The notes below the pieces were generated by a model, which saw nothing but the letters and a program-made list of their open reading frames with translations, was not told the DNA's origin and searched no databases. Below are positions 1 through 64,000 of a DNA stretch of 64,000 bases, piece by piece. The DNA lies in contig NZ_SHKK01000001.1 in NCBI RefSeq assembly GCF_004217135.1, positions 6,386,001 through 6,450,000 on the forward strand, written 5' to 3'. A program made the position numbers and the translations under genes. Numbering within the stretch: the first letter of the stretch is position 1; each line of letters begins with the position of its first letter. The stretch comes from Micromonospora violae. Its GTDB lineage: Bacteria > Actinomycetota > Actinomycetes > Mycobacteriales > Micromonosporaceae.

Positions 1-245
1 TCCGGCCCAGCGTACGGGCGCACCTGCTGGAGACCGTGTCGTCCCCGGCGGGGCTGCGGGAATTCCGGCCGGCGCACGTCGCCGAGCGACGCGGCGGCGG
101 GTACACCGTCCAGCCCCTCAGCGGTGGGCCGTTCACCCTCTCCGGCTTGGCCGAGGCGAACGGGTTGCTGGTGCTCGGCGAGCGGGTCACCACCGCCGCG
201 GCCGGTTCCACCGTGGACGTCCTGCTGCTGGACCGCCGCCGGTGA
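1..245 (+). CDS. glp: C-terminal end of gephyrin-like molybdotransferase (Glp/MoeA), partial
   Basis: The gene is cut by the left window edge; only about 80 C-terminal residues remain, in frame from base 3 to the TGA at 243-245. The visible part matches MoeA domain IV, with a V-P-L/S-G-S-type pattern and the stretches LAEANGLLVLGE and TTAAAGSTVDVLLL typical of that beta-barrel. MoeA inserts molybdenum into molybdopterin. In Actinobacteria a MoeA-like paralog (Glp) lies beside rimJ and a SepX/GlpR gene and works in cell division rather than cofactor synthesis. The same order here (this gene, acetyltransferase at 355, SepX-like at 1189) favours Glp. The catalytic domain is not visible, so a classical moeA cannot be excluded. 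Confidence 0.75.
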   Translation, partial: RPSVRAHLLETVSSPAGLREFRPAHVAERRGGGYTVQPLSGGPFTLSGLAEANGLLVLGERVTTAAAGSTVDVLLLDRRR

Positions 246-354
246 CGGTGCCCGGCGCGATCCGCCAGCCGGCCGTCTCCGCGTCGCACGATCACCGGCA
301 CCTCGTGGTGGAGCTACTTGCGCGAGACACGGTCCCGCGCGGGAGACTGTGCGG

Positions 355-1005
355 GTGAGTCTCTTCGGTCCCGCGCGGTCGCCGGGTTGGCCGGTGGAGT
401 TGGCCGACGGCCCGGTGCTGCTGCGGCCCTACCGGCGCTCCGACGCGGCGACCTGGTCGGAGGTAAGGCGGGCCAACCAGGCCTGGTTGGCCCCGTGGGA
501 GTCGTCGCTGCCCGGCGGCTGGGACGAGATGAACTCGCCGGCCGCGTTCCGCTGGGTGCACCGTGACCAGCGGCGCTCGGCCCGCGAGGGCGAGGGCATG
601 CCGTTCGCGGTCTGCCTGCGCGAGGCCGGCCGGGACCGGCTGGTCGGGCACATCAACGTGGGCAGCATCGTGCGGCGGGCGCTCTGCTCCGGCTACGTCG
701 GCTACTGGGTGGACGCGCGGGTCGCCGGCCGAGGTGTGATCCCCACGGCGCTCGCCCTCGCCGTGGACCACGCGTTCGGGCCGGGCGGGCTGCACCGGGT
801 GGAGGTCAACATCCGTCCGGAGAACCGGCCGTCGCGGCGGGTGGTGGAGAAGTTGGGCTTCCGCGAAGAGGCGTATCACGTGCGCTACATGCACATCGAC
901 GGCGCGTGGCGGGACCACATCGGGTACGCGATGACGAGTGAGGAGATCGCCGCCGAGGGTGGCCTGCTGGCCCGCTGGCACCGGGTACGCGCTGCCGCCC
1001 GGTGA
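355..1005 (+). CDS. rimJ: RimJ/RimL-type GNAT N-acetyltransferase
   Basis: A 216-residue GNAT protein of the RimJ/RimL group, which acetylates N-terminal amines of proteins such as ribosomal proteins; the substrate here is unknown. Visible features are the N-terminal strand VLLRPYRRSDAATW, the central VGYWVDARVAGRGVIPTAL segment that binds acetyl-CoA, and the C-terminal VEVNIRPENRPSRRVVEKLGF signature. GTG 355 is preferred because a GGGAG Shine-Dalgarno sequence lies at 341-345; GTG 349 is in frame but too close to it. It sits between Glp and SepX-like genes, the usual actinobacterial arrangement. Confidence 0.85.
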   Translation: MSLFGPARSPGWPVELADGPVLLRPYRRSDAATWSEVRRANQAWLAPWESSLPGGWDEMNSPAAFRWVHRDQRRSAREGEGMPFAVCLREAGRDRLVGHINVGSIVRRALCSGYVGYWVDARVAGRGVIPTALALAVDHAFGPGGLHRVEVNIRPENRPSRRVVEKLGFREEAYHVRYMHIDGAWRDHIGYAMTSEEIAAEGGLLARWHRVRAAAR

Positions 1006-1188
1006 GCCGTCCCACGGACGGGATCGGCGCGGCGCGCCGGCATCCCGGTCGGTGCGTCGTAACCTCAAGTAACTGCAAGCTGCGGCAAGCGCTCCCCAGC
1101 CGGACGATCCACGTACCCGGGCGTGGTCGGTGGAAGATCCTGCGGTCGGAGAGCGTCTGCTTCGAATTCGGTGACGGGAGGGGTGAGG

Positions 1189-1965
1189 GTGCCGACCTCG
1201 GTGCTCCTCGCCGTCCTCGCCGCCGCCGGCCTGCTCGCCCTGGCCCCGGCGCTGGTTCGCCGGTACGACGCCACCGAGCGGCTGGTGGCGGAGCGGGCGC
1301 AGTCGACGGCGCGGGTGCTCCAGCGCCGCCGACGCCGCCGCACTGTGCCCGGACGGCGACCCGTCCGCCCCCCGCGCTCACTGACCATCACCCTCAGTGA
1401 GGATGTGACTACTGGCGCGCTGGGTGCGCCGGTCTCCGCGCCCCCGGCCGCCCGCCGCTCCGGGCGGCTGCGCGCCGTGCCCGCCGCACCGAAGCGGTCC
1501 CGTCGCCGCCCGCAGCCGCGCCGGCAGCACACCCCCGCCGTGTACCGGCGCCGTCGGGTGCTCGCCGCTCTGCTGCTCCTCAACGTCGTCGAACTGGTCG
1601 GCGTGCTGTTCGTCAGCCCCGGCTTCTGGGTCAGCTTCGCCGTCACCTTCCTGCTCCTGGCCCTCTATGTGGTCCACCTGCGGGCCCGGGCCCTCGCCGG
1701 ACGTCGCCGCCGCCGTGCCCGAGCCCGCGAGGCCGCCTGGTTGGCCGCCCGGCAGGCCGAGGTGCGCCGGGAGCAGGCCCGCCGGGCCGCCGCCCGCCGG
1801 GAGGCGCAGCGCCGCCTGGCCGCCCAGCGCGAGGGGGTACGCCGAGCCGCCATGGGCCTGGACCGTCCAGGCAACCTGCCGGCGGCGGTCAACGGTGGAT
1901 CGGTCTCGTACCGGCGGTCGGGTGGCCTCCGTGGCCGCCCCTACGAGGCCGGCCGAGGCGCCTGA
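1189..1965 (+). CDS. sepX: SepX/GlpR-type divisome membrane protein
   Basis: About 258 residues. A hydrophobic N-terminal helix (SVLLAVLAAAGLLALAPALV) is followed by a basic arginine-rich stretch, a central pair of transmembrane helices (about residues 123-165: AALLLLNVVELVGVLFV and WVSFAVTFLLLALYVV) and a basic, Ala/Arg-rich coiled C-terminal tail. This layout and the position after a MoeA-like gene and rimJ match SepX of Streptomyces and GlpR of Corynebacterium, membrane partners that place Glp and FtsZ at the septum. Start GTG 1189 follows GGGAGG at 1176-1181; GTG 1183 is an alternative. Assignment rests mainly on topology and synteny. Confidence 0.72.
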   Translation: MPTSVLLAVLAAAGLLALAPALVRRYDATERLVAERAQSTARVLQRRRRRRTVPGRRPVRPPRSLTITLSEDVTTGALGAPVSAPPAARRSGRLRAVPAAPKRSRRRPQPRRQHTPAVYRRRRVLAALLLLNVVELVGVLFVSPGFWVSFAVTFLLLALYVVHLRARALAGRRRRRARAREAAWLAARQAEVRREQARRAAARREAQRRLAAQREGVRRAAMGLDRPGNLPAAVNGGSVSYRRSGGLRGRPYEAGRGA

Positions 1966-2016
1966 CGCCCTCCCTGGGTCCCGTCCCCGGTCCGGCCCCG
2001 TCCCGGCCCTCGGCTT

Positions 2017-2091
2017 GATCGACTCGGGTTTCTGGAAGTCGGGGGGTTGGGGCGTCCCGGATGCCCCGATTTTCAGAAACCCGAGTCGATC
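2017..2091. repeat. Perfect 18-bp inverted repeat downstream of sepX
   Basis: Arms at 2017-2034 and 2074-2091 (GATCGACTCGGGTTTCTG and its exact complement) flank a smaller GC hairpin at 2050-2068. It lies between sepX and tRNA-Ala and could end sepX transcription. There is no T-tract, so it may instead be a dispersed palindromic repeat like those at 38264 and 48956. Confidence 0.7.
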
Positions 2092-2211
2092 TTCAGGCGC
2101 GGTGGAGCGCCGCGCCGGGGGCGGATTCGCGGTGGGGGCCGGGGACCTGTTAGCCTTGCTGCCGGCCCGCCCGGTGTAAGCCGGGTGGGACCGAAGCCGG
2201 TTCGCCGGTGG

Positions 2212-2285
2212 GGGGCTGTGGCGCAGACTGGTAGCGCACCTCGTTCGCATCGAGGGGGTCAGGGGTTCAAATCCCCTCAGCTCCA
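2212..2285 (+). tRNA. tRNA-Ala(CGC)
   Basis: A complete 74-nt cloverleaf. The acceptor stem GGGGCTG pairs with CAGCTCC and includes the G3-U70 wobble that marks alanine tRNAs; the discriminator is A. The anticodon stem-loop CCTCGTTCGCATCGAGG gives anticodon CGC, and the T-arm holds TTCAAAT. CCA is not encoded. The 3' end is the core attachment site of the integrated element, and integration keeps the tRNA intact. Confidence 0.95.
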
Positions 2286-2287
2286 CC
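2262..2287. other. Left attachment site (attL core)
   Basis: The 26-bp core covers the T-arm and the 3' acceptor strand of tRNA-Ala plus two further bases (CC). An identical copy occurs at 17069-17094. The integrase gene starts reading towards this site from 3597. Confidence 0.92.
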
Positions 2288-2296
2288 CATACCATC

Positions 2297-2322
2297 AACG
2301 GCCAGCGGAAACGCTGGCCGTT
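2297..2322. terminator. Perfect hairpin just after tRNA-Ala
   Basis: An 11-bp stem (AACGGCCAGCG with its complement) is closed by a GAAA tetraloop, between the tRNA and the integrase stop codon. It can end tRNA transcription on the plus strand and integrase transcription on the minus strand. It lies inside the element, so it moves with it. Confidence 0.7.
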
Positions 2323-2330
2323 GATCATTT

Positions 2331-2348
2331 AGTACAACGTCAGTACAA
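2331..2348. repeat. Putative integrase arm-type site, left copy
   Basis: AGTACAACGTCAGTACAA contains two AGTACA direct repeats 10 bp apart, preceded by TGATCAT. A near-identical, same-orientation copy lies at 16942-16959 near the right att core. Paired repeats beside both cores are the usual form of integrase/excisionase arm-binding sites. Confidence 0.6.
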
Positions 2349-2349
2349 G

Positions 2350-3597
2350 TCAGCCCAGAAGAGCCGAGCCGGGACGGTTCCCCGCGGCCTCCCGAAGCGC
2401 CGTGCTGACGATGTTGCGACGGCGGTTCTTCTTCGGCCACCAATGCACGTACGTCTCCAGCGTGATCCGCAGACTGGAGTGCCGTAGTGCGTTCTGCACG
2501 TCGGTCGGGTCGGCACCCGAGGTGATCAGGCGAGTCGCGAAGTAGTGCCGCAGGGAGTGAAATGTGCCTTCGTCCGGCCAGCCCGCCGCCTTGCGCCAAC
2601 CTCGCCACAGGTCGGACCAGCGCTGATCATGAATCGGCTTGCCCTGGTCGTCGGTGAACAGCAATGCGACTGACCGGCGTTTCGCCTGCTTCCCCGGGTC
2701 GGGAGTCCCGGCGGTGATGTCGGGCAGCTCCACCAGTGCGGGCGGATACTTCCGGACATGCTCCGCGAGCACCGTAGCTACGTGGTCGTCCAGGTCCACG
2801 TCACCGACAGAACCGGCCTTGGGTGGGGCTAGGTAGAACCCGCTGTAAGCTCCTCTGTGGAAGCGAAGCTGCTGAACCACGTGCAGCTCTTGACGCGGCC
2901 GGTCGACACACCGCACGCCATCTTCCAGGCCGAGCACCTCGCCCAGTCGCAGACCTTCACCCGCACCGCACCAGATCGCAGCCTGGTAGCGGTCTGGGAC
3001 AACGTCGACCAGGGCGAGCATGTCCTCATCGGTCGGCACCCACTTCGGAGCGCGTGAAAAGCCACGCAGGATGGCCGACAGTCGCACCGCCTTGCACGGG
3101 TTATCGGAAATTACCTTGTCCGCTACAGCGGCGTTCATGACGGCGTTGAACAGGTCGAAGTAGGTCTTCACTGAGGACTGCGCCACGTTATTGCGCAGCA
3201 GAAGCGCCACCCACTCCAGGACGTCCGTGACGGTAATCGCTCGCATCTGCCGCTTGCCGATCTGCGGATAAAGGTGGTGCCGGAGGCGTGACTCTGTGTG
3301 CCGCTGGTAATCGAGTGCTTGCCCAATCTGGCGCGAGAGCCGCCACCGCTCGCCGTACTCGCGGAAGGTGATATGCCGGTCCGCCTGGTCAATCTTGGTC
3401 TCTTCCGCGATGCCGGCCCGGGCGTTAACGTCGAATTCCTCGGCATCGACCTTTCTCTCAAAGAACCGGGTTTTTGAATTGCCAGCGGCATCGTTGTACC
3501 GGACCCGCCACCGCTTACCTTCGCCGTGCCGCTTGGAGGGAAGCCGCTTCTTGTCCGGTCCCCGTTTGGTGAGGTACCACAGGTCATCGATGGGCAT
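2350..3597 (-). CDS. int: Tyrosine site-specific integrase
   Basis: A 415-residue tyrosine recombinase that would integrate and excise the element at tRNA-Ala. After an N-terminal arm-binding region and a SAM-like core-binding domain (about 75-180), the catalytic domain shows Arg217 (GLRLGE), His347/Arg350 (HSLRHYF), His373 (ALRHSS) and nucleophile Tyr383 (ETYVHWW). All catalytic residues are present. The gene ends 62 bp from the att core, as usual in AICEs. It follows xis with one base between stop and start, so it is probably co-expressed with rep and xis. A deleted relative remains at 17158-17325. Confidence 0.96.
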   Translation of the reverse strand: MPIDDLWYLTKRGPDKKRLPSKRHGEGKRWRVRYNDAAGNSKTRFFERKVDAEEFDVNARAGIAEETKIDQADRHITFREYGERWRLSRQIGQALDYQRHTESRLRHHLYPQIGKRQMRAITVTDVLEWVALLLRNNVAQSSVKTYFDLFNAVMNAAVADKVISDNPCKAVRLSAILRGFSRAPKWVPTDEDMLALVDVVPDRYQAAIWCGAGEGLRLGEVLGLEDGVRCVDRPRQELHVVQQLRFHRGAYSGFYLAPPKAGSVGDVDLDDHVATVLAEHVRKYPPALVELPDITAGTPDPGKQAKRRSVALLFTDDQGKPIHDQRWSDLWRGWRKAAGWPDEGTFHSLRHYFATRLITSGADPTDVQNALRHSSLRITLETYVHWWPKKNRRRNIVSTALREAAGNRPGSALLG

Positions 3598-3598
3598 G

Positions 3599-3784
3599 TC
3601 AGGCCGCCTTGTCAGTGAACCAGGCCCGCACGTCGGCGGGGTCGTATCGGAGGTGTCGGCCGACGCGGGACGCGCGGGGGCCGGTTCGGCGGTGACGCCA
3701 TTGGTAGAGGGTGCCGATGGGGATGCCGAGGAACGCCGATACGTCGGTGACGGTCCATAGGCGTTCGGTGGTGGGGGTGGTCAT
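3599..3784 (-). CDS. xis: Excisionase, MerR-like HTH
   Basis: A 61-residue winged-helix protein of the HTH_17/excisionase type. WTVTDVSAFLGIPIGTLYQW is the helix-turn-helix, and GPRASRVGRHLRYDPADVRAWF is the wing and end motif typical of AICE Xis proteins. It directs the integrase towards excision by bending DNA at attL/attR. Its ATG overlaps the rep stop codon (ATGA at 3784-3781), showing translational coupling, and int follows at once. Confidence 0.92.
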   Translation of the reverse strand: MTTPTTERLWTVTDVSAFLGIPIGTLYQWRHRRTGPRASRVGRHLRYDPADVRAWFTDKAA

Positions 3785-5127
3785 CGGGGTTCCTTTCTGG
3801 CTTGCTGTCGTGCGGCTCGGATGCGGTCTCCGATTGCGGTGGCGAGTTCGAGTTGTTCGGGGGTGTCGTAGCCGATGCCGAGGATTTGCCAGTTGTTGAC
3901 GACCAGGACATCGGTGTCTTCGGGCAGGCCGGCGTCGGTGAGCGCCGTGTGGATTTGGTGGGTTCGGCGTTCGGCGCGAAGGTTTTTGAAGGTCGTGGAG
4001 TAGATGCGCGATTTGGTGAGGAAGTGGCCTCGGAAGCCGAGCATGTGTGCCCAGTGGCGCAGTTTGAGATCGGCGTATTGGTCGAGTCCGCCGAGGTCCC
4101 AGGCGGTTTGGATCATCGTCCGGTGGTGCGCGGAGACCTGGAGTCGGTCGATGTGCATTTGGGAACGGATGCGCCGGTCTCCGGTCTCCGTAGCGCCGGT
4201 GCCCTTGGTGGCGTACTTGGCGATGTAGCCGGCCAGGCGGGTGTCGGCCACGGCCTGGTCCCCGTCGTCGTCTCCGTCGTTGATGTCGATGTCGGTGGCG
4301 GTGATGTCTTTGACGTCGACCTGTGCGCCCCAGCCGAGGAGCAGCGCGGTTGCGTCGGGTCGGATGGTGTCCAGCTCGACGGAGGAAGCCGCGGAACGCA
4401 CCGCGTCAGCCAGAACGTCAGGGGTGAGCCATGTTGGGGGCGAGGAGTCCGGCCCGGACGGGCCATCGGCGCGGATGACGGCGTGGAAGTGGACCAGGCC
4501 GCGCCGCTGGTATTCGGCGACTTTGGCGTAGGAGATCCGTAGGTGTGCGCCGGATGCGCGGACGGTGAGGCCACCAGCGGCGGCGACGGCGCGGCGTAGG
4601 GCGATGGTGAACCGGTGCCAGAGTTGGCCGCTGTGCGCTTGCCACAGCACGGCCCCGGTGTAGTCGTAGGTGGTCGGGTTGAGCGGGCTACCCAGCAGCG
4701 GGTGGCCTTCGGGGTGCCAGCGTCCGCAGGAGCAGGGTCGCTTGCCGGGCCGGTTGTGCACTGGGCCGAACGATGGGGCGGTGAGGGTGACGAAGAGGCG
4801 TGTGGACCGGGCCACGGTGGTGGGGACGCCTTTGCCGCCGGACATGCCCGCGTGGATGAGGTGCCAGGCGTCGGCGGCGTACCGGTCGGCGCAGGAGGGG
4901 CAGACGGCCGCGCGGCGGGTGCCGCAGGAGGACCAGACCCGTCCTTGCCGGGAGGCGATCAGGTCACCGCTGCCCATGTGCCGGACCTCGAACTTGCCGA
5001 CCAGCCGGACCGGTTGCAGGCAGCCTTTGACGCTCTCGACGCCAGTCCGCCATTGCTTGTAGGCCGGCGAGCGCATCCATCGGGTCAACGCCGCTTCGGC
5101 GTCGTACACGGGGGTTGGTAGTGCCAC
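3781..5127 (-). CDS. repSA: RepSA-like rolling-circle replication initiator
   Basis: A 448-residue initiator of the pSAM2 RepSA family, which nicks the element's double-strand origin after excision. Visible are the metal-binding HUH-like motif VHFHAVIRADG (near residues 212-222), the downstream YIAKYATKGT segment (near 301-310) with candidate catalytic tyrosines, and Cys pairs in the N-terminal part (CPSC near 76; CSC near 132) suggesting a zinc site. GTG 5127 is preferred because AAAGGAG lies just upstream; the upstream in-frame extension lacks a ribosome site. Its end overlaps xis by 4 nt. The replication origin is often inside or beside rep in these elements but was not located. Confidence 0.9.
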   Translation of the reverse strand: MALPTPVYDAEAALTRWMRSPAYKQWRTGVESVKGCLQPVRLVGKFEVRHMGSGDLIASRQGRVWSSCGTRRAAVCPSCADRYAADAWHLIHAGMSGGKGVPTTVARSTRLFVTLTAPSFGPVHNRPGKRPCSCGRWHPEGHPLLGSPLNPTTYDYTGAVLWQAHSGQLWHRFTIALRRAVAAAGGLTVRASGAHLRISYAKVAEYQRRGLVHFHAVIRADGPSGPDSSPPTWLTPDVLADAVRSAASSVELDTIRPDATALLLGWGAQVDVKDITATDIDINDGDDDGDQAVADTRLAGYIAKYATKGTGATETGDRRIRSQMHIDRLQVSAHHRTMIQTAWDLGGLDQYADLKLRHWAHMLGFRGHFLTKSRIYSTTFKNLRAERRTHQIHTALTDAGLPEDTDVLVVNNWQILGIGYDTPEQLELATAIGDRIRAARQQARKEPR

Positions 5128-5221
5128 GGGATTTCTCCTTTCGGAGACGGACCAGCCGTGCTCCAGCGGATGAAGCACGGCAGGTCAGAGCGAGGGGGAA
5201 TCAGTGCGCGTAGGTGGTGAA

Positions 5222-6163
5222 TTAGTGCGTGTAGCCGTTGGCCGTGGCCGGGGTGAACCGGTCGGCGACTTTCGACGCGATCGACGCGGGTAGCCGGGTG
5301 GCCTGTTGGATGTCGACGGCGGTGACCGGTCGGTCCAGGTCGGCAACGAGTCGCCGGATCTGGGTCTGCATCCCGGAAGGGATGCCCAAGCCGTCCAAGG
5401 CCGCGGGCTCCCCGGTGGTGTCCCTGGTTGAGTCCGTCCAGCGATCCGGGATCGAGGCCGCAACCGGCGCCGCAGCGGGTGCCGCGATCGGGGCCGGTGC
5501 CGGGGTGGTGGGTTCCGCGACGACGGCCGGCACGGTTACCGGAGCCGGAGCCGCGGCGGGAGCCGGGGCGGGGTCGGGGGTTGGGGTGTTCGTGGGCAGG
5601 GTGATGGCCCGTCGTGCTTGGGTGCAGCGTGCCTGCACGATCGGCATGACCTCGGCCAGGAAGAACACGAGGATCGGCACCATGAAGTGCGCGGCCAACA
5701 TCCCGGCGCTGATGCCGCCTTCACGAGGCAAGATCGCTGGTACGACGTTCATGACGAGCGTGGAGCCCAGCAGGAACCGCTTGAGCCAGTCGACCGCCTT
5801 GGAGTCGATCTCGATCTCTCGGGCGATCATCGCGGCTTCCCAGCGCAGAACGGTGATGAGGATGCCGACCAGGCACGGCTCGACGCCCCAGCAGCCCCAC
5901 CACACCGGGTCAGCCGGGGTGAGGTGACCGGCGAGGAAGTCCTGAACGCCGGTCGTGGTGAACACTGACCCGATGGCCAGGAACAGCCACAGCGAACGGG
6001 TCACGCTCACCCGCAGCCGCTCAATCTCCACGATGTCCAGCGCGGAGTCCTGCTCCAGGTCGTGCAGCTGCCGGGCGACGTCGAGGCGCTTGCTCAGCTT
6101 GCGGACCGGACGAGGCTGCTTCGCCGGCCGCTCGGTGCTGTCGTGGTTGTTCACCGTCGTCAC
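5222..6163 (-). CDS. DUF2637 spread-type membrane protein
   Basis: A 313-residue membrane protein. After a charged N-terminus come four likely transmembrane segments (about 54-76, 92-108, 130-147, 152-175), then an Ala/Pro-rich low-complexity linker (about 190-230) and a C-terminal helical domain (about 250-310) resembling a winged-helix tail. DUF2637 proteins are found in Streptomyces plasmids and AICEs beside traB and are thought to help plasmid spreading within the recipient mycelium. Its GTG start overlaps the traB stop by 4 nt (GTGA), so the two are translationally coupled. The exact function is inferred from family and context. Confidence 0.78.
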   Translation of the reverse strand: MTTVNNHDSTERPAKQPRPVRKLSKRLDVARQLHDLEQDSALDIVEIERLRVSVTRSLWLFLAIGSVFTTTGVQDFLAGHLTPADPVWWGCWGVEPCLVGILITVLRWEAAMIAREIEIDSKAVDWLKRFLLGSTLVMNVVPAILPREGGISAGMLAAHFMVPILVFFLAEVMPIVQARCTQARRAITLPTNTPTPDPAPAPAAAPAPVTVPAVVAEPTTPAPAPIAAPAAAPVAASIPDRWTDSTRDTTGEPAALDGLGIPSGMQTQIRRLVADLDRPVTAVDIQQATRLPASIASKVADRFTPATANGYTH

Positions 6164-7515
6164 CGGCCCGCGGTGGTGAGTTCGGTGTGGGGCCAGCCCG
6201 CAACTCGCACCAGCTCGGCAATGTCGGAGTCGTCGCAGTAGGCCGCCCGCACCCGCATCGGAGTCCGCGAACGCTGCTTGACGACGAACCCGATACCGGC
6301 CGAGTCCGCGACGTTCGGGATCTCGTCAGCGAGAGCACCCCGACGGCGCATGTCGTCACCAAGGACCATGTCGACGTGTCCGGCCGACGTGGCCCGCAGG
6401 CACACCCGCAGGGAGAACAGGTCTCGCTGAGGGATCACGTCCTTGGTGGGCTCTTGCAGAGCGCCGATGACGCTGCCACCCAGAGCGCGAGCCTGCGACA
6501 GGATCAGCGGCAACACCGACTGAACGCCCTTGGTCAGCGACCGGTCGCCGTACCCGGTCACCGCTCCCAGCTCATCGATCAGCAGCAGATCCAGGGGCGT
6601 TTCGCGTGACAGCTCGAACGTGCGCCGGCCCTGCTCCGCCAAGGTCTTCTTCCGGGCCTGCATGGTCTCCCAGAACCCGGCGACCACCTCCACGATGTCG
6701 CGGTCGGTCTCGGCGTAGCGGTAAGACACCGGCCGCAAGGCGTTCAACTCGGTGCCCTTGGGGTTGACCACGTGCACCCGCACCAGGCCGTCACGGATCA
6801 GCGGCGCGCACGCCCGCAGCGCCATCCACGTCACCGAGTTCTTGCCCGACCCGGTGGCCCCGCTGACCAGCCAGTGTTGCCCGATCAGCGGCGCAGACCA
6901 GTCGGTGTCGTGCTCGGTCTCGCCCAGGTACACGTTCGCCAGGCTCGTCGCGTCGGCGTCAGCCGCAATCTCCGGCGGGACGATCACCTCAGTGAACGGC
7001 TCCGAGCGCTGCACGATCAGCGCGATCACCTGGGACCGCACCCGCTCGACGCCCACCCGTTCCGCGTTCAACCCGACCGCCAGGGCTTCCGCGGCTTCCT
7101 CCCACAGCTTCACCGTCTGCCCAAGGAGAAGACGCACGTACACCGTCTCCGTCGACGGCGAGTGACTACGAATCCGGACGATCCGAGGCACGTTGACAAA
7201 CCCGGTCCGCCGATTCACCGTTACCAGGCCACACTCCTCGGTAACCCGGCTCCACCACCGACCCAGGTACGCCCGCGACAGCCACCGCCGACGCAGCGCC
7301 CGCAACTGCGGAGCCGCCACCGCCGCCCACGAGTCCGGGTGACCCCGGTACCAGCCCACACCCGCCGCGAGCACACCCGCCGCCACACCACCGGTGGTCA
7401 CCGGCCCCAGCTGCGCCATCGTGGTAGCGACCGCCGCCGGAGCAGCCACGAACCCCGGATGCCGCGCAGCCCAACCCGCGACCCGCCACTCCCACCCCTG
7501 AGTACGCTTACCCAT
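6160..7515 (-). CDS. traB: TraB-type FtsK/SpoIIIE DNA translocase
   Basis: About 451 residues. An N-terminal region with two hydrophobic segments (about 20-60) anchors it; the ATPase domain carries Walker A GATGSGKNS (near 219-227) and Walker B LDLLLIDELGAV (near 308-319). This is the single-protein conjugation motor of Streptomyces-type elements, moving double-stranded plasmid DNA between hyphae. The Walker A has Asn instead of the usual Ser/Thr after Lys, as is common in this family. ATG 7515 is preferred (GGTAGG 8 nt upstream); GTG 7524 is possible. A hairpin at 7576-7612 separates it from the small genes upstream. Confidence 0.93.
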   Translation of the reverse strand: MGKRTQGWEWRVAGWAARHPGFVAAPAAVATTMAQLGPVTTGGVAAGVLAAGVGWYRGHPDSWAAVAAPQLRALRRRWLSRAYLGRWWSRVTEECGLVTVNRRTGFVNVPRIVRIRSHSPSTETVYVRLLLGQTVKLWEEAAEALAVGLNAERVGVERVRSQVIALIVQRSEPFTEVIVPPEIAADADATSLANVYLGETEHDTDWSAPLIGQHWLVSGATGSGKNSVTWMALRACAPLIRDGLVRVHVVNPKGTELNALRPVSYRYAETDRDIVEVVAGFWETMQARKKTLAEQGRRTFELSRETPLDLLLIDELGAVTGYGDRSLTKGVQSVLPLILSQARALGGSVIGALQEPTKDVIPQRDLFSLRVCLRATSAGHVDMVLGDDMRRRGALADEIPNVADSAGIGFVVKQRSRTPMRVRAAYCDDSDIAELVRVAGWPHTELTTAGR

Positions 7516-7575
7516 CTCCCGCACCTACCTTCATCAGTTCTCTTGCAATTCGATGACCACTGTTTTTGGGTAAAG

Positions 7576-7612
7576 GGAAGGCCCGGATCGGATAACCAAC
7601 CCGGGCCCTTCC
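7576..7612 (-). terminator. Hairpin between small genes and traB
   Basis: Arms GGAAGGCCCGG and CCGGGCCCTTCC pair over 11-12 bp with one bulge. On the minus strand it follows the stop of the 7629 gene and precedes an A/T-rich run, so it may terminate or attenuate read-through into traB. Confidence 0.55.
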
Positions 7613-7628
7613 GTTGAAACAATTACTG

Positions 7629-7865
7629 TCAGCTCACCGCCGCGAACAACTTCTTCGCGCGACTCGTTGACTCCTTCGCTTCCCGCGTCTCCTCCATCCA
7701 CGGCGCGGCCTCTTCGAGCAACACCAGCAACACCGCGACCGCCCGACGAAGATCGTCGTAATGCCGCATGTACCGATACCGCTCCGGCATCCCCTTCATC
7801 GAAGAACGCATCAGCCGCATCGCCTTATCGATCCCGTCATAGGTGTCGCTAATCTGGTACGACAT
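7629..7865 (-). CDS. Small helical AICE protein, unknown function
   Basis: A 78-residue, Met/Arg-rich, mostly helical protein (MRLMRSSMKGMPERYRYMRH, then a Leu/Ala-rich helix AVAVLLVLLEEAAPW). No known domain is recognised. Its ATG overlaps the stop of the preceding gene by one base (TGATG at 7865), so both are made from one message. The position just upstream of traB suggests a role in transfer or its control; this is inference. Confidence 0.65.
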   Translation of the reverse strand: MSYQISDTYDGIDKAMRLMRSSMKGMPERYRYMRHYDDLRRAVAVLLVLLEEAAPWMEETREAKESTSRAKKLFAAVS

Positions 7866-8140
7866 CAGCCCACCTTCCACGGCTTGGCGACCAAATCGGC
7901 CTCGAACGTCTTCACTCGCGTGTGGAACGCCCGCAGCGTCTCCACCGCCTGCTTGTGCGCGTCTTCCAGGTCCTCCACCCGAGCCGCGAACTGGTACAAC
8001 GCCCCCGGCGGAGGCTCGCACCCCTTGATCAGGCTCTTCGCGCCGTCCAGCAGCAACGACAGGCCCTGCACGTTGCCCATCAGCGCCTCATACCGAGACC
8101 TGCCAGTCAGCGACTTCACGATCTCCGGCACCAAATCCAT
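7865..8140 (-). CDS. Small coiled-coil AICE protein, unknown function
   Basis: A 91-residue protein with a long amphipathic helix in its second half (ARVEDLEDAHKQAVETLRAF), probably a coiled coil. ATG 8140 follows a strong GGAAGGAG site; the longer open frame upstream lacks one. It is coupled to the 7629 gene by a one-base overlap. No family is recognised. Confidence 0.65.
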   Translation of the reverse strand: MDLVPEIVKSLTGRSRYEALMGNVQGLSLLLDGAKSLIKGCEPPPGALYQFAARVEDLEDAHKQAVETLRAFHTRVKTFEADLVAKPWKVG

Positions 8141-8233
8141 GCCTCTCCTTCCGACCTGAGCACCACCATCGGTGGGCACCACCCGCCCCCGGACACACAC
8201 TCCAAGGGACGGATAGAAACCACCGACCGGTGA

Positions 8234-8356
8234 CTACTCCCGACCGGACAGACGCCACACCCGCCGCAACCGACGCCCCTCACGACGAATAAGACCGACG
8301 TTCAAGCACACCGACAGCAACAGCAACCCGATAAGAATCAGCTCGAAGTCCGACAC
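8234..8356 (-). CDS. Predicted 40-residue single-pass membrane protein
   Basis: GTG 8356 to TAG 8234 encodes 40 residues: a short acidic start, one transmembrane helix (LILIGLLLLSVCLNVGLI) and a very basic tail (RREGRRLRRVWRL). A good GGAAGGGAGG site lies upstream. Small one-helix proteins with basic tails are common in actinomycete plasmids and AICEs next to transfer genes. Function unknown; the composition and ribosome site support it being real. Confidence 0.6.
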   Translation of the reverse strand: MSDFELILIGLLLLSVCLNVGLIRREGRRLRRVWRLSGRE

Positions 8357-8495
8357 CGCAACCTCCCTTCCGAAAATCGTTGTACGAATAAACGCATTGA
8401 ACCTGTTTTAGGCAAGGTTGTATCCACTGTGTAATTCTCAAAGAACAAGCAGCCAAGGATTCAGCCCGCACGCAAGCCGCATTGCCTTGACAAAG

Positions 8496-8543
8496 TGCCC
8501 CGACCCGACTCGAACGGGTAACCCACCAAAAAGGGGCGGGGCC
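8496..8543 (-). other. tRNA-like acceptor/T-arm structure (not a full tRNA)
   Basis: On the minus strand a T-arm (ACCCG, loop TTCGAGT, CGGGT; 8519-8503) stacks on an acceptor-like stem (GGCCCCG at 8543-8537 with CGGGGCA at 8502-8496, six pairs). The D and anticodon arms are replaced by 17 nt. It may be a degenerate tRNA, a mimic used as a regulatory or processing site, or a terminator-like hairpin. Confidence 0.45.
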
Positions 8544-8555
8544 AGAATTCCTACC

Positions 8556-8879
8556 TCACGCCGCCTTGAGGCTCTGCGCCTTCCACGTCAAACCGCTACG
8601 ACCGTCGCGCTCCCAGTGCGACACCGTCGCCCCGATCAGCTCCACCAGGTCGCCCTCCTCGATTCCCTGCGGGTTCACCGAGAGAGTGACCTTCAGTTCC
8701 TCGCCCTTGCCCCGGTAGCCGTCATCGGTCGCCAGCGGCTTCGCGAACACACCCACCACGTACAGCGGGTCATCGGTCCCGTAAGCCGTGAGCACCCGAC
8801 CCTCCTGATCCATCTTGATCGACGGCTCCTCCACCACCCGCAGCTTGAAGCCAGCCATGTTCACCGGGATGTTCCGCAT
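8556..8879 (-). CDS. Conserved AICE/plasmid protein, possible OB-fold
   Basis: A 107-residue protein beginning MRNIPVNMAGFKLRVVEEPSI with a beta-rich pattern ending in GATVSHWERDGRSGLTWKAQSLKA. Proteins of this look occur in Streptomyces plasmids and AICEs near traB; strand spacing and the W..dGRSG ending hint at a small OB-like nucleic-acid-binding fold. That is inference. Start ATG 8879 has GAAGGAG about 9 nt upstream. It heads the minus-strand cluster and is divergent from the GntR-kinase gene, so it shares the 8880-9138 control region. Confidence 0.6.
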   Translation of the reverse strand: MRNIPVNMAGFKLRVVEEPSIKMDQEGRVLTAYGTDDPLYVVGVFAKPLATDDGYRGKGEELKVTLSVNPQGIEEGDLVELIGATVSHWERDGRSGLTWKAQSLKAA

Positions 8880-9008
8880 CTCGCCTCACTCCTTCGCCGT
8901 TACTACTCGTCATCCGTGTGTCGCCTGTGCGCCAGGTGGGCACTCAGAGCACCTACCCCAACCGCTCGATGTAACAGAGCGGATCAGCTTGGATCAGAGG
9001 CTAACAGG

Positions 9009-9044
9009 TTGAATCAGTGTGCGTCAACAGATACAATCTGATTC
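9009..9044 (+). promoter_or_regulatory. Promoter with overlapping inverted-repeat operator for the GntR-kinase operon
   Basis: A -35 TTGAAT (9009-9014) and a -10 TACAAT (9032-9037) are spaced by 17 bp. The inverted repeat GAATCAG (9011-9017) / CTGATTC (9038-9044) encloses the promoter, and GGATCAG occurs twice more just upstream (8982-8998). The GntR domain encoded at 9139 is the obvious candidate to bind here (autoregulation). Confidence 0.6.
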
Positions 9045-9138
9045 GCAATCAGGGACGGCTGACCTGCGAAAACCTTGATGCGCAGCCCGGTCGGGAGTGC
9101 CCTTCTCTGCCCCATGACCCGCCAAGACAAGGAGTCTG

Positions 9139-9978
9139 ATGACCACCCAGCCAGAGCCAGGGGACGCGCTACAGAGGGGGACAAGCGCCCTCGTGATCGC
9201 GCAGGCCATCCGCAACGACATTCAGGCCGGCCGGCTGGCTCACGGGCGGCAGCTGCCCGGCACTAGGGCGCTAGCCGAGTCTTGGGGTACCAGCGTTGCC
9301 ACAATCAATCGGGCAATGTCGATTCTTGCCGAGGAGGGGCTCGTCATCAATCGAGCCCGCTCAAGCCGAATCGTTCACAACCCGGAAGTTTCCGCAGACA
9401 AGACGGGATCGCGGGTGATTTTGATCGGGGGCTATGCGGGCTCAGGCAAGACGGAGCTTGGGCGCATCATCGCCCGTCAAGCAGGTTGGGCGATCCTCGA
9501 TAAGGACACCACCACGCGGCCAGTGGTCGAGGCAGCGCTAGAGCGACTAGGGCAATCCCCGCACGATCGAGAGTCAGAGACCTACCTGACAGCTATAAGA
9601 CCCGCTGAGTATGAAGCGCTGCTTGCCACTATGACGGAGAACTTGCAGTGCGGCTCATCGGTGATCGTGACAGCACCCTTCATTATGGAGCTACGCGAGA
9701 AAGCATGGTGCGATCGCCTGGCTGCGACTGTGGCGGCCTATAACGGCAGGCTTCAAGTCGTCTGGGTGCGCTGCGACTCCGAGACCATGCAGATGTATAT
9801 CCGGCGTCGCGGGGCTGCCAGAGATGACTACAAAATCGCGAATTGGGCAGAATACGTAAGCCGTCTTGACCTCGCTTTCGAGCCCAAGATCCCGCACGCG
9901 ATAGTAGACAACTCCGCAGGTGCCAGACCCTTGCAGGATCAGGCTAGGGAGCTTCTTAGTAAGTTCACATCGCTGTGA
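9139..9978 (+). CDS. GntR-type winged helix fused to a P-loop kinase-like domain
   Basis: A 279-residue fusion. Residues about 15-80 are a GntR winged helix (LPGTRALAESWGTSVATINR, AEEGLVINRARSSRIV). Residues about 92-279 are a P-loop phosphotransferase-like domain with Walker A GGYAGSGKT (97-105), a DKDTTTR segment near 121 and a lid-like [11 protein letters not shown] near 220-230, as in AAA_33/zeta-like kinases. It has AAGGAG before ATG 9139 and a clear promoter/operator upstream. It overlaps the next gene by GTGA, so the two proteins are made together. It probably controls the element in response to a nucleotide-type ligand, or phosphorylates a substrate; neither is shown. Confidence 0.75.
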   Translation: MTTQPEPGDALQRGTSALVIAQAIRNDIQAGRLAHGRQLPGTRALAESWGTSVATINRAMSILAEEGLVINRARSSRIVHNPEVSADKTGSRVILIGGYAGSGKTELGRIIARQAGWAILDKDTTTRPVVEAALERLGQSPHDRESETYLTAIRPAEYEALLATMTENLQCGSSVIVTAPFIMELREKAWCDRLAATVAAYNGRLQVVWVRCDSETMQMYIRRRGAARDDYKIANWAEYVSRLDLAFEPKIPHAIVDNSAGARPLQDQARELLSKFTSL

Positions 9979-10517
9979 GGAAAGGGCTGATCCTTTACGG
10001 TGCTCCGGCCACCGGCAAGGACACGATTACTGCTGAACTAGTTCACCGTGAGCCTTGCTTTGAGCACTTTAAGCGCCTGAAGTTCGGCAGTGGCAGGAGT
10101 GCCGGCTACCGGATGATTGACCATGGGCAGGCTCAAATTCTGCGTCAAAGCCCAGAAATGATCCTGTGGGAGAACAGTCGGTACGGGTCGACGTATTTCG
10201 TAGATCGGCCTGGGCTTGAAAGGGTTTGGGATCTAGGTCGCGTGCCGGTTGTGCACCTTGGTCAGGTCGAGGCAGTTGAAGCAATTGCCAGAGATTCGGC
10301 GTCAGGTGCAATCTGGACAGTGGTAGAGCTTCATTGCCAACCGGCCATACTCTACGACCGGATCCGGTCTCGGCAAACTGGAGACGACGTGCAGCGCTTT
10401 GCAGCGGTCGCACATACGAACCGTCTGCCGGTTGCGGACATTAGGATCGATACAGGCTCTGTGCCGGTAGCCGAAGCAGCGGAGAAGATTGCTGACCTTG
10501 TGCACCGCTCCTCTTGA
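9975..10517 (+). CDS. Guanylate-kinase-like P-loop protein
   Basis: A 180-residue protein with Walker A GAPATGKDT (9-17), then FKRLKFGSGRSAGYR in the place of the GMP-binding segment, and ENSRYGSTYFVDR resembling the YGT motif of guanylate kinases. The C-terminal half (LIDE-like region, then RIRSRQTGDDVQRF as lid) is shorter than usual. It may phosphorylate a nucleoside monophosphate or related compound. GTG 9975 lies inside the stop region of the GntR-kinase gene (4-nt overlap), so the two form one functional unit. Chromosomal gmk normally sits elsewhere, so this is an accessory copy. Confidence 0.72.
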   Translation: MRKGLILYGAPATGKDTITAELVHREPCFEHFKRLKFGSGRSAGYRMIDHGQAQILRQSPEMILWENSRYGSTYFVDRPGLERVWDLGRVPVVHLGQVEAVEAIARDSASGAIWTVVELHCQPAILYDRIRSRQTGDDVQRFAAVAHTNRLPVADIRIDTGSVPVAEAAEKIADLVHRSS

Positions 10518-10588
10518 CTGTGCGCAAGCTGGACCGCGTTGCCTGCCGCCGGAGCGTAATGTGTTCAGACTTTCTTTACTTGGTCAAG

Positions 10589-10665
10589 GGCGGGCCTTCG
10601 GCCCGCCGCCGTGTCGCGCCGGGGCGCGCGTGCGGCCTGGCGGCCGGTCACGCCCCGGCGCACAC
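10589..10665. repeat. Two adjacent strong hairpins after the kinase pair
   Basis: A perfect 8-bp stem with a TTC loop at 10589-10607 is followed by a long stem (arms 10611-10626 and 10651-10665, one bulge). Together they probably end the kinase operon. The surrounding 10518-10962 stretch shows no convincing gene on either strand. Confidence 0.6.
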
Positions 10666-10962
10666 GGCGCGGTGGTGGAGAGCTGTAGACATTGCTGCGT
10701 GGCAAGCGAGGCCGCGGGCGATGGCCGCCAGGGGCGCGTCAGTTCTGGCGCTGGCCTCGACCGGAGACCCGTGCGGCAGTGGCACGACGGGTGCGCCGGG
10801 CTCCGGGTTGCTGGGTGCGTTTCCGGCTGCGTCTGTGGCCCAGCTTTGAAGACCGAGAGGCGTGGTCACCCGGTTGCCGACTCGCGGTGACCGCTCACCC
10901 TGGCAGGCATGCCGCCCGCGCCGTCGTGGTCGTCATTCGGTGGCTGGGCTATCGTGCGACGG

Positions 10963-11493
10963 ATGATCTTGGGGGAGGAGCCGCGACGCCGCCGGCCGCG
11001 ACGGTGGGTGATCTATCTGGCGATCGGGCTAGCTCTATGCGTGGGCGGTCCGGCTGTCGCTGGTGTGAGCTGGTTCGCCGTAAAGACAGCGGAAGCCGAC
11101 AGGGGACAGGCGGCACCGGAGGCCGCCGTGAACGTCTTCATGCTGGCCCTGTCATCCGGGGAGGAACTCGGCCTACGGGCAGTGCTGGCACCGAAGCAGC
11201 GAAACGAGCTCCTCGACGAGTGGCGCGACATCCGGCGCGACATCACTCGGACCGACCCGCAGCCGTCGAAAGTCAGCGCGGGCGTGTTCGACGTTGAGGA
11301 CCAGGGCGACGACCGCGCCCAGGTGGCAACTCCCGTTCAAGCAGTGTGGTGGGGCCATGACGGCCTGTCGATGACCGGCACCCCACACCCGTGGCAGTTT
11401 GAGGTGCGCCGCGACGGTGGAGGGTGGCGGGTCTGGAGCGTCGCCCCGTACCCGTGGTGTGGTGGCCACGTCCGCGCCGATGCCTGCCGATAA
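10963..11493 (+). CDS. Membrane-anchored AICE protein, unknown function
   Basis: About 176 residues: a very basic N-terminus (RRRRPRRW), one transmembrane helix (VIYLAIGLALCVGGPAVAGVSWF, about 13-35) and an outer domain of about 140 residues with an Ala/Glu helix (APEAAVNVFMLALSSGEELG) and a beta-rich end (WQFEVRRDGGGWRVWSV). Similar anchored proteins are common in actinomycete plasmids and AICEs and may act at the cell surface in transfer; no function is known. ATG 10963 was chosen because the upstream extension is not protein-like; GTG 10954 is possible. Confidence 0.65.
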   Translation: MILGEEPRRRRPRRWVIYLAIGLALCVGGPAVAGVSWFAVKTAEADRGQAAPEAAVNVFMLALSSGEELGLRAVLAPKQRNELLDEWRDIRRDITRTDPQPSKVSAGVFDVEDQGDDRAQVATPVQAVWWGHDGLSMTGTPHPWQFEVRRDGGGWRVWSVAPYPWCGGHVRADACR

Positions 11494-11571
11494 GCGCGAA
11501 GTTATCCGAGTATTGACCCGACGCAGACTGAAAGGCCGGCCCCTGACCAAGGAATACGGACCTTCGACGTC

Positions 11572-11861
11572 AGAGCCTGCCTCCGGCGGAGGCCTCGGGG
11601 CTCCGGGATGGCGAGGGGCGACCAGGCGGTGCGGTGGGAAAGTGGTTGAGGGGGAAGCATTCCGTCGCCGTCGTCCCAGGCGGAGCCGAGTAGATCCGCC
11701 CTTCTGAACCAAGGCGGCCCGCAAGCGGGCCGCGCCGGCCGATGAGAGCTTTTGCCTCCGGCGGGGGCCAGACGACTCCGAGATGGAGTTGCCGAACTTA
11801 CGGTTCGTGGGTGGTGGGATGCCATCCCGCCGGTCACCGACCCAGGCGAAGCCGAGCAGAC
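11572..11861. repeat. Two diverged tandem copies of a GC-rich intergenic repeat
   Basis: Units at about 11572-11700 and 11745-11861 share GCCTCCGGCGG near the start, CTCCG(G/A)GATGG in the middle and CCAGGCG(G/A)AGCCGAG near the end. A perfect 9-bp hairpin (11714-11733) sits between them. Such units recur in actinomycete intergenic DNA. No gene is seen in 11494-11880. Confidence 0.55.
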
Positions 11862-12104
11862 CAGGGCCAGGGCGACAAGGTCGTTCCTTAGGGTTGTTTT
11901 GTCTGGATGGTGTTCCGGGCCGCCGGGTTGGTTGGGTGTGGCTCAAGGTCGTTTGCCGTCAGGTGGCTATGGACGAGCGGCCGCCCAGCCAGCCCAGGGC
12001 GCCCTTGGCCGCTGATTGAGATCTGCGAGTCGTCGCTTGCTAAGGAACTGCCGGCGGGGTCGTCCGAGGTGACCTGGATCTGGGTGCTTCGGGAGGACGG
12101 CTTG

Positions 12105-13286
12105 GTGCAGGTATGGATAGGCGTGGACGCGGGCAAGCAGGCTCACCACGCAGCGGCGGTGGACGTGGCCGGGCGGGTGCTGTGGTCGACGCGGGTGGCC
12201 AATGATCAGCAGACGATCGCGGACTTGATCGGGCGGGTCGGCGCGGATGACGAGGTGGTGTGGGCGGTCGACCTGGTCGGCTGCGAGACCGCGCTGCTGC
12301 GGGCGATGTTGGCGCTGGCCGGGCAGCAGACGGTGTATATCCCAGGCCGCACGGTCAAGACGATGGCTGCCGGGTTCGCCGGCGAGGCCAAGACCGACGC
12401 CCGTGACGCGGTGGTCATCGCGAACACCGCCAGGATGCGGCGTGACTTTCTGCCGGTGGAGACACCGACGGAGCTGATCGCCAAGCTGGCGCTGTTGGTG
12501 GCGCACCGCGCCGACCTGGTCGAGGACTGGGTCCGCACCGTGAATCGGCTGCGCCGCCTGATGCTCGGAATCTCCCCGGTGTTGGAACGCGCGTTGACCT
12601 TCACCAACGTCGCGACGCTGATTCTGATCAGCGCCTATCAGACGCCCGAGCAGATCCGCGCCGCTGGTCGCGACCAGCTCATCGCTCATCTGCGCCGGCA
12701 TCGGGCGGTGAACGCCGTCAGGGTCGCCGATCAGGCGTTGGCAGCCGCGGCTGAGCAGGATCTCACCCTGCCGGGACAGGACACCGCTGCTGCGCTCGCT
12801 GGTGAGCTGGCCAGTCATCTGCTGCAACTGCACCAGCGCATGAAGAACACCGACAAGGCCATTGAACAGGCGTTTGGCACTCACCCGCAGGCCGGCATCA
12901 TTCGCAGCCTGCCCGGCATGGGGGCGTTGGCGGCGGCGGAGTTCATCGTCGCGGTCGGGGACCTGTCGACCTTCGCCAGCCCTGATCACCTGGCCGCCTA
13001 CGCGGGCCTGGCGCCGGTGGCCCGTGACTCTGGCAAGCGGGTCGCCAACCTACGCCGGCCGCAGCGTTACAACCGGCGGCTGCGCCACGTGTTCTACATG
13101 TCCTCGCTGAGCACGCTGCGGATGAACGGCCCGAACCGGGACTACTACCAGCGCAAACGCGCTGAGGGGCGCAAACACCAGCAGGCGTTGATCGCCCTCG
13201 CCCGTCGCCGCGTCGATGTGCTGTGGGCGCTGCTGCGCGACAATCGCTGCTTCCAACTCCAACCACCGCCACCAGCGCCCGTCTAA
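12105..13286 (+). CDS. IS110-family transposase
   Basis: A 393-residue transposase. The N-terminal RuvC-like DEDD domain starts with VWIGVDAGKQAHHAAAVD and contains KTDARDAVVIANTAR. The C-terminal domain holds IIRSLPGMGALAAAEFIVAV, the helix-hairpin-helix-like region, and GLAPVARDSGKR with the serine proposed as nucleophile in this family. GTG 12105 has a GGGAGG site about 8 nt upstream (12091-12096) and fits the family N-terminus; the longer open frame upstream is not protein-like. The gene is intact and could be active. Confidence 0.93.
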   Translation: MQVWIGVDAGKQAHHAAAVDVAGRVLWSTRVANDQQTIADLIGRVGADDEVVWAVDLVGCETALLRAMLALAGQQTVYIPGRTVKTMAAGFAGEAKTDARDAVVIANTARMRRDFLPVETPTELIAKLALLVAHRADLVEDWVRTVNRLRRLMLGISPVLERALTFTNVATLILISAYQTPEQIRAAGRDQLIAHLRRHRAVNAVRVADQALAAAAEQDLTLPGQDTAAALAGELASHLLQLHQRMKNTDKAIEQAFGTHPQAGIIRSLPGMGALAAAEFIVAVGDLSTFASPDHLAAYAGLAPVARDSGKRVANLRRPQRYNRRLRHVFYMSSLSTLRMNGPNRDYYQRKRAEGRKHQQALIALARRRVDVLWALLRDNRCFQLQPPPPAPV

Positions 13287-13369
13287 CTCACCGATGAAAC
13301 GTTCGACCTGCCGGACCTGGCCGGCGGGGCGCTGCCCCGCACCCGACCCTCCCTCGGAGACCACCAACC

Positions 13370-13513
13370 GGGCTCTCCTCGGCCGGGCACCCACAGGGCT
13401 GCCCGAGAACCCCGGCCGGGTCAAGGCCAAGCCGCTACGCGGTCGCCTCCGGCGAGCCTTGACCCGACCGGGAACCTCGGGCAGGGGCGAGCCTGCCCGA
13501 CCGAGGAGACCCC
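13370..13513. repeat. Long imperfect inverted repeat downstream of the transposase
   Basis: Two arms of about 56 nt (13370-13426 and 13457-13513) pair with few mismatches around a 30-nt loop that itself folds (CCGCTACGCGG). The outer ends read GGGCTCTCCTCGG and CCGAGGAGACCCC; the inner ends GGGTCAAGG and CCTTGACCC. It may be a terminator, part of the IS110 element's RNA or a separate palindromic repeat. Confidence 0.7.
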
Positions 13514-13654
13514 TAACCGCAGGGGCGCGTGAACCGCCGAGAGCCAGGCACAATCCGACCGTGACGATCACGATCACCAACTACCGAGACCTGGACGGTC
13601 TGACGACTGCCCGACGAGGAGATCCGCTTTACCCGCCCGGTACGGTTGTTGACC

Positions 13655-14317
13655 ATGCAGCGGTTGGCGCTCTTCGATCTCGACAACACGCTCGTGGACC
13701 GTTCGGAGGCATTCCGACGTTGGGCGGTCGAGTTCTGCGCCGATCGCGAACTGCCGGACGACGCGTTGGCCTGGCTGATCGCTACGGATCAGGACGGGGC
13801 CGTGCCCCGCGACTGGTTCTTCGGCGAGGTGACCGAGCGTTTCGGCCTGGCAGCCTCGGTGGATGAAGCATGGAGGCAGTACCGACATCGGATGCCGGAG
13901 CTGGTGAGCTGTCCTCAAGAAGTGCGGGCGTCGCTGAGACTACTGCGCGACGAGGGCTGGACGGTCGCGATCGTGACCAACGGCCAGGCCGACAACCAGC
14001 TAGGGAAAATCAGGCGTACCGGGCTGGACCAGTGCGTCGATGCCTGGGCAGTGTCCGGGGAGTTGGGCATCCGGAAGCCAGCACGCGAGATCTTCGAGGC
14101 AGCGGCCCGTGGGTGCGGCCTCGATCTGCGGGGCGGGGGCTGGGCGATCGGTGACAGCCCTGTGCATGATGTCGAGGGTGGCCGCGCGGCAGGGCTTGCC
14201 ACCCTGTGGGTCAGCCGAGGGAAGGACTGGCCAACGGAACTCACCCCGCCCGACCGCACCGTCACGGACGTCGTGGCCGCTGTCCAAGTGCTGCGAGGCG
14301 AGGACTCCGGCCTGTAG
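13655..14317 (+). CDS. HAD-superfamily hydrolase
   Basis: A 220-residue haloacid-dehalogenase-type phosphatase. Motif I is FDLDNTLVDR (nucleophile Asp8, Asp10), motif II AIVTNGQ, motif III the Lys in GIRKPAREIF, motif IV GDSPVHDVEGG. A helical C1 cap (about 18-90) suggests small-molecule phosphates as substrates; it resembles the phosphoglycolate/pyrophosphatase-like group. The true substrate is unknown. ATG 13655 starts two residues before the conserved strand; upstream TTG codons lack support. It is accessory cargo between the IS110 copy and the right end of the element. Confidence 0.85.
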   Translation: MQRLALFDLDNTLVDRSEAFRRWAVEFCADRELPDDALAWLIATDQDGAVPRDWFFGEVTERFGLAASVDEAWRQYRHRMPELVSCPQEVRASLRLLRDEGWTVAIVTNGQADNQLGKIRRTGLDQCVDAWAVSGELGIRKPAREIFEAAARGCGLDLRGGGWAIGDSPVHDVEGGRAAGLATLWVSRGKDWPTELTPPDRTVTDVVAAVQVLRGEDSGL

Positions 14318-14529
14318 CTGTACAGCCATCCGTACAGCCAAGGCCACCTGCTGACGCCGACGCCATCCGACAACGACGGAGGGGCTGACCAGGTGCGCAG
14401 TCACTCGACCAGCCCTCCGCGATCTTCTTCTAATCCCCAGGCCGCCCCCGGCGCCGGCGCCCGCGCTTGACAACTGTCATTGAGACTCGTCCGGTAGGGC
14501 GCTCCACCCTTGTCGCCCTGGCCCTGGCC

Positions 14530-14575
14530 CGCTCCACGGTGTGTGGGTCGGCGGCAGACGGGATGGCGATAGTGC
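14530..14575. repeat. Direct repeat, copy 1, flanking the pentapeptide-repeat gene
   Basis: Begins with CGCTCCACGGTGTGTGGG and continues with GACGGGATGGC and AGTGCA in the same order as the copy at 16133-16182, with small substitutions and indels. The two copies enclose 14604-15998 and are in the same orientation. Confidence 0.65.
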
Positions 14576-14603
14576 AATTCTGGTTGCGGTGAACGATAAC
14601 GTT

Positions 14604-15998
14604 TCAGGAGAGGTTATCGCTCTGGTCTGCTGACGCTTCAATTTCTAGGCGGGATTGAGGAACGGCTGCCTTCGTGCGAGCAAGCACCCCATAATTGGAA
14701 TTCCCTTCAGCTTCTCTGAGATGCCACCCCTCTGGCCAGATGTGCTGGATTTTTTGTCCGTCAGCCTTCACTATTGCGTGAGCGCCTAGCATTCGTGGAT
14801 TCTGGGTACGCTTGAACAAGAAATCTGCGTTTGAAAAACTGACTTTTCCTTGGAACTTCACGTTATTGAACCAGGCCACACCGCGAAAGCGGACACCTGT
14901 AAAGTCGGCAGGTCCATCAAAAACCGTCTTACCGTCGAACCTGGCAACATAGAAGTCGGCGTTTCTGAACGTCGCGTGGTCTTGGAACGTGACGTCATGC
15001 CACCAGCTCGCACTGTGGAAACAGGTAGATTCGAAGTTTGCTTCTCCGGCAAATATGGCTCCCGAGAATTTTGCCGTCTCGACATAGCCCCTCAGGATTC
15101 GGAAGTCGCGAAGATACGCTCCGGCGAGGTTGATGGACATGCCCGGCCAGAACCATGAGGAAGGGCTGGGGTCAGGCAAGTCTTCGCGCTTCATGGGCCC
15201 TTCCTTGCCGAGTTCCTCTAGGTGTTTTGTGAGGATATCCTGAGCGCCCGACCTCACTTCGAGTTCCTCTTTTGCCTCCTTCACAACTGCGGCGTCGACA
15301 GTAGGCGGCAATTTGCTAGGCGGCGTGTAAGGCATCCGGAGATACGCGCAGAAAACGTTGACGACTGTCTGGCGCTGCCCAATGTTGGATTGGGCCACGC
15401 GTTCTAGCGCATACATTCCGCCTAGGCGGACGGCGGCGTCAGGTGACCCCAGTTGCTCGACAGCCTTGGTATATAGCTCTGTCACGCGTCGTTCGGCAGC
15501 GTCGGCTTCCGTGTGTGCCTGAGTTTGAATGGCGAGTTGATGCATTGACTCAGAGAGACGCTGACGCCGGACCGCTAGCAGCAGGGCGGCTACAGCCCCA
15601 CCGCTGGCCGCAATTCCCAAACCATACTTGATCGATTCGATCTGAAGCCGCGAGCGGTCAGTTTTTGATGTTGCGTTTCCTGCCACTTGCAGCATCACCA
15701 AAAGCGTAACGCAGCCAATGAGCACCATAATGCAAGCGGTCACAGTGATGCCATAATCCGAAAGCAGTCGAGTGCCGAGGGAATTTTTGACATCACTGCG
15801 ATCTGAAGAGGCGTTGCGCACCTGCCGAAACATCCAAAGCCCGGCGCCGAGTCCTGCAGCGCCTAAAGCGATCAGCCAATGGTCCGCCATTTTGGCAAGC
15901 GCATGTCCTATTGGGATGAGATTTTCTAAGGTCAGGTCGAGTGAGATGGCTGCAAAGCCGAACAGTAATAACCCGAACCCGACCAACTTTTTCTTCAT
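14604..15998 (-). CDS. Membrane pentapeptide-repeat protein
   Basis: About 464 residues. The N-terminal half has four likely transmembrane helices (near residues 5-22, 36-52, 82-104, 125-147). A conserved linker follows (YTKAVEQLGSPDAAVRLGGM, then ERVAQ and QRQTVVNVFCAYLRMP). The C-terminal half has loose pentapeptide repeats (A-(D/N)-F-type steps such as FSGAIFAGEANFES and HATFRNADFYVARF), forming a right-handed beta-helix. Actinobacterial proteins of this build are frequent but unassigned; a sensing or immunity role is possible. The DNA is clearly more AT-rich than its neighbours, and direct repeats flank the gene, both signs of separate acquisition. ATG 15998 is preferred over TTG 16034. 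Confidence 0.8.
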   Translation of the reverse strand: MKKKLVGFGLLLFGFAAISLDLTLENLIPIGHALAKMADHWLIALGAAGLGAGLWMFRQVRNASSDRSDVKNSLGTRLLSDYGITVTACIMVLIGCVTLLVMLQVAGNATSKTDRSRLQIESIKYGLGIAASGGAVAALLLAVRRQRLSESMHQLAIQTQAHTEADAAERRVTELYTKAVEQLGSPDAAVRLGGMYALERVAQSNIGQRQTVVNVFCAYLRMPYTPPSKLPPTVDAAVVKEAKEELEVRSGAQDILTKHLEELGKEGPMKREDLPDPSPSSWFWPGMSINLAGAYLRDFRILRGYVETAKFSGAIFAGEANFESTCFHSASWWHDVTFQDHATFRNADFYVARFDGKTVFDGPADFTGVRFRGVAWFNNVKFQGKVSFSNADFLFKRTQNPRMLGAHAIVKADGQKIQHIWPEGWHLREAEGNSNYGVLARTKAAVPQSRLEIEASADQSDNLS

Positions 15999-16132
15999 GG
16001 CTTGAATCGTCTGGTAGCGAAGCAGCCAGCGCAAGCGGCAACGTTGAGGGTCCGCACCTGACAGGCCAGGTCACGGCAGAGCGGCGTCCGCCGTGCCCAC
16101 ACTTCATAACCCTGGTCCAGAAGGGGCGGACG

Positions 16133-16182
16133 CGCTCCACGGTGTGTGGGACGACGGTGACGGGATGGCAGAGGCCAGTGCA
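16133..16182. repeat. Direct repeat, copy 2, flanking the pentapeptide-repeat gene
   Basis: Same-orientation partner of 14530-14575, starting CGCTCCACGGTGTGTGGG. It lies just beyond the stop codon of the minus-strand gene at 16188-16457, which suggests that copy 1 may be the duplicated or displaced one. Confidence 0.65.
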
Positions 16183-16187
16183 GGGGG

Positions 16188-16457
16188 CTACGTCGATCGC
16201 CGGACGGGGTGCAGGCCGGCTAGCTGAACGAAGATCTCCCGCTTGTCGACGGCGTTGCCCCGGGCGTCGAGCTGGTAGCCCGTCACCCACGCCCAGCCCC
16301 GATAGGTCGGCTTCGGGCACACCGAGATCACCCGAAACATGAACCGCTGCCGCCGGAACTGCACCGAAGCTTCGCGGTCGATCCACAGCTCCTCGCCAGG
16401 CTTGGGTGAGCGGGGCTGCGGCGTGGCCCACGTATGGCCGTGCGGCTCGACAGGCAC
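16188..16457 (-). CDS. Small AICE protein, unknown function
   Basis: An 89-residue protein with a hydrophilic, Pro-rich start and a beta-rich core (GEELWIDREASVQFRRQRFMFRVISV, WAWVTGYQLD, KREIFVQLAGL). GTG 16457 follows a strong GGAAGGGA site. No family is recognised; short proteins with this W-V-x-G-Y-x-L-D pattern recur near the right end of AICEs. It is divergent from the small GntR gene and shares its control region. Confidence 0.6.
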   Translation of the reverse strand: MPVEPHGHTWATPQPRSPKPGEELWIDREASVQFRRQRFMFRVISVCPKPTYRGWAWVTGYQLDARGNAVDKREIFVQLAGLHPVRRST

Positions 16458-16593
16458 GGGCGTCCCTTCCTGCTCGGAGGTTGCCCTGCCCGGCCGAGTC
16501 GAAGGAGCCCAACCGGGCAGGGGTACCGCCGCACCGGGGCGAGACGTCTCTACGGCCAGCACAGCGGGTTATCCGCACCGTACCAATCGTGGT

Positions 16594-16615
16594 CTACCTA
16601 CGTCTAGCTACGTAG
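16594..16615. promoter_or_regulatory. Repeated CTACGT operator-like site
   Basis: CTACGT occurs at 16598-16603 and again at 16608-16613, the second inside the palindrome CTACGTAG (16608-16615). The site is about 43 bp before the small GntR gene and upstream of the divergent 16188 gene, so it is a candidate operator. Confidence 0.45.
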
Positions 16616-16657
16616 AAGGTCGATGGCGCAAGTGTGGAGACTTCTAGCGTCAGGCGT

Positions 16658-16915
16658 ATGGAGTTCGACCCGGACGCGCACATCGACCACGGCGCACCGC
16701 TGCCGCCCTACCGCCAACTGGCCGGCATCCTCGCGGCCCGGGTTCAGCGCGGAGACTGGCAACCCAACCGGGCGGTCCCTTCGGAGGCGCATTTGGTGCA
16801 GGAGTACGGCGTCGCCCGTGCGACCGTGCGACGCGCGATCGCCGTGCTGGTTGATCAGGGTGTGCTGTTCGTGGTGCCGCAAAGAGGCACGTTCGTCAGC
16901 CCGAAGGCCCAATAG
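16658..16915 (+). CDS. Small GntR-family regulator (winged helix only)
   Basis: An 85-residue protein made almost only of a GntR winged helix: PPYRQLAGILAARVQRGDW, PSEAHLVQEYGVARATVRRA, DQGVLFVVPQRGTFV. There is no effector domain, as in several AICE and plasmid regulators of replication or transfer (KorSA-like). ATG 16658 starts at the conserved MEFDP; a GTG at 16634 is in frame. It lies immediately before the right arm site and att core, so it could sense or control excision. Confidence 0.8.
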   Translation: MEFDPDAHIDHGAPLPPYRQLAGILAARVQRGDWQPNRAVPSEAHLVQEYGVARATVRRAIAVLVDQGVLFVVPQRGTFVSPKAQ

Positions 16916-16941
16916 CCTTCGATGCCCCTTCATGATCATCA

Positions 16942-16959
16942 AGTACAGATCCAGTACAA
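16942..16959. repeat. Putative integrase arm-type site, right copy
   Basis: AGTACAGATCCAGTACAA, preceded by TGATCATCA, matches the left copy at 2331-2348 in spacing, orientation and flanks. It lies about 110 bp before the right att core. Confidence 0.6.
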
Positions 16960-17068
16960 CTGAGGCTGGAAACGGGCGTAAAACGTCGAGAGTCGCTGGA
17001 GGTTCCGATGCTGGTCAGGGGCCGGATCTGCCCGTTTACGGATGATCTCTACCCGACCCACGGCGTTT

Positions 17069-17094
17069 GGGGTTCAAATCCCCTCAGCTCCACC
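17069..17094. other. Right attachment site (attR core)
   Basis: Exact 26-bp copy of the 3' end of tRNA-Ala. The sequence before it does not form a D-arm or anticodon arm, so this is not a second tRNA gene. Confidence 0.92.
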
Positions 17095-17157
17095 AGCACG
17101 ATGTTCTACCTGGGGAAACCCGCCGACCAAGATCGGCGGGCACGGATCCGGCACAAA

Positions 17158-17325
17158 TCAGTGAGAATCCAGGGCCTTCGGGCCCTGTTTTCGTTTGGCG
17201 CTGGCGTCGCGGAGAGCACCGCTGATGATGTTGCGGCGGCGGTCCTTCTTCGGCCACCAGTGGACGTAGGTGTCCAGCGTGATCCGCGGGCTGGAGTGCC
17301 GCAGCGAGTGGAAGGTGCCCTCATG
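17158..17325 (-). pseudogene. Internally deleted integrase C-terminus, remnant of an earlier element
   Basis: The minus strand encodes TFHSLRHSSPRITLDTYVHW and then WPKKDRRRNIISGALRDA, matching residues 346-399 of the resident integrase. A stretch of 22 residues between the two LRH motifs is missing, probably by recombination between short repeats. The N-terminal 345 residues are absent. It stands in the same place and orientation to the att core as int does to attL, so it marks an older insertion at the same tRNA. The real C-terminus is lost into unrelated sequence. Confidence 0.85.
17170..17196 (+). terminator. Rho-independent terminator
   Basis: A 7-bp stem (CAGGGCC, loop TTCG, GGCCCTG) is followed by TTTTCGTTT on the plus strand, a rare canonical form in this GC-rich genome. 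It lies inside the integrase remnant. A second hairpin (CCCGCCGA/TCGGCGGG) lies at about 17125-17146. Confidence 0.75.
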
Positions 17326-17400
17326 GCAGGGCCTGGTCGTCACACCGCGTCACCGGATACCGGGTTGCCTGCTCCCCGCGCCTGCGACACCCTTCACCGC

Positions 17401-17895
17401 ATGATCGAGATGCGTGTGCTCAGCGAGGACGACTGGAAGATGTGGCGAGAGCTGCGACTCGCTGCGCTGGCGGAGGCGGCGTACGCGTTCGGTTCCCAGT
17501 TGGCGGACTGGCAGGGCGAGGGTGACCGTGAGGAACGCTGGCGCGGACGGCTGGCCATCCCCGGCTCGTACAACATCATGGCGATGCTCGATGGGCGGCC
17601 CGCCGGGATGGCCAGCGGCGTGCCGACCGATCAGGACGGCGTCGTCAAGCTGATCTCGATGTACGTAGCGCCGGTGGGGCGTGGCCGGAGCGTGGGCGAT
17701 CACCTTGTGCGGGCGGTCGAGCAGTGGGCTCGGCTGGTGGGCGCGGAGACGCTGCGCCTAACCGTGGTGGAGGGCAACAAGAACGCCTGGGCGCTCTACC
17801 AGCGGAGCGGCTTCCGTGACACCGGTGAGCTAGGCGACCTCATGCCCGACGGCGTGCGTCGCGAGCACACATTGGCCAAGAGTCTCGTGGCTTAG
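17401..17895 (+). CDS. GNAT-family N-acetyltransferase
   Basis: A 164-residue acetyltransferase with the acetyl-CoA loop MYVAPVGRGRSVGDHLV (about 87-103) and the C-terminal TVVEGNKNAWALYQRSGF signature. The substrate is unknown; the size fits small-molecule or antibiotic-type GNATs. ATG 17401 starts at the conserved MIEMRVLSEDDW; the longer open frame runs back through the integrase scar and is not credible. It is the first intact gene outside the element. Confidence 0.85.
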   Translation: MIEMRVLSEDDWKMWRELRLAALAEAAYAFGSQLADWQGEGDREERWRGRLAIPGSYNIMAMLDGRPAGMASGVPTDQDGVVKLISMYVAPVGRGRSVGDHLVRAVEQWARLVGAETLRLTVVEGNKNAWALYQRSGFRDTGELGDLMPDGVRREHTLAKSLVA

Positions 17896-18048
17896 TGGTC
17901 GGCCGCCGACGATGTTCCTCGTCGATCAGCGTGCCGCCGCATATCGAACGCCACAGGCCCGCGAACCGAACATCGCCGAGCCGCAGATCGAAAGCGAACC
18001 GGCGCGCAGCGGTTGCGCATGGTGGTCCAGTCGACAGGTTGGGACTGG

Positions 18049-18771
18049 TCAGGAGAAGCGTTCGGTCGTCACGGGTATCAGGCCGTACTGGCGTAGGACG
18101 GTGGTCAGATCGACCAGCGTCGAGCCCACCACTTCGGTGGCGGCGCCGCTCAGCAGAACTGTCACGTCGAGGCACCAGGCGAGGTGGTGGCCGACTCGCC
18201 GCAGGTCCCAGGTGATCTGGTCCGCGCCTTCGTCGAGACGGCCGCTCGCGGCGGCGGTGCTCGTGCCGCCCGCCGGTGTCCGCCAGGCCGTCCGGAGGCT
18301 CGCCACCTGCTCGGCGCGGAGGTCCTTGGCGAAGAGGACGCGGTACACCCGCCGCTCGTGGAAGCCGGCCGGGGGTTGTGCGGGGCCGAGCCGCAGCGGC
18401 GGGGCGGTGGCGATCGGTTGGTGGTCGACGAAGTGCGTACGGAGCACCGGCTCGTCGGGCAGGTGCCCGCCGCCGAGCGCCCGGTAGACGTCCTCGGCCT
18501 CCCGGCGCGAGGTGGGGAACACCCGGGCCAGCACGTCGGGGTCGGTGCGTACACCGCGACTCAGCGCGGCGGAACTCCACCAGCCGTCCTGCGGGGTCCA
18601 GCCGGCGCTGTCCAGACCCGTCGTGGTGAAGTCGGGGTGGCGGGTGAACTCCTCGACGAGCAGACCCTCCACAGTGGCAGCCGGGTCGGGGGCGCCCACC
18701 AGGTAGTAGTCCAGGCGCGGTCCCGCGTCGGGCGCGAGCACGGGCACAGCGGGCAACGGGTCGGTCGTCAT
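18049..18771 (-). CDS. Conserved hypothetical protein
   Basis: A 240-residue soluble protein without recognised motifs. It has an acidic, Pro/Ala-rich start, a central region of basic and aromatic residues (TRHPDFTTTGLDSAGW, RREAEDVYRALGG) and a final hydrophobic stretch (HHLAWCLDVTVLL, TEVVGSTLVDLTTVLRQYGLIPVT). No signal peptide or membrane helix is seen. It is divergent from the Gfo/Idh/MocA gene at 18841, 69 bp away. No function is proposed. Confidence 0.7.
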   Translation of the reverse strand: MTTDPLPAVPVLAPDAGPRLDYYLVGAPDPAATVEGLLVEEFTRHPDFTTTGLDSAGWTPQDGWWSSAALSRGVRTDPDVLARVFPTSRREAEDVYRALGGGHLPDEPVLRTHFVDHQPIATAPPLRLGPAQPPAGFHERRVYRVLFAKDLRAEQVASLRTAWRTPAGGTSTAAASGRLDEGADQITWDLRRVGHHLAWCLDVTVLLSGAATEVVGSTLVDLTTVLRQYGLIPVTTERFS

Positions 18772-18840
18772 CGCCGCAACCGTAGCGAACGGGACGGCCC
18801 GGAAACGGTTAGCATCCGGGCCTCTACGTGAGGAGCCCAG

Positions 18841-19926
18841 ATGACTTCGGTGACCCAGACCCGGTTCGGCATCGTCGGAAGCGGCTGGCGGGGTGAGTTC
18901 TTCCTCCGCCTGGCCCGGCTGCTCCCCGAACGGTTCCGGGTGACCGGCGTGGTGACGCGTACCGAATCCCGGGGAGACGCGGTGACGGCCGACTGGGGTG
19001 TGCGGACCTTCCGCACGACGGCGGAGCTGCTCGCCCACGAGCGGCCGGACTTCGTCATCGTGTCGGTGCCGTGGCCGGTGACACCCGAGGTGACCCGGGA
19101 GTTGGTCGCGGCGGGCGTACCGGTGCTCGCCGAGACGCCGCCCGCCGCTGACCTGGCGGGTCTGCGTTCGCTCTGGGCCGACGTCGGCGACAGCGGTCTG
19201 GTCCAGGTCGCCGAGCAGTACCTGCTGATGCCCGGGCACGCGGCGCGGCTTTCCCTGGTCCGGGCCGGGGTGCTCGGCGAGCCGACGTCGGTCCAGATCT
19301 CGTCGACCCACCTGTACCACGCGGTCTCGCTGATCCGTGGCCTGCTCGGCGTCGGCCATGAGAGCGCCGAGGTCAACGCCCGTGCCTTCGTCGCGCCGCT
19401 GGCCAACCCGCTCTCGCCGGCGGGCTGGAGCGGCGACGACACCCCGCAGCAGCTCTCCACCACCCTCGCGACGATCGACTTCGGTGGGCGGATGGGGTTG
19501 TACGACTTCACCGACAACCAGTGGTGGAACCCGCTGCGTACCCGCCGGTTGGTGGTGCGGGGCTCGCGCGGTGAGCTGGTGGACGACCGGGTCGTCCGGC
19601 TGGTCGACCCGACCACGCCGGTGGAGTCATTCCTCGTGCGACGCCAGACCGGTCTCGACCTCAACCTGGAGGGGCTGGACCTGAAGCAAATCAGCTTCGA
19701 CGGCGACGTGGTGTACCGCAATCCGTTCGTCGGCAGCGGGATGTCCGACGACGACATCGCGGTGGCCGACATCGTCGCCCGCGCCGGGGCGTGGGCGCGG
19801 GACGAGGGACCCGCGCCCTACCCCCTCGCCGAAGCCTGCCAGGACCACCTGATCAGCGTCGCCATCGAAGAATCGGTACGCACCGGCCGGCCAGTCGTCA
19901 CCACCACCGAGGCGTGGGGGCGGTAA
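18841..19926 (+). CDS. Gfo/Idh/MocA-family oxidoreductase
   Basis: A 361-residue NAD(P)-dependent dehydrogenase. The Rossmann fold starts with FGIVGSGWRGEFFLRLARLL (GxGxxG-like), followed by the VIVSVPWPVTPEVTRELVAAGVPVLAETP segment, where the usual EKP becomes ETP. The catalytic-domain part has VAEQYLLMPGHAAR and LYHAVSLIRGLLG. Family members oxidise sugars, inositols or related polyols; the substrate is not clear. A 33-bp gap separates it from the ferritin-like gene, suggesting one transcript. Confidence 0.88.
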   Translation: MTSVTQTRFGIVGSGWRGEFFLRLARLLPERFRVTGVVTRTESRGDAVTADWGVRTFRTTAELLAHERPDFVIVSVPWPVTPEVTRELVAAGVPVLAETPPAADLAGLRSLWADVGDSGLVQVAEQYLLMPGHAARLSLVRAGVLGEPTSVQISSTHLYHAVSLIRGLLGVGHESAEVNARAFVAPLANPLSPAGWSGDDTPQQLSTTLATIDFGGRMGLYDFTDNQWWNPLRTRRLVVRGSRGELVDDRVVRLVDPTTPVESFLVRRQTGLDLNLEGLDLKQISFDGDVVYRNPFVGSGMSDDDIAVADIVARAGAWARDEGPAPYPLAEACQDHLISVAIEESVRTGRPVVTTTEAWGR

Positions 19927-19959
19927 CCGCACGATCGTGGCAGAAACGGGGGAAGCGAG

Positions 19960-21240
19960 ATGGGTTTCGAGACATGGGTACGTGAGTTCACCGCGAACGC
20001 CGAGCGTCGGAGCGAGGAACCGGAACCGCAGTGGAGTGCGGCGAGTCCACTGCCGGGCGCGCTGATCCGCAGTTTGCAGAGGTTCCAGGCCGGTGAGGAC
20101 GGTGATGGCGCGAACCTGATCCGCAAGAGCGTCGACGCGGGCGACGCGACCTACCTGGCGGCGGTTCGACTGTTCGTCGCCGAGGAGCAGAACCACGCCC
20201 GTCTCCTCAAGCAACTGCTGCTCAGCACGGGCGAGGCTGTCATCGAAGGGCACTGGACCGACCGGGTGTTCGTGGCGGTCCGGCGGGCCCTGGGGTTGCG
20301 ACTGGAACTGATGACGCTGATGGTCGCCGAGGTGGTCGCCCTGCGCTACTACCGGGTCGTACGCGACGGCACGGCCGATCCACTGCTCACTGACGTGGCT
20401 GCCCGCATCCTGGTCGACGAGCAGACGCACGTGCCCTTCCACACCCAGCGGTTACGCGAGGGATGGGAGGGGCGCAGTCGACCGGTACGGGCCGCGGTGG
20501 CGGCGGGGTGGTGGGTGCTGCTGCTCGGCGCTGTGGCGGTGGTCGCGTACGGGCACGGTGCCGCGTTGCGTCTGCTCGGGGTGGGCCGGCTGCGGTTCAT
20601 CGGGGATACCGCGACGCTGTTCCGGGGAGTCGTACGGGAGGTGCTGTTCGCCCCGGCCGAAGGTGTTCGCCCAGCCACTCCGACGGTCGAGGCTGAGCGG
20701 CCGGCGGCACTGTCGATGCTTCGACGGCCCAGCCGTCGGCTCCGCCGCTGGGCGGTGATCGGGCTGGTGGTCGTCGGGCTGGCGGTCGCGCTCTACCCGC
20801 CCGCCCACTTCTGGGGTCCACGGCCCTACCGGCACCCGGACGGGTTGTTCGGTGTGACCCGGGGTGACTTCGAGGACGACATCCTGCCGCACTACCAGGT
20901 CAGCCTGCCGTGTGACGTGGACGGCCTGCGGTACAGCAACGCCGAGGACGTGACCGGGCCGATGGGTGAGCTGTACCTGTACTTCACCACGTCGCAGGGG
21001 TGCCTGGACCGGATCCTCGAGGGCTGGGCGGCCGTGCCGGCGGAGCCACCGACGATGGCACCGACGGACGCGGGGTTTCCGCTTCGCGCCGCGACCATTC
21101 CGGACACCATCGGGTGGCGCTTCGACGCGCCGTCGTATCAGGTCTACCGGCGCGAGGGGGACGTGGTGACCGGGAACGTGGTGGCGGTACGCGACGGTAA
21201 GCGGCTCACGGTGTACCTGCTGGCCCGCTACGCCTGGTGA
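19960..21240 (+). CDS. Ferritin-like domain fused to a membrane-anchored outer domain
   Basis: A 426-residue protein with three parts. Residues about 50-165 form a ferritin-like four-helix domain with diiron-type motifs (VAEEQNHARLLKQLL near 75-89; VDEQTHVPFHTQRL near 151-164). A transmembrane helix follows (about 176-196), then a loop and another helix (WAVIGLVVVGLAVALYP, about 265-282). The last 140 residues are an outer domain with two Cys (SLPCDVDG, TTSQGCLD) that could form a disulfide. It starts at ATG 19960 after GGGGGAAGCGAG. An oxygen or metal chemistry role is inferred from the diiron ligands only. Confidence 0.7.
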   Translation: MGFETWVREFTANAERRSEEPEPQWSAASPLPGALIRSLQRFQAGEDGDGANLIRKSVDAGDATYLAAVRLFVAEEQNHARLLKQLLLSTGEAVIEGHWTDRVFVAVRRALGLRLELMTLMVAEVVALRYYRVVRDGTADPLLTDVAARILVDEQTHVPFHTQRLREGWEGRSRPVRAAVAAGWWVLLLGAVAVVAYGHGAALRLLGVGRLRFIGDTATLFRGVVREVLFAPAEGVRPATPTVEAERPAALSMLRRPSRRLRRWAVIGLVVVGLAVALYPPAHFWGPRPYRHPDGLFGVTRGDFEDDILPHYQVSLPCDVDGLRYSNAEDVTGPMGELYLYFTTSQGCLDRILEGWAAVPAEPPTMAPTDAGFPLRAATIPDTIGWRFDAPSYQVYRREGDVVTGNVVAVRDGKRLTVYLLARYAW

Positions 21241-21248
21241 CGACGCCG

Positions 21249-21287
21249 GGGCGCGGGGCTGACCCGGGTGGGGTCGGCCCCGCGCCC
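21249..21287. terminator. Bidirectional hairpin terminator
   Basis: Arms 21249-21264 and 21272-21287 pair over 16 bp with one G-T wobble. It lies between the convergent genes ending at 21240 and 21296. Confidence 0.75.
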
Positions 21288-21295
21288 TGGGACGG

Positions 21296-22060
21296 TCACG
21301 GCTTCCAGGAACCGGCGGTCTGGAACTGGTCCTGGTACTCCAACGCGCCCGAGGTGTTGTGGACGTCGAACACCACACTGCCGGTGCGTTTGGTGCCGGC
21401 GGTCAGGTCGTCGCTGGCCGCCATCGGCTTGCCGCAGCCGGAGAAGGCGCCACCGATCGCGGTGGTCTTGGTGCCGTCGGCGGCGACCCATTGGAAGAAG
21501 AGCGGGTTCGTCGACGCGGTCCCCTTGGTGACGGCCACCGTCACGTCGGCGATCACGTACACGCCCCCGCCGGGCTTCAGTCCGTGGGACTTGCAGGGTT
21601 TGGTGGCGCTGCTGAACTTCGTCACGGTGATCTCGACCGTGCCGGCGTCGCGGTCGATGACCAGGGTGTCGCCGGGCGACATGTCGCGGGTGTCATTGTT
21701 CACCGGTGACGGGGAAGCGGTGGTTCGGGCCTCGCCCACCGCAGTGGCGGCGCTCTTGGTGCCGATGACGACCGCCACGATGCCACCGGCGCTGGCGAGC
21801 AGGGTGAGGACGGCCGCGGTGACCGCGACGACCACTGCGGACCTCTTGGAGCGTTCTGTCCGCAGCGGGGGTGCCGCGATGATCGGGTAGCCCGGTCCGT
21901 CAGGTGCTCGATAGCCGCCGCCAGTGTCCGGGTGCCCATCCGCCGGGTACGCCGCCCCGGAGAACGGCGGCTGCGGTGTCGCCGCGAACGGACGGTTCGG
22001 CTGCTGCGGGTTCGGCTGCTGCGGGTCCTGCGATCTGGCGGAGGGCTGGGGGTGGGTCAC
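21296..22060 (-). CDS. Membrane-anchored DUF4352-like protein
   Basis: A 254-residue protein with a Pro/Gln/Gly-rich cytoplasmic start (about 1-65), one transmembrane helix (VVVAVTAAVLTLLASAGGIVAVVI, about 75-99) and an outer immunoglobulin-like beta domain (about 125-254) with conserved Cys pairs (KPCKSHG, GCGKPM). The pattern VEITVTKF...YVIADVTVAVTKG...FFQWVAADG...GAFSGCGKPM matches DUF4352 proteins, often surface lipoproteins or Ser/Thr-kinase-linked sensors. No catalytic role is seen. Confidence 0.72.
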   Translation of the reverse strand: MTHPQPSARSQDPQQPNPQQPNRPFAATPQPPFSGAAYPADGHPDTGGGYRAPDGPGYPIIAAPPLRTERSKRSAVVVAVTAAVLTLLASAGGIVAVVIGTKSAATAVGEARTTASPSPVNNDTRDMSPGDTLVIDRDAGTVEITVTKFSSATKPCKSHGLKPGGGVYVIADVTVAVTKGTASTNPLFFQWVAADGTKTTAIGGAFSGCGKPMAASDDLTAGTKRTGSVVFDVHNTSGALEYQDQFQTAGSWKP

Positions 22061-22263
22061 CGTACTCCTTGACGCTTCGGTACGTGCGGTGCGGGGAACT
22101 CTTCGACGTTACCGTGGGTCGCGCGGCGCCCGGCCGCCCCGCTGGCGGCGTCCCACCGTAGGCACCGCGACACCGCACCGACCAGCATGGACAGTGGTCG
22201 GGAGGGCACTGAACGTAGACGCATGTCGGTATTCCACTCATTGCTGTGAGTAACCAGGTGAGG

Positions 22264-22920
22264 TCAGCGCAGCGGCAGTACCGCGGCGGTGCGGACCAGC
22301 CCGTCGGCGATCACGAAGCGGCCGGTGATCGATGCCGGCGGGTCGGCCACCCCCGCCGCGTCCACCCGGGCCGGCGCGATCCGCGCGGTGAACGTGCCGG
22401 TCTCCGGATCGACGTCGAGTCGGGCGTCGTGGAAGTCCAACCAACTGCCGACGACCGGATACCACACCTTGTAGACGGTCTCCTTCGCACTGAACAGCAC
22501 CACCGGCCAGTAGGCGCCGTGGGGCAATCGCGCGCAGGCGGCCTCCTCCTCGGGCAGCAGCACGAGTCTGCGTACCCCCGGATTGACCTCGCGGTGCTGC
22601 TCGGCATCCATTCCGACGGACCGGATGTCGGTGGTGTGCGCGGCGGCGGCGGCGCAGTAGCCGGCGGTGTGGGTGATGCTGCCGACCACCCCGGCCGGCC
22701 AGACCGGCGCGCGGTCCGCGGCGGCGGGAACGGCGGTCGTCGGTAGGCCGAGGTCGCGTAGTGCCCGGCGGGCGCACATCCTGCCGGCGGCAAAGTCCCG
22801 TCGACGGGTCTGCACGGCCCGCTCGCCGAGACATGCCTGCTCAGCGGGGAGTAACTCGCCCGTCCAGTCCTCGGGGCCGGCGATGGCGACCGCGACCGTC
22901 GTCGGCAGCAGGTCACGCAT
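22264..22920 (-). CDS. Sfp/EntD-type 4'-phosphopantetheinyl transferase
   Basis: A 218-residue enzyme that transfers phosphopantetheine from CoA to carrier proteins of polyketide, nonribosomal peptide or siderophore synthesis. Motifs are complete: VGSITHT (about 79-85), GMDAEQ with the Mg-binding Asp/Glu (about 103-108) and FSAKETVYKVWYP (about 143-155). The RDFAAGRMCARRAL stretch near 40-53 is typical of the EntD branch. It stands alone, not in a biosynthetic cluster, so it may serve several pathways in the cell. Confidence 0.92.
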   Translation of the reverse strand: MRDLLPTTVAVAIAGPEDWTGELLPAEQACLGERAVQTRRRDFAAGRMCARRALRDLGLPTTAVPAAADRAPVWPAGVVGSITHTAGYCAAAAAHTTDIRSVGMDAEQHREVNPGVRRLVLLPEEEAACARLPHGAYWPVVLFSAKETVYKVWYPVVGSWLDFHDARLDVDPETGTFTARIAPARVDAAGVADPPASITGRFVIADGLVRTAAVLPLR

Positions 22921-23118
22921 CCCGGTGGCCTACTGGTCGGTAGGAATGGCGCATCAGGTCAACCGTCAACTTTCCGACTCCCACGAGCGCCCAAGGTACC
23001 GCAAAGATGTAACACCGGAGGGACGCGCAGCGCCCTCTCTGATGGCTCCGGGGGGACCACCGTCAATGCTGGCCGGCATGGCAGCCGCCAGCCCCGTGGA
23101 CATCTGGAAGGACGTGCG

Positions 23119-23388
23119 ATGACCGATGGTGCGGAACGGCCGGGGGCGCGGGCGGATGATCACGCCCCGAAAACCCCCTGCTGGAGCTGCGGCTCCTGCG
23201 GTGACGAGTGGCCGTGTGCGACGAAGCGCACCCGGCTGCTGGCGGAGTACGGGGGTGATCGCGCCATGCTCAGCGTTTATCTGGGCTCCTGCCTCGCCGC
23301 TGCCACGGAGGATCTGCGCACCGCACCGGTGATGTCGCTCCAGGACCGGTTCATCGGCTGGTTGCCGCGCGGCTCCCGGCGTAGCTGA
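23119..23388 (+). CDS. Small cysteine-rich protein, unknown function
   Basis: An 89-residue protein with a Cys cluster CWSCGSCGDEWPCATKR (about 21-37) that could bind zinc or iron, followed by a helical region (RLLAEYGGDRAMLSVYLGSCLAAATEDL). ATG 23119 fits with an acidic start. Similar short proteins are found in related actinomycetes, but no function is known to me. Confidence 0.65.
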   Translation: MTDGAERPGARADDHAPKTPCWSCGSCGDEWPCATKRTRLLAEYGGDRAMLSVYLGSCLAAATEDLRTAPVMSLQDRFIGWLPRGSRRS

Positions 23389-23428
23389 ACCGCTGGTGGC
23401 CCCACCGCCGGGCGGGGCCACCAGCGGT
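23389..23428. terminator. Bidirectional hairpin terminator
   Basis: A perfect 15-bp stem (23389-23403 with 23414-23428) between convergent genes ending at 23388 and 23433. Confidence 0.8.
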
Positions 23429-23432
23429 GCCG

Positions 23433-24215
23433 TCAGCGACGTCGGGGCCGCCGGGTCAGCGCGAAGCCGAACACGCCAGCCACCGCGGCGAGCGCGCCAC
23501 CGATGCCGGTCCAGACCCAACGCGAGCCGAGATCCGGCAACCAGTCCGTCAGCGAGTCGCTCTCGTCGTCGGCCTCCGCGTCCACCGGGGGTACGGCGTT
23601 GAGCACCGTGCCGGCCTTGGTGTTCGGCACCAGCGGGGCGGCCAACTCGCCGTCGTCAGCCGAAGCGCCCCGGTCGGCGACGGTGCCGACCAGCAGGTCG
23701 ACGTCGATCGGCGCACCCAGATCCGGCTCCGGCAGGTCGATCACGGACAACCGGATGACGTACGTGCCGGGCAGGGGATCGGCCGACCAGGGCTCCGCCC
23801 ACGGTCGTACCTCGCGCAGCGTGCAGCCCAGCGCCACTGTCGACGCCTTCGCGTCCACGGTCGGGGTCTGTGCCCCCGCCGTGCACGCCTGGCGTCGCCG
23901 GAGTCCGTCGAAGACGTCCACCGTCCAGGTGGAGGCCCCGCTGCGTACCTTCGGGAAGGCGACGGTGGCGTTGATCTCGTGCACCTGGCCGGCCGTCGCC
24001 GTGAACGACCAGTAGAGGTGGTCGCCGATCGAGGCGTCCACCCGTACCGGTTGTCCGGCGGTGATCGGGGTGGCGGTGAGGAACGACGTGCCGGCCCGGT
24101 TCACCGGCGTGGCACCGGGGGAGGGGGTCGGTGCGGCGACGGCAGCGGCGGGGAGCAGAGCGGCCCCGCCGGCGGCGAGCAGCGCCGCCATCGACCGGAA
24201 CAGCGCGGTACGCAT
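23433..24215 (-). CDS. Secreted membrane-anchored partner of the VWA protein
   Basis: A 260-residue exported protein: signal peptide (MRTALFRSMAALLAAGGAALLP... with AVAA before the mature end, about 1-28), an outer beta-rich domain (about 30-200) and a C-terminal transmembrane helix with a basic tail (WTGIGGALAAVAGVFGFALTRRPRRR). The domain reads like a prepeptidase/jelly-roll fold (GDHLYWSFTATAGQVHEINA), also present in the neighbouring VWA protein. ATG 24215 shares one base with the VWA stop (TGATG), so the two are translationally coupled. Probably a surface complex of unknown role. Confidence 0.75.
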   Translation of the reverse strand: MRTALFRSMAALLAAGGAALLPAAAVAAPTPSPGATPVNRAGTSFLTATPITAGQPVRVDASIGDHLYWSFTATAGQVHEINATVAFPKVRSGASTWTVDVFDGLRRRQACTAGAQTPTVDAKASTVALGCTLREVRPWAEPWSADPLPGTYVIRLSVIDLPEPDLGAPIDVDLLVGTVADRGASADDGELAAPLVPNTKAGTVLNAVPPVDAEADDESDSLTDWLPDLGSRWVWTGIGGALAAVAGVFGFALTRRPRRR

Positions 24216-25498
24216 CAGTTCTCCCTCCAGGTGGCGACCCACCAGCGGGTGAGCAGGCCGGCGAGCAGGCCGGTGATCAGCCCGGCGACGGTGAGCAGGG
24301 CGAGCAGCACCCAGCCCCGCCCGAGGTCCGGGCCGTCCGGTGCGGGTGCGGCGGGGACCACGTCGATGGTCAGCTCCACCGGCATGCCGGGGGTCGCCGC
24401 GGTGCCGGGTCGCGGGGCGAACGAGTTGCTGACCACCAGGCAGACGGTGGTGGGTTCGACGACCGGCGCGGGGCTCTGCTCGGGCTCGGTGGCGTCCTCG
24501 CTGTCGGCGGTGGCCGACCAGCGCAGCCCGGCGGAGAGCACGTCGGCCCGTCCGCTGCCGGCGTCCGCGCCTCGGACGAGTTCCCGGCCGTCGGCCGCGG
24601 TGGCCCGCAGCAGCACCCCGTAGTCCCGGTTGACGGCCCGGTCCAGCGCCATGCTCACCGAGGCCCGCAGTTCCTGCCCGGGGCGGATCGGCACCCGGTA
24701 GTAGCGGTGCTCGGAGAACGCCTCCCGGTCGGCGTAGACGCCGGGGGCGAGCAGTGGCGCCGAGTCGCAGGCGTTCGTGCCGCCGACCACCGTGGGTGCC
24801 CGGGTGTGCGTGTCGGCGGCCCGCTCGACGAGCTGTTTGATCCGGTCGGTCAGCTCCTCTGCGCTCTGCGCGGCGGTGTAGGTCCCGCCGGTCGCGCTGG
24901 CGATGCAGAGCAGTTGCCGGCGGACCTTCTCGTCAGGGGCCAGGCCGAGGGTGTCGACGACCAGGCTGGTGCCCTGGGCGGCCAGTTCCCGGGCCACCTC
25001 GCACGGGTCCGGCGGAGCGCAGGTGTCCTCGCCGTCGGTGATCAGCACGATCCGCCGGGTGGTGGACCCCGTGCCCAGGTCCTGCGCGGCGGAGCGCAGC
25101 GCCAGCCCGACCGGGGTGAACCCGGTTGGCCGAAGTGTCGCCACCGCGGCCTTGGCGGCGGTCCGGTCCACCGGGCCGACCGGCACGATCTGCTGCGTGT
25201 CCTGGCAGCCGACCTTCTTGTCCTTGCCGCGGTAGGTCGCGCCGAGCACCCGGATGCCGAGCTGCGTCTCCTCGGGTAGCGCGTCGACCACCTCGTTGAA
25301 CGCCTGCTGGGCGACGGAGATCCGGGTGCGTCCGTCGATGTCGGCGGCGCGCATCGATCCGCTGACGTCGAGCACCAGCTCGACGCGGGGCGGTTCGGGC
25401 GCGGGCTCCTCGTCGGCGCGTGCCGGGGCGGGCCCGGCCAGCGCGGTGGTCGCCAGCAGTCCGAGAAGGACCGCCGTCGATCGTCTGAAGTTGATCAC
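24215..25498 (-). CDS. Secreted von Willebrand factor A domain protein, membrane-anchored
   Basis: About 427 residues: signal peptide (STAVLLGLLATTALAGPAPARA), a VWA domain with a complete MIDAS (LVLDVSGSM near 42-50, the Thr in TGFTPVGLAL and ITDGEDTC), a jelly-roll-like domain (SEHRYYRVPIRPGQELRASV) and a C-terminal transmembrane helix (WVLLALLTVAGLITGLLAGLL). VWA/MIDAS domains bind proteins through a divalent metal. The start (GTG 25498) is uncertain because no clear ribosome site is seen; GTG 25522 is an alternative. It is coupled to the 23433 gene. Confidence 0.82.
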   Translation of the reverse strand: MINFRRSTAVLLGLLATTALAGPAPARADEEPAPEPPRVELVLDVSGSMRAADIDGRTRISVAQQAFNEVVDALPEETQLGIRVLGATYRGKDKKVGCQDTQQIVPVGPVDRTAAKAAVATLRPTGFTPVGLALRSAAQDLGTGSTTRRIVLITDGEDTCAPPDPCEVARELAAQGTSLVVDTLGLAPDEKVRRQLLCIASATGGTYTAAQSAEELTDRIKQLVERAADTHTRAPTVVGGTNACDSAPLLAPGVYADREAFSEHRYYRVPIRPGQELRASVSMALDRAVNRDYGVLLRATAADGRELVRGADAGSGRADVLSAGLRWSATADSEDATEPEQSPAPVVEPTTVCLVVSNSFAPRPGTAATPGMPVELTIDVVPAAPAPDGPDLGRGWVLLALLTVAGLITGLLAGLLTRWWVATWREN

Positions 25499-25690
25499 GA
25501 CCGGCAGTGTAGTGAGATCCACTTTGGATGATCGTTCGGGTGGAGGGGGTTCGCGCCCGCGCTCTGGGTCCACGCCGGGTCACCCTCGGTCAACTGTGTG
25601 CGGGGAGGTCTCGGCCCGGCCATCATCCGTCGGAAATCTGACCCAAGTCGACCCGTTGTGCCGGTGGTGCGCGGTGGTTAAGCTCTTCAT

Positions 25691-25784
25691 GCGCGCCCCA
25701 ATCGCCCGCTTCCCCCGTGGCAGGCGATCGGGGCGCGCACCTTTGTGAGAAGGGCCCGCACGCCGAAGCGTGCGGGCCCTTCTG
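25691..25784. terminator. Two tandem strong hairpins after the mannosyltransferase gene
   Basis: Arms 25691-25706 and 25723-25738 pair with one mismatch. A second perfect 15-bp stem closed by CGAA lies at about 25751-25784. Both follow the stop of the gene at 25819 (minus strand). The rest of 25499-25818 holds only the promoter region of the VWA gene; nothing else is seen. Confidence 0.7.
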
Positions 25785-25818
25785 TCGTCGCGCTAAGCGG
25801 CGCGTCGCCTGCCGATGC

Positions 25819-27534
25819 TTATATCCACCGGCCGTCGAGCCACATCCGGGACAGCCAATCCGAGTACGGAATCACCCGGCCGACGAAGATCGGATAGAAG
25901 TACGCGAAGCAGAGCCCCACCAGCAACACGTACGCCCCCGCCGCGATGCTGCCCACCAGCCGGCGTTCGTAGGTCGGGTCACCGGGCACCAGCGGCCGTA
26001 CCGCACCCACGTCCGCCCCGTCGGGGACGATCATCGCGCCCAGCACGTACACCACGGCCAGCACCAGGAACGGCACCGCCGGTGCGGCGTAGAACGAGAA
26101 CATCGTCCGGCCGTCGAGGGCGAACCAGAACCACGGCAGCAGCCCGGCGGCCACGGTGAGCAGGATCGCGCCGGCCCGCCAGTCCCGTCGGGCCACACCC
26201 AGCCAGACCAGCGCCACCAGGGCGGGCAGGAACGACCACCAGAGCAGCGGGGTGCCGAGCAGCAGAATCTCCGAGGCGCAGGTCGGCGCGCCGCAGACGC
26301 CGTCGCTGGCGTAGTGGAACGCCACCGGCCGACCCAGCAGCAGCCACTGCCACGGCCAGGACTGGTACTTGTGCGCGTCGTCGAGTTGGGCGTGGAAGCC
26401 GTACGCGGCCCGGTGGTACTCGATGAGGTTGATCAGCGGGCCGATCACCGGGCGGTCGCTGAGCGAGTCGGTCCGGTAGGCCGCCGACGATGCGAGCCGG
26501 TAGTAGCCGTCGTCGGTGAGCAGCCAACCCGACCAGGTGGCGAGGTAGGTGCCGAGCATCAGCACGCCGGCGAGCACCAGCCAGGGCAGCTCGTCGATCA
26601 GAGTGTCCCGCCAGGGCCGGCGAACCCCCGCCGAGCGGCGGACGCCGACCTCCCAGAGGAGCACCAGCAGGGCGAAGGCCGGCACGAAGTACAGGGCGCT
26701 CCACTTCACCGCGCACGCGCAGCCGATCAGCACCCCGGCCGCCAACCGCCACCACGGCCAGGTGCGCCAACCGGTCGGCGGTCGACCGGCCCGGCCCGGC
26801 TGACTCGGATCGAGCCCGTCGTCCAGGGCCCGAGCCCAGCGCCGACGCCGGGCGTCCCGATCGAGGACCAGCGCGCCGAACGCGGCCAGCACGAAGAAGA
26901 GCAGGAAGATGTCGAGCAGAGCCGCGCGGGACAGCACCAGGTGGAAGCCGTCCAGGGCGAGCAGCAGGCCAGCCGCGCAGCCGAGCACCGTCGAGCGGAA
27001 CATCCGCCGGCCGATGCGGACCAGTAGCAGCACCGACAGCGTGCCGATCACGGCCGCCGAGAAGCGCCAGCCGAACTCCGGCGAGGTGGTGATCAGATGC
27101 CCGGGAACGGAGACCTTGGAATCCGCGTCCTGATAGCCGAAGGCCCACTCGCCGATGCCGATCAACCACTTGCCCAGCGGAGGGTGCACCACGTACGACG
27201 GGACGTTGTCCTTGTAGTTCCACTCCACGCCCCGGGAGATCAGCCCGTAGGCGTCCTTGGCGTAGTACGTCTCGTCGAAGATCTTGCCCTTCGGGCTGGA
27301 CAGCCCGACGAAGCGCACGATCGCCGCGATGGCCACGACCACCGCTGTGGCCAGCCAGGAGAACCGGTCCACCTGGGTGTCGACGGTGGCGAACCGTCGC
27401 CGGATTACGGCGGCCATCCCGCCGCCCTCGGCGCTCGGTGCCGTCGGCTCCTGGCTGGCACTGGGCTCGCCCGTCACCTGGATCATCTTGTCCGGGTCGG
27501 CGCTCGGGCTCTGCGCTGTCGACGCACTCGTCAC
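25819..27534 (-). CDS. pmt: Polyprenyl-phosphate-mannose protein O-mannosyltransferase (Pmt)
   Basis: A 571-residue GT39 membrane enzyme that O-mannosylates secreted proteins. The catalytic acidic pair is in the first outer loop (FDETYYAKDAY, about 88-98), followed by VVHPPLGKWLIGIG. About ten to eleven transmembrane helices follow, and a large outer loop (about 350-400). The N-terminal 50 residues are hydrophilic and disordered. GTG 27534 was chosen over the much longer open frame, which runs antisense through rsmI. It is divergent from rsmI with 84 bp between starts, an arrangement widely conserved in Actinobacteria. Confidence 0.93.
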   Translation of the reverse strand: MTSASTAQSPSADPDKMIQVTGEPSASQEPTAPSAEGGGMAAVIRRRFATVDTQVDRFSWLATAVVVAIAAIVRFVGLSSPKGKIFDETYYAKDAYGLISRGVEWNYKDNVPSYVVHPPLGKWLIGIGEWAFGYQDADSKVSVPGHLITTSPEFGWRFSAAVIGTLSVLLLVRIGRRMFRSTVLGCAAGLLLALDGFHLVLSRAALLDIFLLFFVLAAFGALVLDRDARRRRWARALDDGLDPSQPGRAGRPPTGWRTWPWWRLAAGVLIGCACAVKWSALYFVPAFALLVLLWEVGVRRSAGVRRPWRDTLIDELPWLVLAGVLMLGTYLATWSGWLLTDDGYYRLASSAAYRTDSLSDRPVIGPLINLIEYHRAAYGFHAQLDDAHKYQSWPWQWLLLGRPVAFHYASDGVCGAPTCASEILLLGTPLLWWSFLPALVALVWLGVARRDWRAGAILLTVAAGLLPWFWFALDGRTMFSFYAAPAVPFLVLAVVYVLGAMIVPDGADVGAVRPLVPGDPTYERRLVGSIAAGAYVLLVGLCFAYFYPIFVGRVIPYSDWLSRMWLDGRWI

Positions 27535-27618
27535 CCGGCGATCGTAGGCTGCCAAGGTGGCCGGTGGCGTCCGTCGTCCCTGATACCGGTATTCCCAGTC
27601 AATGAAGGAGACGAATCC

Positions 27619-28467
27619 GTGGGTGAAATGTCCGAAGTTGGGCGCCTGATTCTGCTCGGTGCTCCGCTCGGCAACCCCGCCGACGCCTCGGCCCGGCTCC
27701 GGGAGGTGCTGATCAGCGCCGACGTGGTCGCCGCCGAGGACACCCGCCGGCTCACCCGGCTGGCCCGCGACCTCGACCTCACCGTCGGCGGTCGAATCGT
27801 CTCCTACTTCGAGGGCAACGAGGAGCGGCGCACCCCCGAGCTGGTCGAGGCCATCCTGGGCGGGTACGTGGTGGCGCTGGTCACCGACGGCGGCATGCCG
27901 AGCGTCTCCGACCCCGGCTACCGGCTGGTCCGGGCCACCCTGGACGTCGGCGCGCCGGTCACCGTCGCCCCCGGGCCGAGCGCGGTCACCACCGCGCTGG
28001 CCGTCTCCGGGCTGCCCTGCGACCGGTTCTGCTTCGAGGGATTCCTGCCCCGCACCCCCGGCGGCCGCCGATCCCGGCTGCGCGCCCTCGCCGCCGAAGA
28101 ACGCACCCTCGTCTTCTTCGAGGCGCCGCACCGGATCAAGGCGACTCTCACCGACCTGGCCGACACGTTCGGAGCGGACCGGCCGGCCGCCCTCTGCCGC
28201 GAACTCACCAAGACCTACGAGGAGGTGCTCCGCCGTCCGCTCGGCGAGCTGGCCCGATGGGCCGCCGAGGGGGACCCACGCGGAGAAATCACCCTGGTGG
28301 TGGCCGGCGCGCCGGTAACCGCCGCCGAACGCCCCGACGACGACACCCTGCGGGCCGCCGTCGCCGAGCGGGAGGCCGCCGGCCAGTCCCGCCGGGACGC
28401 CATCACCGACGTCGCCACCGAATACGCGCTGCGCCGCCGGGACGTCTACACGATCGTGCACAGCTGA
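27619..28467 (+). CDS. rsmI: 16S rRNA (cytidine1402-2'-O)-methyltransferase RsmI
   Basis: A 282-residue SAM-dependent tetrapyrrole-methylase-fold enzyme that 2'-O-methylates C1402 in the decoding centre. Key segments are [12 protein letters not shown] (related to the family's GTPIGN.D), [24 protein letters not shown] and FFEAPHRI. The ending has the DVYTIVHS helix. GTG 27619 has GAAGGAG 8 nt upstream (27604-27610). The family usually starts close to this residue, which supports it over ATG 27628. Confidence 0.95.
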
Positions 28468-28494
28468 CCGGGACGGGCTCGCCGGACGGCGGGG

Positions 28495-29553
28495 TCACCA
28501 GGCGGCGATCAGGAACCCGACGGTGATCAGCGCGGGGCCGGCGATGGCGGCGGCCACCGCCCAGCGGCGGTGCCGTCGACCGGGCAGCCGCGCCGACCCG
28601 GTCCACCGGACGATGCCGGCGGCGCAGCCGAGCACCCCCAGCAGGCCGGGCAGCCACCGCAGGTGCCGGCCCAGGCCGGCGTCCGCGTACGCGGTGCCGC
28701 TGTCCGGGCCGGTCATCCGCGCCGGCAGTGGCGTACCGGGGGCGCTTGCGCCGACCGGCACGCCGCTGACCCGGACACCGTGGGCGATGAACCGGCCGTC
28801 CTCGGCCGTGAAGATCCCCCGGCACCGCTGGGTGAGCCCGCCGCCGGAGCACTCGTCGATCACCACCGTGCCCGTCCGGGCATGCCCGAGCGCGAGCCAG
28901 AACGGGCCGGCGCTGACCCAGGCGAAGAAGGCCGTGGCCAGGCTCAGCGCCACCAGCGCGGCGAGCCCGGGCAGCGGATCCGGCGGTACGGGAGTGCGGC
29001 GGGGTGCCCGCCGCCGCACCGGCCAGAGGCCGCGAACCCGCGCCGGGGTCGGGTCCTTGCGGACCGGGGTGCCGTCCCAGTGCACCTGCTCGATCGGCGC
29101 CCAGAACGCGTCCCCGTCGTCCGTCGGGTCGCCGTCGGGCCGCTGGTTCCGCTGCCGACGGCCCGGCTTCCGGACCGGCACCCGACGCGGCACCGCGTCC
29201 ACCGGCGCGCCGGTGGTCGGCTCCAGCTCGACGGACTCCGCGCTGGCCGACGCCGACCCGGCCGGCGGGCCCGACGAACCGGGCCGGGCCGGGCTGGGCA
29301 CGGGTGCCGCCGGAGTCGGCCGGGCCGGGGTGGGCGACGGCGCCACCGGAATGGGCCGGGTCGGAGCGGCGGTCCTCCCCGTCGGGGTGGGCCGCTGCGG
29401 GCCCGGGTCGGCCCCAGGCACCGGCCGGGGCTGGGGCGCGACCCCGGTGACCCGGGGCACGGCGGGTTCGGGCCCCTGGTCGTCGCCGACCGCCGGTCCG
29501 GTGGGCCGGTCCTCGTGGTCCCGCGCCGCTCGTCTGCCCGTCACGACGTTCAT
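28495..29553 (-). CDS. Proline-rich membrane protein, unknown function
   Basis: A 352-residue protein. The first 200 residues are a Pro/Ala/Gly/Arg-rich disordered tail. Three likely transmembrane helices follow: [33 protein letters not shown] and [21 protein letters not shown]. Between the first two lies an outer loop with a Cys pair ([18 protein letters not shown]) that may form a disulfide. ATG 29553 starts the hydrophilic part. It is convergent with rsmI and divergent from metG. No family is recognised. Confidence 0.7.
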
Positions 29554-29701
29554 TGCACACCGCGCCAGGAGACGAAACGGGCAGCTGAGCCGCGTGTCGA
29601 CGACAAATCGGACCAACGGGCGAGGTGGTCGGCCCGTCCGCCGGTCGGGCACCCCCTATTGGTTCGCGGACGCCCTGGACGGGTCACTAGGCTTGCTGCT
29701 C

Positions 29702-31504
29702 ATGAGTCACGTTCTCGCGGCAGTGGCCTGGCCGTACGCCAACGGCCCCCGCCACATCGGCCACGTCTCCGGTTTCGGCGTTCCCTCCGACGTCTTCGCC
29801 CGGTACATGCGGATGGCCGGCCACGACGTGCTCATGGTCTCCGGCACCGACGAGCACGGCACCCCGATCCAGGTGCAGGCCGACGCCGACGGGGTGACCC
29901 CGCGCGAGCTGGCCGACCGGTACAACAGGGTGATCGTCGAGGACCTGCACGGCCTCGGCCTCTCCTACGACCTGTTCACCCGCACCACCACCCGCAACCA
30001 CTACGCGGTGGTGCAGGAGCTGTTCGAGGGGATGTACCGCAACGGCTACATCGTGCCGAAGACCACCATGGGCGCGATCTCCCCGTCCACCGGCCGCACC
30101 CTGCCCGACCGCTACATCGAGGGCACCTGCCCGATCTGCGGGTACGACAGCGCCCGCGGTGACCAGTGCGACAACTGCGGCAACCAGCTCGACCCGATCG
30201 ACCTGATCGACCCGAAGTCGCGGATCAACGGGGAAACTCCGAAGTTCGTCGAGACCGAGCACTTCTTCCTGGACCTGCCGGCCCTGGCCGACGTGCTGCG
30301 GCAGTGGCTGGACACCCGCGAGGGGTGGCGGCCCAACGTGCTGCGGTTCTCCCGCAACCTGCTCGACGACCTCCAGCCCCGGGCGATCACCCGTGACCTG
30401 GAGTGGGGCGTCCCGATCCCGCTCGACGGCTGGCGTGACCGGCCGGACAAGCGAATCTACGTGTGGTTCGACGCCGTCATCGGCTACCTGTCCGCCTCGA
30501 TCGAGTGGGCCCGCCGCTCCGGCGACCCCGAGGCGTGGCGGAAGTGGTGGTCCACCGACGACGCCGGAAAGGACGCCCAGTCCTACTACTTCATGGGCAA
30601 GGACAACATCGTCTTCCACTCGGTGATCTGGCCGGCGCTGCTCTCCGGATACTCCGGCGAGGGCTCCCGCGACGGGGAGCCGGGCGAGCTGGGTCGGCTC
30701 AACCTGCCCACCGAGGTCGTCTCGAGTGAGTACCTGACCATGGAGGGGCGCAAGTTCTCCTCGTCCCGCAAGGTGGTCATCTACGTTCGCGACTTCCTGG
30801 AGCGCTACGACGCCGACGCGTTGCGCTACTTCATCGCCGCCGCCGGGCCGGAGAGCAACGACACCGACTTCACCTGGGCCGAGTTCCTGCGCCGCAACAA
30901 CGACGAGTTGGTCGCCGGCTGGGGCAACCTGGTCAACCGGTGCGTCTCGATGGCCGCGAAGAACTTCGGTGCCATCCCGCCGGTCGACCCGGCCGGGCTC
31001 ACCGAAGCCGACGAGGCCCTGCTCGCCGTCGCCCGCGCCGGTTTCGGCACGGTCGGCGACCTGATCGGCCGGCACCGGCAGAAGCAGGCGATCGGTGAGG
31101 CCATGAAGGTGGTCGCCGAGGCCAACAAGTACCTCTCCGAGCAGGCGCCCTGGAAGCTCAAGGACGAGGCCGACAAGCCCCGGATGGGCACCATCCTGCA
31201 CGTCGCCCTTCAGGTGATCAGTGATGCCAACACGCTGCTCACCCCGTTCCTGCCGCACTCCGCGCAGCAGGTCCACGAGCTGCTCGGGGGCACCGGCGTG
31301 CACGCGCCGATGCCGGTGATCGAGCAGGTCGACGACCTGGACGGCGGCCCGGCGTACCCGGTGCTCACCGGGGACTACACCGTCGGCGCGCGCTGGGAGT
31401 CGGTGCCGATCGAGGCGGGTCGCCCGCTGGTCGCGCCGAAGCCGGTGTTCCGCAAGCTCGACCCGTCGATCGTCGACGAGGAGCTGGCCCGGCTCGCCGA
31501 CTGA
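29702..31504 (+). CDS. metG: Methionine-tRNA ligase
   Basis: A 600-residue class I synthetase that charges tRNA-Met. The HIGH motif is in [17 protein letters not shown] (about 9-25). The zinc site is four Cys ([17 protein letters not shown], about 143-159). The KMSKS-like motif is KFSSSRKV (about 350), the variant of the archaeal/actinobacterial type of MetRS. An anticodon-binding helical domain follows (about 400-560), and there is no C-terminal dimerisation domain. ATG 29702 is at the conserved start; no strong ribosome site is seen, so the mRNA may be nearly leaderless. Confidence 0.97.
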
Positions 31505-31514
31505 CCGCACGACG

Positions 31515-31542
31515 CGCGGCGGCGGGCCGTCCCGCCGCCGCG
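31515..31542. terminator. Bidirectional hairpin terminator
   Basis: A perfect 12-bp stem closed by CCGT, between metG and the convergent gene ending at 31548. Confidence 0.75.
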
Positions 31543-31547
31543 TGACG

Positions 31548-32756
31548 TCACAGCGCGTACCGGGTGTCCATCACCTGGTCGTCGGTCACCTCGGCGCTCG
31601 GCGCCCAGGCCTCGTAGACGCCACGTTCCTGACACTGCGCGCCGGTCGTGACCACGGTGTCCGGGTTCGGGTGGCGCAGGCGCATCCGCAGCCAGCCGGC
31701 CTCCTCCCGCAGCACCAGACACGGCACCCCCCGCCACTGGGCGAACCGGACCCGGCGGGCCACCGTGTCCACCGGGTATCGGGCCGCCCGGGTCATCGCC
31801 AGCACCCGGAACCCGCCGGGCAGGTCGGCGACCGCCTCGTACTCGTTGTCGCCGTACCCGCCGACCAGCTGGGTGGAGCGGGGCACGTCGGCGTTCGGCA
31901 GGTACTCCTGGTCGGGGGAGAGGTCCGGCACCCCGGCCAGCAGGTGCCGCCACTGCGGGCCCACCATCCGCAGCCACCCCCGCTGTTCGGCCTGGTAGGT
32001 GTACAGCACCACCTCCACCCCCTCCGCCGGGTAGGCGACGAGAGCGGCGTTGGCCGGCATCGGCAGGTCGGCGAAGTCCCGGGTGATGAACTCCGGGATG
32101 AGCTGACCGTTGCTGGGCACGAAGCCGGTCCCCAGCACCGGGGGGCCGAGCCGGTCCCGGGAGGGCAGCGCGGTCAGCCCGTGGTGTGCCGGGCCCATCG
32201 GCACGTCGTAGTCGCCCGGGTCGGACGCGCGCCAGCGCAGCGCGTACGCCACGTCCGAGCCGTCCCGGCCGGCTTCACCGTCGGTACGCAGCACGGTCGT
32301 CGTCGCCGGCGTACGCAGGTGTGCCACATCGTGCTCGCGGAAGCAGAAGCCGTGCGGCAGCCAACCCCGTACGTAGCCGGCGACCTGCCGGGCCGAGAGC
32401 ACCTTGATCATCCGGGTGCCGCGCCGGACCACCGCCGACGCGCGCGCCACCGTCAGCAGCGGGTCAGTCGCCGCCGTCGGCTGCTGGCTGAGCTGGTGCA
32501 GGTACGCCCAACCGTGCTCGCGGTGGGCGGGCATCAGCAGTGGCGTCTCCGGCTCGTCGGCCGGCTCCGTCGCCCCGTGCACAGCTGTCACCTCGGTCAC
32601 GTGCACGAAGCGGCGCCAGGGCAGGGCGTTGCCAGGGCGTGGCGCCCACTCGAAGCCGGCCACCTCGTCGGCGCTGAACACCTCGTACGCGGCGCCTCGG
32701 GCGATCTCCTCGGCCGGGTACACGCCGCCGTCGAACGTCACGTGCAGTCCGCTCAT
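31548..32756 (-). CDS. Conserved hypothetical protein
   Basis: A 402-residue soluble protein of no recognised family. It begins MSGLHVTFDGGVYPAEEI and contains several repeated-looking blocks: ADEPETPLLMPAHREHGWAY and similar R/G/W-rich sequences near 240-300. The Trp/Arg/Leu ending (RVRFAQWRGVPCLVLREEAGWLRMRL) repeats the style of YTYQAEQRGWLRMVGPQWRH, suggesting duplicated beta domains. No signal peptide or membrane helix is seen. It lies between metG and tatD, convergent with metG and divergent from tatD. Function unknown. Confidence 0.75.
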   Translation of the reverse strand: MSGLHVTFDGGVYPAEEIARGAAYEVFSADEVAGFEWAPRPGNALPWRRFVHVTEVTAVHGATEPADEPETPLLMPAHREHGWAYLHQLSQQPTAATDPLLTVARASAVVRRGTRMIKVLSARQVAGYVRGWLPHGFCFREHDVAHLRTPATTTVLRTDGEAGRDGSDVAYALRWRASDPGDYDVPMGPAHHGLTALPSRDRLGPPVLGTGFVPSNGQLIPEFITRDFADLPMPANAALVAYPAEGVEVVLYTYQAEQRGWLRMVGPQWRHLLAGVPDLSPDQEYLPNADVPRSTQLVGGYGDNEYEAVADLPGGFRVLAMTRAARYPVDTVARRVRFAQWRGVPCLVLREEAGWLRMRLRHPNPDTVVTTGAQCQERGVYEAWAPSAEVTDDQVMDTRYAL

Positions 32757-32921
32757 CGCCAGCGCTCCGCTTCGCCTTGTGCCGTCGCTTCGCGCCACGC
32801 TGCGGGCCTGCCGGTGGCCCGCCGCGCTCGCTCGGTGGCGACGGTAGAGTCGCGCGGCGTAGTCGGGGTGAACGTCGGGTGGCGGGCAGATGGACAGGCC
32901 CGGTGTGTGATGCTGTCGCTG

Positions 32922-33809
32922 ATGAGCGAGCCCACTGAATCCCGCCGCGAGCGTGCCGCCCGGCGGGCCGGAGAGTTTCCGCCCGCCCCGGAGCCGCTGC
33001 CCCGGGCGGTACTGGACAGTCACACCCACCTGGACATCACGGTCAGCGAGGCCGGTGTGCCCGGCGGCGGGCCGGCCGACGACCCGGTTGCCGTGGCCAT
33101 CGAGGTGGCCACGAAGGTCGGCGTCGACCGACTGGTCCAGGTGGGGGTGGACGTCGCCTCGTCCCGGTGGGGCGCGGACACCGCCGACCGGTACCCGGCC
33201 GTGCTGGCCACCGTGGCGCTGCACCCGAACGAGGCGCCCCGGCTGGCCGACCTCGACGAGGCGTTGCGGGAGATCGAGTCACTCGCCGCCCGCGATCGGG
33301 TCCGGGGCATCGGCGAGACCGGAATGGACTTCTTCCGCACCGGCGACGAGGGGCGTGCCGCGCAGGAGGAGAGTTTCCGGGCGCACATCGCCATCGCCAA
33401 GCGGTACGACAAGACGTTGGTCATCCACGACCGCGAGGCGCACGCCGACGTGCTGCGGATCCTCGACGACGAGGGCGCTCCGGACCGGGTGGTGCTGCAC
33501 TGCTTCTCCGGTGACGCCGACTTCGCCCGCGAGTGCGTCCGCCGCGGCTACCTGCTGAGCTTCGCCGGCACCGTCACCTTCGGCAGCGCGACGGCGCTGC
33601 GCGAGGCCGCCGCGCTCACTCCGGTGGATCAGATGCTGGTGGAGACCGACGCCCCGTACCTGACCCCGATGCCGCACCGCGGCCGGCCGAACGCGTCGTA
33701 CCTGATTCCGCTGACCGTCCGCGCGCTCGCCGTGACCACCGGCAGCGACCTGGACGAGCTCTGCGCGGCCATCTCCGCCGCCGGCGACCGGGCTTTCGGC
33801 CCATGGTGA
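32922..33809 (+). CDS. tatD: TatD-family metal-dependent deoxyribonuclease
   Basis: A 295-residue TIM-barrel hydrolase (amidohydrolase superfamily) that acts as a DNase. Metal ligands are in [36 protein letters not shown] and [10 protein letters not shown]. The first 30 residues ([20 protein letters not shown]) are an actinobacterial extension. ATG 32922 is preferred; ATG 32910 is in frame. It precedes rsmA by 46 bp, a conserved pair. Confidence 0.94.
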
Positions 33810-33855
33810 GCCCGGCCCGACGGTCGGCACCGACCCCGTCGCTACGCTGCCAGGC

Positions 33856-34725
33856 ATGACCGGTCTCCTCGGCCCGGCGGAGATCCGGGAACTCGCCGCC
33901 CGGCTGGGCGTCGCGCCCACCAAGAAGCTGGGCCAGAACTTCGTGCACGACCCGAACACCGTGCGTCGGATCGTCACCGCCGCCGGCCTGACCCCCGACG
34001 ACGTGGCCCTGGAGGTGGGGCCCGGGCTCGGCTCGCTGACCCTGGGGCTGCTGCCGGCCGCCGGGCACGTGCACGCTGTGGAGATCGACCCGGTGCTCGC
34101 CGGGGCGCTGCCGGAGACGGTCGCGCTCCACGCCGGGGCCGATGCCGCCCGGCTCACCGTGCACCGCGCGGACGCGCTGCGCGTCGCCGCCGCCGAGCTG
34201 GCCGACCCGCCGCCGACGGCGCTGGTGGCGAACCTGCCCTACAACGTCGCCGTACCCGTGGTGTTGCACCTGCTCGCCGTGCTGCCCACCCTGCGACACG
34301 GCCTGGTGATGGTGCAGAAGGAGGTCGCCGACCGGCTCGTCGCCGGTCCCGGCTCCAAGGTGTACGGCATCCCGTCGGTCAAGCTCGCCTGGTACGCCCA
34401 GGCCCGGAGCGCGGGCAAGGTGCCGCCGAACGTGTTCTGGCCGGTACCCAACGTCGACTCCGGCCTGGTCGCGTTCACCTGTCACGAGCCGCCCCGCGCC
34501 GACGTACCCCGGGAGCGGGTGTTCGCCGTGGTGGACGCGGCGTTCGCGCAGCGCCGTAAGACGCTGCGCGCCGCGTTGGCCGGCTGGGCCGGTGGCGCGG
34601 ACCGGGCGGCCGCGGCGCTCACCGCCGCCGGCGTCGACCCCGGCGCCCGTGGCGAGTCACTGACCGTCGAGCAGTTCGCCGCCATCGCCGCGTCGGCTCC
34701 GGTCGGTACGACGGCCGCGAAGTAG
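33856..34725 (+). CDS. rsmA: 16S rRNA (adenine1518-N6/1519-N6)-dimethyltransferase RsmA (KsgA)
   Basis: A 289-residue SAM methyltransferase that dimethylates two adenines near the 3' end of 16S rRNA. Motifs include [27 protein letters not shown] (SAM) and [10 protein letters not shown] (catalytic N-L-P-Y). The C-terminal helical domain ([12 protein letters not shown]) is complete. Loss of this gene gives kasugamycin resistance in other bacteria. It is followed within 10 bp by a small open frame, then ispE. Confidence 0.96.
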
Positions 34726-34734
34726 GCTGACGCC

Positions 34735-34815
34735 GTGCCCGCCCAGGACGCCGAGGAGCTGATCGTGGCCAAGCCGTTCGACATCCGCCTGCACCTGTGG
34801 GACGTCACCCCGTGA
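34735..34815 (+). CDS. Possible 26-residue leader or small protein between rsmA and ispE
   Basis: GTG 34735 to TGA 34815 encodes an acidic start (DAEELIV) and AKPFDIRLHLWDVTP. The stop overlaps the ispE GTG by 4 nt (GTGA), so its translation could drive ispE translation. It begins 9 nt after the rsmA stop. No strong ribosome site is seen, so it is only a candidate; it could also be read-through DNA. Confidence 0.4.
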   Translation: MPAQDAEELIVAKPFDIRLHLWDVTP

Positions 34816-35762
34816 CCGAGGCCTGGCGACCGGATGACGAGGACGAGCGACGCGGGGCCGTCGGCCCGGTGCGGGTGCGGGTGCCCGCGAAGGTCAACCT
34901 GCACCTCGGGGTGGGCCCGCTGCGTCGGGACGGCTACCACGAGCTGAACACGATCTACCACGCCATCTCGATCTACGACGAGCTGACGGCCCGCCGGGGC
35001 GACACCCTCGCCCTGACCATGGAGGGTGAGGGCACCGGCGAGCTGGCCCTGGACGACACCAATCTGGTGATCCGCGCCGCGCACGCCCTCGCCGGGTACG
35101 CGGGGGTGCTGCCGCACGCCCGCCTGCACCTGCGCAAGCAGATCCCGCTCGCCGGTGGGCTGGCCGGGGGCAGCGCCGACGCGGCCGCCGCGCTGGTGGC
35201 CTGCGACGCGCTCTGGGGCACCGGGCTGTCCCGTGACGAGTTGGCCGGTATCGCCGCCGACCTCGGTTCCGACGTGCCGTTCCTGATCTACGGCGGCACC
35301 GCGCTGGGCACCGGTCGGGGTGAGGCGATCAGCCCGGTGCTGGTCCGCCCCACCTCCTGGCACTGGGTGGTGGCGATTGCCGACGTCGGCCTGTCCACCC
35401 CGGCCGCGTACCGGGAGTTGGATCGGCTCCGCGAGTCCGGTGCCGCTGGCGCCCCGCTGGGCAGCACGGACGCCCTGCTCGGCGCGCTGCGTCAGCGCGA
35501 CCCCCGGGTGCTCGCCCGGACGCTCGGCAACGACCTCCAGGACGCCGCGCTGGCCATGCGCCCGGCGCTGGCCGACACTCTCAAGGCCGGCGAGGCGGCC
35601 GGCGCGCTCACCGGCATCGTCTCCGGCTCCGGCCCGACGTGCGTGTTCCTCGCCGCGGACGGGGCCGCCGCGGAGCGGATCGCCGCCGAGTTGACCGCCG
35701 CGGGCGTCTGCCGGCAGGCGAGGGTCGCGCACGGCCCGGTGGCCGGCGCCCGCATCGGCTGA
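34812..35762 (+). CDS. ispE: 4-diphosphocytidyl-2-C-methyl-D-erythritol kinase
   Basis: A 316-residue GHMP kinase, the fourth step of the MEP isoprenoid pathway (phosphorylates CDP-ME at the 2-hydroxyl). Motif 1 is VPAKVNLHLGVGPLRRDGYH, motif 2 the ATP loop PLAGGLAGGSADAAAALV, motif 3 GIVSGSGPTCVFLA. GTG 34812 is preferred because it couples to the preceding small frame; GTG 34797 is an alternative. It follows rsmA, the standard actinobacterial order. Confidence 0.95.
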   Translation: MTEAWRPDDEDERRGAVGPVRVRVPAKVNLHLGVGPLRRDGYHELNTIYHAISIYDELTARRGDTLALTMEGEGTGELALDDTNLVIRAAHALAGYAGVLPHARLHLRKQIPLAGGLAGGSADAAAALVACDALWGTGLSRDELAGIAADLGSDVPFLIYGGTALGTGRGEAISPVLVRPTSWHWVVAIADVGLSTPAAYRELDRLRESGAAGAPLGSTDALLGALRQRDPRVLARTLGNDLQDAALAMRPALADTLKAGEAAGALTGIVSGSGPTCVFLAADGAAAERIAAELTAAGVCRQARVAHGPVAGARIG

Positions 35763-35882
35763 CCACGGGTTCCGCCGGGGCGGCCGGCACACGGCGCGGG
35801 CGTTCGGGGCGTCCGCGTACCCTTGGGAGAGGCGTCCAGGTGCCCGCCGGCACCGGGACGCTTTGATCATGAAGGGTGGAAC

Positions 35883-37688
<1,806 letters not shown>

Positions 37689-37789
37689 TCGACCGGGCGC
37701 GCCGGCCCGGGCCCCGTGTGCGGCGTCACACCACCACATGCGAGACAATCGTCGGCGACACCTCACCCCACGGCGTTGGAGACACAGAC

Positions 37790-38245
37790 ATGGCCCACAC
37801 CCCCGTCAACCACCCCGCGCGGCCGATCTACCGGGCGATCGGCGGGCTGACCGGTCTGTACCTGGTCGTCTTCGGTGTGCTCGGCATCATCGCGAGCACC
37901 GGCAACGAGATCCTCGCCCAGGACGACACCCGGGTCCTCGGTCAGGGCACCAACCTCGGCTTCTCGCTGCTCTGCGCGCTGCTCGGGCTCGTCGTGCTGG
38001 TCGGCACCGCGCTCGGCCGCAACATCGACGTGGCGATCAACCAGTGGCTGGCGTACGGCCTGATGGTGATCAGCCTGGCCGGTCTCGCGTTCATCCGGAC
38101 CGACGCCAACATCTTCAACTTCAGCATCAGCACCGTGATCGTGGTGATGACGGCCGCCCTGGTGCTGCTCATGGTCGGCATGTACGGCAAGGTCGGTACG
38201 GAGGATGAGGCGGAGGCGTTCCAGAAGGCTCGCCTGGTCCTCTGA
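37790..38245 (+). CDS. DUF4383 four-helix membrane protein, copy 1
   Basis: A 151-residue membrane protein with four predicted helices (about 20-38, 55-75, 83-102, 115-135) and the conserved start PVNHPARPIYRAIGGLTGLYLVVFG and middle block (TDANIFNFSISTVIVV). This is the DUF4383 family, common in Actinobacteria and of unknown function. A paralog with the same start follows at 38455. ATG 37790 lies in a region without a strong ribosome site. Confidence 0.85.
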   Translation: MAHTPVNHPARPIYRAIGGLTGLYLVVFGVLGIIASTGNEILAQDDTRVLGQGTNLGFSLLCALLGLVVLVGTALGRNIDVAINQWLAYGLMVISLAGLAFIRTDANIFNFSISTVIVVMTAALVLLMVGMYGKVGTEDEAEAFQKARLVL

Positions 38246-38263
38246 CTTTTTGGTTGCGGCTGT

Positions 38264-38337
38264 GGTTTTCGCCGGAGCCCGATCTGCTCCGGGCGGTCAG
38301 GCTTGATCCCTGCGCAGCTCGGGCTCCGGCGAAAACC
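38264..38337. repeat. Perfect 19-bp inverted repeat between the DUF4383 paralogs
   Basis: Arms 38264-38282 (GGTTTTCGCCGGAGCCCGA) and 38319-38337 are exact complements with a 36-nt loop. It may end or attenuate transcription between the two genes, or be a dispersed palindrome. Confidence 0.75.
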
Positions 38338-38454
38338 TGACCTGGTCCAGCCTTCGGCGGACCCTTCCGGCTTTGTGGTTCTTCGGACAGTTGGGTTTCA
38401 CCTGGGCGACAATTCCCCTGAAACGGTCGAACTCAGGTGGATGGGGTCAGGGGT

Positions 38455-38931
38455 ATGCCGCATTTTCCGGTCAACCATCCGGCACGGCCGCTCTACCGGG
38501 TCCTCTCCGGGCTGATCGGCGTCTACATCCTGGTCTTCGGTGTCTGGGGCGTCGCCGAGACGATCGGCGATCCGCTCTTTGCCCGCACCAGCACGTGGGC
38601 GCTCGGGCTCCGGACCAACCTGGCCTTCTCGCTCGCCTCGGTGATCTTCGGGGTCGTCCTGATCATCGGGGCCTCGCGGCGCACCAACCTCGGCCACTAC
38701 ATGAACCTCACCGCCGGTGTGGTGTTCCTGGTGACCAGCATCCTGATGATGTCGGTGCTGCAGACCGAGGCGAACTTCCTCAACTTCTCGATGTCGACAG
38801 TGGTCGTGTCGATGCTGTTCGGCCTGATCCTGCTCGGCACGGGCCTCTACGACAAGGTCGGGCCACCGGAGCACGCCGAGGCGGAGCTGGAGAACCGCAA
38901 GCACCCGGTGGCCGACATGCACCGCCGCTGA
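38455..38931 (+). CDS. DUF4383 four-helix membrane protein, copy 2
   Basis: A 158-residue paralog of the preceding gene, starting PHFPVNHPARPLYRVLSGL and with the matching block TEANFLNFSMSTVVVSM. Four helices are predicted. The C-terminal tail (PPEHAEAELENRKHPVADMHRR) is longer and charged. ATG 38455 aligns with the paralog start. The pair arose by tandem duplication; function unknown. Confidence 0.85.
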   Translation: MPHFPVNHPARPLYRVLSGLIGVYILVFGVWGVAETIGDPLFARTSTWALGLRTNLAFSLASVIFGVVLIIGASRRTNLGHYMNLTAGVVFLVTSILMMSVLQTEANFLNFSMSTVVVSMLFGLILLGTGLYDKVGPPEHAEAELENRKHPVADMHRR

Positions 38932-38962
38932 CCAGGGGGCAGCGGCAGTGCGCTGATCAGGG

Positions 38963-39661
38963 TCAGTGGCGGCGCGCGGTGATCAGGGTCGGCTTCGCCT
39001 CCAGGTGCGACAGCCCGTTCCAGGCGAGGTTGACGAGGTGCGCCGCCACCGTCTCCTTGCGCGGCTTGCGCACCTCCAGCCACCAACTGCCGGTCAGCGC
39101 AACCATGCCCACCAGGGCCTGCGAGTACAACTCGGCGAGCTTCGGGTCGTACCCGCGGCTCTTGAACTCGGCGCCCAGGATGTGCTCGACCTGGTGCGCC
39201 ACGTCGTTCATCACGCTGCTGAAGGTGCCGGTCGCGGACATCAGCGGCGACTCGCGGACCAGAACCCGGAATCCGCTGGTCTCCTCCTCGATGTAGCCCA
39301 GTAGGGCCAGCGCCGCCTGTTCCAGCAGCTCGCGCGGGTGCCCGGCGGTCAACGCCGTGGTGATCCGATCCAGCAGGGCTCGGACCTCCCGGTCCACCAC
39401 CACCGCGTAGAGCCCTTCCTTGCCTCCGAAGTGCTCGTACACCACCGGCTTGGAGACCTTGGCGCGAGCCGCCACCTCCTCGATGGAGGTGGCGTCGAAG
39501 CCGCGCTCGGCGAAGAGTTGCCGGCCGGTCGCGATCAACTGCTCCCGTCGCTGGGCCGCCGACATCCGGACCCGGGAGGGTGCCTTGGCTTTCGGTGCCG
39601 CCGCCGGTGCCGCCCGTCGGCCGCCGACGCGGGCCACCGCGTCTCCGTTTACCTCAGGCAT
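38963..39661 (-). CDS. TetR-family transcriptional regulator
   Basis: A 232-residue repressor. After a basic, Ala-rich N-terminal tail, the DNA-binding domain is REQLIATGRQLFAERGF, SIEEVAARAKVSKPVVYEHF (about 50-85). The C-terminal ligand domain is helical (about 95-225). It lies downstream of a desaturase gene on the same strand, and a symmetric operator sits before that gene (40893-40921). A role in sensing acyl chains and controlling membrane fluidity is inferred from context. ATG 39661 is used; ATG 39727 would add 22 residues. Confidence 0.88.
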   Translation of the reverse strand: MPEVNGDAVARVGGRRAAPAAAPKAKAPSRVRMSAAQRREQLIATGRQLFAERGFDATSIEEVAARAKVSKPVVYEHFGGKEGLYAVVVDREVRALLDRITTALTAGHPRELLEQAALALLGYIEEETSGFRVLVRESPLMSATGTFSSVMNDVAHQVEHILGAEFKSRGYDPKLAELYSQALVGMVALTGSWWLEVRKPRKETVAAHLVNLAWNGLSHLEAKPTLITARRH

Positions 39662-39885
39662 CTCGCCGCCTTGCTGGCGCTCGGTGACGCCCTGCCGTGG
39701 GATGGTTCCTCCGCTGTGCCCGTTCACGTCGTCGCCTCACTGGCGGGCGGTCCGACCACCCTGCCGCGCCGTTCGACCGTACCCGGATCGGGCCCGGCCC
39801 CCCGCCGGCCAAGCCGCCCGGTCCCCCCGCATGGCTCGGTCATCCGGCCATCCTGCCAGGCGGCATCACCGTGCACCGCCCGGTT

Positions 39886-40851
39886 TCAGCGCGGTGCGAC
39901 CGGCTTCACGAGCTTCGCGGCGAGCCGCTCCGGCTTTGGCCAGCGCACCTGCGTCGCCGCGCCGACCTTCTCGAACAACCAGATCACCCGGGCCGAGATG
40001 TCCACCTGACCGCGCAACACGCCGTGCCGGGCGCTGGTCGGGTCGGCGTGGTGCAGGTTGTGCCAGCTCTCGCCGAACGACAGGATCGCCAGCGGCCAGA
40101 AGTTCGACGCGCGGTCGCCCTGGCGCATCGCGAACGGACGCTCGCCATAGACGTGGCACACCGAGTTGATCGCCCACGTGACGTGGTGCAGGAGGCCGAT
40201 CCGGACCAGCCCGGCCCAGAAGAACGCGGTCAGCGCACCCTGCCAGGACCAGGTCACCAGGCCGCCGATCAGCGCCGGGCCGAGCAGCGAGATCGCCACC
40301 AGCGCGGGGAAGAGCCGATCGACCCGGCTGATGTCCCGGTCGGCGATGAGGTCCGGTGCGAACCGCTCCCGGTTGGACAGCTCCCGGCGGAACAGCCAGC
40401 CCACGTGCGCGTGGAACAGGCCCCGGGTCAACGCCCAGAAGCTGGTGCCGAAGCGCCACGGCGAGTGCGGGTCACCCTCCAGGTCGGAGAAGGCGTGGTG
40501 CCGCCGGTGGTCGGCGACCCACTGGATGATCTCGCCCTGCACCGCCAGCGAACCCGCGACCGCCAGAGTCACCCGCAGCCACCGCTTGGCCTTGAACGAG
40601 CCGTGCGTGAAGTAGCGGTGGAAGCCGACGGTGATGCCGAGCCCGGAGACGACGTACCAGACCAGGCCGATGAGCACGTCGGTCCAGCCCAGCCAGCCGC
40701 CCCACGCCACCGGCACGGCGACCAGCAGGGCGACGAAGGGGATCACCACGAAAGCCCAGAGGGCGGCCAGGATGCCGGGGGACTGGCTGCCGTCGGTGAG
40801 TGGTTTGGGGCCGGGGCCGGCGGTGTTGGGATCGAGCAGGGCAGTGGACAT
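39886..40851 (-). CDS. Acyl-lipid/acyl-CoA delta-9-type desaturase
   Basis: A 321-residue membrane di-iron desaturase that introduces a cis double bond in acyl chains. The three histidine boxes are HRYFTH (78-83), HRRHH (115-119) and HNLHH (about 265). Four hydrophobic helices (about 28-50, 58-76, 92-108, 185-215) fit the family. It resembles DesA3 and the stearoyl-CoA desaturases of mycobacteria and Streptomyces. The operator at 40893-40921 lies 42 bp before its start. The next gene downstream is the TetR regulator. Confidence 0.92.
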   Translation of the reverse strand: MSTALLDPNTAGPGPKPLTDGSQSPGILAALWAFVVIPFVALLVAVPVAWGGWLGWTDVLIGLVWYVVSGLGITVGFHRYFTHGSFKAKRWLRVTLAVAGSLAVQGEIIQWVADHRRHHAFSDLEGDPHSPWRFGTSFWALTRGLFHAHVGWLFRRELSNRERFAPDLIADRDISRVDRLFPALVAISLLGPALIGGLVTWSWQGALTAFFWAGLVRIGLLHHVTWAINSVCHVYGERPFAMRQGDRASNFWPLAILSFGESWHNLHHADPTSARHGVLRGQVDISARVIWLFEKVGAATQVRWPKPERLAAKLVKPVAPR

Positions 40852-40892
40852 GGGACCTCGCAGGGGGAAGGAAAACGATCACGAAGTTACGC

Positions 40893-40921
40893 CTACGTCA
40901 CCGTAACTTACGGCACCGTAG
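40893..40921. promoter_or_regulatory. 29-bp symmetric operator upstream of the desaturase
   Basis: Around a central C (40907), inner arms CCGTAA/TTACGG and outer arms CTACG/CGTAG are perfectly symmetric with 3-bp gaps. GTTACG 40887-40892 adds a flank. This is the form of a TetR operator; the candidate binder is the regulator at 38963-39661. Confidence 0.68.
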
Positions 40922-41167
40922 ATCGCACGGGGAAGTTTCGAATCCCCCTCACGTAACCGCTCGAAGTCGCAGGTCAGCAAGGTTTGCGACGGGTCCGTGA
41001 ACGGCCCCGGAAGCGGGCCGCCCGGCTGCCCGCCGGGCACCGTCCCGGCGTCGCCCGACGCCTGTCGCGCGCAGGGCGCCGGGATGAGCGATGGCAACCG
41101 GCGGCCGGGACGCTAAGGTGTAGCGGCGGGATGTCCAATCCCTCCTGCGACGTGCTCGCGTCGCTGA

Positions 41168-41239
41168 TCGGCCGTGGTGTAACTGGCAACACCCGGGTCT
41201 TTGGTACCCGTATTTCAGGTTCGAACCCTGGCGGCCGAG
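41168..41239 (+). tRNA. tRNA-Gln(TTG)
   Basis: A complete 72-nt cloverleaf: acceptor TCGGCCG pairs with CGGCCGA (U1-A72 pair, a glutamine identity feature), discriminator G, anticodon loop CTTTGGT with TTG, T-loop TTCGAAC. It stands between the desaturase operator region and glmU. The 41240-41349 gap holds nothing further. Confidence 0.93.
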
Positions 41240-41349
41240 CTGCCCACCTACGTCCGTTTTAGGGCCTGGTGGGGGTAACGGGGGACCGTGCCGGGCCTCG
41301 CGACTAGCATGGCCGCGAGAGTGTCCGCCGTCCCGACGGGAGCCACGTC

Positions 41350-42909
41350 GTGCCCCAGCCCCACCTCCGTACCGTCGTCGTGCTCGCCGCCGGTGAGGGC
41401 AAGCGGATGAAGTCGACACTGCCCAAGGTGCTGCACCCGCTGCTGGGCCGCACCCTCCTCGGTCACGTGCTGAGCGCCGCCGCCCCGCTGGGCGCGGACC
41501 GCACCGTCGTGGTGGTGGGGCACGGCGCCGACCAGGTCCGGGCGCACCTGTCCGAGATCGCCCCGGACGCCACCCCGGTGCTCCAGGCCGAGCAACTCGG
41601 CACCGGGCACGCCGTGCGGATCGCGCTGGACGCCGTACCGGACGGCGCCGGCACGGTCGTGGTGATCAACGGAGACGTGCCGCTGCTGCGACCCGAGACG
41701 GTGGGCGCGCTGGTGACCGCCCACGAGGAGGCCGCCGCGGCGGCCACCGTGCTGGCCGCCGAGGTGCCCGACCCGACCGGCCTCGGCCGGATCGTCCGGG
41801 ACGCCGACGGCCGGCTGGAGCAGATCGTGGAGGAACGCGACGCCGACCCGACGCAGCGCGCGATCCGGGAGATCAACGCCGGCATCTACGCGTTCGACGC
41901 GGCGCGGCTGCGCGAAGCGCTGGGCAAGCTCTCCACCGACAACGACCAGGGCGAGGAGTACCTGACCGACGTCTTCGGTCTGCTCCGCTCGGCCGGTGAG
42001 CCGGTGGCGGTGCACGTCGCCGTGGACCACGTCGAGACGTTGGGCTGCAACGACCGGGTGGAGCTGGCCACGCTGCGCCGGCTGCTGCGCGACCGGATCA
42101 ACGAGGCGTGGATGCGCACCGGGGTGAGCCTGCTCGACCCCGCCACCACCTGGATCGACGTGACGGTCGCGCTCGACCGGGACGCGGTGGTCGACCAGAA
42201 CACCCAGCTGCGCGGCAGCACGGTGGTCGGCGCGGGCGCGCTGATCGGCCCGGACGTCACGCTGGTCGACACGGTCGTCGGCCCCGCCGCGTCGGTGATC
42301 CGCAGCCACGCCGTCGGCGCGGAGGTCGGCGCGGGCGCGAGCGTCGGGCCGTACGCGTACCTGCGGCCGGCCGCCCAGCTGGCCGAGAAGGCGAAGGTCG
42401 GCACGTTCGTCGAGGTGAAGAACTCGCAGATCGGGGCCGGCTCGAAGGTGCCGCATCTGACGTACGTCGGTGACGCGACGATCGGCGAGCAGACCAACAT
42501 CGGCGCCGCGTCGGTCTTCGTGAACTACGACGGGGTCAACAAGCACCGCACGGTGATCGGCAGCCACGCCCGGACCGGCGCGGACAACATGTTCGTGGCG
42601 CCGGTCGAGGTGGGCGACGGGGCGTACACGGCGGCTGGTTCGGTGATCGTCGACGACGTGCCGGCGGGCGCGATGGGTGTCGCCAGGGCGCGCCAGCGCA
42701 ACATCGAGGGCTGGGTGGTCATGCGCCGCGCCGGCACAGCCGCGGCGGAGGCGGCGCAGCGGGCCCGGGACGCCAAGGGTGCGCAGCGAGTCGGCGACGC
42801 CGAGGGTGCGTCGGGGGTGGCCGGCGCTGCAAGTGACAGTGAGGCAATGCACGGGGTGGCCGAGACGGTGGGCGGCGCATCCGGCTCGGGAGATACTGCA
42901 ACCGAATAG
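41350..42909 (+). CDS. glmU: Bifunctional N-acetylglucosamine-1-phosphate uridyltransferase / glucosamine-1-phosphate acetyltransferase
   Basis: A 519-residue enzyme making UDP-GlcNAc for peptidoglycan. The N-terminal domain has LAAGEGKRMKSTLPKVLHPL (UTP binding) and VVINGDVPLL. The C-terminal left-handed beta-helix has hexapeptide repeats (VVGAGALIGPDVTLVD; AASVFVNYDGVNKHRTVIG). The last 60 residues (after about 460) are an Ala/Gly/Glu-rich disordered tail, longer than in Escherichia coli. GTG 41350 has GGGAG upstream. prs follows at 58 bp, a common actinobacterial pair. Confidence 0.96.
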   Translation: MPQPHLRTVVVLAAGEGKRMKSTLPKVLHPLLGRTLLGHVLSAAAPLGADRTVVVVGHGADQVRAHLSEIAPDATPVLQAEQLGTGHAVRIALDAVPDGAGTVVVINGDVPLLRPETVGALVTAHEEAAAAATVLAAEVPDPTGLGRIVRDADGRLEQIVEERDADPTQRAIREINAGIYAFDAARLREALGKLSTDNDQGEEYLTDVFGLLRSAGEPVAVHVAVDHVETLGCNDRVELATLRRLLRDRINEAWMRTGVSLLDPATTWIDVTVALDRDAVVDQNTQLRGSTVVGAGALIGPDVTLVDTVVGPAASVIRSHAVGAEVGAGASVGPYAYLRPAAQLAEKAKVGTFVEVKNSQIGAGSKVPHLTYVGDATIGEQTNIGAASVFVNYDGVNKHRTVIGSHARTGADNMFVAPVEVGDGAYTAAGSVIVDDVPAGAMGVARARQRNIEGWVVMRRAGTAAAEAAQRARDAKGAQRVGDAEGASGVAGAASDSEAMHGVAETVGGASGSGDTATE

Positions 42910-42967
42910 TCCCTGACCCACCACCACCGGGTCGGGTACCGCCGACAAAACGGGAGCAGACGGGCCC

Positions 42968-43948
42968 ATGGGCAGCATCGTCGCCGAAAACCGCAAAAGC
43001 CTGATGCTCTTTTCCGGACGTGGCTTTCCGGAGTTGGCCAAGGAGATCGGCGAGGTGCTCGGCGTCGCGCCGACCCCGGCCGACGCCTACGAGTTCGCCA
43101 ACGGCGAGATTTTCGTACGGTTCAAGGACTCGGTGCGTGGTTCGGACGCCTTCGTGGTGCAGTCCGTCACGCACGGGGTGAACACCTGGGTCATGGAGAC
43201 CCTGATCATGGTGGACGCGCTGAAGCGGGGGTCCGCCAAGCGGATCACCGTGGTGCTGCCGTTCTACCCGTACGCGCGCCAGGACAAGAAGCACCGCGGT
43301 CGGGAGCCGATCTCGGCCCGCCTGGTGGCGGACCTGCTGAAGACCGCCGGCGCGAACCGCATCCTCACCGTCGACCTGCACACCGCGCAGATCCAGGGCT
43401 TCTTCGACGGCCCGGTGGACCACCTCTTCGCGATGGACATCCTGGCCGAGTACGTGGAGCACAAGTACGCCGGCCGGCCGATGACCGTGGTCGCACCGGA
43501 CTCGGGCCGGGTGCGGGTGGCCGAGCGGTGGACCGACCGGCTGGGCGGCTGCCCGCTGGCGTTCATCCACAAGACCCGCGACCCGATGAAGCCGAACCAG
43601 GTCGTGGCGAACCGGGTGGTCGGCGAGGTGGAAGGCCGGGTCTGCCTGATCGTCGACGACATGATCGACACCGGCGGCACGATCGCCAAGGCCGCCGACA
43701 TTCTCAAGGAGTCGGGTGCTGCGGAGATCGTGGTCGCGTCCACCCACGCGCTGCTCTCCGACCCGGCCACCGAGCGGCTGAAGAACAGCTCGATCAGCGA
43801 GATCGTGGTGACGAACACGCTGCCGCTCCCGCCGGAGAAGCAGTTGGACAAGCTCACGGTGTTGTCGATCGCGCCGCTGCTGGCGCGGGCGATCCGGGAG
43901 GTCTTCGACGACGGCTCGGTGACCACCCTCTTCGGTGGCCTGAGCTGA
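42968..43948 (+). CDS. prs: Ribose-phosphate pyrophosphokinase
   Basis: A 326-residue enzyme that makes PRPP from ribose 5-phosphate and ATP for nucleotide, His and Trp synthesis. Motifs are FYPYARQDKKHRGREPISAR (ATP loop), DLHTAQIQGFFD (divalent metal) and LIVDDMIDTGGTI (PRPP-binding). It follows glmU. The gap to rplY (43949-44281, 333 nt) holds no gene; it contains a possible promoter (TAGACT near 44100) and GC-rich inverted repeats. Confidence 0.97.
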   Translation: MGSIVAENRKSLMLFSGRGFPELAKEIGEVLGVAPTPADAYEFANGEIFVRFKDSVRGSDAFVVQSVTHGVNTWVMETLIMVDALKRGSAKRITVVLPFYPYARQDKKHRGREPISARLVADLLKTAGANRILTVDLHTAQIQGFFDGPVDHLFAMDILAEYVEHKYAGRPMTVVAPDSGRVRVAERWTDRLGGCPLAFIHKTRDPMKPNQVVANRVVGEVEGRVCLIVDDMIDTGGTIAKAADILKESGAAEIVVASTHALLSDPATERLKNSSISEIVVTNTLPLPPEKQLDKLTVLSIAPLLARAIREVFDDGSVTTLFGGLS

Positions 43949-44281
43949 GCCTGAGCCCGGTTTCCGCCACTTGACACGCGGGGCGGGGCGGGCTGGCACA
44001 CTGGCGGAAAAGGGGGCCGGCACGCTGGTGGGAGCACCACCGGCGCGCCGGTCCTAGGCCGTGACCGGGGACTGCCGGAAACCCTGGAAACAGCTCGGGT
44101 AGACTGGTGCGGTTGCCACGGCGAGGGTGCCCGGCGGGCCGCTGAAAAGCGCCGCACGGAGGCACCGTCATCGACGCGGTGCTCCGGGCAGTCGTTCATG
44201 ACGCATGAGCCCCAGCGAGCCCCTCGCCCCAGCACCGCCAGACGACAAGCCGCCGCAGCGAAAAGCATCAGGAGTTTCCCC

Positions 44282-44980
44282 GTGTCCGAGGTAAAGATCA
44301 GCGCCGAGCCCCGTACCGAGTTCGGCAAGGGTGGTGCCCGCCGTACCCGCCGGGCCGGCAAGGTGCCCGCCGTGCTGTACGGCCACGGCGAGAAGCCCAA
44401 GCACATCGCGCTGCCGTCGCGGGAGTTCGCCGCCGCGATCCGTAAGGGTGGCGCCAACCAGCTCTTCGCGATCGACATCACCGACGGCACCCAGGTGCTG
44501 GCGCTGCCGAAGGCGATCCAGCGTGACCCGATCCGCGACACCTTCGAGCACGTCGACCTGCTCCTGGTCCGTCGCGGCGAGAAGGTCACCGTCGAGGTCC
44601 CGGTGCAGCTGACCGGCGAGGCCGCGAAGGACACCCTGATCGTGCACGACCACGACACCCTCTCGGTGACCGCGGACGCCACCAAGGTCCCGGACCACCT
44701 CGAGGCGTCGATCGAGGGCCTGGAGGCGGGCACCCAGGTCAGCGCCAGCGACGTCACCCTGCCGGCCGGCGTCGAGCTGGCCGTCGACTCGGAGCTGACC
44801 GTCGCGTCGGTGACCGCCGCCCCGACCGCCGAGCAGCTCGAGGCGACGCTGCCCGAGATCGAGGTCGCCACCGACGAGGCCGAGGCCGAGGTCGGCGAGA
44901 CCACCGAGGGCTCCGAGGACGCGGACGCCGCCCCGGCCGCCGAGGGCGACGAGACGACCGAGGCGCGCACCGAGGCCTGA
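44282..44980 (+). CDS. rplY: Ribosomal protein bL25 (Ctc/TL5-type)
   Basis: A 232-residue 5S-rRNA-binding protein of the long TL5 form. The L25 domain (about 5-95) begins [21 protein letters not shown] and includes [17 protein letters not shown]. The TL5 domain (about 100-185) follows, then a Glu/Ala-rich acidic tail. GTG 44282 has AGGAG upstream. pth follows at 94 bp, a well-conserved pair. Confidence 0.95.
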
Positions 44981-45074
44981 TCGGTTCGTACTGTGCGACA
45001 GGCGTCCCCGGATGTTCGGGGGCGCCTGTCGGCATATCGGGAGTCGCTGCGGTGGGCGTCGGAAGGGACGAATC

Positions 45075-45665
45075 GTGACGGACGAGGCGAGGCCGTGGCT
45101 GGTGGTCGGCCTGGGCAACCCGGGTCGGGAGTACGCCGGCAACCGGCACAACGTCGGGTTCATGGTGGCCGAGCTGCTGGCCGGACGGGTGAGTGCGCGT
45201 TTCGGTCGGCACAAGCGGGCGGTCGCCGAGGTGGCTGAGGCGCGGCTGGGGTTCGGTGGGCCGAAGCTGGTGCTGGTGAAGCCACTGACGTACATGAACC
45301 TCTCCGGCGGGCCGGTCGCGGCGCTGGCGCAGTTCTACAAGGTGCCGGCCGCGCAGGTGATCGCGGTGCACGACGAGCTGGACATCGGGTTCGGCCAGCT
45401 GCGGGTCAAGTTCGGCGGCGGCGAGGGCGGGCACAACGGCCTGCGCTCGATGTCGAAGTCGTTGGGCACCAAGGACTACGCCCGGGTGCGGTTCGGTGTC
45501 GGCCGACCGCCGGGGCGGCAGGATCCGGCGGATTATGTGCTGTCGGATTTTGGCGCGGCCGAGCGCAAGGAGCTGGATTTCCTGGTGGACCGGGCTGCCG
45601 ACATGGTGGAGTCGGTGGTCACCAAGGGCGTCGAGCCGACGCAGAACCTCTACCACGGCAGCTGA
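45075..45665 (+). CDS. pth: Peptidyl-tRNA hydrolase
   Basis: A 196-residue enzyme that frees tRNA from stalled peptidyl-tRNA. Motifs are [20 protein letters not shown] with the catalytic His (about 28), VHDELD and [15 protein letters not shown] 45075 follows GGAAGGGA at 45061-45068. It sits after rplY as in most bacteria. Confidence 0.96.
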
Positions 45666-45796
45666 GCCGGGCGGGGCGTACCCGATCGGAAACGGCGGGC
45701 CGGTAGTCTGCGCCTTTCGGCGTGCCGCGACCGGCGACGCGAGTCGCGGCGGATCGGCCCGTGCGGGCAGCGCGGCGAGACGACGGGAGCGGGCAG

Positions 45797-46627
45797 ATGA
45801 GCAGTCCTCCGATGATCGATGGCGCGTTCGCCCGATGGTTGGCGTCCCGGGCCGGGCAGGCCCTGCTCGACCTGCGCACGGAGATGGGTTTCGCCGACAC
45901 CGGTGCGTTGAAGTCGGCCGGGGACAAGGTGTCGCACGACCTGATCCGCACCGAGTTGGCGAAGTGGCGTCCGGGTGACGCGGTGCTCTCCGAGGAGGAC
46001 GAGGGGTCGCGGTTGGCCTGGGCCGCGGAGGTGAACACCGGGGCGGTGTCGCGGCTGACCGCGGATCGGGTCTGGATCGTCGACCCGTTGGACGGCACCC
46101 GGGAGTTCTCCGAGGAGGGCCGCTCGGACTGGGCGGTGCACGTGGCGCTCTGGGCGCGCAACGCGCCGAGTCCGCACGGGCTGATCGCCGGGGCGGTGGG
46201 GTTGCCGGCGCAGCAGCGGGTGCTGGGCACGGACTACCCGCCGGCGTACCCGCCGATGACGGTGGAAGCGGCGACGGCCGGCGAGCGGAAGATCCGCCTG
46301 GCGGCGAGTCGGAGCCGGCCGCCGGTCTTCCTGAGCGATCTCGCCGAGGACGTCGGGGCGCACCTGGTGCCGATGGGCTCGGCCGGCGCGAAAATCGCGG
46401 CCGTGGTCACCGGCGAGGTGGACGCGTACATCCACGCAGGTGGGCAGTACGAGTGGGACTCGGCCGCCCCGGTCGCTGTGGCGACGGCCACCGGACTGCA
46501 CGCTTCCCGGATCGACGGTTCTGCGCTGAAATACAACGAGGCGGATCCGCGGCTGCCCGACCTCCTGGTCTGCCGCAAGGATCTCGCCACCCGGTTGCTT
46601 GCAGCGCTGCAGAAACATTCCGGGTAA
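45797..46627 (+). CDS. cysQ: CysQ-type 3'(2'),5'-bisphosphate nucleotidase (inositol monophosphatase family)
   Basis: A 276-residue Mg-dependent phosphatase that hydrolyses 3'-phosphoadenosine 5'-phosphate (PAP), the by-product of sulfate assimilation. Motifs are VLSEEDEGS, WIVDPLDGTREFSE (metal site) and YEWDSAAPVAVA. ATG 45797 has GGGAGCGGG upstream. Position directly before cysD-cysN supports the PAP role over inositol phosphate. A possible promoter (TTGACA at 46643) lies between it and cysD. Confidence 0.9.
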   Translation: MSSPPMIDGAFARWLASRAGQALLDLRTEMGFADTGALKSAGDKVSHDLIRTELAKWRPGDAVLSEEDEGSRLAWAAEVNTGAVSRLTADRVWIVDPLDGTREFSEEGRSDWAVHVALWARNAPSPHGLIAGAVGLPAQQRVLGTDYPPAYPPMTVEAATAGERKIRLAASRSRPPVFLSDLAEDVGAHLVPMGSAGAKIAAVVTGEVDAYIHAGGQYEWDSAAPVAVATATGLHASRIDGSALKYNEADPRLPDLLVCRKDLATRLLAALQKHSG

Positions 46628-46702
46628 CCTGAGCGGACTTTCTTGACATGCCCGACCGGAAAGGTCTGGAAATCGGATGAGCGAGCGAATCGAGCCGGTG
46701 TC

Positions 46703-47614
46703 ATGACCACCCCCGCCGCCTACCAGGTCTCTCATCTGGACGCCTTGGAAGCGGAGAGCGTCTTCGTGATGCGCGAGGTGGTCGCCGAGATGGAACGCCC
46801 GGTGCTGCTCTTCTCCGGTGGCAAGGACTCGATCGTCATGCTGCGGCTGGCGCAGAAGGCGTTCGCCCCGGCCAACATCCCCTTCCCGGTCATGCACGTC
46901 GACACCGGGCACAACTTCCCCGAGGTTCTGGAGTACCGCGACCAACGGGTCGCCGAGCTGGGGTTGCAACTCGTGGTGGCGAGCGTGCCGGAGGCCCTGG
47001 CCAGCGGCATGGTCCGGGAGTCCGCAGACGGCATGCGCAACCGGATCCAGACACCGGTGCTGCTGGACGCGGTGGAGAAGCACCGCTTCGACGCGCTGTT
47101 CGGCGGCGCCCGCCGGGACGAGGAGAAGGCTCGGGCGAAGGAGCGGGTGTTCAGCTTCCGCGACGAGTTCGGCCAGTGGGACCCGAAGAACCAGCGCCCG
47201 GAGCTGTGGTCGCTGTACAACGGCCGGCACCACCCGGGTGAGTCGATCCGGGTGTTCCCGCTGTCCAACTGGACCGAGCTGGACGTCTGGCACTACATCG
47301 CCCGGGAACGCATCCCGCTGCCCTCGATCTACTACGCCCACGAGCGCGAGGTGATCGAACGGGACGGCATGTTCTACGCCGTCAACGAGTTCTTCCGCCC
47401 CCGCGCGGGTGAGGAGCGGTTCAAGGCGCAGGTGCGCTACCGCACCGTGGGCGACGCCTCCTGCACCGCGGCGGTCCGTTCCGACGCGGACACCGTGGAG
47501 AAGGTCATCGAGGAGGTGGCGGCCACCCGGATCACCGAGCGTGGCGCCACCCGCGGTGACGACCGGGTCAGCGAGGCCGCCATGGAGGACCGCAAGCGGG
47601 AGGGCTACTTCTGA
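46703..47614 (+). CDS. cysD: Sulfate adenylyltransferase subunit 2
   Basis: A 303-residue ATP sulfurylase subunit with the PP-loop VLLFSGGKDSIVML (about 32-45), HVDTGHNFPEVLEYRDQ and GGARRDEEKARAKERVFSF. With CysN it makes adenosine 5'-phosphosulfate. ATG 46703 is the conserved start. The stop overlaps the cysN ATG by one base (TGATG at 47614). Confidence 0.96.
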   Translation: MTTPAAYQVSHLDALEAESVFVMREVVAEMERPVLLFSGGKDSIVMLRLAQKAFAPANIPFPVMHVDTGHNFPEVLEYRDQRVAELGLQLVVASVPEALASGMVRESADGMRNRIQTPVLLDAVEKHRFDALFGGARRDEEKARAKERVFSFRDEFGQWDPKNQRPELWSLYNGRHHPGESIRVFPLSNWTELDVWHYIARERIPLPSIYYAHEREVIERDGMFYAVNEFFRPRAGEERFKAQVRYRTVGDASCTAAVRSDADTVEKVIEEVAATRITERGATRGDDRVSEAAMEDRKREGYF

Positions 47615-48942
47615 TGAGCACCGAGATCGTGGCCTCCGCGAATGCGGACGCGCTGGCTGTCACCGGGGCCGGGCCGGAGCCCCGGGCGATGGACCTGCTG
47701 CGGTTCGCCACCGCCGGCAGCGTGGACGACGGGAAGTCGACCCTGATCGGGCGGCTGCTCTACGACACCAAGTCGCTCTTCACCGACCAGTTGGCCGCGG
47801 TGGAGGCGGTCAGCGCCGCCCGTGGTGACGAATACACCAACCTGGCGTTGCTCACCGACGGGCTGCGTGCCGAGCGGGAACAGGGCATCACCATCGACGT
47901 GGCGTACCGCTACTTCGCCACCCCCCGGCGCAAGTTCATCATCGCCGACACCCCCGGGCACATCCAGTACACCCGCAACATGGTCACCGGGGCGTCGACG
48001 GCGGACCTGGCGCTGATCCTGGTGGACGCGCGCAAGGGCCTGGTCGAGCAGTCCCGCCGGCACGCGTTCCTCTGCTCCCTGCTGCGGGTGCCGCACCTGG
48101 TCCTCTGTGTCAACAAGATGGACCTGGTCGACTGGTCGCAGGAGGTCTACGAGAAGATCGCCGACGAGTTCACCGCGTTCGCGGCGAAACTCGACGTACC
48201 GGACCTGACCGTGGTGCCGATCTCCGCGTTGCGGGGCGACAACATCGTCACCCGTTCGGAGAACATGCCCTGGTACGAGGGCCCGTCGCTGCTGCACCAC
48301 CTGGAGCGGGTGCACATCGCGAGCGACCGCAACCTGGTCGACGTCCGGTTCCCGGTGCAGTACGTGATCCGTCCGCAGTCCACCACGGTCACCGACTACC
48401 GCGGCTACGCCGGTCAGGTCGCCTCCGGCGTGCTGAAGCCGGGCGACGAGGTGATGGTGCTGCCGTCGGGCTTCACCAGCCGGATCGCCGCCGTGGAGAC
48501 CGCCGACGGGCCGGTCCCGGAGGCGTTCCCGCCGATGTCGGTGACGGTACGACTGGCCGACGAGATCGACATCTCGCGGGGCGACCTGATCTGCCGGCCG
48601 AACAACGCACCGGCGGTGGCCCAGGACATCGAGGCGATGGTCTGCTGGATGGACGAGACGGCCCCGCTGCGGATCGGCGGCCGGTACGCGATCAAGCACA
48701 CCACCCGGTCGGCTCGGGCGATCGTGCGCGGGCTGCACTACCGGCTGGACATCAACTCGCTGCACCGCGACGAGTCGGCCGACGAGCTGCGGCTCAACGA
48801 GATCGGCCGGGTGCGACTGCGTACGACCGTGCCGTTGCTGGCCGACGAGTACCGCCGCAACCGCACCACCGGCGGCTTCGTCATCATCGACGAGGCGACC
48901 AACCGCACGGTGGGCGCCGCCATGATCGTCGAAGCCAGCTAA
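47614..48942 (+). CDS. cysN: Sulfate adenylyltransferase subunit 1 (GTPase)
   Basis: A 442-residue EF-Tu-like GTPase that powers sulfate adenylation. G1 is AGSVDDGKSTLIGRLLYD, G3 DTPGHIQY, G4 NKMDLVDW. No CysC (APS kinase) domain is fused at the C-terminus. It is coupled to cysD. cysC, cysH and transporter genes are not in this window. Confidence 0.96.
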   Translation: MSTEIVASANADALAVTGAGPEPRAMDLLRFATAGSVDDGKSTLIGRLLYDTKSLFTDQLAAVEAVSAARGDEYTNLALLTDGLRAEREQGITIDVAYRYFATPRRKFIIADTPGHIQYTRNMVTGASTADLALILVDARKGLVEQSRRHAFLCSLLRVPHLVLCVNKMDLVDWSQEVYEKIADEFTAFAAKLDVPDLTVVPISALRGDNIVTRSENMPWYEGPSLLHHLERVHIASDRNLVDVRFPVQYVIRPQSTTVTDYRGYAGQVASGVLKPGDEVMVLPSGFTSRIAAVETADGPVPEAFPPMSVTVRLADEIDISRGDLICRPNNAPAVAQDIEAMVCWMDETAPLRIGGRYAIKHTTRSARAIVRGLHYRLDINSLHRDESADELRLNEIGRVRLRTTVPLLADEYRRNRTTGGFVIIDEATNRTVGAAMIVEAS

Positions 48943-48955
48943 CCCCACCCTCCAC

Positions 48956-49023
48956 CCCCGGTGATCAAGAGGTCTGCGTCAGCCTTCGGGTTCGAATTGA
49001 CGCAAACTTCTTGATCACCGGGG
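48956..49023. terminator. Long 26-bp inverted repeat, bidirectional terminator
   Basis: Arms 48956-48981 and 48998-49023 pair with two wobble positions and a 16-nt loop. The stem contains GGTGATCAAGA and TGCGTCA. It sits between convergent cysN and galK. Palindromes of this GATCAAGA/TGCGTCA type are frequent in Micromonosporaceae. Confidence 0.82.
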
Positions 49024-49034
49024 TGGGGTGAGGA

Positions 49035-50204
49035 TTAGTCCAGGCGGGTGGCGCCGGGGGCCGGGAGGACGGTCACCGTGCCGGGGGCGGTGAAACCGCG
49101 CTCCGCGTACGCGTCGGCCACGGCGTCGGCCACCGCATCGGCGCGGTCGGCCTCGACCAGCGCGAGCACGCATCCGCCGAAGCCACCGCCGGTCATCCGG
49201 GCGCCCAACGCACCGGCCGACAACGCCGCCTCGACCGCGGTGTCGATCTCCGGCACGGTGATCTCGAAGTCGTCGCGCATCGAGACGTGCGAGGCCGTCA
49301 GGAGCGGGCCGATGTCGCGGACCCGGGCGGCGCGCAGCAGCGCCACAGTGTCCAGGACGCGCTGGTCCTCGGTCACCACGTGCCGGACCCGTCGCCGGGT
49401 CTCCTCGTCGTCGAGCTGCGCCAACGCGTCGTCGAGCTGGTCGACGCCCACGTCCCGCAGGGCGGCAACGCCGAGCGCGCCGGCCCCGGCCTCGCAGGAA
49501 CGACGGCGGGCCGCGTACTCCCCGTCGGCGTGGCGGTGCGGGGCCCGGCTGTCGACGACCAGCACAGCCAGCCCGGCGGCGTCCAGATCGAACGGAATGT
49601 GCTCGACCGACTCGTCACGACAGTCGAGGAAGAGGGCGTGCCCGGCGCGGCAACGGATCGCCGCGGACTGGTCCATGATCCCGGTCGGCGCGCCCACGTA
49701 GACGTTCTCCGCCCGCTGCGCCAGCCGGGGCTGGAGTGCCGGGGCGAGCTCCAGCCCGCCGAGGTCGAGCAGGGCAGCCAGCACGGCTGACTCCAGCGCA
49801 GCCGAGGAGGAGAGCCCGGAACCCAGCGGCACGTCGGAGGCGATCGCCAGCCGGGCACCCGGCACCGGATTACCCGCCTCGCGCAGTGCCCAGACCACCC
49901 CCGCGACGTACGCGCCCCAGCCGGTGACCCGACCCGGCTCGGCGACGTCGTCCGCGCCGAGGGTGATCGTCTCGCCGGAGAGCTCGGACCAGACCGTCCA
50001 GTGCTCCCCGTCCTGCCGGTCGGCGGCGACGATCGTACGCATCGGCAGCGCGAACGGCAGCACGAAGCCTTCGTTGTAGTCGGTGTGCTCGCCGATCAGG
50101 TTGACTCGCCCCGGGGCCGCCCAACGGCCGGAAGCCTCGCCGCCGAACTGCGCGGAGAAACCGGCCGCGGCCCGCTCGACGACATCGCCGCCCGGGTTAC
50201 TCAC
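49035..50204 (-). CDS. galK: Galactokinase
   Basis: A 389-residue GHMP kinase of the Leloir pathway (galactose to galactose 1-phosphate). Motif 1 is APGRVNLIGEHTDYNEGFVL, motif 2 VPLGSGLSSSAALE (ATP), motif 3 GARMTGGGFGGCVLAL. GTG 50204 has AAAGG upstream. It is in line with galE (57 bp) and probably co-transcribed. galT is absent here. Confidence 0.96.
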   Translation of the reverse strand: MSNPGGDVVERAAAGFSAQFGGEASGRWAAPGRVNLIGEHTDYNEGFVLPFALPMRTIVAADRQDGEHWTVWSELSGETITLGADDVAEPGRVTGWGAYVAGVVWALREAGNPVPGARLAIASDVPLGSGLSSSAALESAVLAALLDLGGLELAPALQPRLAQRAENVYVGAPTGIMDQSAAIRCRAGHALFLDCRDESVEHIPFDLDAAGLAVLVVDSRAPHRHADGEYAARRRSCEAGAGALGVAALRDVGVDQLDDALAQLDDEETRRRVRHVVTEDQRVLDTVALLRAARVRDIGPLLTASHVSMRDDFEITVPEIDTAVEAALSAGALGARMTGGGFGGCVLALVEADRADAVADAVADAYAERGFTAPGTVTVLPAPGATRLD

Positions 50205-50260
50205 GGTGTCGCCTTTCGTTCGCGACTGCGGGGCTCGCAAACCCGGCTCACTCCTCGCGC

Positions 50261-51244
50261 TCACTGGTGCCCCAGGATGTGGGCGCGGTAGAACGCCCAG
50301 GCGTCCCCGACCATGTCGTGCAGGGTCGGCTTCTGTGGCACCCAGCCCAGCTCGTCGCGGGCCAGTGTGGACGAGGCGACCAGCTCGGCCGGGTCGCCCT
50401 CGCGACGCGGTGCGACCTCGACGGGCAGGGGGTGCCCGGTGACCTCGCGGACCACGTCGACGACCTGGCGGTTGGTGAAGCCGTTGCCGTTGCCCAGGTT
50501 GTAGATCCGGTGCTGGCCGCTGGTGGCCGCGTCGAGCGCCAGCAGATGCGCGCGGGCCAGGTCGGCGACGTGGATGTAGTCGCGGACGCAGGTGCCGTCC
50601 ACGGTGGGGTAGTCGTCCCCGAAGAGCTGGAGCTTCTCCCGCCGACCGGCGGCGACGTCCAGCGCGATCGGGATCAGGTGCGTCTCCGGGTCGTGCCGTT
50701 CGCCGAGCGTGATGTCGCCGTCGAGGTGGGCGCCGGCCACGTTGAAGTAGCGCAGCGACACGGCGGCCAGCCCGTGCGCGATCGCCTCGGAGGTGAGGGC
50801 CATGTCGACGGCGAGTTTGGTGGCGCCGTACGTGTTGGTTGGTGCCTTGACCGCGTTCTCGGTGATGGGCAGCTCGGTGGGGTTGCCGTAGACGGCGGCG
50901 GTGGAGGAGAAGACCAGCCGTGGCACCCCGGCGGCCCGTACCGCGTCGATCAGGGCGAGGGTGCCGACGGTGTTGTTCTGCCAGTACAGCTCCGGCTTGA
51001 CCATCGACTCGCCGGCGGCGATCAGGGCGGCGAAGTGCAGCACCCCGTCGAACCCGGCGTCCGCGGTGATGACGCGGGCGGCGTCGTGGATGGACGCCTC
51101 GACGTGAGTGGCGTCCGGAGCGAGGGCTTCGCGGTGGCCGGTGCGCAGGTCGTCCAGGATGACCACCTGGTGGCCGGCGTCGAGCAGCATGCGGGTCACC
51201 ACGCTCCCGATGAAGCCGGCGCCCCCGGTGACGAGCAGTTTCAC
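50261..51244 (-). CDS. galE: UDP-glucose 4-epimerase
   Basis: A 327-residue short-chain dehydrogenase that interconverts UDP-galactose and UDP-glucose. Motifs are VTGGAGFIGSVV (NAD), the catalytic YGATK (about 144-148) and RYFNVAGAH. GTG 51244 has GGGAGG upstream, chosen over the upstream extension. It heads the galE-galK unit; an AT-rich stretch with TTTATGAT (51345-51365 on the minus strand) may be its promoter. Confidence 0.95.
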   Translation of the reverse strand: MKLLVTGGAGFIGSVVTRMLLDAGHQVVILDDLRTGHREALAPDATHVEASIHDAARVITADAGFDGVLHFAALIAAGESMVKPELYWQNNTVGTLALIDAVRAAGVPRLVFSSTAAVYGNPTELPITENAVKAPTNTYGATKLAVDMALTSEAIAHGLAAVSLRYFNVAGAHLDGDITLGERHDPETHLIPIALDVAAGRREKLQLFGDDYPTVDGTCVRDYIHVADLARAHLLALDAATSGQHRIYNLGNGNGFTNRQVVDVVREVTGHPLPVEVAPRREGDPAELVASSTLARDELGWVPQKPTLHDMVGDAWAFYRAHILGHQ

Positions 51245-51412
51245 GTCGTTGCCTCCCTGCCTGGCCCGCCCGGGACGTGGCCCTTCGGTGATCACACTAG
51301 GGCGGTGGCCTTCACCGGCACCACCGTCGGCTCATTCCATCATAAACTCTCATGATTAAACAGAGCCGAACATCCCCGGTGCGGTGGGCCCTCGGTGTCT
51401 ACCATCTCTGTC

Positions 51413-52582
51413 ATGCGGGAAGTGGCCCGTACCGGGCTCCGGCGGCGCGCGCGGGCACACCCCCGCCGCGACCCTGGCCCGCTCGCCCGGGCCGTCGCCC
51501 GGGTGCTGGTCCGCGCCGCGGACGGTGCCACCCGACTCGTCACCGACCTGCTCGGAACCGGCCCGACGGCTGGCCGGGAACGCATCTCCGAGGCCGACCT
51601 GCGGGACCTGGTCGCCGCGAACACGGTGCTCGACCCGGACGAGCGGCGGATCATCGACGAGGTCCTGGTGGCCGGTGCCAGTCTGATCCGCGAGGTGATG
51701 ATGCCGCGCACCGAAGTGGTCTTCCTCCCGGCGCGGCTGACCATCGTGGAGGCCGCCCGACTGGTCCGCGCCGAGACGCACACCCGCTACCCGGTCACCG
51801 ACGGCACCCATGACGACGTGGTCGGGTTCGTGCACCTCCGTGACGTGCTGCTGCGCCCGGACACCGACCCGTGCGTCACCGTCGGCGAGTTGGCCCGGGA
51901 GGTGAAGCGGCTTCCCGGCAGCAAACGTGTGCTCGCCGCGCTGACCGAGATGCGCCGGGAGGGCCAGCACCTCGCGGTGGTGGTCGACGAGTACGGCGGC
52001 ACGGCCGGGATCGTCACCCTGGAGGATCTCATCGAGGAGTTGATCGGTGAGATCCACGACGAGTACGACGCCACCCCGGACCCGGAGCGCGCCGGCCTGC
52101 CCGCAGTGGTGGACGGCCGGCTCAACCTCGCTGACTTCGCCGAGCGCACCGGTGTGGCACTACCCGCCGGACCGTACGAGACGGTGGGCGGGTTCGTGAT
52201 GGCCGCGCTGGGTCGGCTTCCGGTGACCGGGGACGAGGTGCTGGTGCCCGCTGAACCGGCCGACGTCGGGGCACCCGGTCCGGCCGAGCTGTCGGCCGGC
52301 TGGCTGCTGCGGGTGCTGGCGGTGGACGGCCGCCGGGTTGCCCAAGTCGCCGTCTCCGCCGCGCGCAACACCGAGCAGCGCCGCGAGCAGAGCACCGGGC
52401 AGAGCCGCGGGTACGACGCCGCGCCGGCCTCGGTGGGCGGCCCGCAGCCGGCCCGGGAGGTGGTGGCGGGGCAGCACCGCCGGGTCCCGGTCGCGCCGAC
52501 GCGCCGGGTCGGCGCGGGCGAACCACGCGAGGTCAGCACCTCGGCACCGGCGGGCCGGAGCCGACCCGCCGGCCCGTCATGA
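51413..52582 (+). CDS. CorC/HlyC-type CBS-domain protein without membrane domain
   Basis: A 389-residue protein. A basic N-terminus is followed by a linker (ISEADLRDLVAANTVLDPDE), paired CBS domains (about 95-220: VMMPRTEVVFLPARLTIVEA, VVDEYGGTAGIVTLEDLIEE) and a transporter-associated CorC_HlyC domain (about 240-305). The last 80 residues are a disordered tail. The DUF21 membrane domain of the CNNM/MpfA Mg transporters is absent, so it resembles free CorC. ATG 51413 was chosen; GTG 51395 is possible. Confidence 0.85.
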   Translation: MREVARTGLRRRARAHPRRDPGPLARAVARVLVRAADGATRLVTDLLGTGPTAGRERISEADLRDLVAANTVLDPDERRIIDEVLVAGASLIREVMMPRTEVVFLPARLTIVEAARLVRAETHTRYPVTDGTHDDVVGFVHLRDVLLRPDTDPCVTVGELAREVKRLPGSKRVLAALTEMRREGQHLAVVVDEYGGTAGIVTLEDLIEELIGEIHDEYDATPDPERAGLPAVVDGRLNLADFAERTGVALPAGPYETVGGFVMAALGRLPVTGDEVLVPAEPADVGAPGPAELSAGWLLRVLAVDGRRVAQVAVSAARNTEQRREQSTGQSRGYDAAPASVGGPQPAREVVAGQHRRVPVAPTRRVGAGEPREVSTSAPAGRSRPAGPS

Positions 52583-53641
<1,059 letters not shown>

Positions 53642-53690
53642 CGCCGCGGTACAGGTGGACGGGTCGGTGGTCGGAGGGGCGGCGCGCAGC

Positions 53691-54236
53691 GTGGATCGCA
53701 GTGGTGGGGTGCCGCCGACCGGCGACACCATCCAGATCGGCATCGCGGTGGACATTCCCGAGCCGTGGGGTGCCCAGCTCACCCGGCGGCGGGTCGAGGC
53801 CGGTGATCCGCTGGCGGTGCCCGCGCACGTGACGCTGCTCGGTCCCACCGAGATCCGGACGGCCAATCTGCCGGGGATCGAGCGGCACCTGGCCGCCGTC
53901 GCCGCCGCGCACCTGCCGTTCACGCTGCACCTGCGGGGCACCGGCACGTTCCGGCCGGTCACCCAGGTGGTGTTCGTCGCGGTGGCCGCCGGGATCAGCG
54001 AGTGTGAGCTGCTGGCCGCGGCCATCGCCGCGGCGCCGGGCCTGCACCGCGAGCTGCGGTTCCCGTACCACCCGCACGTCACGGTGGCCCAGGACGTGGC
54101 ACCGGAGGCCCTGGACAAGGTGTACGAGGATCTGGCCGACTTCTCCGCGATGTTCGAGGTCGGCGCGTTCACCCTCTTCTCGCACAGCGGGCAGGCCAGG
54201 TGGCAGCCTCGCCGGGACTTCTGCCTCGGCGACTGA
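53691..54236 (+). CDS. 2'-5' RNA ligase / LigT-like phosphoesterase
   Basis: About 181 residues. The fold's two H-x-T/S motifs are present, HVTLLGP (near 45) and HVTVAQD (near 130), the catalytic pair of 2H phosphoesterases that act on 2',3'-cyclic or 2'-5' RNA linkages. The start is uncertain: GTG 53691 has GGAGGGG 11 nt upstream; GTG 53709 would also leave the domain whole. Substrate unknown; it may be an RNA end-processing enzyme or a general cyclic phosphodiesterase. Confidence 0.8.
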   Translation: MDRSGGVPPTGDTIQIGIAVDIPEPWGAQLTRRRVEAGDPLAVPAHVTLLGPTEIRTANLPGIERHLAAVAAAHLPFTLHLRGTGTFRPVTQVVFVAVAAGISECELLAAAIAAAPGLHRELRFPYHPHVTVAQDVAPEALDKVYEDLADFSAMFEVGAFTLFSHSGQARWQPRRDFCLGD

Positions 54237-54345
54237 AGCGTCTGCGACTGATGCGTCGGCAACTGACGCGCCGGCGACGCGCCGGCCGGCGAGCACCGGA
54301 AGCCGGTTGCCGCTTAAGCGGTGGCGAATCGGCGAGGATGCTGGC

Positions 54346-55272
54346 GTGAATGTGATCGGCCGGATCGAGAAGGGCATCGACCGCTGGGTGAGCGCCGCGC
54401 GCCACCGGTCGGGGTTCTTCGATCATGTGTGGCGGGCCGGCGTGCTCTACGGCGAGGTGCTGGCCGGCCGGTTGGCCGCGGCGATCGCCTACTACGGCTT
54501 CTTCGCGGTGTTCGCCCTCGCCCTGGTCGCGTTCTCCGTCTTCGGCGCGATCCTGGAGGACAACGACGAGGTCAGCGCGGCCGCGGCTGACTTCCTCAAG
54601 GAGAATCTGCCGTTCCTGGACGCCGAGCAGATCGCCAACTCCAGCAACACCGTCGGTGTGGTCGGCCTGGTCATCCTGGTCTTCACCGGGATCGGCTGGG
54701 TGGAGGCCATCCGGTCCTCGCAGCGGCTGATGTACCGGCTCAACCAGCAGCCGGGCAACCTGGTGGTGCGGCGGCTCGTCGACCTGGGCGTGATGATCGG
54801 CGTCTTCGTGCTGCTCGGTGTCTCGGTCGCGGCGGTGGACGCGTTGGAGTCGCTGCTGCGCTTCCTGCTGCGCAGCACCGGCTCGGTCGGTCTGACCACG
54901 ATCAGCGCGGTGCTCAGCGTGCTGGTCAACACCGTGCTCGCCACCGCGCTGCTGCTCGCCGTGCCCCGGCTGCGGATGAGCAGGTCCCGGCTGCGCCCGG
55001 TGGTGCTGCTGGTGGCGGTCGGCATCACGCTGCTGAACACCGTCGGGCGGTACTACGTGGTGCGTACCGAGCGGAACCCGGCGTACACCGTGGTGGCCGG
55101 CGCCGTCGGCCTGCTGCTCTACCTCTACCTGCTCAACCAGTTGGTGCTGTTCGGCGCGGCGCTCCTCGCGACCAGCACCAACGGCCGAGTGGTGGACCTG
55201 GCCGGAACCACCCCGCCAGCGAAGGATGTCGACGAGGGCATCGATCCCGGTACGCCGGGCGGTGCGGGTTGA
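54346..55272 (+). CDS. YihY/BrkB-family membrane protein
   Basis: A 308-residue membrane protein with six predicted transmembrane helices and the family blocks [59 protein letters not shown] and [16 protein letters not shown]. YihY proteins were once mis-assigned as RNase BN; they are now viewed as possible transporters of unknown substrate. GTG 54346 has GAGGAT upstream. The stop overlaps the next gene by one base. Confidence 0.9.
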
Positions 55273-55658
55273 TGACGGAAGGCGCGCAGGTGCTGATCTC
55301 GGTTGACCCGGACTCGTCAGTGCCCCCGTACGAGCAGGTGCGGGTGCAGCTCGCCGAGTTGATCGGCGACGGCCGGTTGCCGGTGGGCAGCCGGCTGCCC
55401 ACCGTCCGGCAGCTCGCCGCTGACCTGCGGTTGGCCGCGAACACGGTGGCCCGCGCCTACCGGGAGTTGGAGGCGGCCGGGCTGCTGGAGACCCGGGGGC
55501 GCAACGGCACTTTCGTCGCCCCCGGCAGGGACGACGCCGTCGACCGGTTGCAGCGGGCGGCGGCCGGTTACGCGGCGGAGGCGGCCCGGCTCGGCGTACC
55601 GTCGGCCACCGCGCTCGCCCTGGTGCGCGCCGCCCTGGACGCGGTCCGCCCCGGCTGA
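55272..55658 (+). CDS. YtrA-subfamily GntR regulator
   Basis: A 128-residue regulator with a winged helix ([53 protein letters not shown]) and a short helical C-terminus (about 90-128), the YtrA type that usually controls ABC-transporter or membrane genes. It shares one base with the YihY stop (TGATG), so it is coupled to that membrane protein and probably controls it. Operator not identified. Confidence 0.88.
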
Positions 55659-55751
55659 CCGGCCGCTGATCGACAGTCGGACGGGCGATAACTGAGCAGA
55701 ACGGCGTCGGCGTTCGCGTACGCGGACCATGATGAGCCGGTGGGCGCACTC

Positions 55752-56177
55752 ATGACACTGGACCTGCCGGCGGAGTCGCCGCTCCTCGGCCTGCCGTGGA
55801 TCATCACGTTCGGTCCGCTCGGTGACCTCGACGAGTGGGAGCCGGTGGTCTGCGGGCCGTACGAGCGGCCGCACGCGTTGGCCCTGGCCGAGGCGGTGGT
55901 GGCCGACGAGCAGTTGGTGGCCGTGGTGGAGCCGTTGCTGCCGGCGCTGTCCGCCGACGAGATCCGCAGCGAGATCGCCGCCGCGCAGGTGGCCGCCGAG
56001 GACGAGGCCCGGCAGGTGGAGAGCGCCGATCTGTACGGGGACTTCGACGACGTGATCGACGAGGAGTTGGACGCGGCCGCGGACGAGGCGGGCCACGGTG
56101 AGCCCGCCGAACCGCCCGACGAGGCGGAGGTACGCGCCGGCTTCACCCGGATCGCGGCGTTGCTCACCGCGAAGTGA
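55752..56177 (+). CDS. Acidic protein, unknown function
   Basis: A 141-residue acidic protein beginning with a beta segment (SPLLGLPWIITFGPLGDLDEW) and then helical Ala/Glu-rich stretches (LALAEAVVADEQLVAVVEPLL, EIRSEIAAAQVAAEDEARQV, ELDAAADEAGHGEPAEPP). No signal peptide or catalytic motif is seen. GTG 55740 is an alternative start. It may be expressed alone; no family is recognised. Confidence 0.7.
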   Translation: MTLDLPAESPLLGLPWIITFGPLGDLDEWEPVVCGPYERPHALALAEAVVADEQLVAVVEPLLPALSADEIRSEIAAAQVAAEDEARQVESADLYGDFDDVIDEELDAAADEAGHGEPAEPPDEAEVRAGFTRIAALLTAK

Positions 56178-56218
56178 ACCGTTCGGGCCGTCGACGTCAG
56201 CGGGTCGGCGCGCCGTAC

Positions 56219-56254
56219 CGGTGCCGCGCGGAGCGGACTCCGCGCGGCACCGGT
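56219..56254. terminator. Bidirectional hairpin terminator
   Basis: A perfect 16-bp stem (CCGGTGCCGCGCGGAG with complement, loop CGGA) between convergent genes ending at 56177 and 56347. Confidence 0.8.
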
Positions 56255-56346
56255 GGCACCTCACCCCCCACCACAAGGGGCCGGTAGCCCAGTCGCCCGC
56301 CGGCGCGGGGCACGACGAACGACCAGGTCGAGAACCTGTTACCCGT

Positions 56347-57981
56347 TCAGCGCTGTTCCAACCAGACCGCCGCGTCAATGGGCAGCAGATGACCGGAGCC
56401 CTGCTCGGTGAGTTCGTCGCTGGCGACGAGCGGCTGACCATACCCGTCGATCCGGACCGGCGCGCCGCTGAGGTTGACCACGCAGGTCAGCACTGTCGCG
56501 CCGGCGGTGCGGTCGAAGGCCAGCACACCCGGCTCGCTCTCCCGCCAGGTGACCCCGTCGGCGTCGAGCGCGAGTGCGGGATGGTCGCGGCGGATCCGCA
56601 GCGCGGCCCGGTACAGCTCCAGGGTGGAGCCGGGCACGTCGGTCTGCGCCGTGACGGACAGCGCCCGCCAGACCGCCGGGGCGGGCAGCCAGCTCAGCTC
56701 GCTGCCGGCGGGCCCGAAGCCGTACGGGGCCAGCTCGCCGCTCCACGGGATGGGCACCCGGCAGCCGTCGCGGCTCTCACCGGTACGCAGGAACGCCGGA
56801 TCCTGGCGTAGCTCGTCGGGGAGGTCGAGGACCTCCGGCAGGCCCAGTTCCTCGCCCTGGTAGAGGTAGGCGCAGCCGGGCAGGGCGAGCATCAACAGGC
56901 TGGCGGCCCGGGCCCGGCGCAGCCCTTCGGCGCCGTCGCCGTACCGGGTGACGTGCCGCTGCTTGTCGTGGTTGGACAGCACCCAGGTGGTGGGCGCGCC
57001 GACAACGGCCGCCTCGGCCAACGCGGTGTCGATCACCTTGCGGAACGAGTCGGCCGACCAGGTGGCGTCGAGGAAGTCGAAGCTGAACGCCTGGTGCAAC
57101 TCGTCCGGGCCGATGTAGCGGGCCAGGCGCTGCGGCGTCTCGGCCCACGCCTCGGCGACCGCCATCCGTCCGCCCGGGTAGCTGTCCAGGATGGGCCGCC
57201 AGGAGCGGTAGATCTCGTGTACCTCGTCCTGGTCGAAGTACGGCAGCCGGCCCTTGCCGAGCAGTTCGACCTGACGCTGGCCGGTGGTCATCGAGCTGAA
57301 GCCGACGTCCGGCAGCCCTTCCGCCTTGATCATGCCGTGGGCCACGTCGACGCGGAAGCCGTCCACGCCCCGGTCCAGCCAGAACCGCAGCACGTCCTCG
57401 AACTCGGCGCGGACCTCCGGGTTGCGCCAGTTCAGGTCGGGCTGGGCCGGGTCGAACAGGTGCAGATACCACTGGCCGTCGGCGATCCGGGTCCAGGCGG
57501 GGCCGCCGAAGATGCTCTCCCAGTCGTTCGGCGGCAACTCGCCGTGCGCACCCTGGCCGTCGGCGAAGAGGTAGCGGGCCCGCTCCGGTGAGCCGGGGCC
57601 GGCGGCGAGGGCGGCGGTGAACCAGTGGTGCGCGCTGGAGGTGTGGTTGGGCACCAGGTCGATGATGATCCGCAGGCCGTGGGCGTGCGCGTCGCTGATC
57701 ATCGCGTCGAAGTCGTCGAGGGTGCCGAAGATCGGGTCGACGTCCCGGTAGTCGGCCACGTCGTACCCGCCGTCGATCATCGGCGAGGTGTAGAAGGGGG
57801 TCAGCCAGAGCGCATCCACCCCGAGGTCGCGCAGGTACGGCAGGCGCTGCCGGATGCCCTGGAGGTCGCCGGTGCCGTCGCCGTCGCTGTCGGCGAAGCT
57901 GCGGACGTACACCTGGTAGACGACCGCGGCGCGCCACCAGTCGTCGTCGGTGGCGGGCGGCGGGGTGGTGGTGCTGATCAT
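56347..57981 (-). CDS. GH13 alpha-glucosidase (oligo-1,6-glucosidase type)
   Basis: A 544-residue TIM-barrel enzyme that cuts alpha-glucosidic bonds at oligosaccharide ends. The four GH13 regions are DLVPNH, GFRVDVAH (nucleophile Asp), AVAEAWAE (acid/base Glu) and LSNHDK. The C-terminal beta domain (about 460-544) is complete. ATG 57981 (MISTTTPPPA) is the credible start; the long upstream open frame is antisense to malE and spans lacI out of frame. It has no signal peptide, so it degrades imported maltodextrins in the cytoplasm. A GCAAGA/TCTTGC site lies 26 bp upstream. Confidence 0.94.
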   Translation of the reverse strand: MISTTTPPPATDDDWWRAAVVYQVYVRSFADSDGDGTGDLQGIRQRLPYLRDLGVDALWLTPFYTSPMIDGGYDVADYRDVDPIFGTLDDFDAMISDAHAHGLRIIIDLVPNHTSSAHHWFTAALAAGPGSPERARYLFADGQGAHGELPPNDWESIFGGPAWTRIADGQWYLHLFDPAQPDLNWRNPEVRAEFEDVLRFWLDRGVDGFRVDVAHGMIKAEGLPDVGFSSMTTGQRQVELLGKGRLPYFDQDEVHEIYRSWRPILDSYPGGRMAVAEAWAETPQRLARYIGPDELHQAFSFDFLDATWSADSFRKVIDTALAEAAVVGAPTTWVLSNHDKQRHVTRYGDGAEGLRRARAASLLMLALPGCAYLYQGEELGLPEVLDLPDELRQDPAFLRTGESRDGCRVPIPWSGELAPYGFGPAGSELSWLPAPAVWRALSVTAQTDVPGSTLELYRAALRIRRDHPALALDADGVTWRESEPGVLAFDRTAGATVLTCVVNLSGAPVRIDGYGQPLVASDELTEQGSGHLLPIDAAVWLEQR

Positions 57982-58006
57982 TCGAGCAATATGCCGGCCC
58001 GCCGCT

Positions 58007-58028
58007 GCAAGAGTCAAGCAGATCTTGC
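58007..58028. promoter_or_regulatory. LacI-type operator-like repeat before the glucosidase gene
   Basis: Arms GCAAGA (58007-58012) and TCTTGC (58023-58028) are inverted and 10 bp apart, around the end of the lacI-family gene. Related half-sites occur upstream of malE. Confidence 0.5.
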
Positions 58029-59060
58029 GTAAGAAAGACGTGCGGCGCTCGGCGCGACAGCTGTGGAGCCGCGCACCACCAGCTCCGGGCGGAACAGGTA
58101 CTCCGAGTGCGGGGCGCCGTGCCCGTTGATCTCGTCCACCAGGGCACGGACGGCGGCCACCGCCATCGCGGTGACCGGCTGGCGCATGGTGGTCAGCGGC
58201 GGGTCGGTGAAGGCCATCAGCGGGGAGTCGTCGTAACCCACCACGGAGAGGCCGTCGGGCACGTTGAGGCCACGTTGGCGGGCCGCCCGGATCGCGCCGA
58301 GCGCCATCAGGTCGGAGCCGCAGACCACGCCGGTGACGCCGCGGTCCAGCAGTCGGCCGGCCGCCGCCTCGCCGCCCTCCACTCCGAACAGTGACAGCTC
58401 GGCCAGCGGGCCCAGGTCGGCTTCGGCGACGCCGGCCAGCCGGGTCATCGCGGAGCGCCAGCCGGCCACCTTGCGCTGCACCGGGACGAACCGGTCCGGG
58501 CCGGTGATCAGGCCGATCCGCCGGTGCCCGAGAGCGACCAGGTGGGCGACGGCCAGCTCGGCCGCCTCCCGGTCGTCGCAGGAGACGAAGGGCGCGCCGA
58601 TGCCGGGCACGTACCCGTTGATCATCACGACCGGCAACGGTCGCGCGAGCAGCGCCCGGTAGCGGTCGTGGTTGGCGGCGGTGTCGGCGTGCAGGCCGGA
58701 GACGAAGACGATCCCGGAGACCTGCCGGTCCAGCAGCATCTCGACGTACTCGTCCTCGGTCACGCCACCGGCGGTCTGGGTGCAGAGCACCGGGGTGAAC
58801 CCGCTCTGCGCCAGGGTGGACTCGATGACCTGGGCGAAGGCGGGAAAGATCGGGTTGTCCAGCTCCGGCACCACCAGGCCGACCAGCCCGGCGCTGCGCT
58901 TGCGCAACCGGGCCGGGCGCTCGTATCCGAGCACGTCGAGGGCGGTGAGGACGGCCTGCCGGGTCTCTGCGGCCACGCCGGGGCGGTCGTTGAGCACCCG
59001 CGACACCGTGGCCTCGCTGACTTCGGCCTGCTGGGCGATGTCGGACAGTCGAGCGCGCAT
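58014..59060 (-). CDS. malR: LacI-family regulator, MalR-like
   Basis: A 348-residue repressor. The LacI helix-turn-helix is LSDIAQQAEVSEATVSRVLN with the hinge helix (about 45-60), followed by a periplasmic-binding-like ligand domain (GLVGLVVPELDNPIFPAF; VVGYDDSPLMAFTDPPLTTM). Position between a glucosidase and a maltose importer supports control of maltose use. ATG 59060 is preferred. It is divergent from malE, 199 bp away, with several candidate operators between. Confidence 0.9.
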   Translation of the reverse strand: MRARLSDIAQQAEVSEATVSRVLNDRPGVAAETRQAVLTALDVLGYERPARLRKRSAGLVGLVVPELDNPIFPAFAQVIESTLAQSGFTPVLCTQTAGGVTEDEYVEMLLDRQVSGIVFVSGLHADTAANHDRYRALLARPLPVVMINGYVPGIGAPFVSCDDREAAELAVAHLVALGHRRIGLITGPDRFVPVQRKVAGWRSAMTRLAGVAEADLGPLAELSLFGVEGGEAAAGRLLDRGVTGVVCGSDLMALGAIRAARQRGLNVPDGLSVVGYDDSPLMAFTDPPLTTMRQPVTAMAVAAVRALVDEINGHGAPHSEYLFRPELVVRGSTAVAPSAARLSYARSA

Positions 59061-59080
59061 GGCGGCACTGTAGCCCACCG

Positions 59081-59196
59081 GCAAGTTCTTGCGGGGTCCT
59101 CTGCAAGCCCTTCCATAATCTGCAACCTCTTGCTAACGTCCCCGCAACATGCGAGCGCAGCGGCGCAATGCCATGCGCCGGTTGGCAAGAACTTCC
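59081..59196. promoter_or_regulatory. Cluster of GCAAG/CTTGC operator-like sites, malR-malE region
   Basis: GCAAG-TT-CTTGC at 59081-59092 is a strong inverted repeat. Others are GCAA-CCTC-TTGC at 59122-59133, GCAAGCCCTTCC at 59103-59114 and GCAAGAACTTCC at 59185-59196. A -10-like CATAAT lies at about 59114. The layout suits a LacI-type repressor controlling both divergent genes. Confidence 0.6.
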
Positions 59197-59259
59197 AGAC
59201 GTTTTCCACTGGCGGGTCGCCTTTCCCCCGGCGGACCCGCCATGACGACAGGAGCACCG

Positions 59260-60507
59260 ATGCGCATCCGTACCGCGGGTGTGGTCGCCCTCTTCGCCCT
59301 GGCGCTCGCCGCCTCCGGCTGTGGTGGCGACAGCGACGAGCCGGCCGCGAAGGACACCCCCAAGGCCGCCGACGGCAAACTGGTGATCTGGGCGGACGAC
59401 AAGCGGACCGCCGCCCTCAAGCCGTTCGCCGAGAAGTTCGGCCAGGAGAACGGCGTCACCGTCGAGGTCCAAGCCGTCAGCAAGGACCTGCAAACCAACT
59501 TCGTCACCGCGTCCCAGCAGGGCAGCGGCCCGGACGTGGTGGTCGGCGCGCACGACTGGATCGGCAACCTGGTGCAGAACGGCGCCATCGACCCCGTGCA
59601 GCTCGCCGCCGAGCAGAAGAGCGCGTTCAACGCGACCGCCATCAGGGCGGTCACCTTCAACGGTCAGCTCTACGGCGTGCCGTACGCGCAGGAGAACCTG
59701 GCGCTGATCCGTAACACCGAGCTGGCCCCGGAAGCGCCGAAGACCATCGAGGACCTGGTCGCCACCGGCAAGGCGCTCAAGGCGTCCAAGAAGGCCACCG
59801 AGACGCTCTGCCTCCAGGTCGGTCAGAACGGCGACGCGTACCACATCTACCCGCTGTACACCTCGGCCGGCGGTTACCTCTTCGGGACCGACGCCAACGG
59901 GGACTACGACCCGAAGGACCTGGGCGTGGGCAAGCCCGAGTCGATCGACGCCTTCAAGAAGATCGGCGCGCTCGGCGAGAAGGGCGCGGGTGTGCTCAAG
60001 CGCTCCATCGCGGACACCAACTCGATCGCCACCTTCACCGGCAAGAAGTGCGCGTACCTGGTCTCCGGACCGTGGGCCGTGGCCGACGTCAAGAAGGCCA
60101 ACATCGCCTACGACATCTCGGCGATCCCCGGCTTCGCCGGCGGCAAGGAGGCCCAGCCGTTCGTGGGCGTGCAGGCGTTCTACGTCGCCGCCAAGGGCAA
60201 GAACAAGGCGCTGGCCCAGGAGTTCGTGGCCAACTACACCAGCACCCCCGAGCTGGCCGTCGCGCTCTACAACGCCGAGCCCCGGCCGCCGGCGCTGACC
60301 GCCGCCCTCGAACAGGTCAAGGGCGCCGACCCGGACCTGGCCAAGTTCCAGGAGGCGGGCAGGAACGGTCAGGTGCTCCCCGCCATTCCGGCGATGGCCG
60401 CGATCTGGGACCCGTTCGGCAAGGCCGAGGCCGCCGTCATCGGCGGAGCCGACCCGACCAGCACCGTCACCGCGGCCGGCAAGACCATCTCCGGCCAGAT
60501 CAAGTAA
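59260..60507 (+). CDS. malE: Maltose/maltodextrin-binding lipoprotein
   Basis: A 415-residue solute-binding protein, exported and lipid-anchored. The signal peptide ends in the lipobox AASGC (Cys21), followed by an acidic Gly/Asp linker. The binding domains have KLVIWADDKRTAALKPFAEK, QGSGPDVVVGAHDWIGNLV, GVPYAQENLALIRNTEL and AYLVSGPWAVADVKKANI, typical of MalE. ATG 59260 has AGGAG at 59250-59254. Stop and next start overlap (TAATG). Confidence 0.94.
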   Translation: MRIRTAGVVALFALALAASGCGGDSDEPAAKDTPKAADGKLVIWADDKRTAALKPFAEKFGQENGVTVEVQAVSKDLQTNFVTASQQGSGPDVVVGAHDWIGNLVQNGAIDPVQLAAEQKSAFNATAIRAVTFNGQLYGVPYAQENLALIRNTELAPEAPKTIEDLVATGKALKASKKATETLCLQVGQNGDAYHIYPLYTSAGGYLFGTDANGDYDPKDLGVGKPESIDAFKKIGALGEKGAGVLKRSIADTNSIATFTGKKCAYLVSGPWAVADVKKANIAYDISAIPGFAGGKEAQPFVGVQAFYVAAKGKNKALAQEFVANYTSTPELAVALYNAEPRPPALTAALEQVKGADPDLAKFQEAGRNGQVLPAIPAMAAIWDPFGKAEAAVIGGADPTSTVTAAGKTISGQIK

Positions 60508-62135
60508 TGAGTACGCCGCTGTCCGGCCCGGGGTCTGCCACGCAGACGCCGGGCCGGGAGCCCGTCGGCTCCCGCCTGCCGCGCTCCCGCGACGACGCAC
60601 CGATCACAGTGACCGGGCTCGCCGGCAAGGTGCTCCTGCTCGGCCTGACCGCCGGTGTCGCGGTCTGGGCGGCGTTCCCGCTCATCGCCGCCGGCCTGTG
60701 GGTCGGCCTGGCACTGCTGGCGGCGGCCACCGCCGGGCTGTTCTACCTGTACCTCACCCGTCGGCACATCCCGGCCAAGTACCTGGTCCCCGGCACCCTG
60801 TTCCTGATCGCCTTCCAGGTCTTCCCGGTGCTCTACACCGCCAGCACCGCCTTCACCAACTTCGGGGACGGGCACCGGGGCAGCAAGGACGACGCCATCG
60901 TCGCCATCGAGTCCTCGTCGGTCACCCAGGTGCCCGGATCCGCCGAGTACGCCCTCTCGATCGCCACCACTGGCGACCCGGCCACCGGCGCGCTGGTCTT
61001 CCTGGTCACCGACCCGGGCACCGGGGCGGTCTCCGTCGGCGACACCGACGGGCTGCGCCGCCTCGACCCGGCCGACGTCACGGTCGCCGCCGGGGGCAGG
61101 GTCACCGCCGCCGACGGGTACACCGTGCTGAGCGTCGGCCAGGCCAGCTCCCGCAGCAAGGAGATCACCGACCTGGTGGTGCCCACCCCCGGTGGCGCGC
61201 TGCGCTCCAGCGGTCTGTCCCGCGCCTACGAGGGCACGGCGGTACGGGCGTACGACGCCGGCTGCGACTGCGTCCGGGACACCGAGACCGGCCAGACCTG
61301 GACCGCCGACGACGAGGCGGGTGCCTTCGTCGCCGCCGACGGTGAGCGGTTGACCCAGGGCTGGAAGGTCAACGTCGGGCTGGCCAACTTCACCCGGGTG
61401 CTCACCGACGAGAACATCTCCGGCCCCTTCCTGAGCAGTCTCCTCTGGAACTTCGCCTTCGCCATCGGCTCCACCGGCGGAACGTTCCTGCTCGGCATGC
61501 TGATCGCCCTGGTGCTGCACGCACCCCGGATGCGTGGCACCAACCTCTACCGGGTGGTGCTCGTCCTGCCGTACGCCATGCCGTCGTTCGCGATGCTGCT
61601 GGCCTGGCGGGACATGTTCAACGCCGACTTCGGGCTGATCAACAGCCTGCTCGGGGTGAATGTGGACTGGTTCGGGCACCCCTGGACGGCGCGCTTCGCG
61701 GTCATTCTCGTGCAGCTCTGGCTCGGCTACCCGTACATGTTCCTGGTCGCCACCGGCGCGTTGCAGGCCATCCCGCGCGAGCTGACCGAGGCCACCTCGG
61801 TCGACGGGGCCTCGCCCTGGCAGTCCTTCCGCGCGGTCACCCTCCCGCTGTTGCTGGTCGCGCTCTCCCCGCTGCTGATCTCGTCGTTCGCGTTCAACTT
61901 CAACAACTTCAACGCGATCTACCTGACCACGGAGGGTGCGCCCTTCCCCGCCGACAACCCGGCCAACGGCGCCACCGACCTGCTCATCACGTACACCTAC
62001 CGGCTGGCCTTCGGCGGGCAGGGCGCGCAGTTCGGCTTCGCGGCCGCGATCTCACTGTTCATCTTCGCCATCGTCGCGGTGGTCTCCGCGGTCAGCTTCC
62101 GGCGGACCCGCAAACAGGAAGAGGTGTACGCGTGA
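60507..62135 (+). CDS. malF: Maltose transporter permease, MalF-type
   Basis: A 542-residue ABC permease with about eight transmembrane helices and a large periplasmic loop (about 115-300), as in MalF. The EAA motif that contacts the ATPase is EATSVDGASPWQSFRAVTLP. The two proteins share an overlap: malE stop/malF start are TAATG, and malF stop/malG start overlap by 4 nt. No ATPase gene (msiK/malK) is in this window; in actinomycetes one is often shared and elsewhere. Confidence 0.95.
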   Translation: MSTPLSGPGSATQTPGREPVGSRLPRSRDDAPITVTGLAGKVLLLGLTAGVAVWAAFPLIAAGLWVGLALLAAATAGLFYLYLTRRHIPAKYLVPGTLFLIAFQVFPVLYTASTAFTNFGDGHRGSKDDAIVAIESSSVTQVPGSAEYALSIATTGDPATGALVFLVTDPGTGAVSVGDTDGLRRLDPADVTVAAGGRVTAADGYTVLSVGQASSRSKEITDLVVPTPGGALRSSGLSRAYEGTAVRAYDAGCDCVRDTETGQTWTADDEAGAFVAADGERLTQGWKVNVGLANFTRVLTDENISGPFLSSLLWNFAFAIGSTGGTFLLGMLIALVLHAPRMRGTNLYRVVLVLPYAMPSFAMLLAWRDMFNADFGLINSLLGVNVDWFGHPWTARFAVILVQLWLGYPYMFLVATGALQAIPRELTEATSVDGASPWQSFRAVTLPLLLVALSPLLISSFAFNFNNFNAIYLTTEGAPFPADNPANGATDLLITYTYRLAFGGQGAQFGFAAAISLFIFAIVAVVSAVSFRRTRKQEEVYA

Positions 62136-63031
62136 GCGTGCTCCACCGCAATCGCACCCTCAACCGAATCGGCCGGCGGCGTACCCGGTGGTTGGCCGAG
62201 GTCGGCTGGCGGCACCTGGTCGCCCTGCTCGGCGTGTTGTTCAGCCTGTTCCCGATCGTGTTCGTGCTCTCCGCCGCGCTCAACCCCCTCGGCACCCTGT
62301 CCACCACCGATCTGGTGCCGACCGGCGGGGTCTCCCTCGGCAACTTCGGTGGGCTGTTCGAGCGAACCGCCTTCGGGCGATGGTTCCTCAACTCGCTGCT
62401 GATCGCCGGGCTGGCGTCGTTCGCGTCGGTGTTCCTCTCGGCGCTCGCCGCGTACGCCTTCTCCCGGATGCGCTTCCGCGGTCGCCGGGTGGGGCTGCTC
62501 TCGCTGCTCCTGATCCAGATGTTCCCGCAGTTCCTGGCGATCGTGGCGATCTACCTGATCTTCGGCGCGATCACCGACCTGTGGCCGTCGATCGGCTTCA
62601 ACACCCCCTGGGGCCTGTTGCTGCTCTACCTGGGTGGCGCGCTCGGGGTGAACACCTGGTTGATGAAGGGTTTCTTCGACACGCTGCCCCGGGAGTTGGA
62701 CGAGTCGGCGACGGTGGACGGCGCCTCACACGCCCAGGTCTACTTCCGCATCATGCTGCCGCTGGTGGCGCCGATCCTGGCGGTCGCCGGGCTGTTGGCC
62801 TTCATCGGCACCATCAACGAGTTCCTGATGGCCAACGTCTTCCTCACCAGCACCGACTCCAAGACCCTGGCGGTGGGCATGTACGGCCTGCTGGAAGGGA
62901 ACGAGCGCAACAACAACTTCGGCATTTTCGCGGCCGGCACCCTGCTGACCGCGATCCCGACGGTGCTGGTCTTCCAGTTCCTCCAGCGGTACATCGTCTC
63001 CGGGCTGACCTCCGGGGCAGTCAAGGGATGA
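62132..63031 (+). CDS. malG: Maltose transporter permease, MalG-type
   Basis: A 299-residue permease with six predicted helices. The EAA motif is DESATVDGASHAQVYFRIML; other signatures are NSLLIAGLASFASVFLSAL and AFIGTINEFLMANVFLT. GTG 62132 overlaps the malF stop by 4 nt (GTGA). The C-terminus is complete. Confidence 0.95.
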   Translation: MSVLHRNRTLNRIGRRRTRWLAEVGWRHLVALLGVLFSLFPIVFVLSAALNPLGTLSTTDLVPTGGVSLGNFGGLFERTAFGRWFLNSLLIAGLASFASVFLSALAAYAFSRMRFRGRRVGLLSLLLIQMFPQFLAIVAIYLIFGAITDLWPSIGFNTPWGLLLLYLGGALGVNTWLMKGFFDTLPRELDESATVDGASHAQVYFRIMLPLVAPILAVAGLLAFIGTINEFLMANVFLTSTDSKTLAVGMYGLLEGNERNNNFGIFAAGTLLTAIPTVLVFQFLQRYIVSGLTSGAVKG

Positions 63032-63202
63032 GACCGGGGGTGGTCGATCCCCGGGGTGACGCGAGGTAGGGTGCTTCGGCACCGCGCCGACGCTGCTTCG
63101 CGAGAGCGGGCCAGCGAACGTGTTGCGGGCCTGGTTCACTAGCCGCTGGCGGCGGCCCGCCGCCCTTCAAACGCCGTCCGGTGCTGTCCCGGGGAGACTT
63201 TC

Positions 63203-63925
63203 GTGCAACTGTCGATCTTGATGCCGGTCTACAACGAGGCGGACCGCGTCGCGGAGGCCCTGAAGCAGGCGCTCGCCGTGCAGTACCCGTGTGAGATCGA
63301 GATCGTGGTTGTCGATGACGGCAGCACGGACGGCACCGCGGAGATCCTCGCTGGGATGGATGACGCGCGGCTGCGGGTCGTCACCCACCCGCGCAACGCC
63401 GGCAAGGGCGCGGCGATCAAGACGGCCGTGGACAGCGCCCGTGGCGAGTACATGGTGATCCTGGACGCCGACCTGGAGTACGACCCCCAGGACATTCCGA
63501 AGCTGTTGGCCCCGGTGCTGGAGGGGAACGCGACCGTCGTCTACGGCAACCGCACCTTCGGCAGCCACAGCGCGTACAGCTTCTGGTACGTGGTCGGAAA
63601 CCGGGGCGTCACCACCGCGGCGAACGTATTATTCAATTCCTACATCGGCGACCTGGAAACGTGCTTCAAACTGATGCCGGTGGAGTTGTACCGGTCGCTG
63701 GACATCCGGTCCCGTGGGTTCGGCATGGAGGCCGAGGTGACGGGCAAACTGCTGCGCCGGCGGATCCGCCCCTACGACGTGCCGATCACCTACCGGGCGC
63801 GGGGTCGTACCGAGGGCAAGAAGATCACTTGGCGGGACGGAGTCGAGGCGTTGTGGATCCTGGGCCGGGAACGGGCCCGGCGTCGTCCTGGCGGTATCCC
63901 CGCCAAGACGCTCGCTGACCGATGA
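63203..63925 (+). CDS. DPM1-like glycosyltransferase family 2
   Basis: A 240-residue GT2 enzyme: SILMPVYNEADRV, VVVDDGSTDGTAEIL, ILDADLEYDPQD (DxD motif) and GMEAEVTGKLLRRRI, in the style of dolichyl/polyprenyl-phosphate sugar synthases (DPM1, GtrB). It lacks C-terminal transmembrane helices, so it is a soluble or peripheral enzyme. GTG 63203 has GGGGAGACT upstream. The stop overlaps the next ATG (ATGA), so the two are coupled. It may supply polyprenyl-linked sugar to a glycosyltransferase next door. Confidence 0.88.
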   Translation: MQLSILMPVYNEADRVAEALKQALAVQYPCEIEIVVVDDGSTDGTAEILAGMDDARLRVVTHPRNAGKGAAIKTAVDSARGEYMVILDADLEYDPQDIPKLLAPVLEGNATVVYGNRTFGSHSAYSFWYVVGNRGVTTAANVLFNSYIGDLETCFKLMPVELYRSLDIRSRGFGMEAEVTGKLLRRRIRPYDVPITYRARGRTEGKKITWRDGVEALWILGRERARRRPGGIPAKTLADR

Positions 63926-64000
63926 CGTCCACCAAGCGCCGGGGCTCGGCCATGATCGCCCGGGTCGTCGTGGCGCTCGTCGGGGTGGGCTGCCTCCTCC
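63922..64000 (+). CDS. Membrane protein, truncated by the window edge
   Basis: Starts at ATG 63922 inside the stop of the GT2 gene (ATGA overlap). The 26 visible residues are a short basic start (TSTKRRGSAMIAR) and the first half of a transmembrane helix (VVVALVGVGCLL). The neighbour suggests a glycosyltransferase or lipid-linked sugar membrane protein; not enough is seen to say. Confidence 0.55.
   Translation, partial: MTSTKRRGSAMIARVVVALVGVGCLL

What the first reader, a model, noticed from the sequence alone, without database searches (positions are those of the whole stretch)
9009..10517. GntR-kinase fusion coupled to a guanylate-kinase-like protein under an operator-enclosed promoter
A DNA-binding winged helix is joined to a P-loop phosphotransferase and made together with a second P-loop enzyme. 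The promoter is enclosed by GAATCAG/CTGATTC, with more half-sites upstream. This could be a nucleotide-sensing switch or kinase system that couples the element to host metabolism. It is the window's best candidate for an undescribed small system.
Basis: partly seen in the sequence, partly recalled or inferred. Interest (0 to 1): 0.7.

Follow-up and report, generated by a model that had tools for sequence, protein, structure and literature searches.

The report
Kinase-fused repressor of a mobile element
A mobile DNA element in a soil actinobacterium is probably kept silent by a repressor whose sensing half is a kinase, made together with a second kinase-like protein, which suggests that a cell metabolite decides when the element moves.

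Summary
P1 (9139-9978) is a GntR winged helix fused to an AAA_33 P-loop kinase domain; P2 (9975-10517), overlapping by 4 nt, has the guanylate-kinase fold. The operator is larger than reported: five ANCAG boxes at exact 10-bp period (8971-9017), a run that 0 of 5000 shuffles approach, found once in the 7.14-Mb genome, in a block 90% conserved in four orthologues (flanks 49-58%).

The pair lies in a 14.8-kb AICE (26-bp att repeats, tRNA-Ala), divergent from a Pra/SCO3933-like gene, where SCO3932-type repressors sit; a kinase domain replaces their UTRA sensor. Operator type co-varies with P1's recognition helix, including one natural swap. In 151 Micromonospora genomes, 28 of 28 P1-type places have P2 directly downstream. 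On Streptomyces plasmids the pair recurs with an XRE-type helix, beside DUF1932 and HAD genes.

Best reading: a Kor-type autorepressor with a kinase-derived metabolite sensor, coupled to a second enzyme. P2 lacks the guanine-contact residues of Gmk, so 'nucleotide-sensing' is unproven. Nine paper searches bearing on the pair listed no description of it. New variant of a known kind; no biochemistry.

The parts
9139..9978 (+). P1: GntR winged helix (residues ~19-76) fused to AAA_33 P-loop kinase domain (residues ~92-279, Walker A GGYAGSGKTE)
   Evidence: Pfam over cut-off for both domains; model pLDDT 89.3; 76-sequence alignment with invariant G103 K104, K122 D123, R154, R224, R228 D229, K232
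9975..10517 (+). P2: guanylate-kinase-fold protein, Walker A GAPATGKDT, 4-nt overlap with P1
   Evidence: model pLDDT 96.0; Foldseek and VIA-align top hits GMP kinases; 91-sequence alignment
8971..9017 (+). operator array: five NNANCAG boxes at exact 10-bp period
   Evidence: 0 of 5000 shuffles reach a run of 3; conserved in four orthologues; found once in the genome
9009..9037 (+). sigma-70-type promoter of the P1-P2 operon (TTGAAT-17-TACAAT)
   Evidence: 1 found in the region, 0.4 expected; hexamers retained with changes in four orthologues
9038..9044 (+). inverted half-site CTGATTC just after the -10 box
   Evidence: kept exactly in 1 of 4 orthologues
9024..9030 (+). additional box TCAACAG, out of the 10-bp phase
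9129..9134 (+). Shine-Dalgarno AAGGAG of P1
   Evidence: read directly
8556..8879 (-). Pra/SCO3933-family-like gene, divergent from P1
   Evidence: NF051478 E 7.5e-11, 42.1 bits, below the cut-off of 80
3781..5178 (-). RepSA replication initiator of the AICE
   Evidence: PF20199 E 1.9e-146
6160..7524 (-). FtsK/SpoIIIE-like transfer protein of the AICE
   Evidence: PF01580 E 3.3e-4, 20.6 bits, below the cut-off of 24
2350..3597 (-). tyrosine integrase
   Evidence: XerC/XerD models, E 6.3e-14 and 1.4e-10, below their cut-offs
2262..2287 (+). attL: 3' end of tRNA-Ala(cgc)
17069..17094 (+). attR: exact 26-bp direct repeat of attL
13646..14317 (+). HAD hydrolase inside the element, 41% identical over 216 aa to the HAD beside the pair on Streptomyces plasmid pPZG101; possible accessory gene
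   Evidence: an IS110 transposase gene, 11907-13286, lies between

Best explanation
P1 is the Kor-type master repressor of this AICE. Its GntR domains bind the 10-bp-phased array between P1 and the pra-like gene and repress both directions, including their own operon. The kinase domain takes the place of the UTRA sensor of SCO3932: it binds (and perhaps phosphorylates) a small metabolite, and this changes DNA binding, so that pra is expressed and the element excises and replicates. P2, translated by coupling, is a GK-fold phosphotransferase that changes the pool or phosphorylation state of the same metabolite. Supported by comparative evidence: the operator, its link to P1's recognition helix, the pairing, the kor-like position. 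Inferred from KorSA/SCO3932: repression of pra. Inferred only: the metabolite switch and P2's role.
For: Operator statistics, conservation and uniqueness. Recognition helix and operator co-vary: SVATIxRAM with the ANCAG array (6 of 7 loci have a run of 3 or more; L123 fails the strict test), SxFTIxxAM with CTGNTA[GT] (19 of 19 loci with 3-5 copies, 0 of 300 shuffles each). L084 is a natural swap: Rep 81%, FtsK 82%, Spd-position gene 67%, Pra 72% like the window (integrase only 27%), but its P1 is 53% identical and it has the other operator type. Pra-family gene divergent here and in L092 and L088, all three below the curated cut-off. SCO3932 binds the SCO3932/SCO3933 intergenic region (PMC8584621). 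Catalytic-site residues invariant in 76 sequences. P2 adjacent at 28 of 28 and 28 of 33 places. Precedent for a P-loop kinase fold as sensor: BzdR (PMC3602430, passages).
Against: No binding, kinase or excision data exist. The pra match is below the curated cut-off, and the divergent proteins of L080 and L083 match no NCBIfam model at E 0.01. A second small GntR protein (16634-16915) lies near attR and could be the real repressor. GntR-kinase genes without P2 exist (5 of 33 places; also L013, L015, L124), so P2 is not indispensable. The loci are related, so the helix-operator correlation is not independent evidence locus by locus. L127 and L012 have neither operator type; L013, L015 and L016 have only two CTGNTA[GT] boxes.
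Confidence: 0.6

Rival explanations
1. Dead-enzyme sensor: the kinase domain only binds a ligand, as in BzdR, with no catalysis; P2 is a separate metabolic gene.
For: BzdR keeps the Walker A motif, binds benzoyl-CoA and has no detectable shikimate kinase activity. P2 is missing at 5 of 33 places.
Against: P-loop, K122-D123 and lid residues R224/R228/D229/K232 are invariant in 76 aligned sequences, and the P-loop, LDKD and lid motifs also read intact in the XRE-type relatives L098-L101, L017 and the S. rimosus plasmid protein, more than a pure binding domain would need.
Confidence: 0.3
2. Metabolic or detoxification cassette: the two kinases with HAD and oxidoreductase partners modify a small molecule; the helix only autoregulates the cassette and does not control the element.
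For: The DNA-binding domain is exchanged (GntR or XRE type) while the kinases stay together. On plasmids, kinase, P2, DUF1932 and HAD lie within 4 kb in 51 of the 60 P2 records listed. Other partners are a KDPG/KHG aldolase and a dehydrogenase of the 2-hydroxyacid type.
Against: In the window and its closest relatives the pair sits in the kor slot with one shared operator and a divergent pra-like gene. Of the 33 genus places a HAD match was seen in 4 and an oxidoreductase match in none, within the stretches fetched.
Confidence: 0.25
3. Toxin-antitoxin addiction module, the AAA_33 domain being zeta-toxin-like.
For: Sub-threshold Zeta_toxin matches in P1 and relatives; found on mobile elements.
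Against: P1 scores 15.1 against a cut-off of 22.3; P2 is an enzyme fold; each gene occurs without the other.
Confidence: 0.06

Closest known systems
KorSA (pSAM2) and SCO3932 of AICEs
   Same: GntR winged helix, element-borne; like SCO3932, divergent from a Pra/SCO3933-family gene with putative operators in the shared intergenic region
   Different: no UTRA domain; a P-loop kinase takes its place; coupled to a GK-fold gene; operator is a 10-bp-phased array, not the published SCO3932 motif
BzdR/BoxR regulators (XRE helix + shikimate-kinase-like domain)
   Same: helix-turn-helix joined to a P-loop kinase fold used as sensor
   Different: different helix family in the window, different kinase subfamily, conserved catalytic set, mobile-element context, partner kinase
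Guanylate kinase (Gmk)
   Different: E73 and D104 of E. coli Gmk align with W65 and Q97; about 17% identity to the top structure; no curated guanylate kinase model listed for P2
Chloramphenicol phosphotransferase-like family (PF07931)
   Same: weak sequence match, 62 of 91 P2 relatives at E 0.01 or better
   Different: P2 itself is below the cut-off (18 against 22 bits); no CPT among the 50 structures listed for P2

Membership tests
AICE | tyrosine integrase, RepSA-type replication gene, FtsK/TraB-type transfer gene | tested here: met
   RepSA over the Pfam cut-off, FtsK and integrase matches below curated cut-offs
AICE | integration in a tRNA gene with direct-repeat att sites | tested here: met
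   26-bp repeat at 2262 and 17069
KorSA/SCO3932 (GntR, HutC subfamily) | GntR winged helix | tested here: met
   PF00392 51.2 bits, cut-off 27
KorSA/SCO3932 (GntR, HutC subfamily) | UTRA effector domain | tested here: not met
   no UTRA match at E 1 or better; AAA_33 occupies the region
KorSA/SCO3932 (GntR, HutC subfamily) | shares an intergenic region with a Pra/SCO3933-family gene (as SCO3932 does) | tested here: inconclusive
   divergent gene matches NF051478 at E 7.5e-11 but with 42.1 bits, below the curated cut-off of 80
KorSA/SCO3932 (GntR, HutC subfamily) | represses itself and pra | not testable with these tools
   only comparative operator evidence
BzdR/BoxR | XRE-type helix | tested here: not met
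   window protein is GntR; some relatives are XRE-type
BzdR/BoxR | shikimate-kinase-like domain | tested here: inconclusive
Guanylate kinase | GMP kinase fold | tested here: met
Guanylate kinase | match to curated model | tested here: not met
   no guanylate kinase model listed for P2 in NCBIfam or Pfam at E 1; 3 of 91 relatives match PF00625 at E 0.01
Guanylate kinase | guanine-contact residues | tested here: not met
   sequence alignment to E. coli Gmk; residue roles recalled
Ribose 1,5-bisphosphate kinase (PhnN) | closer to PhnN than to Gmk | tested here: inconclusive
   hmmsearch 14.6 bits in two pieces against 18.3 for Gmk; hhalign does not separate them (92.7 and 92.3%)
Chloramphenicol phosphotransferase-like (PF07931) | score over the curated cut-off | tested here: not met
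   18 bits against 22 for P2
Zeta toxin | PF06414 over the cut-off | tested here: not met
   15.1 bits against 22.3

The most novel reading that the evidence does not exclude
A mobile-element-borne metabolite switch in which the repressor is itself an active kinase that makes or consumes its own ligand, with P2 and, in relatives, HAD phosphatase, DUF1932 or 2-hydroxyacid dehydrogenase and KDPG-aldolase partners adjusting the same phosphorylated, sugar-acid-like pool. This would be the effector system that has been missing for Kor repressors of actinomycete conjugative elements and plasmids.
Probability: 0.28. Interest if true: 0.8.

Novelty: new variant of a known kind. Interest (0 to 1): 0.6.

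Why it matters
What signal tells an AICE to excise and transfer is open: PMC8584621 states that the effector of KorSA has not been identified. Here the sensor domain is a recognisable enzyme with a conserved active site and a co-conserved partner, so ligand screens, kinase assays and footprinting become concrete. The pair recurs in Micromonosporaceae (an FtsK-like match lies in 20 of the 33 genus stretches examined) and in 65 plasmid records, 61 of them Streptomyces.

Tried and rejected
Chance explanation of the half-sites: CTGATTC alone is not enriched, but the phased array is far beyond chance. The repeat finder did not report the array. PhnN identity for P2: not decided. hmmsearch gives 14.6 bits in two pieces against 18.3 in one for Gmk, but hhalign does not separate them; no PhnN over the cut-off in the host genome. 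Phage origin: no P2 match in 50,697 phage records at E 1e-5 (P1 was not searched there). Defence system: no PADLOC match better than E 0.013 for P1 and none for P2. P2 as replacement of the host's degenerate Gmk: rejected, P2 occurs in only 31 of 151 genus genomes. Conserved third gene downstream of P2: none found in Micromonospora except a HAD gene at 4 of 33 places. Literature: ten searches were made, nine bearing on the pair, its domains or its element and one on BzdR/BoxR; from the listings none is about the pair. The library holds open-licence papers only.

Full report

Active sites. In 76 aligned P1 relatives (76 of the 120 listed, of 1010 found) the P-loop lysine, K122-D123, R154, R224, R228-D229 and K232 are invariant. 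In 91 P2 relatives (91 of 107) G9, G14, K15, D16, K36, Y45, Y70, Y74, R129 and R133 are invariant; one P2 without a full P1 (L103) reads with a damaged P-loop. Aligned to E. coli Gmk, P2 keeps tyrosines at the positions of Y54 and Y82 but has W65 and Q97 where Gmk has E73 and D104 (numbers counted on that sequence; their roles in phosphate and guanine contact are recalled). So P2 probably binds a phosphorylated small molecule, and guanine is not the obvious one.

Operator. Between the pra-like gene and P1 lie five NNANCAG boxes at 8971, 8981, 8991, 9001 and 9011. No run of three or more ANCAG occurred in 5000 dinucleotide shuffles of the intergenic region; by a looser measure, any box repeated at 10 or 11 bp, 46 of 5000 shuffles reach three and none four, against five observed; in the 64-kb window no other ANCAG run exceeds two. 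A four-box pattern with one mismatch allowed finds only this place in the 7.14-Mb genome, and the reversed control pattern none. In four orthologues (L009, L010, L011, L076) the block 8966-9037 is 90% identical to the window, against 49% and 58% in the flanks, and the fixed box positions 96%. The promoter hexamers fall inside the conserved block. Direct-repeat operators are known for some GntR proteins (FarR, NagQ, NanR; PMC4494728, passages), so the repeat layout is unusual but not unheard of.

Who binds it. Two operator types exist in the relatives, and they follow the recognition helix of P1. Helix SVATIxRAM goes with the 10-bp array (WIN, L009, L010, L011, L076 and L124 have a run of three or more; L123 has a degenerate version that fails the strict test). 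Helix SxFTIxxAM goes with CTGNTA[GT] boxes, 3-5 copies at 19 of 19 loci, none of 300 shuffles reaching the count in any of them. L084 has the window's type of backbone (Rep 81%, FtsK 82%, Spd-position gene 67%, Pra 72%; its integrase differs, 27%) but a P1 of the second type (53% to the window's, 79% and 85% to L083 and L085) and the second operator. This links the operator to P1, not to the backbone. Loci with other helices are intermediate (L013 and L016, two boxes each) or have neither type (L127); L015 also has two boxes, but its helix was not read.

Element. attL (2262-2287, the 3' end of tRNA-Ala) and attR (17069-17094) are an exact 26-bp repeat, giving an element of about 14.8 kb with integrase, RepSA, an FtsK-like gene and a Pra/SCO3933-like gene. 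SCO3932, a GntR-UTRA protein divergent from SCO3933, binds its own shared promoter region, could not be deleted, and is called a KorSA homologue; the effector of KorSA is stated to be unknown (PMC8584621, parts 1-3 of 6 read). In pSAM2 itself pra lies downstream of korSA, so the shared-promoter layout is that of SCO3932. P1 sits in the same slot. The divergent gene is in the SCO3933 family, always below the cut-off of 80 bits, in the window (42.1), L092 (60.0) and L088 (71.6); the divergent proteins of L080 and L083 match no model. One locus (L102, G076) has lost P1, the operator, the start of the pra-like gene and the first residues of P2 in what looks like one deletion, which would fit the idea that losing the repressor is tolerated only when pra goes too; n is one.

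Co-occurrence. In 151 genomes of the genus, P1 matches at E 1e-30 or better lie at 28 places in 26 genomes and P2 matches at E 1e-8 at 33 places in 31 genomes. All 28 P1 places have P2 directly downstream; 24 are of the GntR type (one, G090:C55, with a stop inside and a shortened P2) and 4 have another helix (L098-L101). Five P2 places lack a full P1 (G076, G123, G085, G102, G125). In 200 genomes of the family, which overlap that sample, strong kinase matches (E 1e-48 or better) lie at 33 places and P2 at 30; 28 are adjacent, 5 kinase places (G525, G466, G582, G571, G492) and 2 P2 places (G076, G102) stand alone. One search has 22 further, weaker matches (E 1e-26 to 1e-21); the one I read (L166) is a single-domain kinase. 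All 22 P2 stretches fetched from the family (L134-L155; L154 is the contig of L014) have the kinase gene upstream, 21 with a GntR helix (20 by match, L147 by reading) and one (L153) with another helix. In a 296-genome phylum sample, own genome included, P2 is found in 4 (E 1e-6) and the kinase in 6 genomes (E 1e-10).

Exchangeable parts. In L098 and L100 the helix is HTH_31 (XRE type) instead of GntR, over the cut-off; in L101 and the S. rimosus plasmid protein the same model matches below it; L017 has no Pfam helix match. On three Streptomyces plasmids looked at, a separate gene annotated GntR lies just upstream, with a UTRA domain in the one tested. Of 60 listed P2 plasmid records (65 matched), the kinase is within 4 kb in 53 (7 not among the 60 listed of 90), DUF1932 in 59 (1 elsewhere in a record with two places), HAD in 57 (2 not listed, 1 elsewhere), and all four in 51. 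Where P2 is missing, L160 has a KDPG/KHG aldolase (PF01081 E 6.2e-30) overlapping the kinase gene by 4 nt and L124 an oxidoreductase of the 2-hydroxyacid dehydrogenase type, by Pfam on the 53%-identical protein of L123. The other P2-less loci (L159, L161-L163, L013, L015) show no clear partner. The company is that of phosphorylated sugar-acid or nucleotide metabolism, and it does not decide between them.

Mechanism and limits. The most economical account is a Kor-type autorepressor whose kinase domain reports a metabolite. BzdR shows that a P-loop kinase fold can serve a helix-turn-helix protein as sensor without catalysis (PMC3602430, abstract and passages found by term search). The invariant catalytic set here makes activity plausible but does not prove it. 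Binding, activity, ligand and effect on excision are all untested.

Noticed in passing
G000:C1:975992-976354 (outside the window); L130, L167-L170, L172: The host genus seems to lack a canonical guanylate kinase: 0 of 41 Micromonospora genomes pass the TIGR03263 cut-off, 40 having a weaker match, while 36 of 37 non-genus genomes of an order sample pass. The match has Walker A GPSGxGR (Lys to Arg) in 6 of 6 read (a seventh, L171, gave no frame by my pattern) and by eye lacks the lid. How the genus makes GDP is unexplained.
   Followed up: partly
13646-14317: HAD hydrolase (nearest TIGR02253/YjjG-type models, below cut-off) inside the element, related to the HAD next to the pair on Streptomyces plasmids, separated from P2 by an IS110 transposase gene (11907-13286).
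   Followed up: partly
16634-16915: A second, short GntR winged-helix protein (93 aa, no effector domain) just inside attR; a similar short GntR reads in the downstream stretch of L012/L078.
   Followed up: partly
17191-17310: Fragment 72% identical to the element's integrase just outside attR, probably a remnant of another element.
   Followed up: no
14604-16034: 476-aa ORF on the minus strand with an apparently membrane-spanning start; its beginning resembles by eye a protein family found downstream of P2 in L010/L077, L081 and L091.
   Followed up: no
L125, L126, L128: A conserved Streptomyces plasmid cassette: GntR gene, XRE-type kinase, GK-fold protein, convergent DUF1932 oxidoreductase and HAD hydrolase; the paper searches listed no description.
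   Followed up: partly
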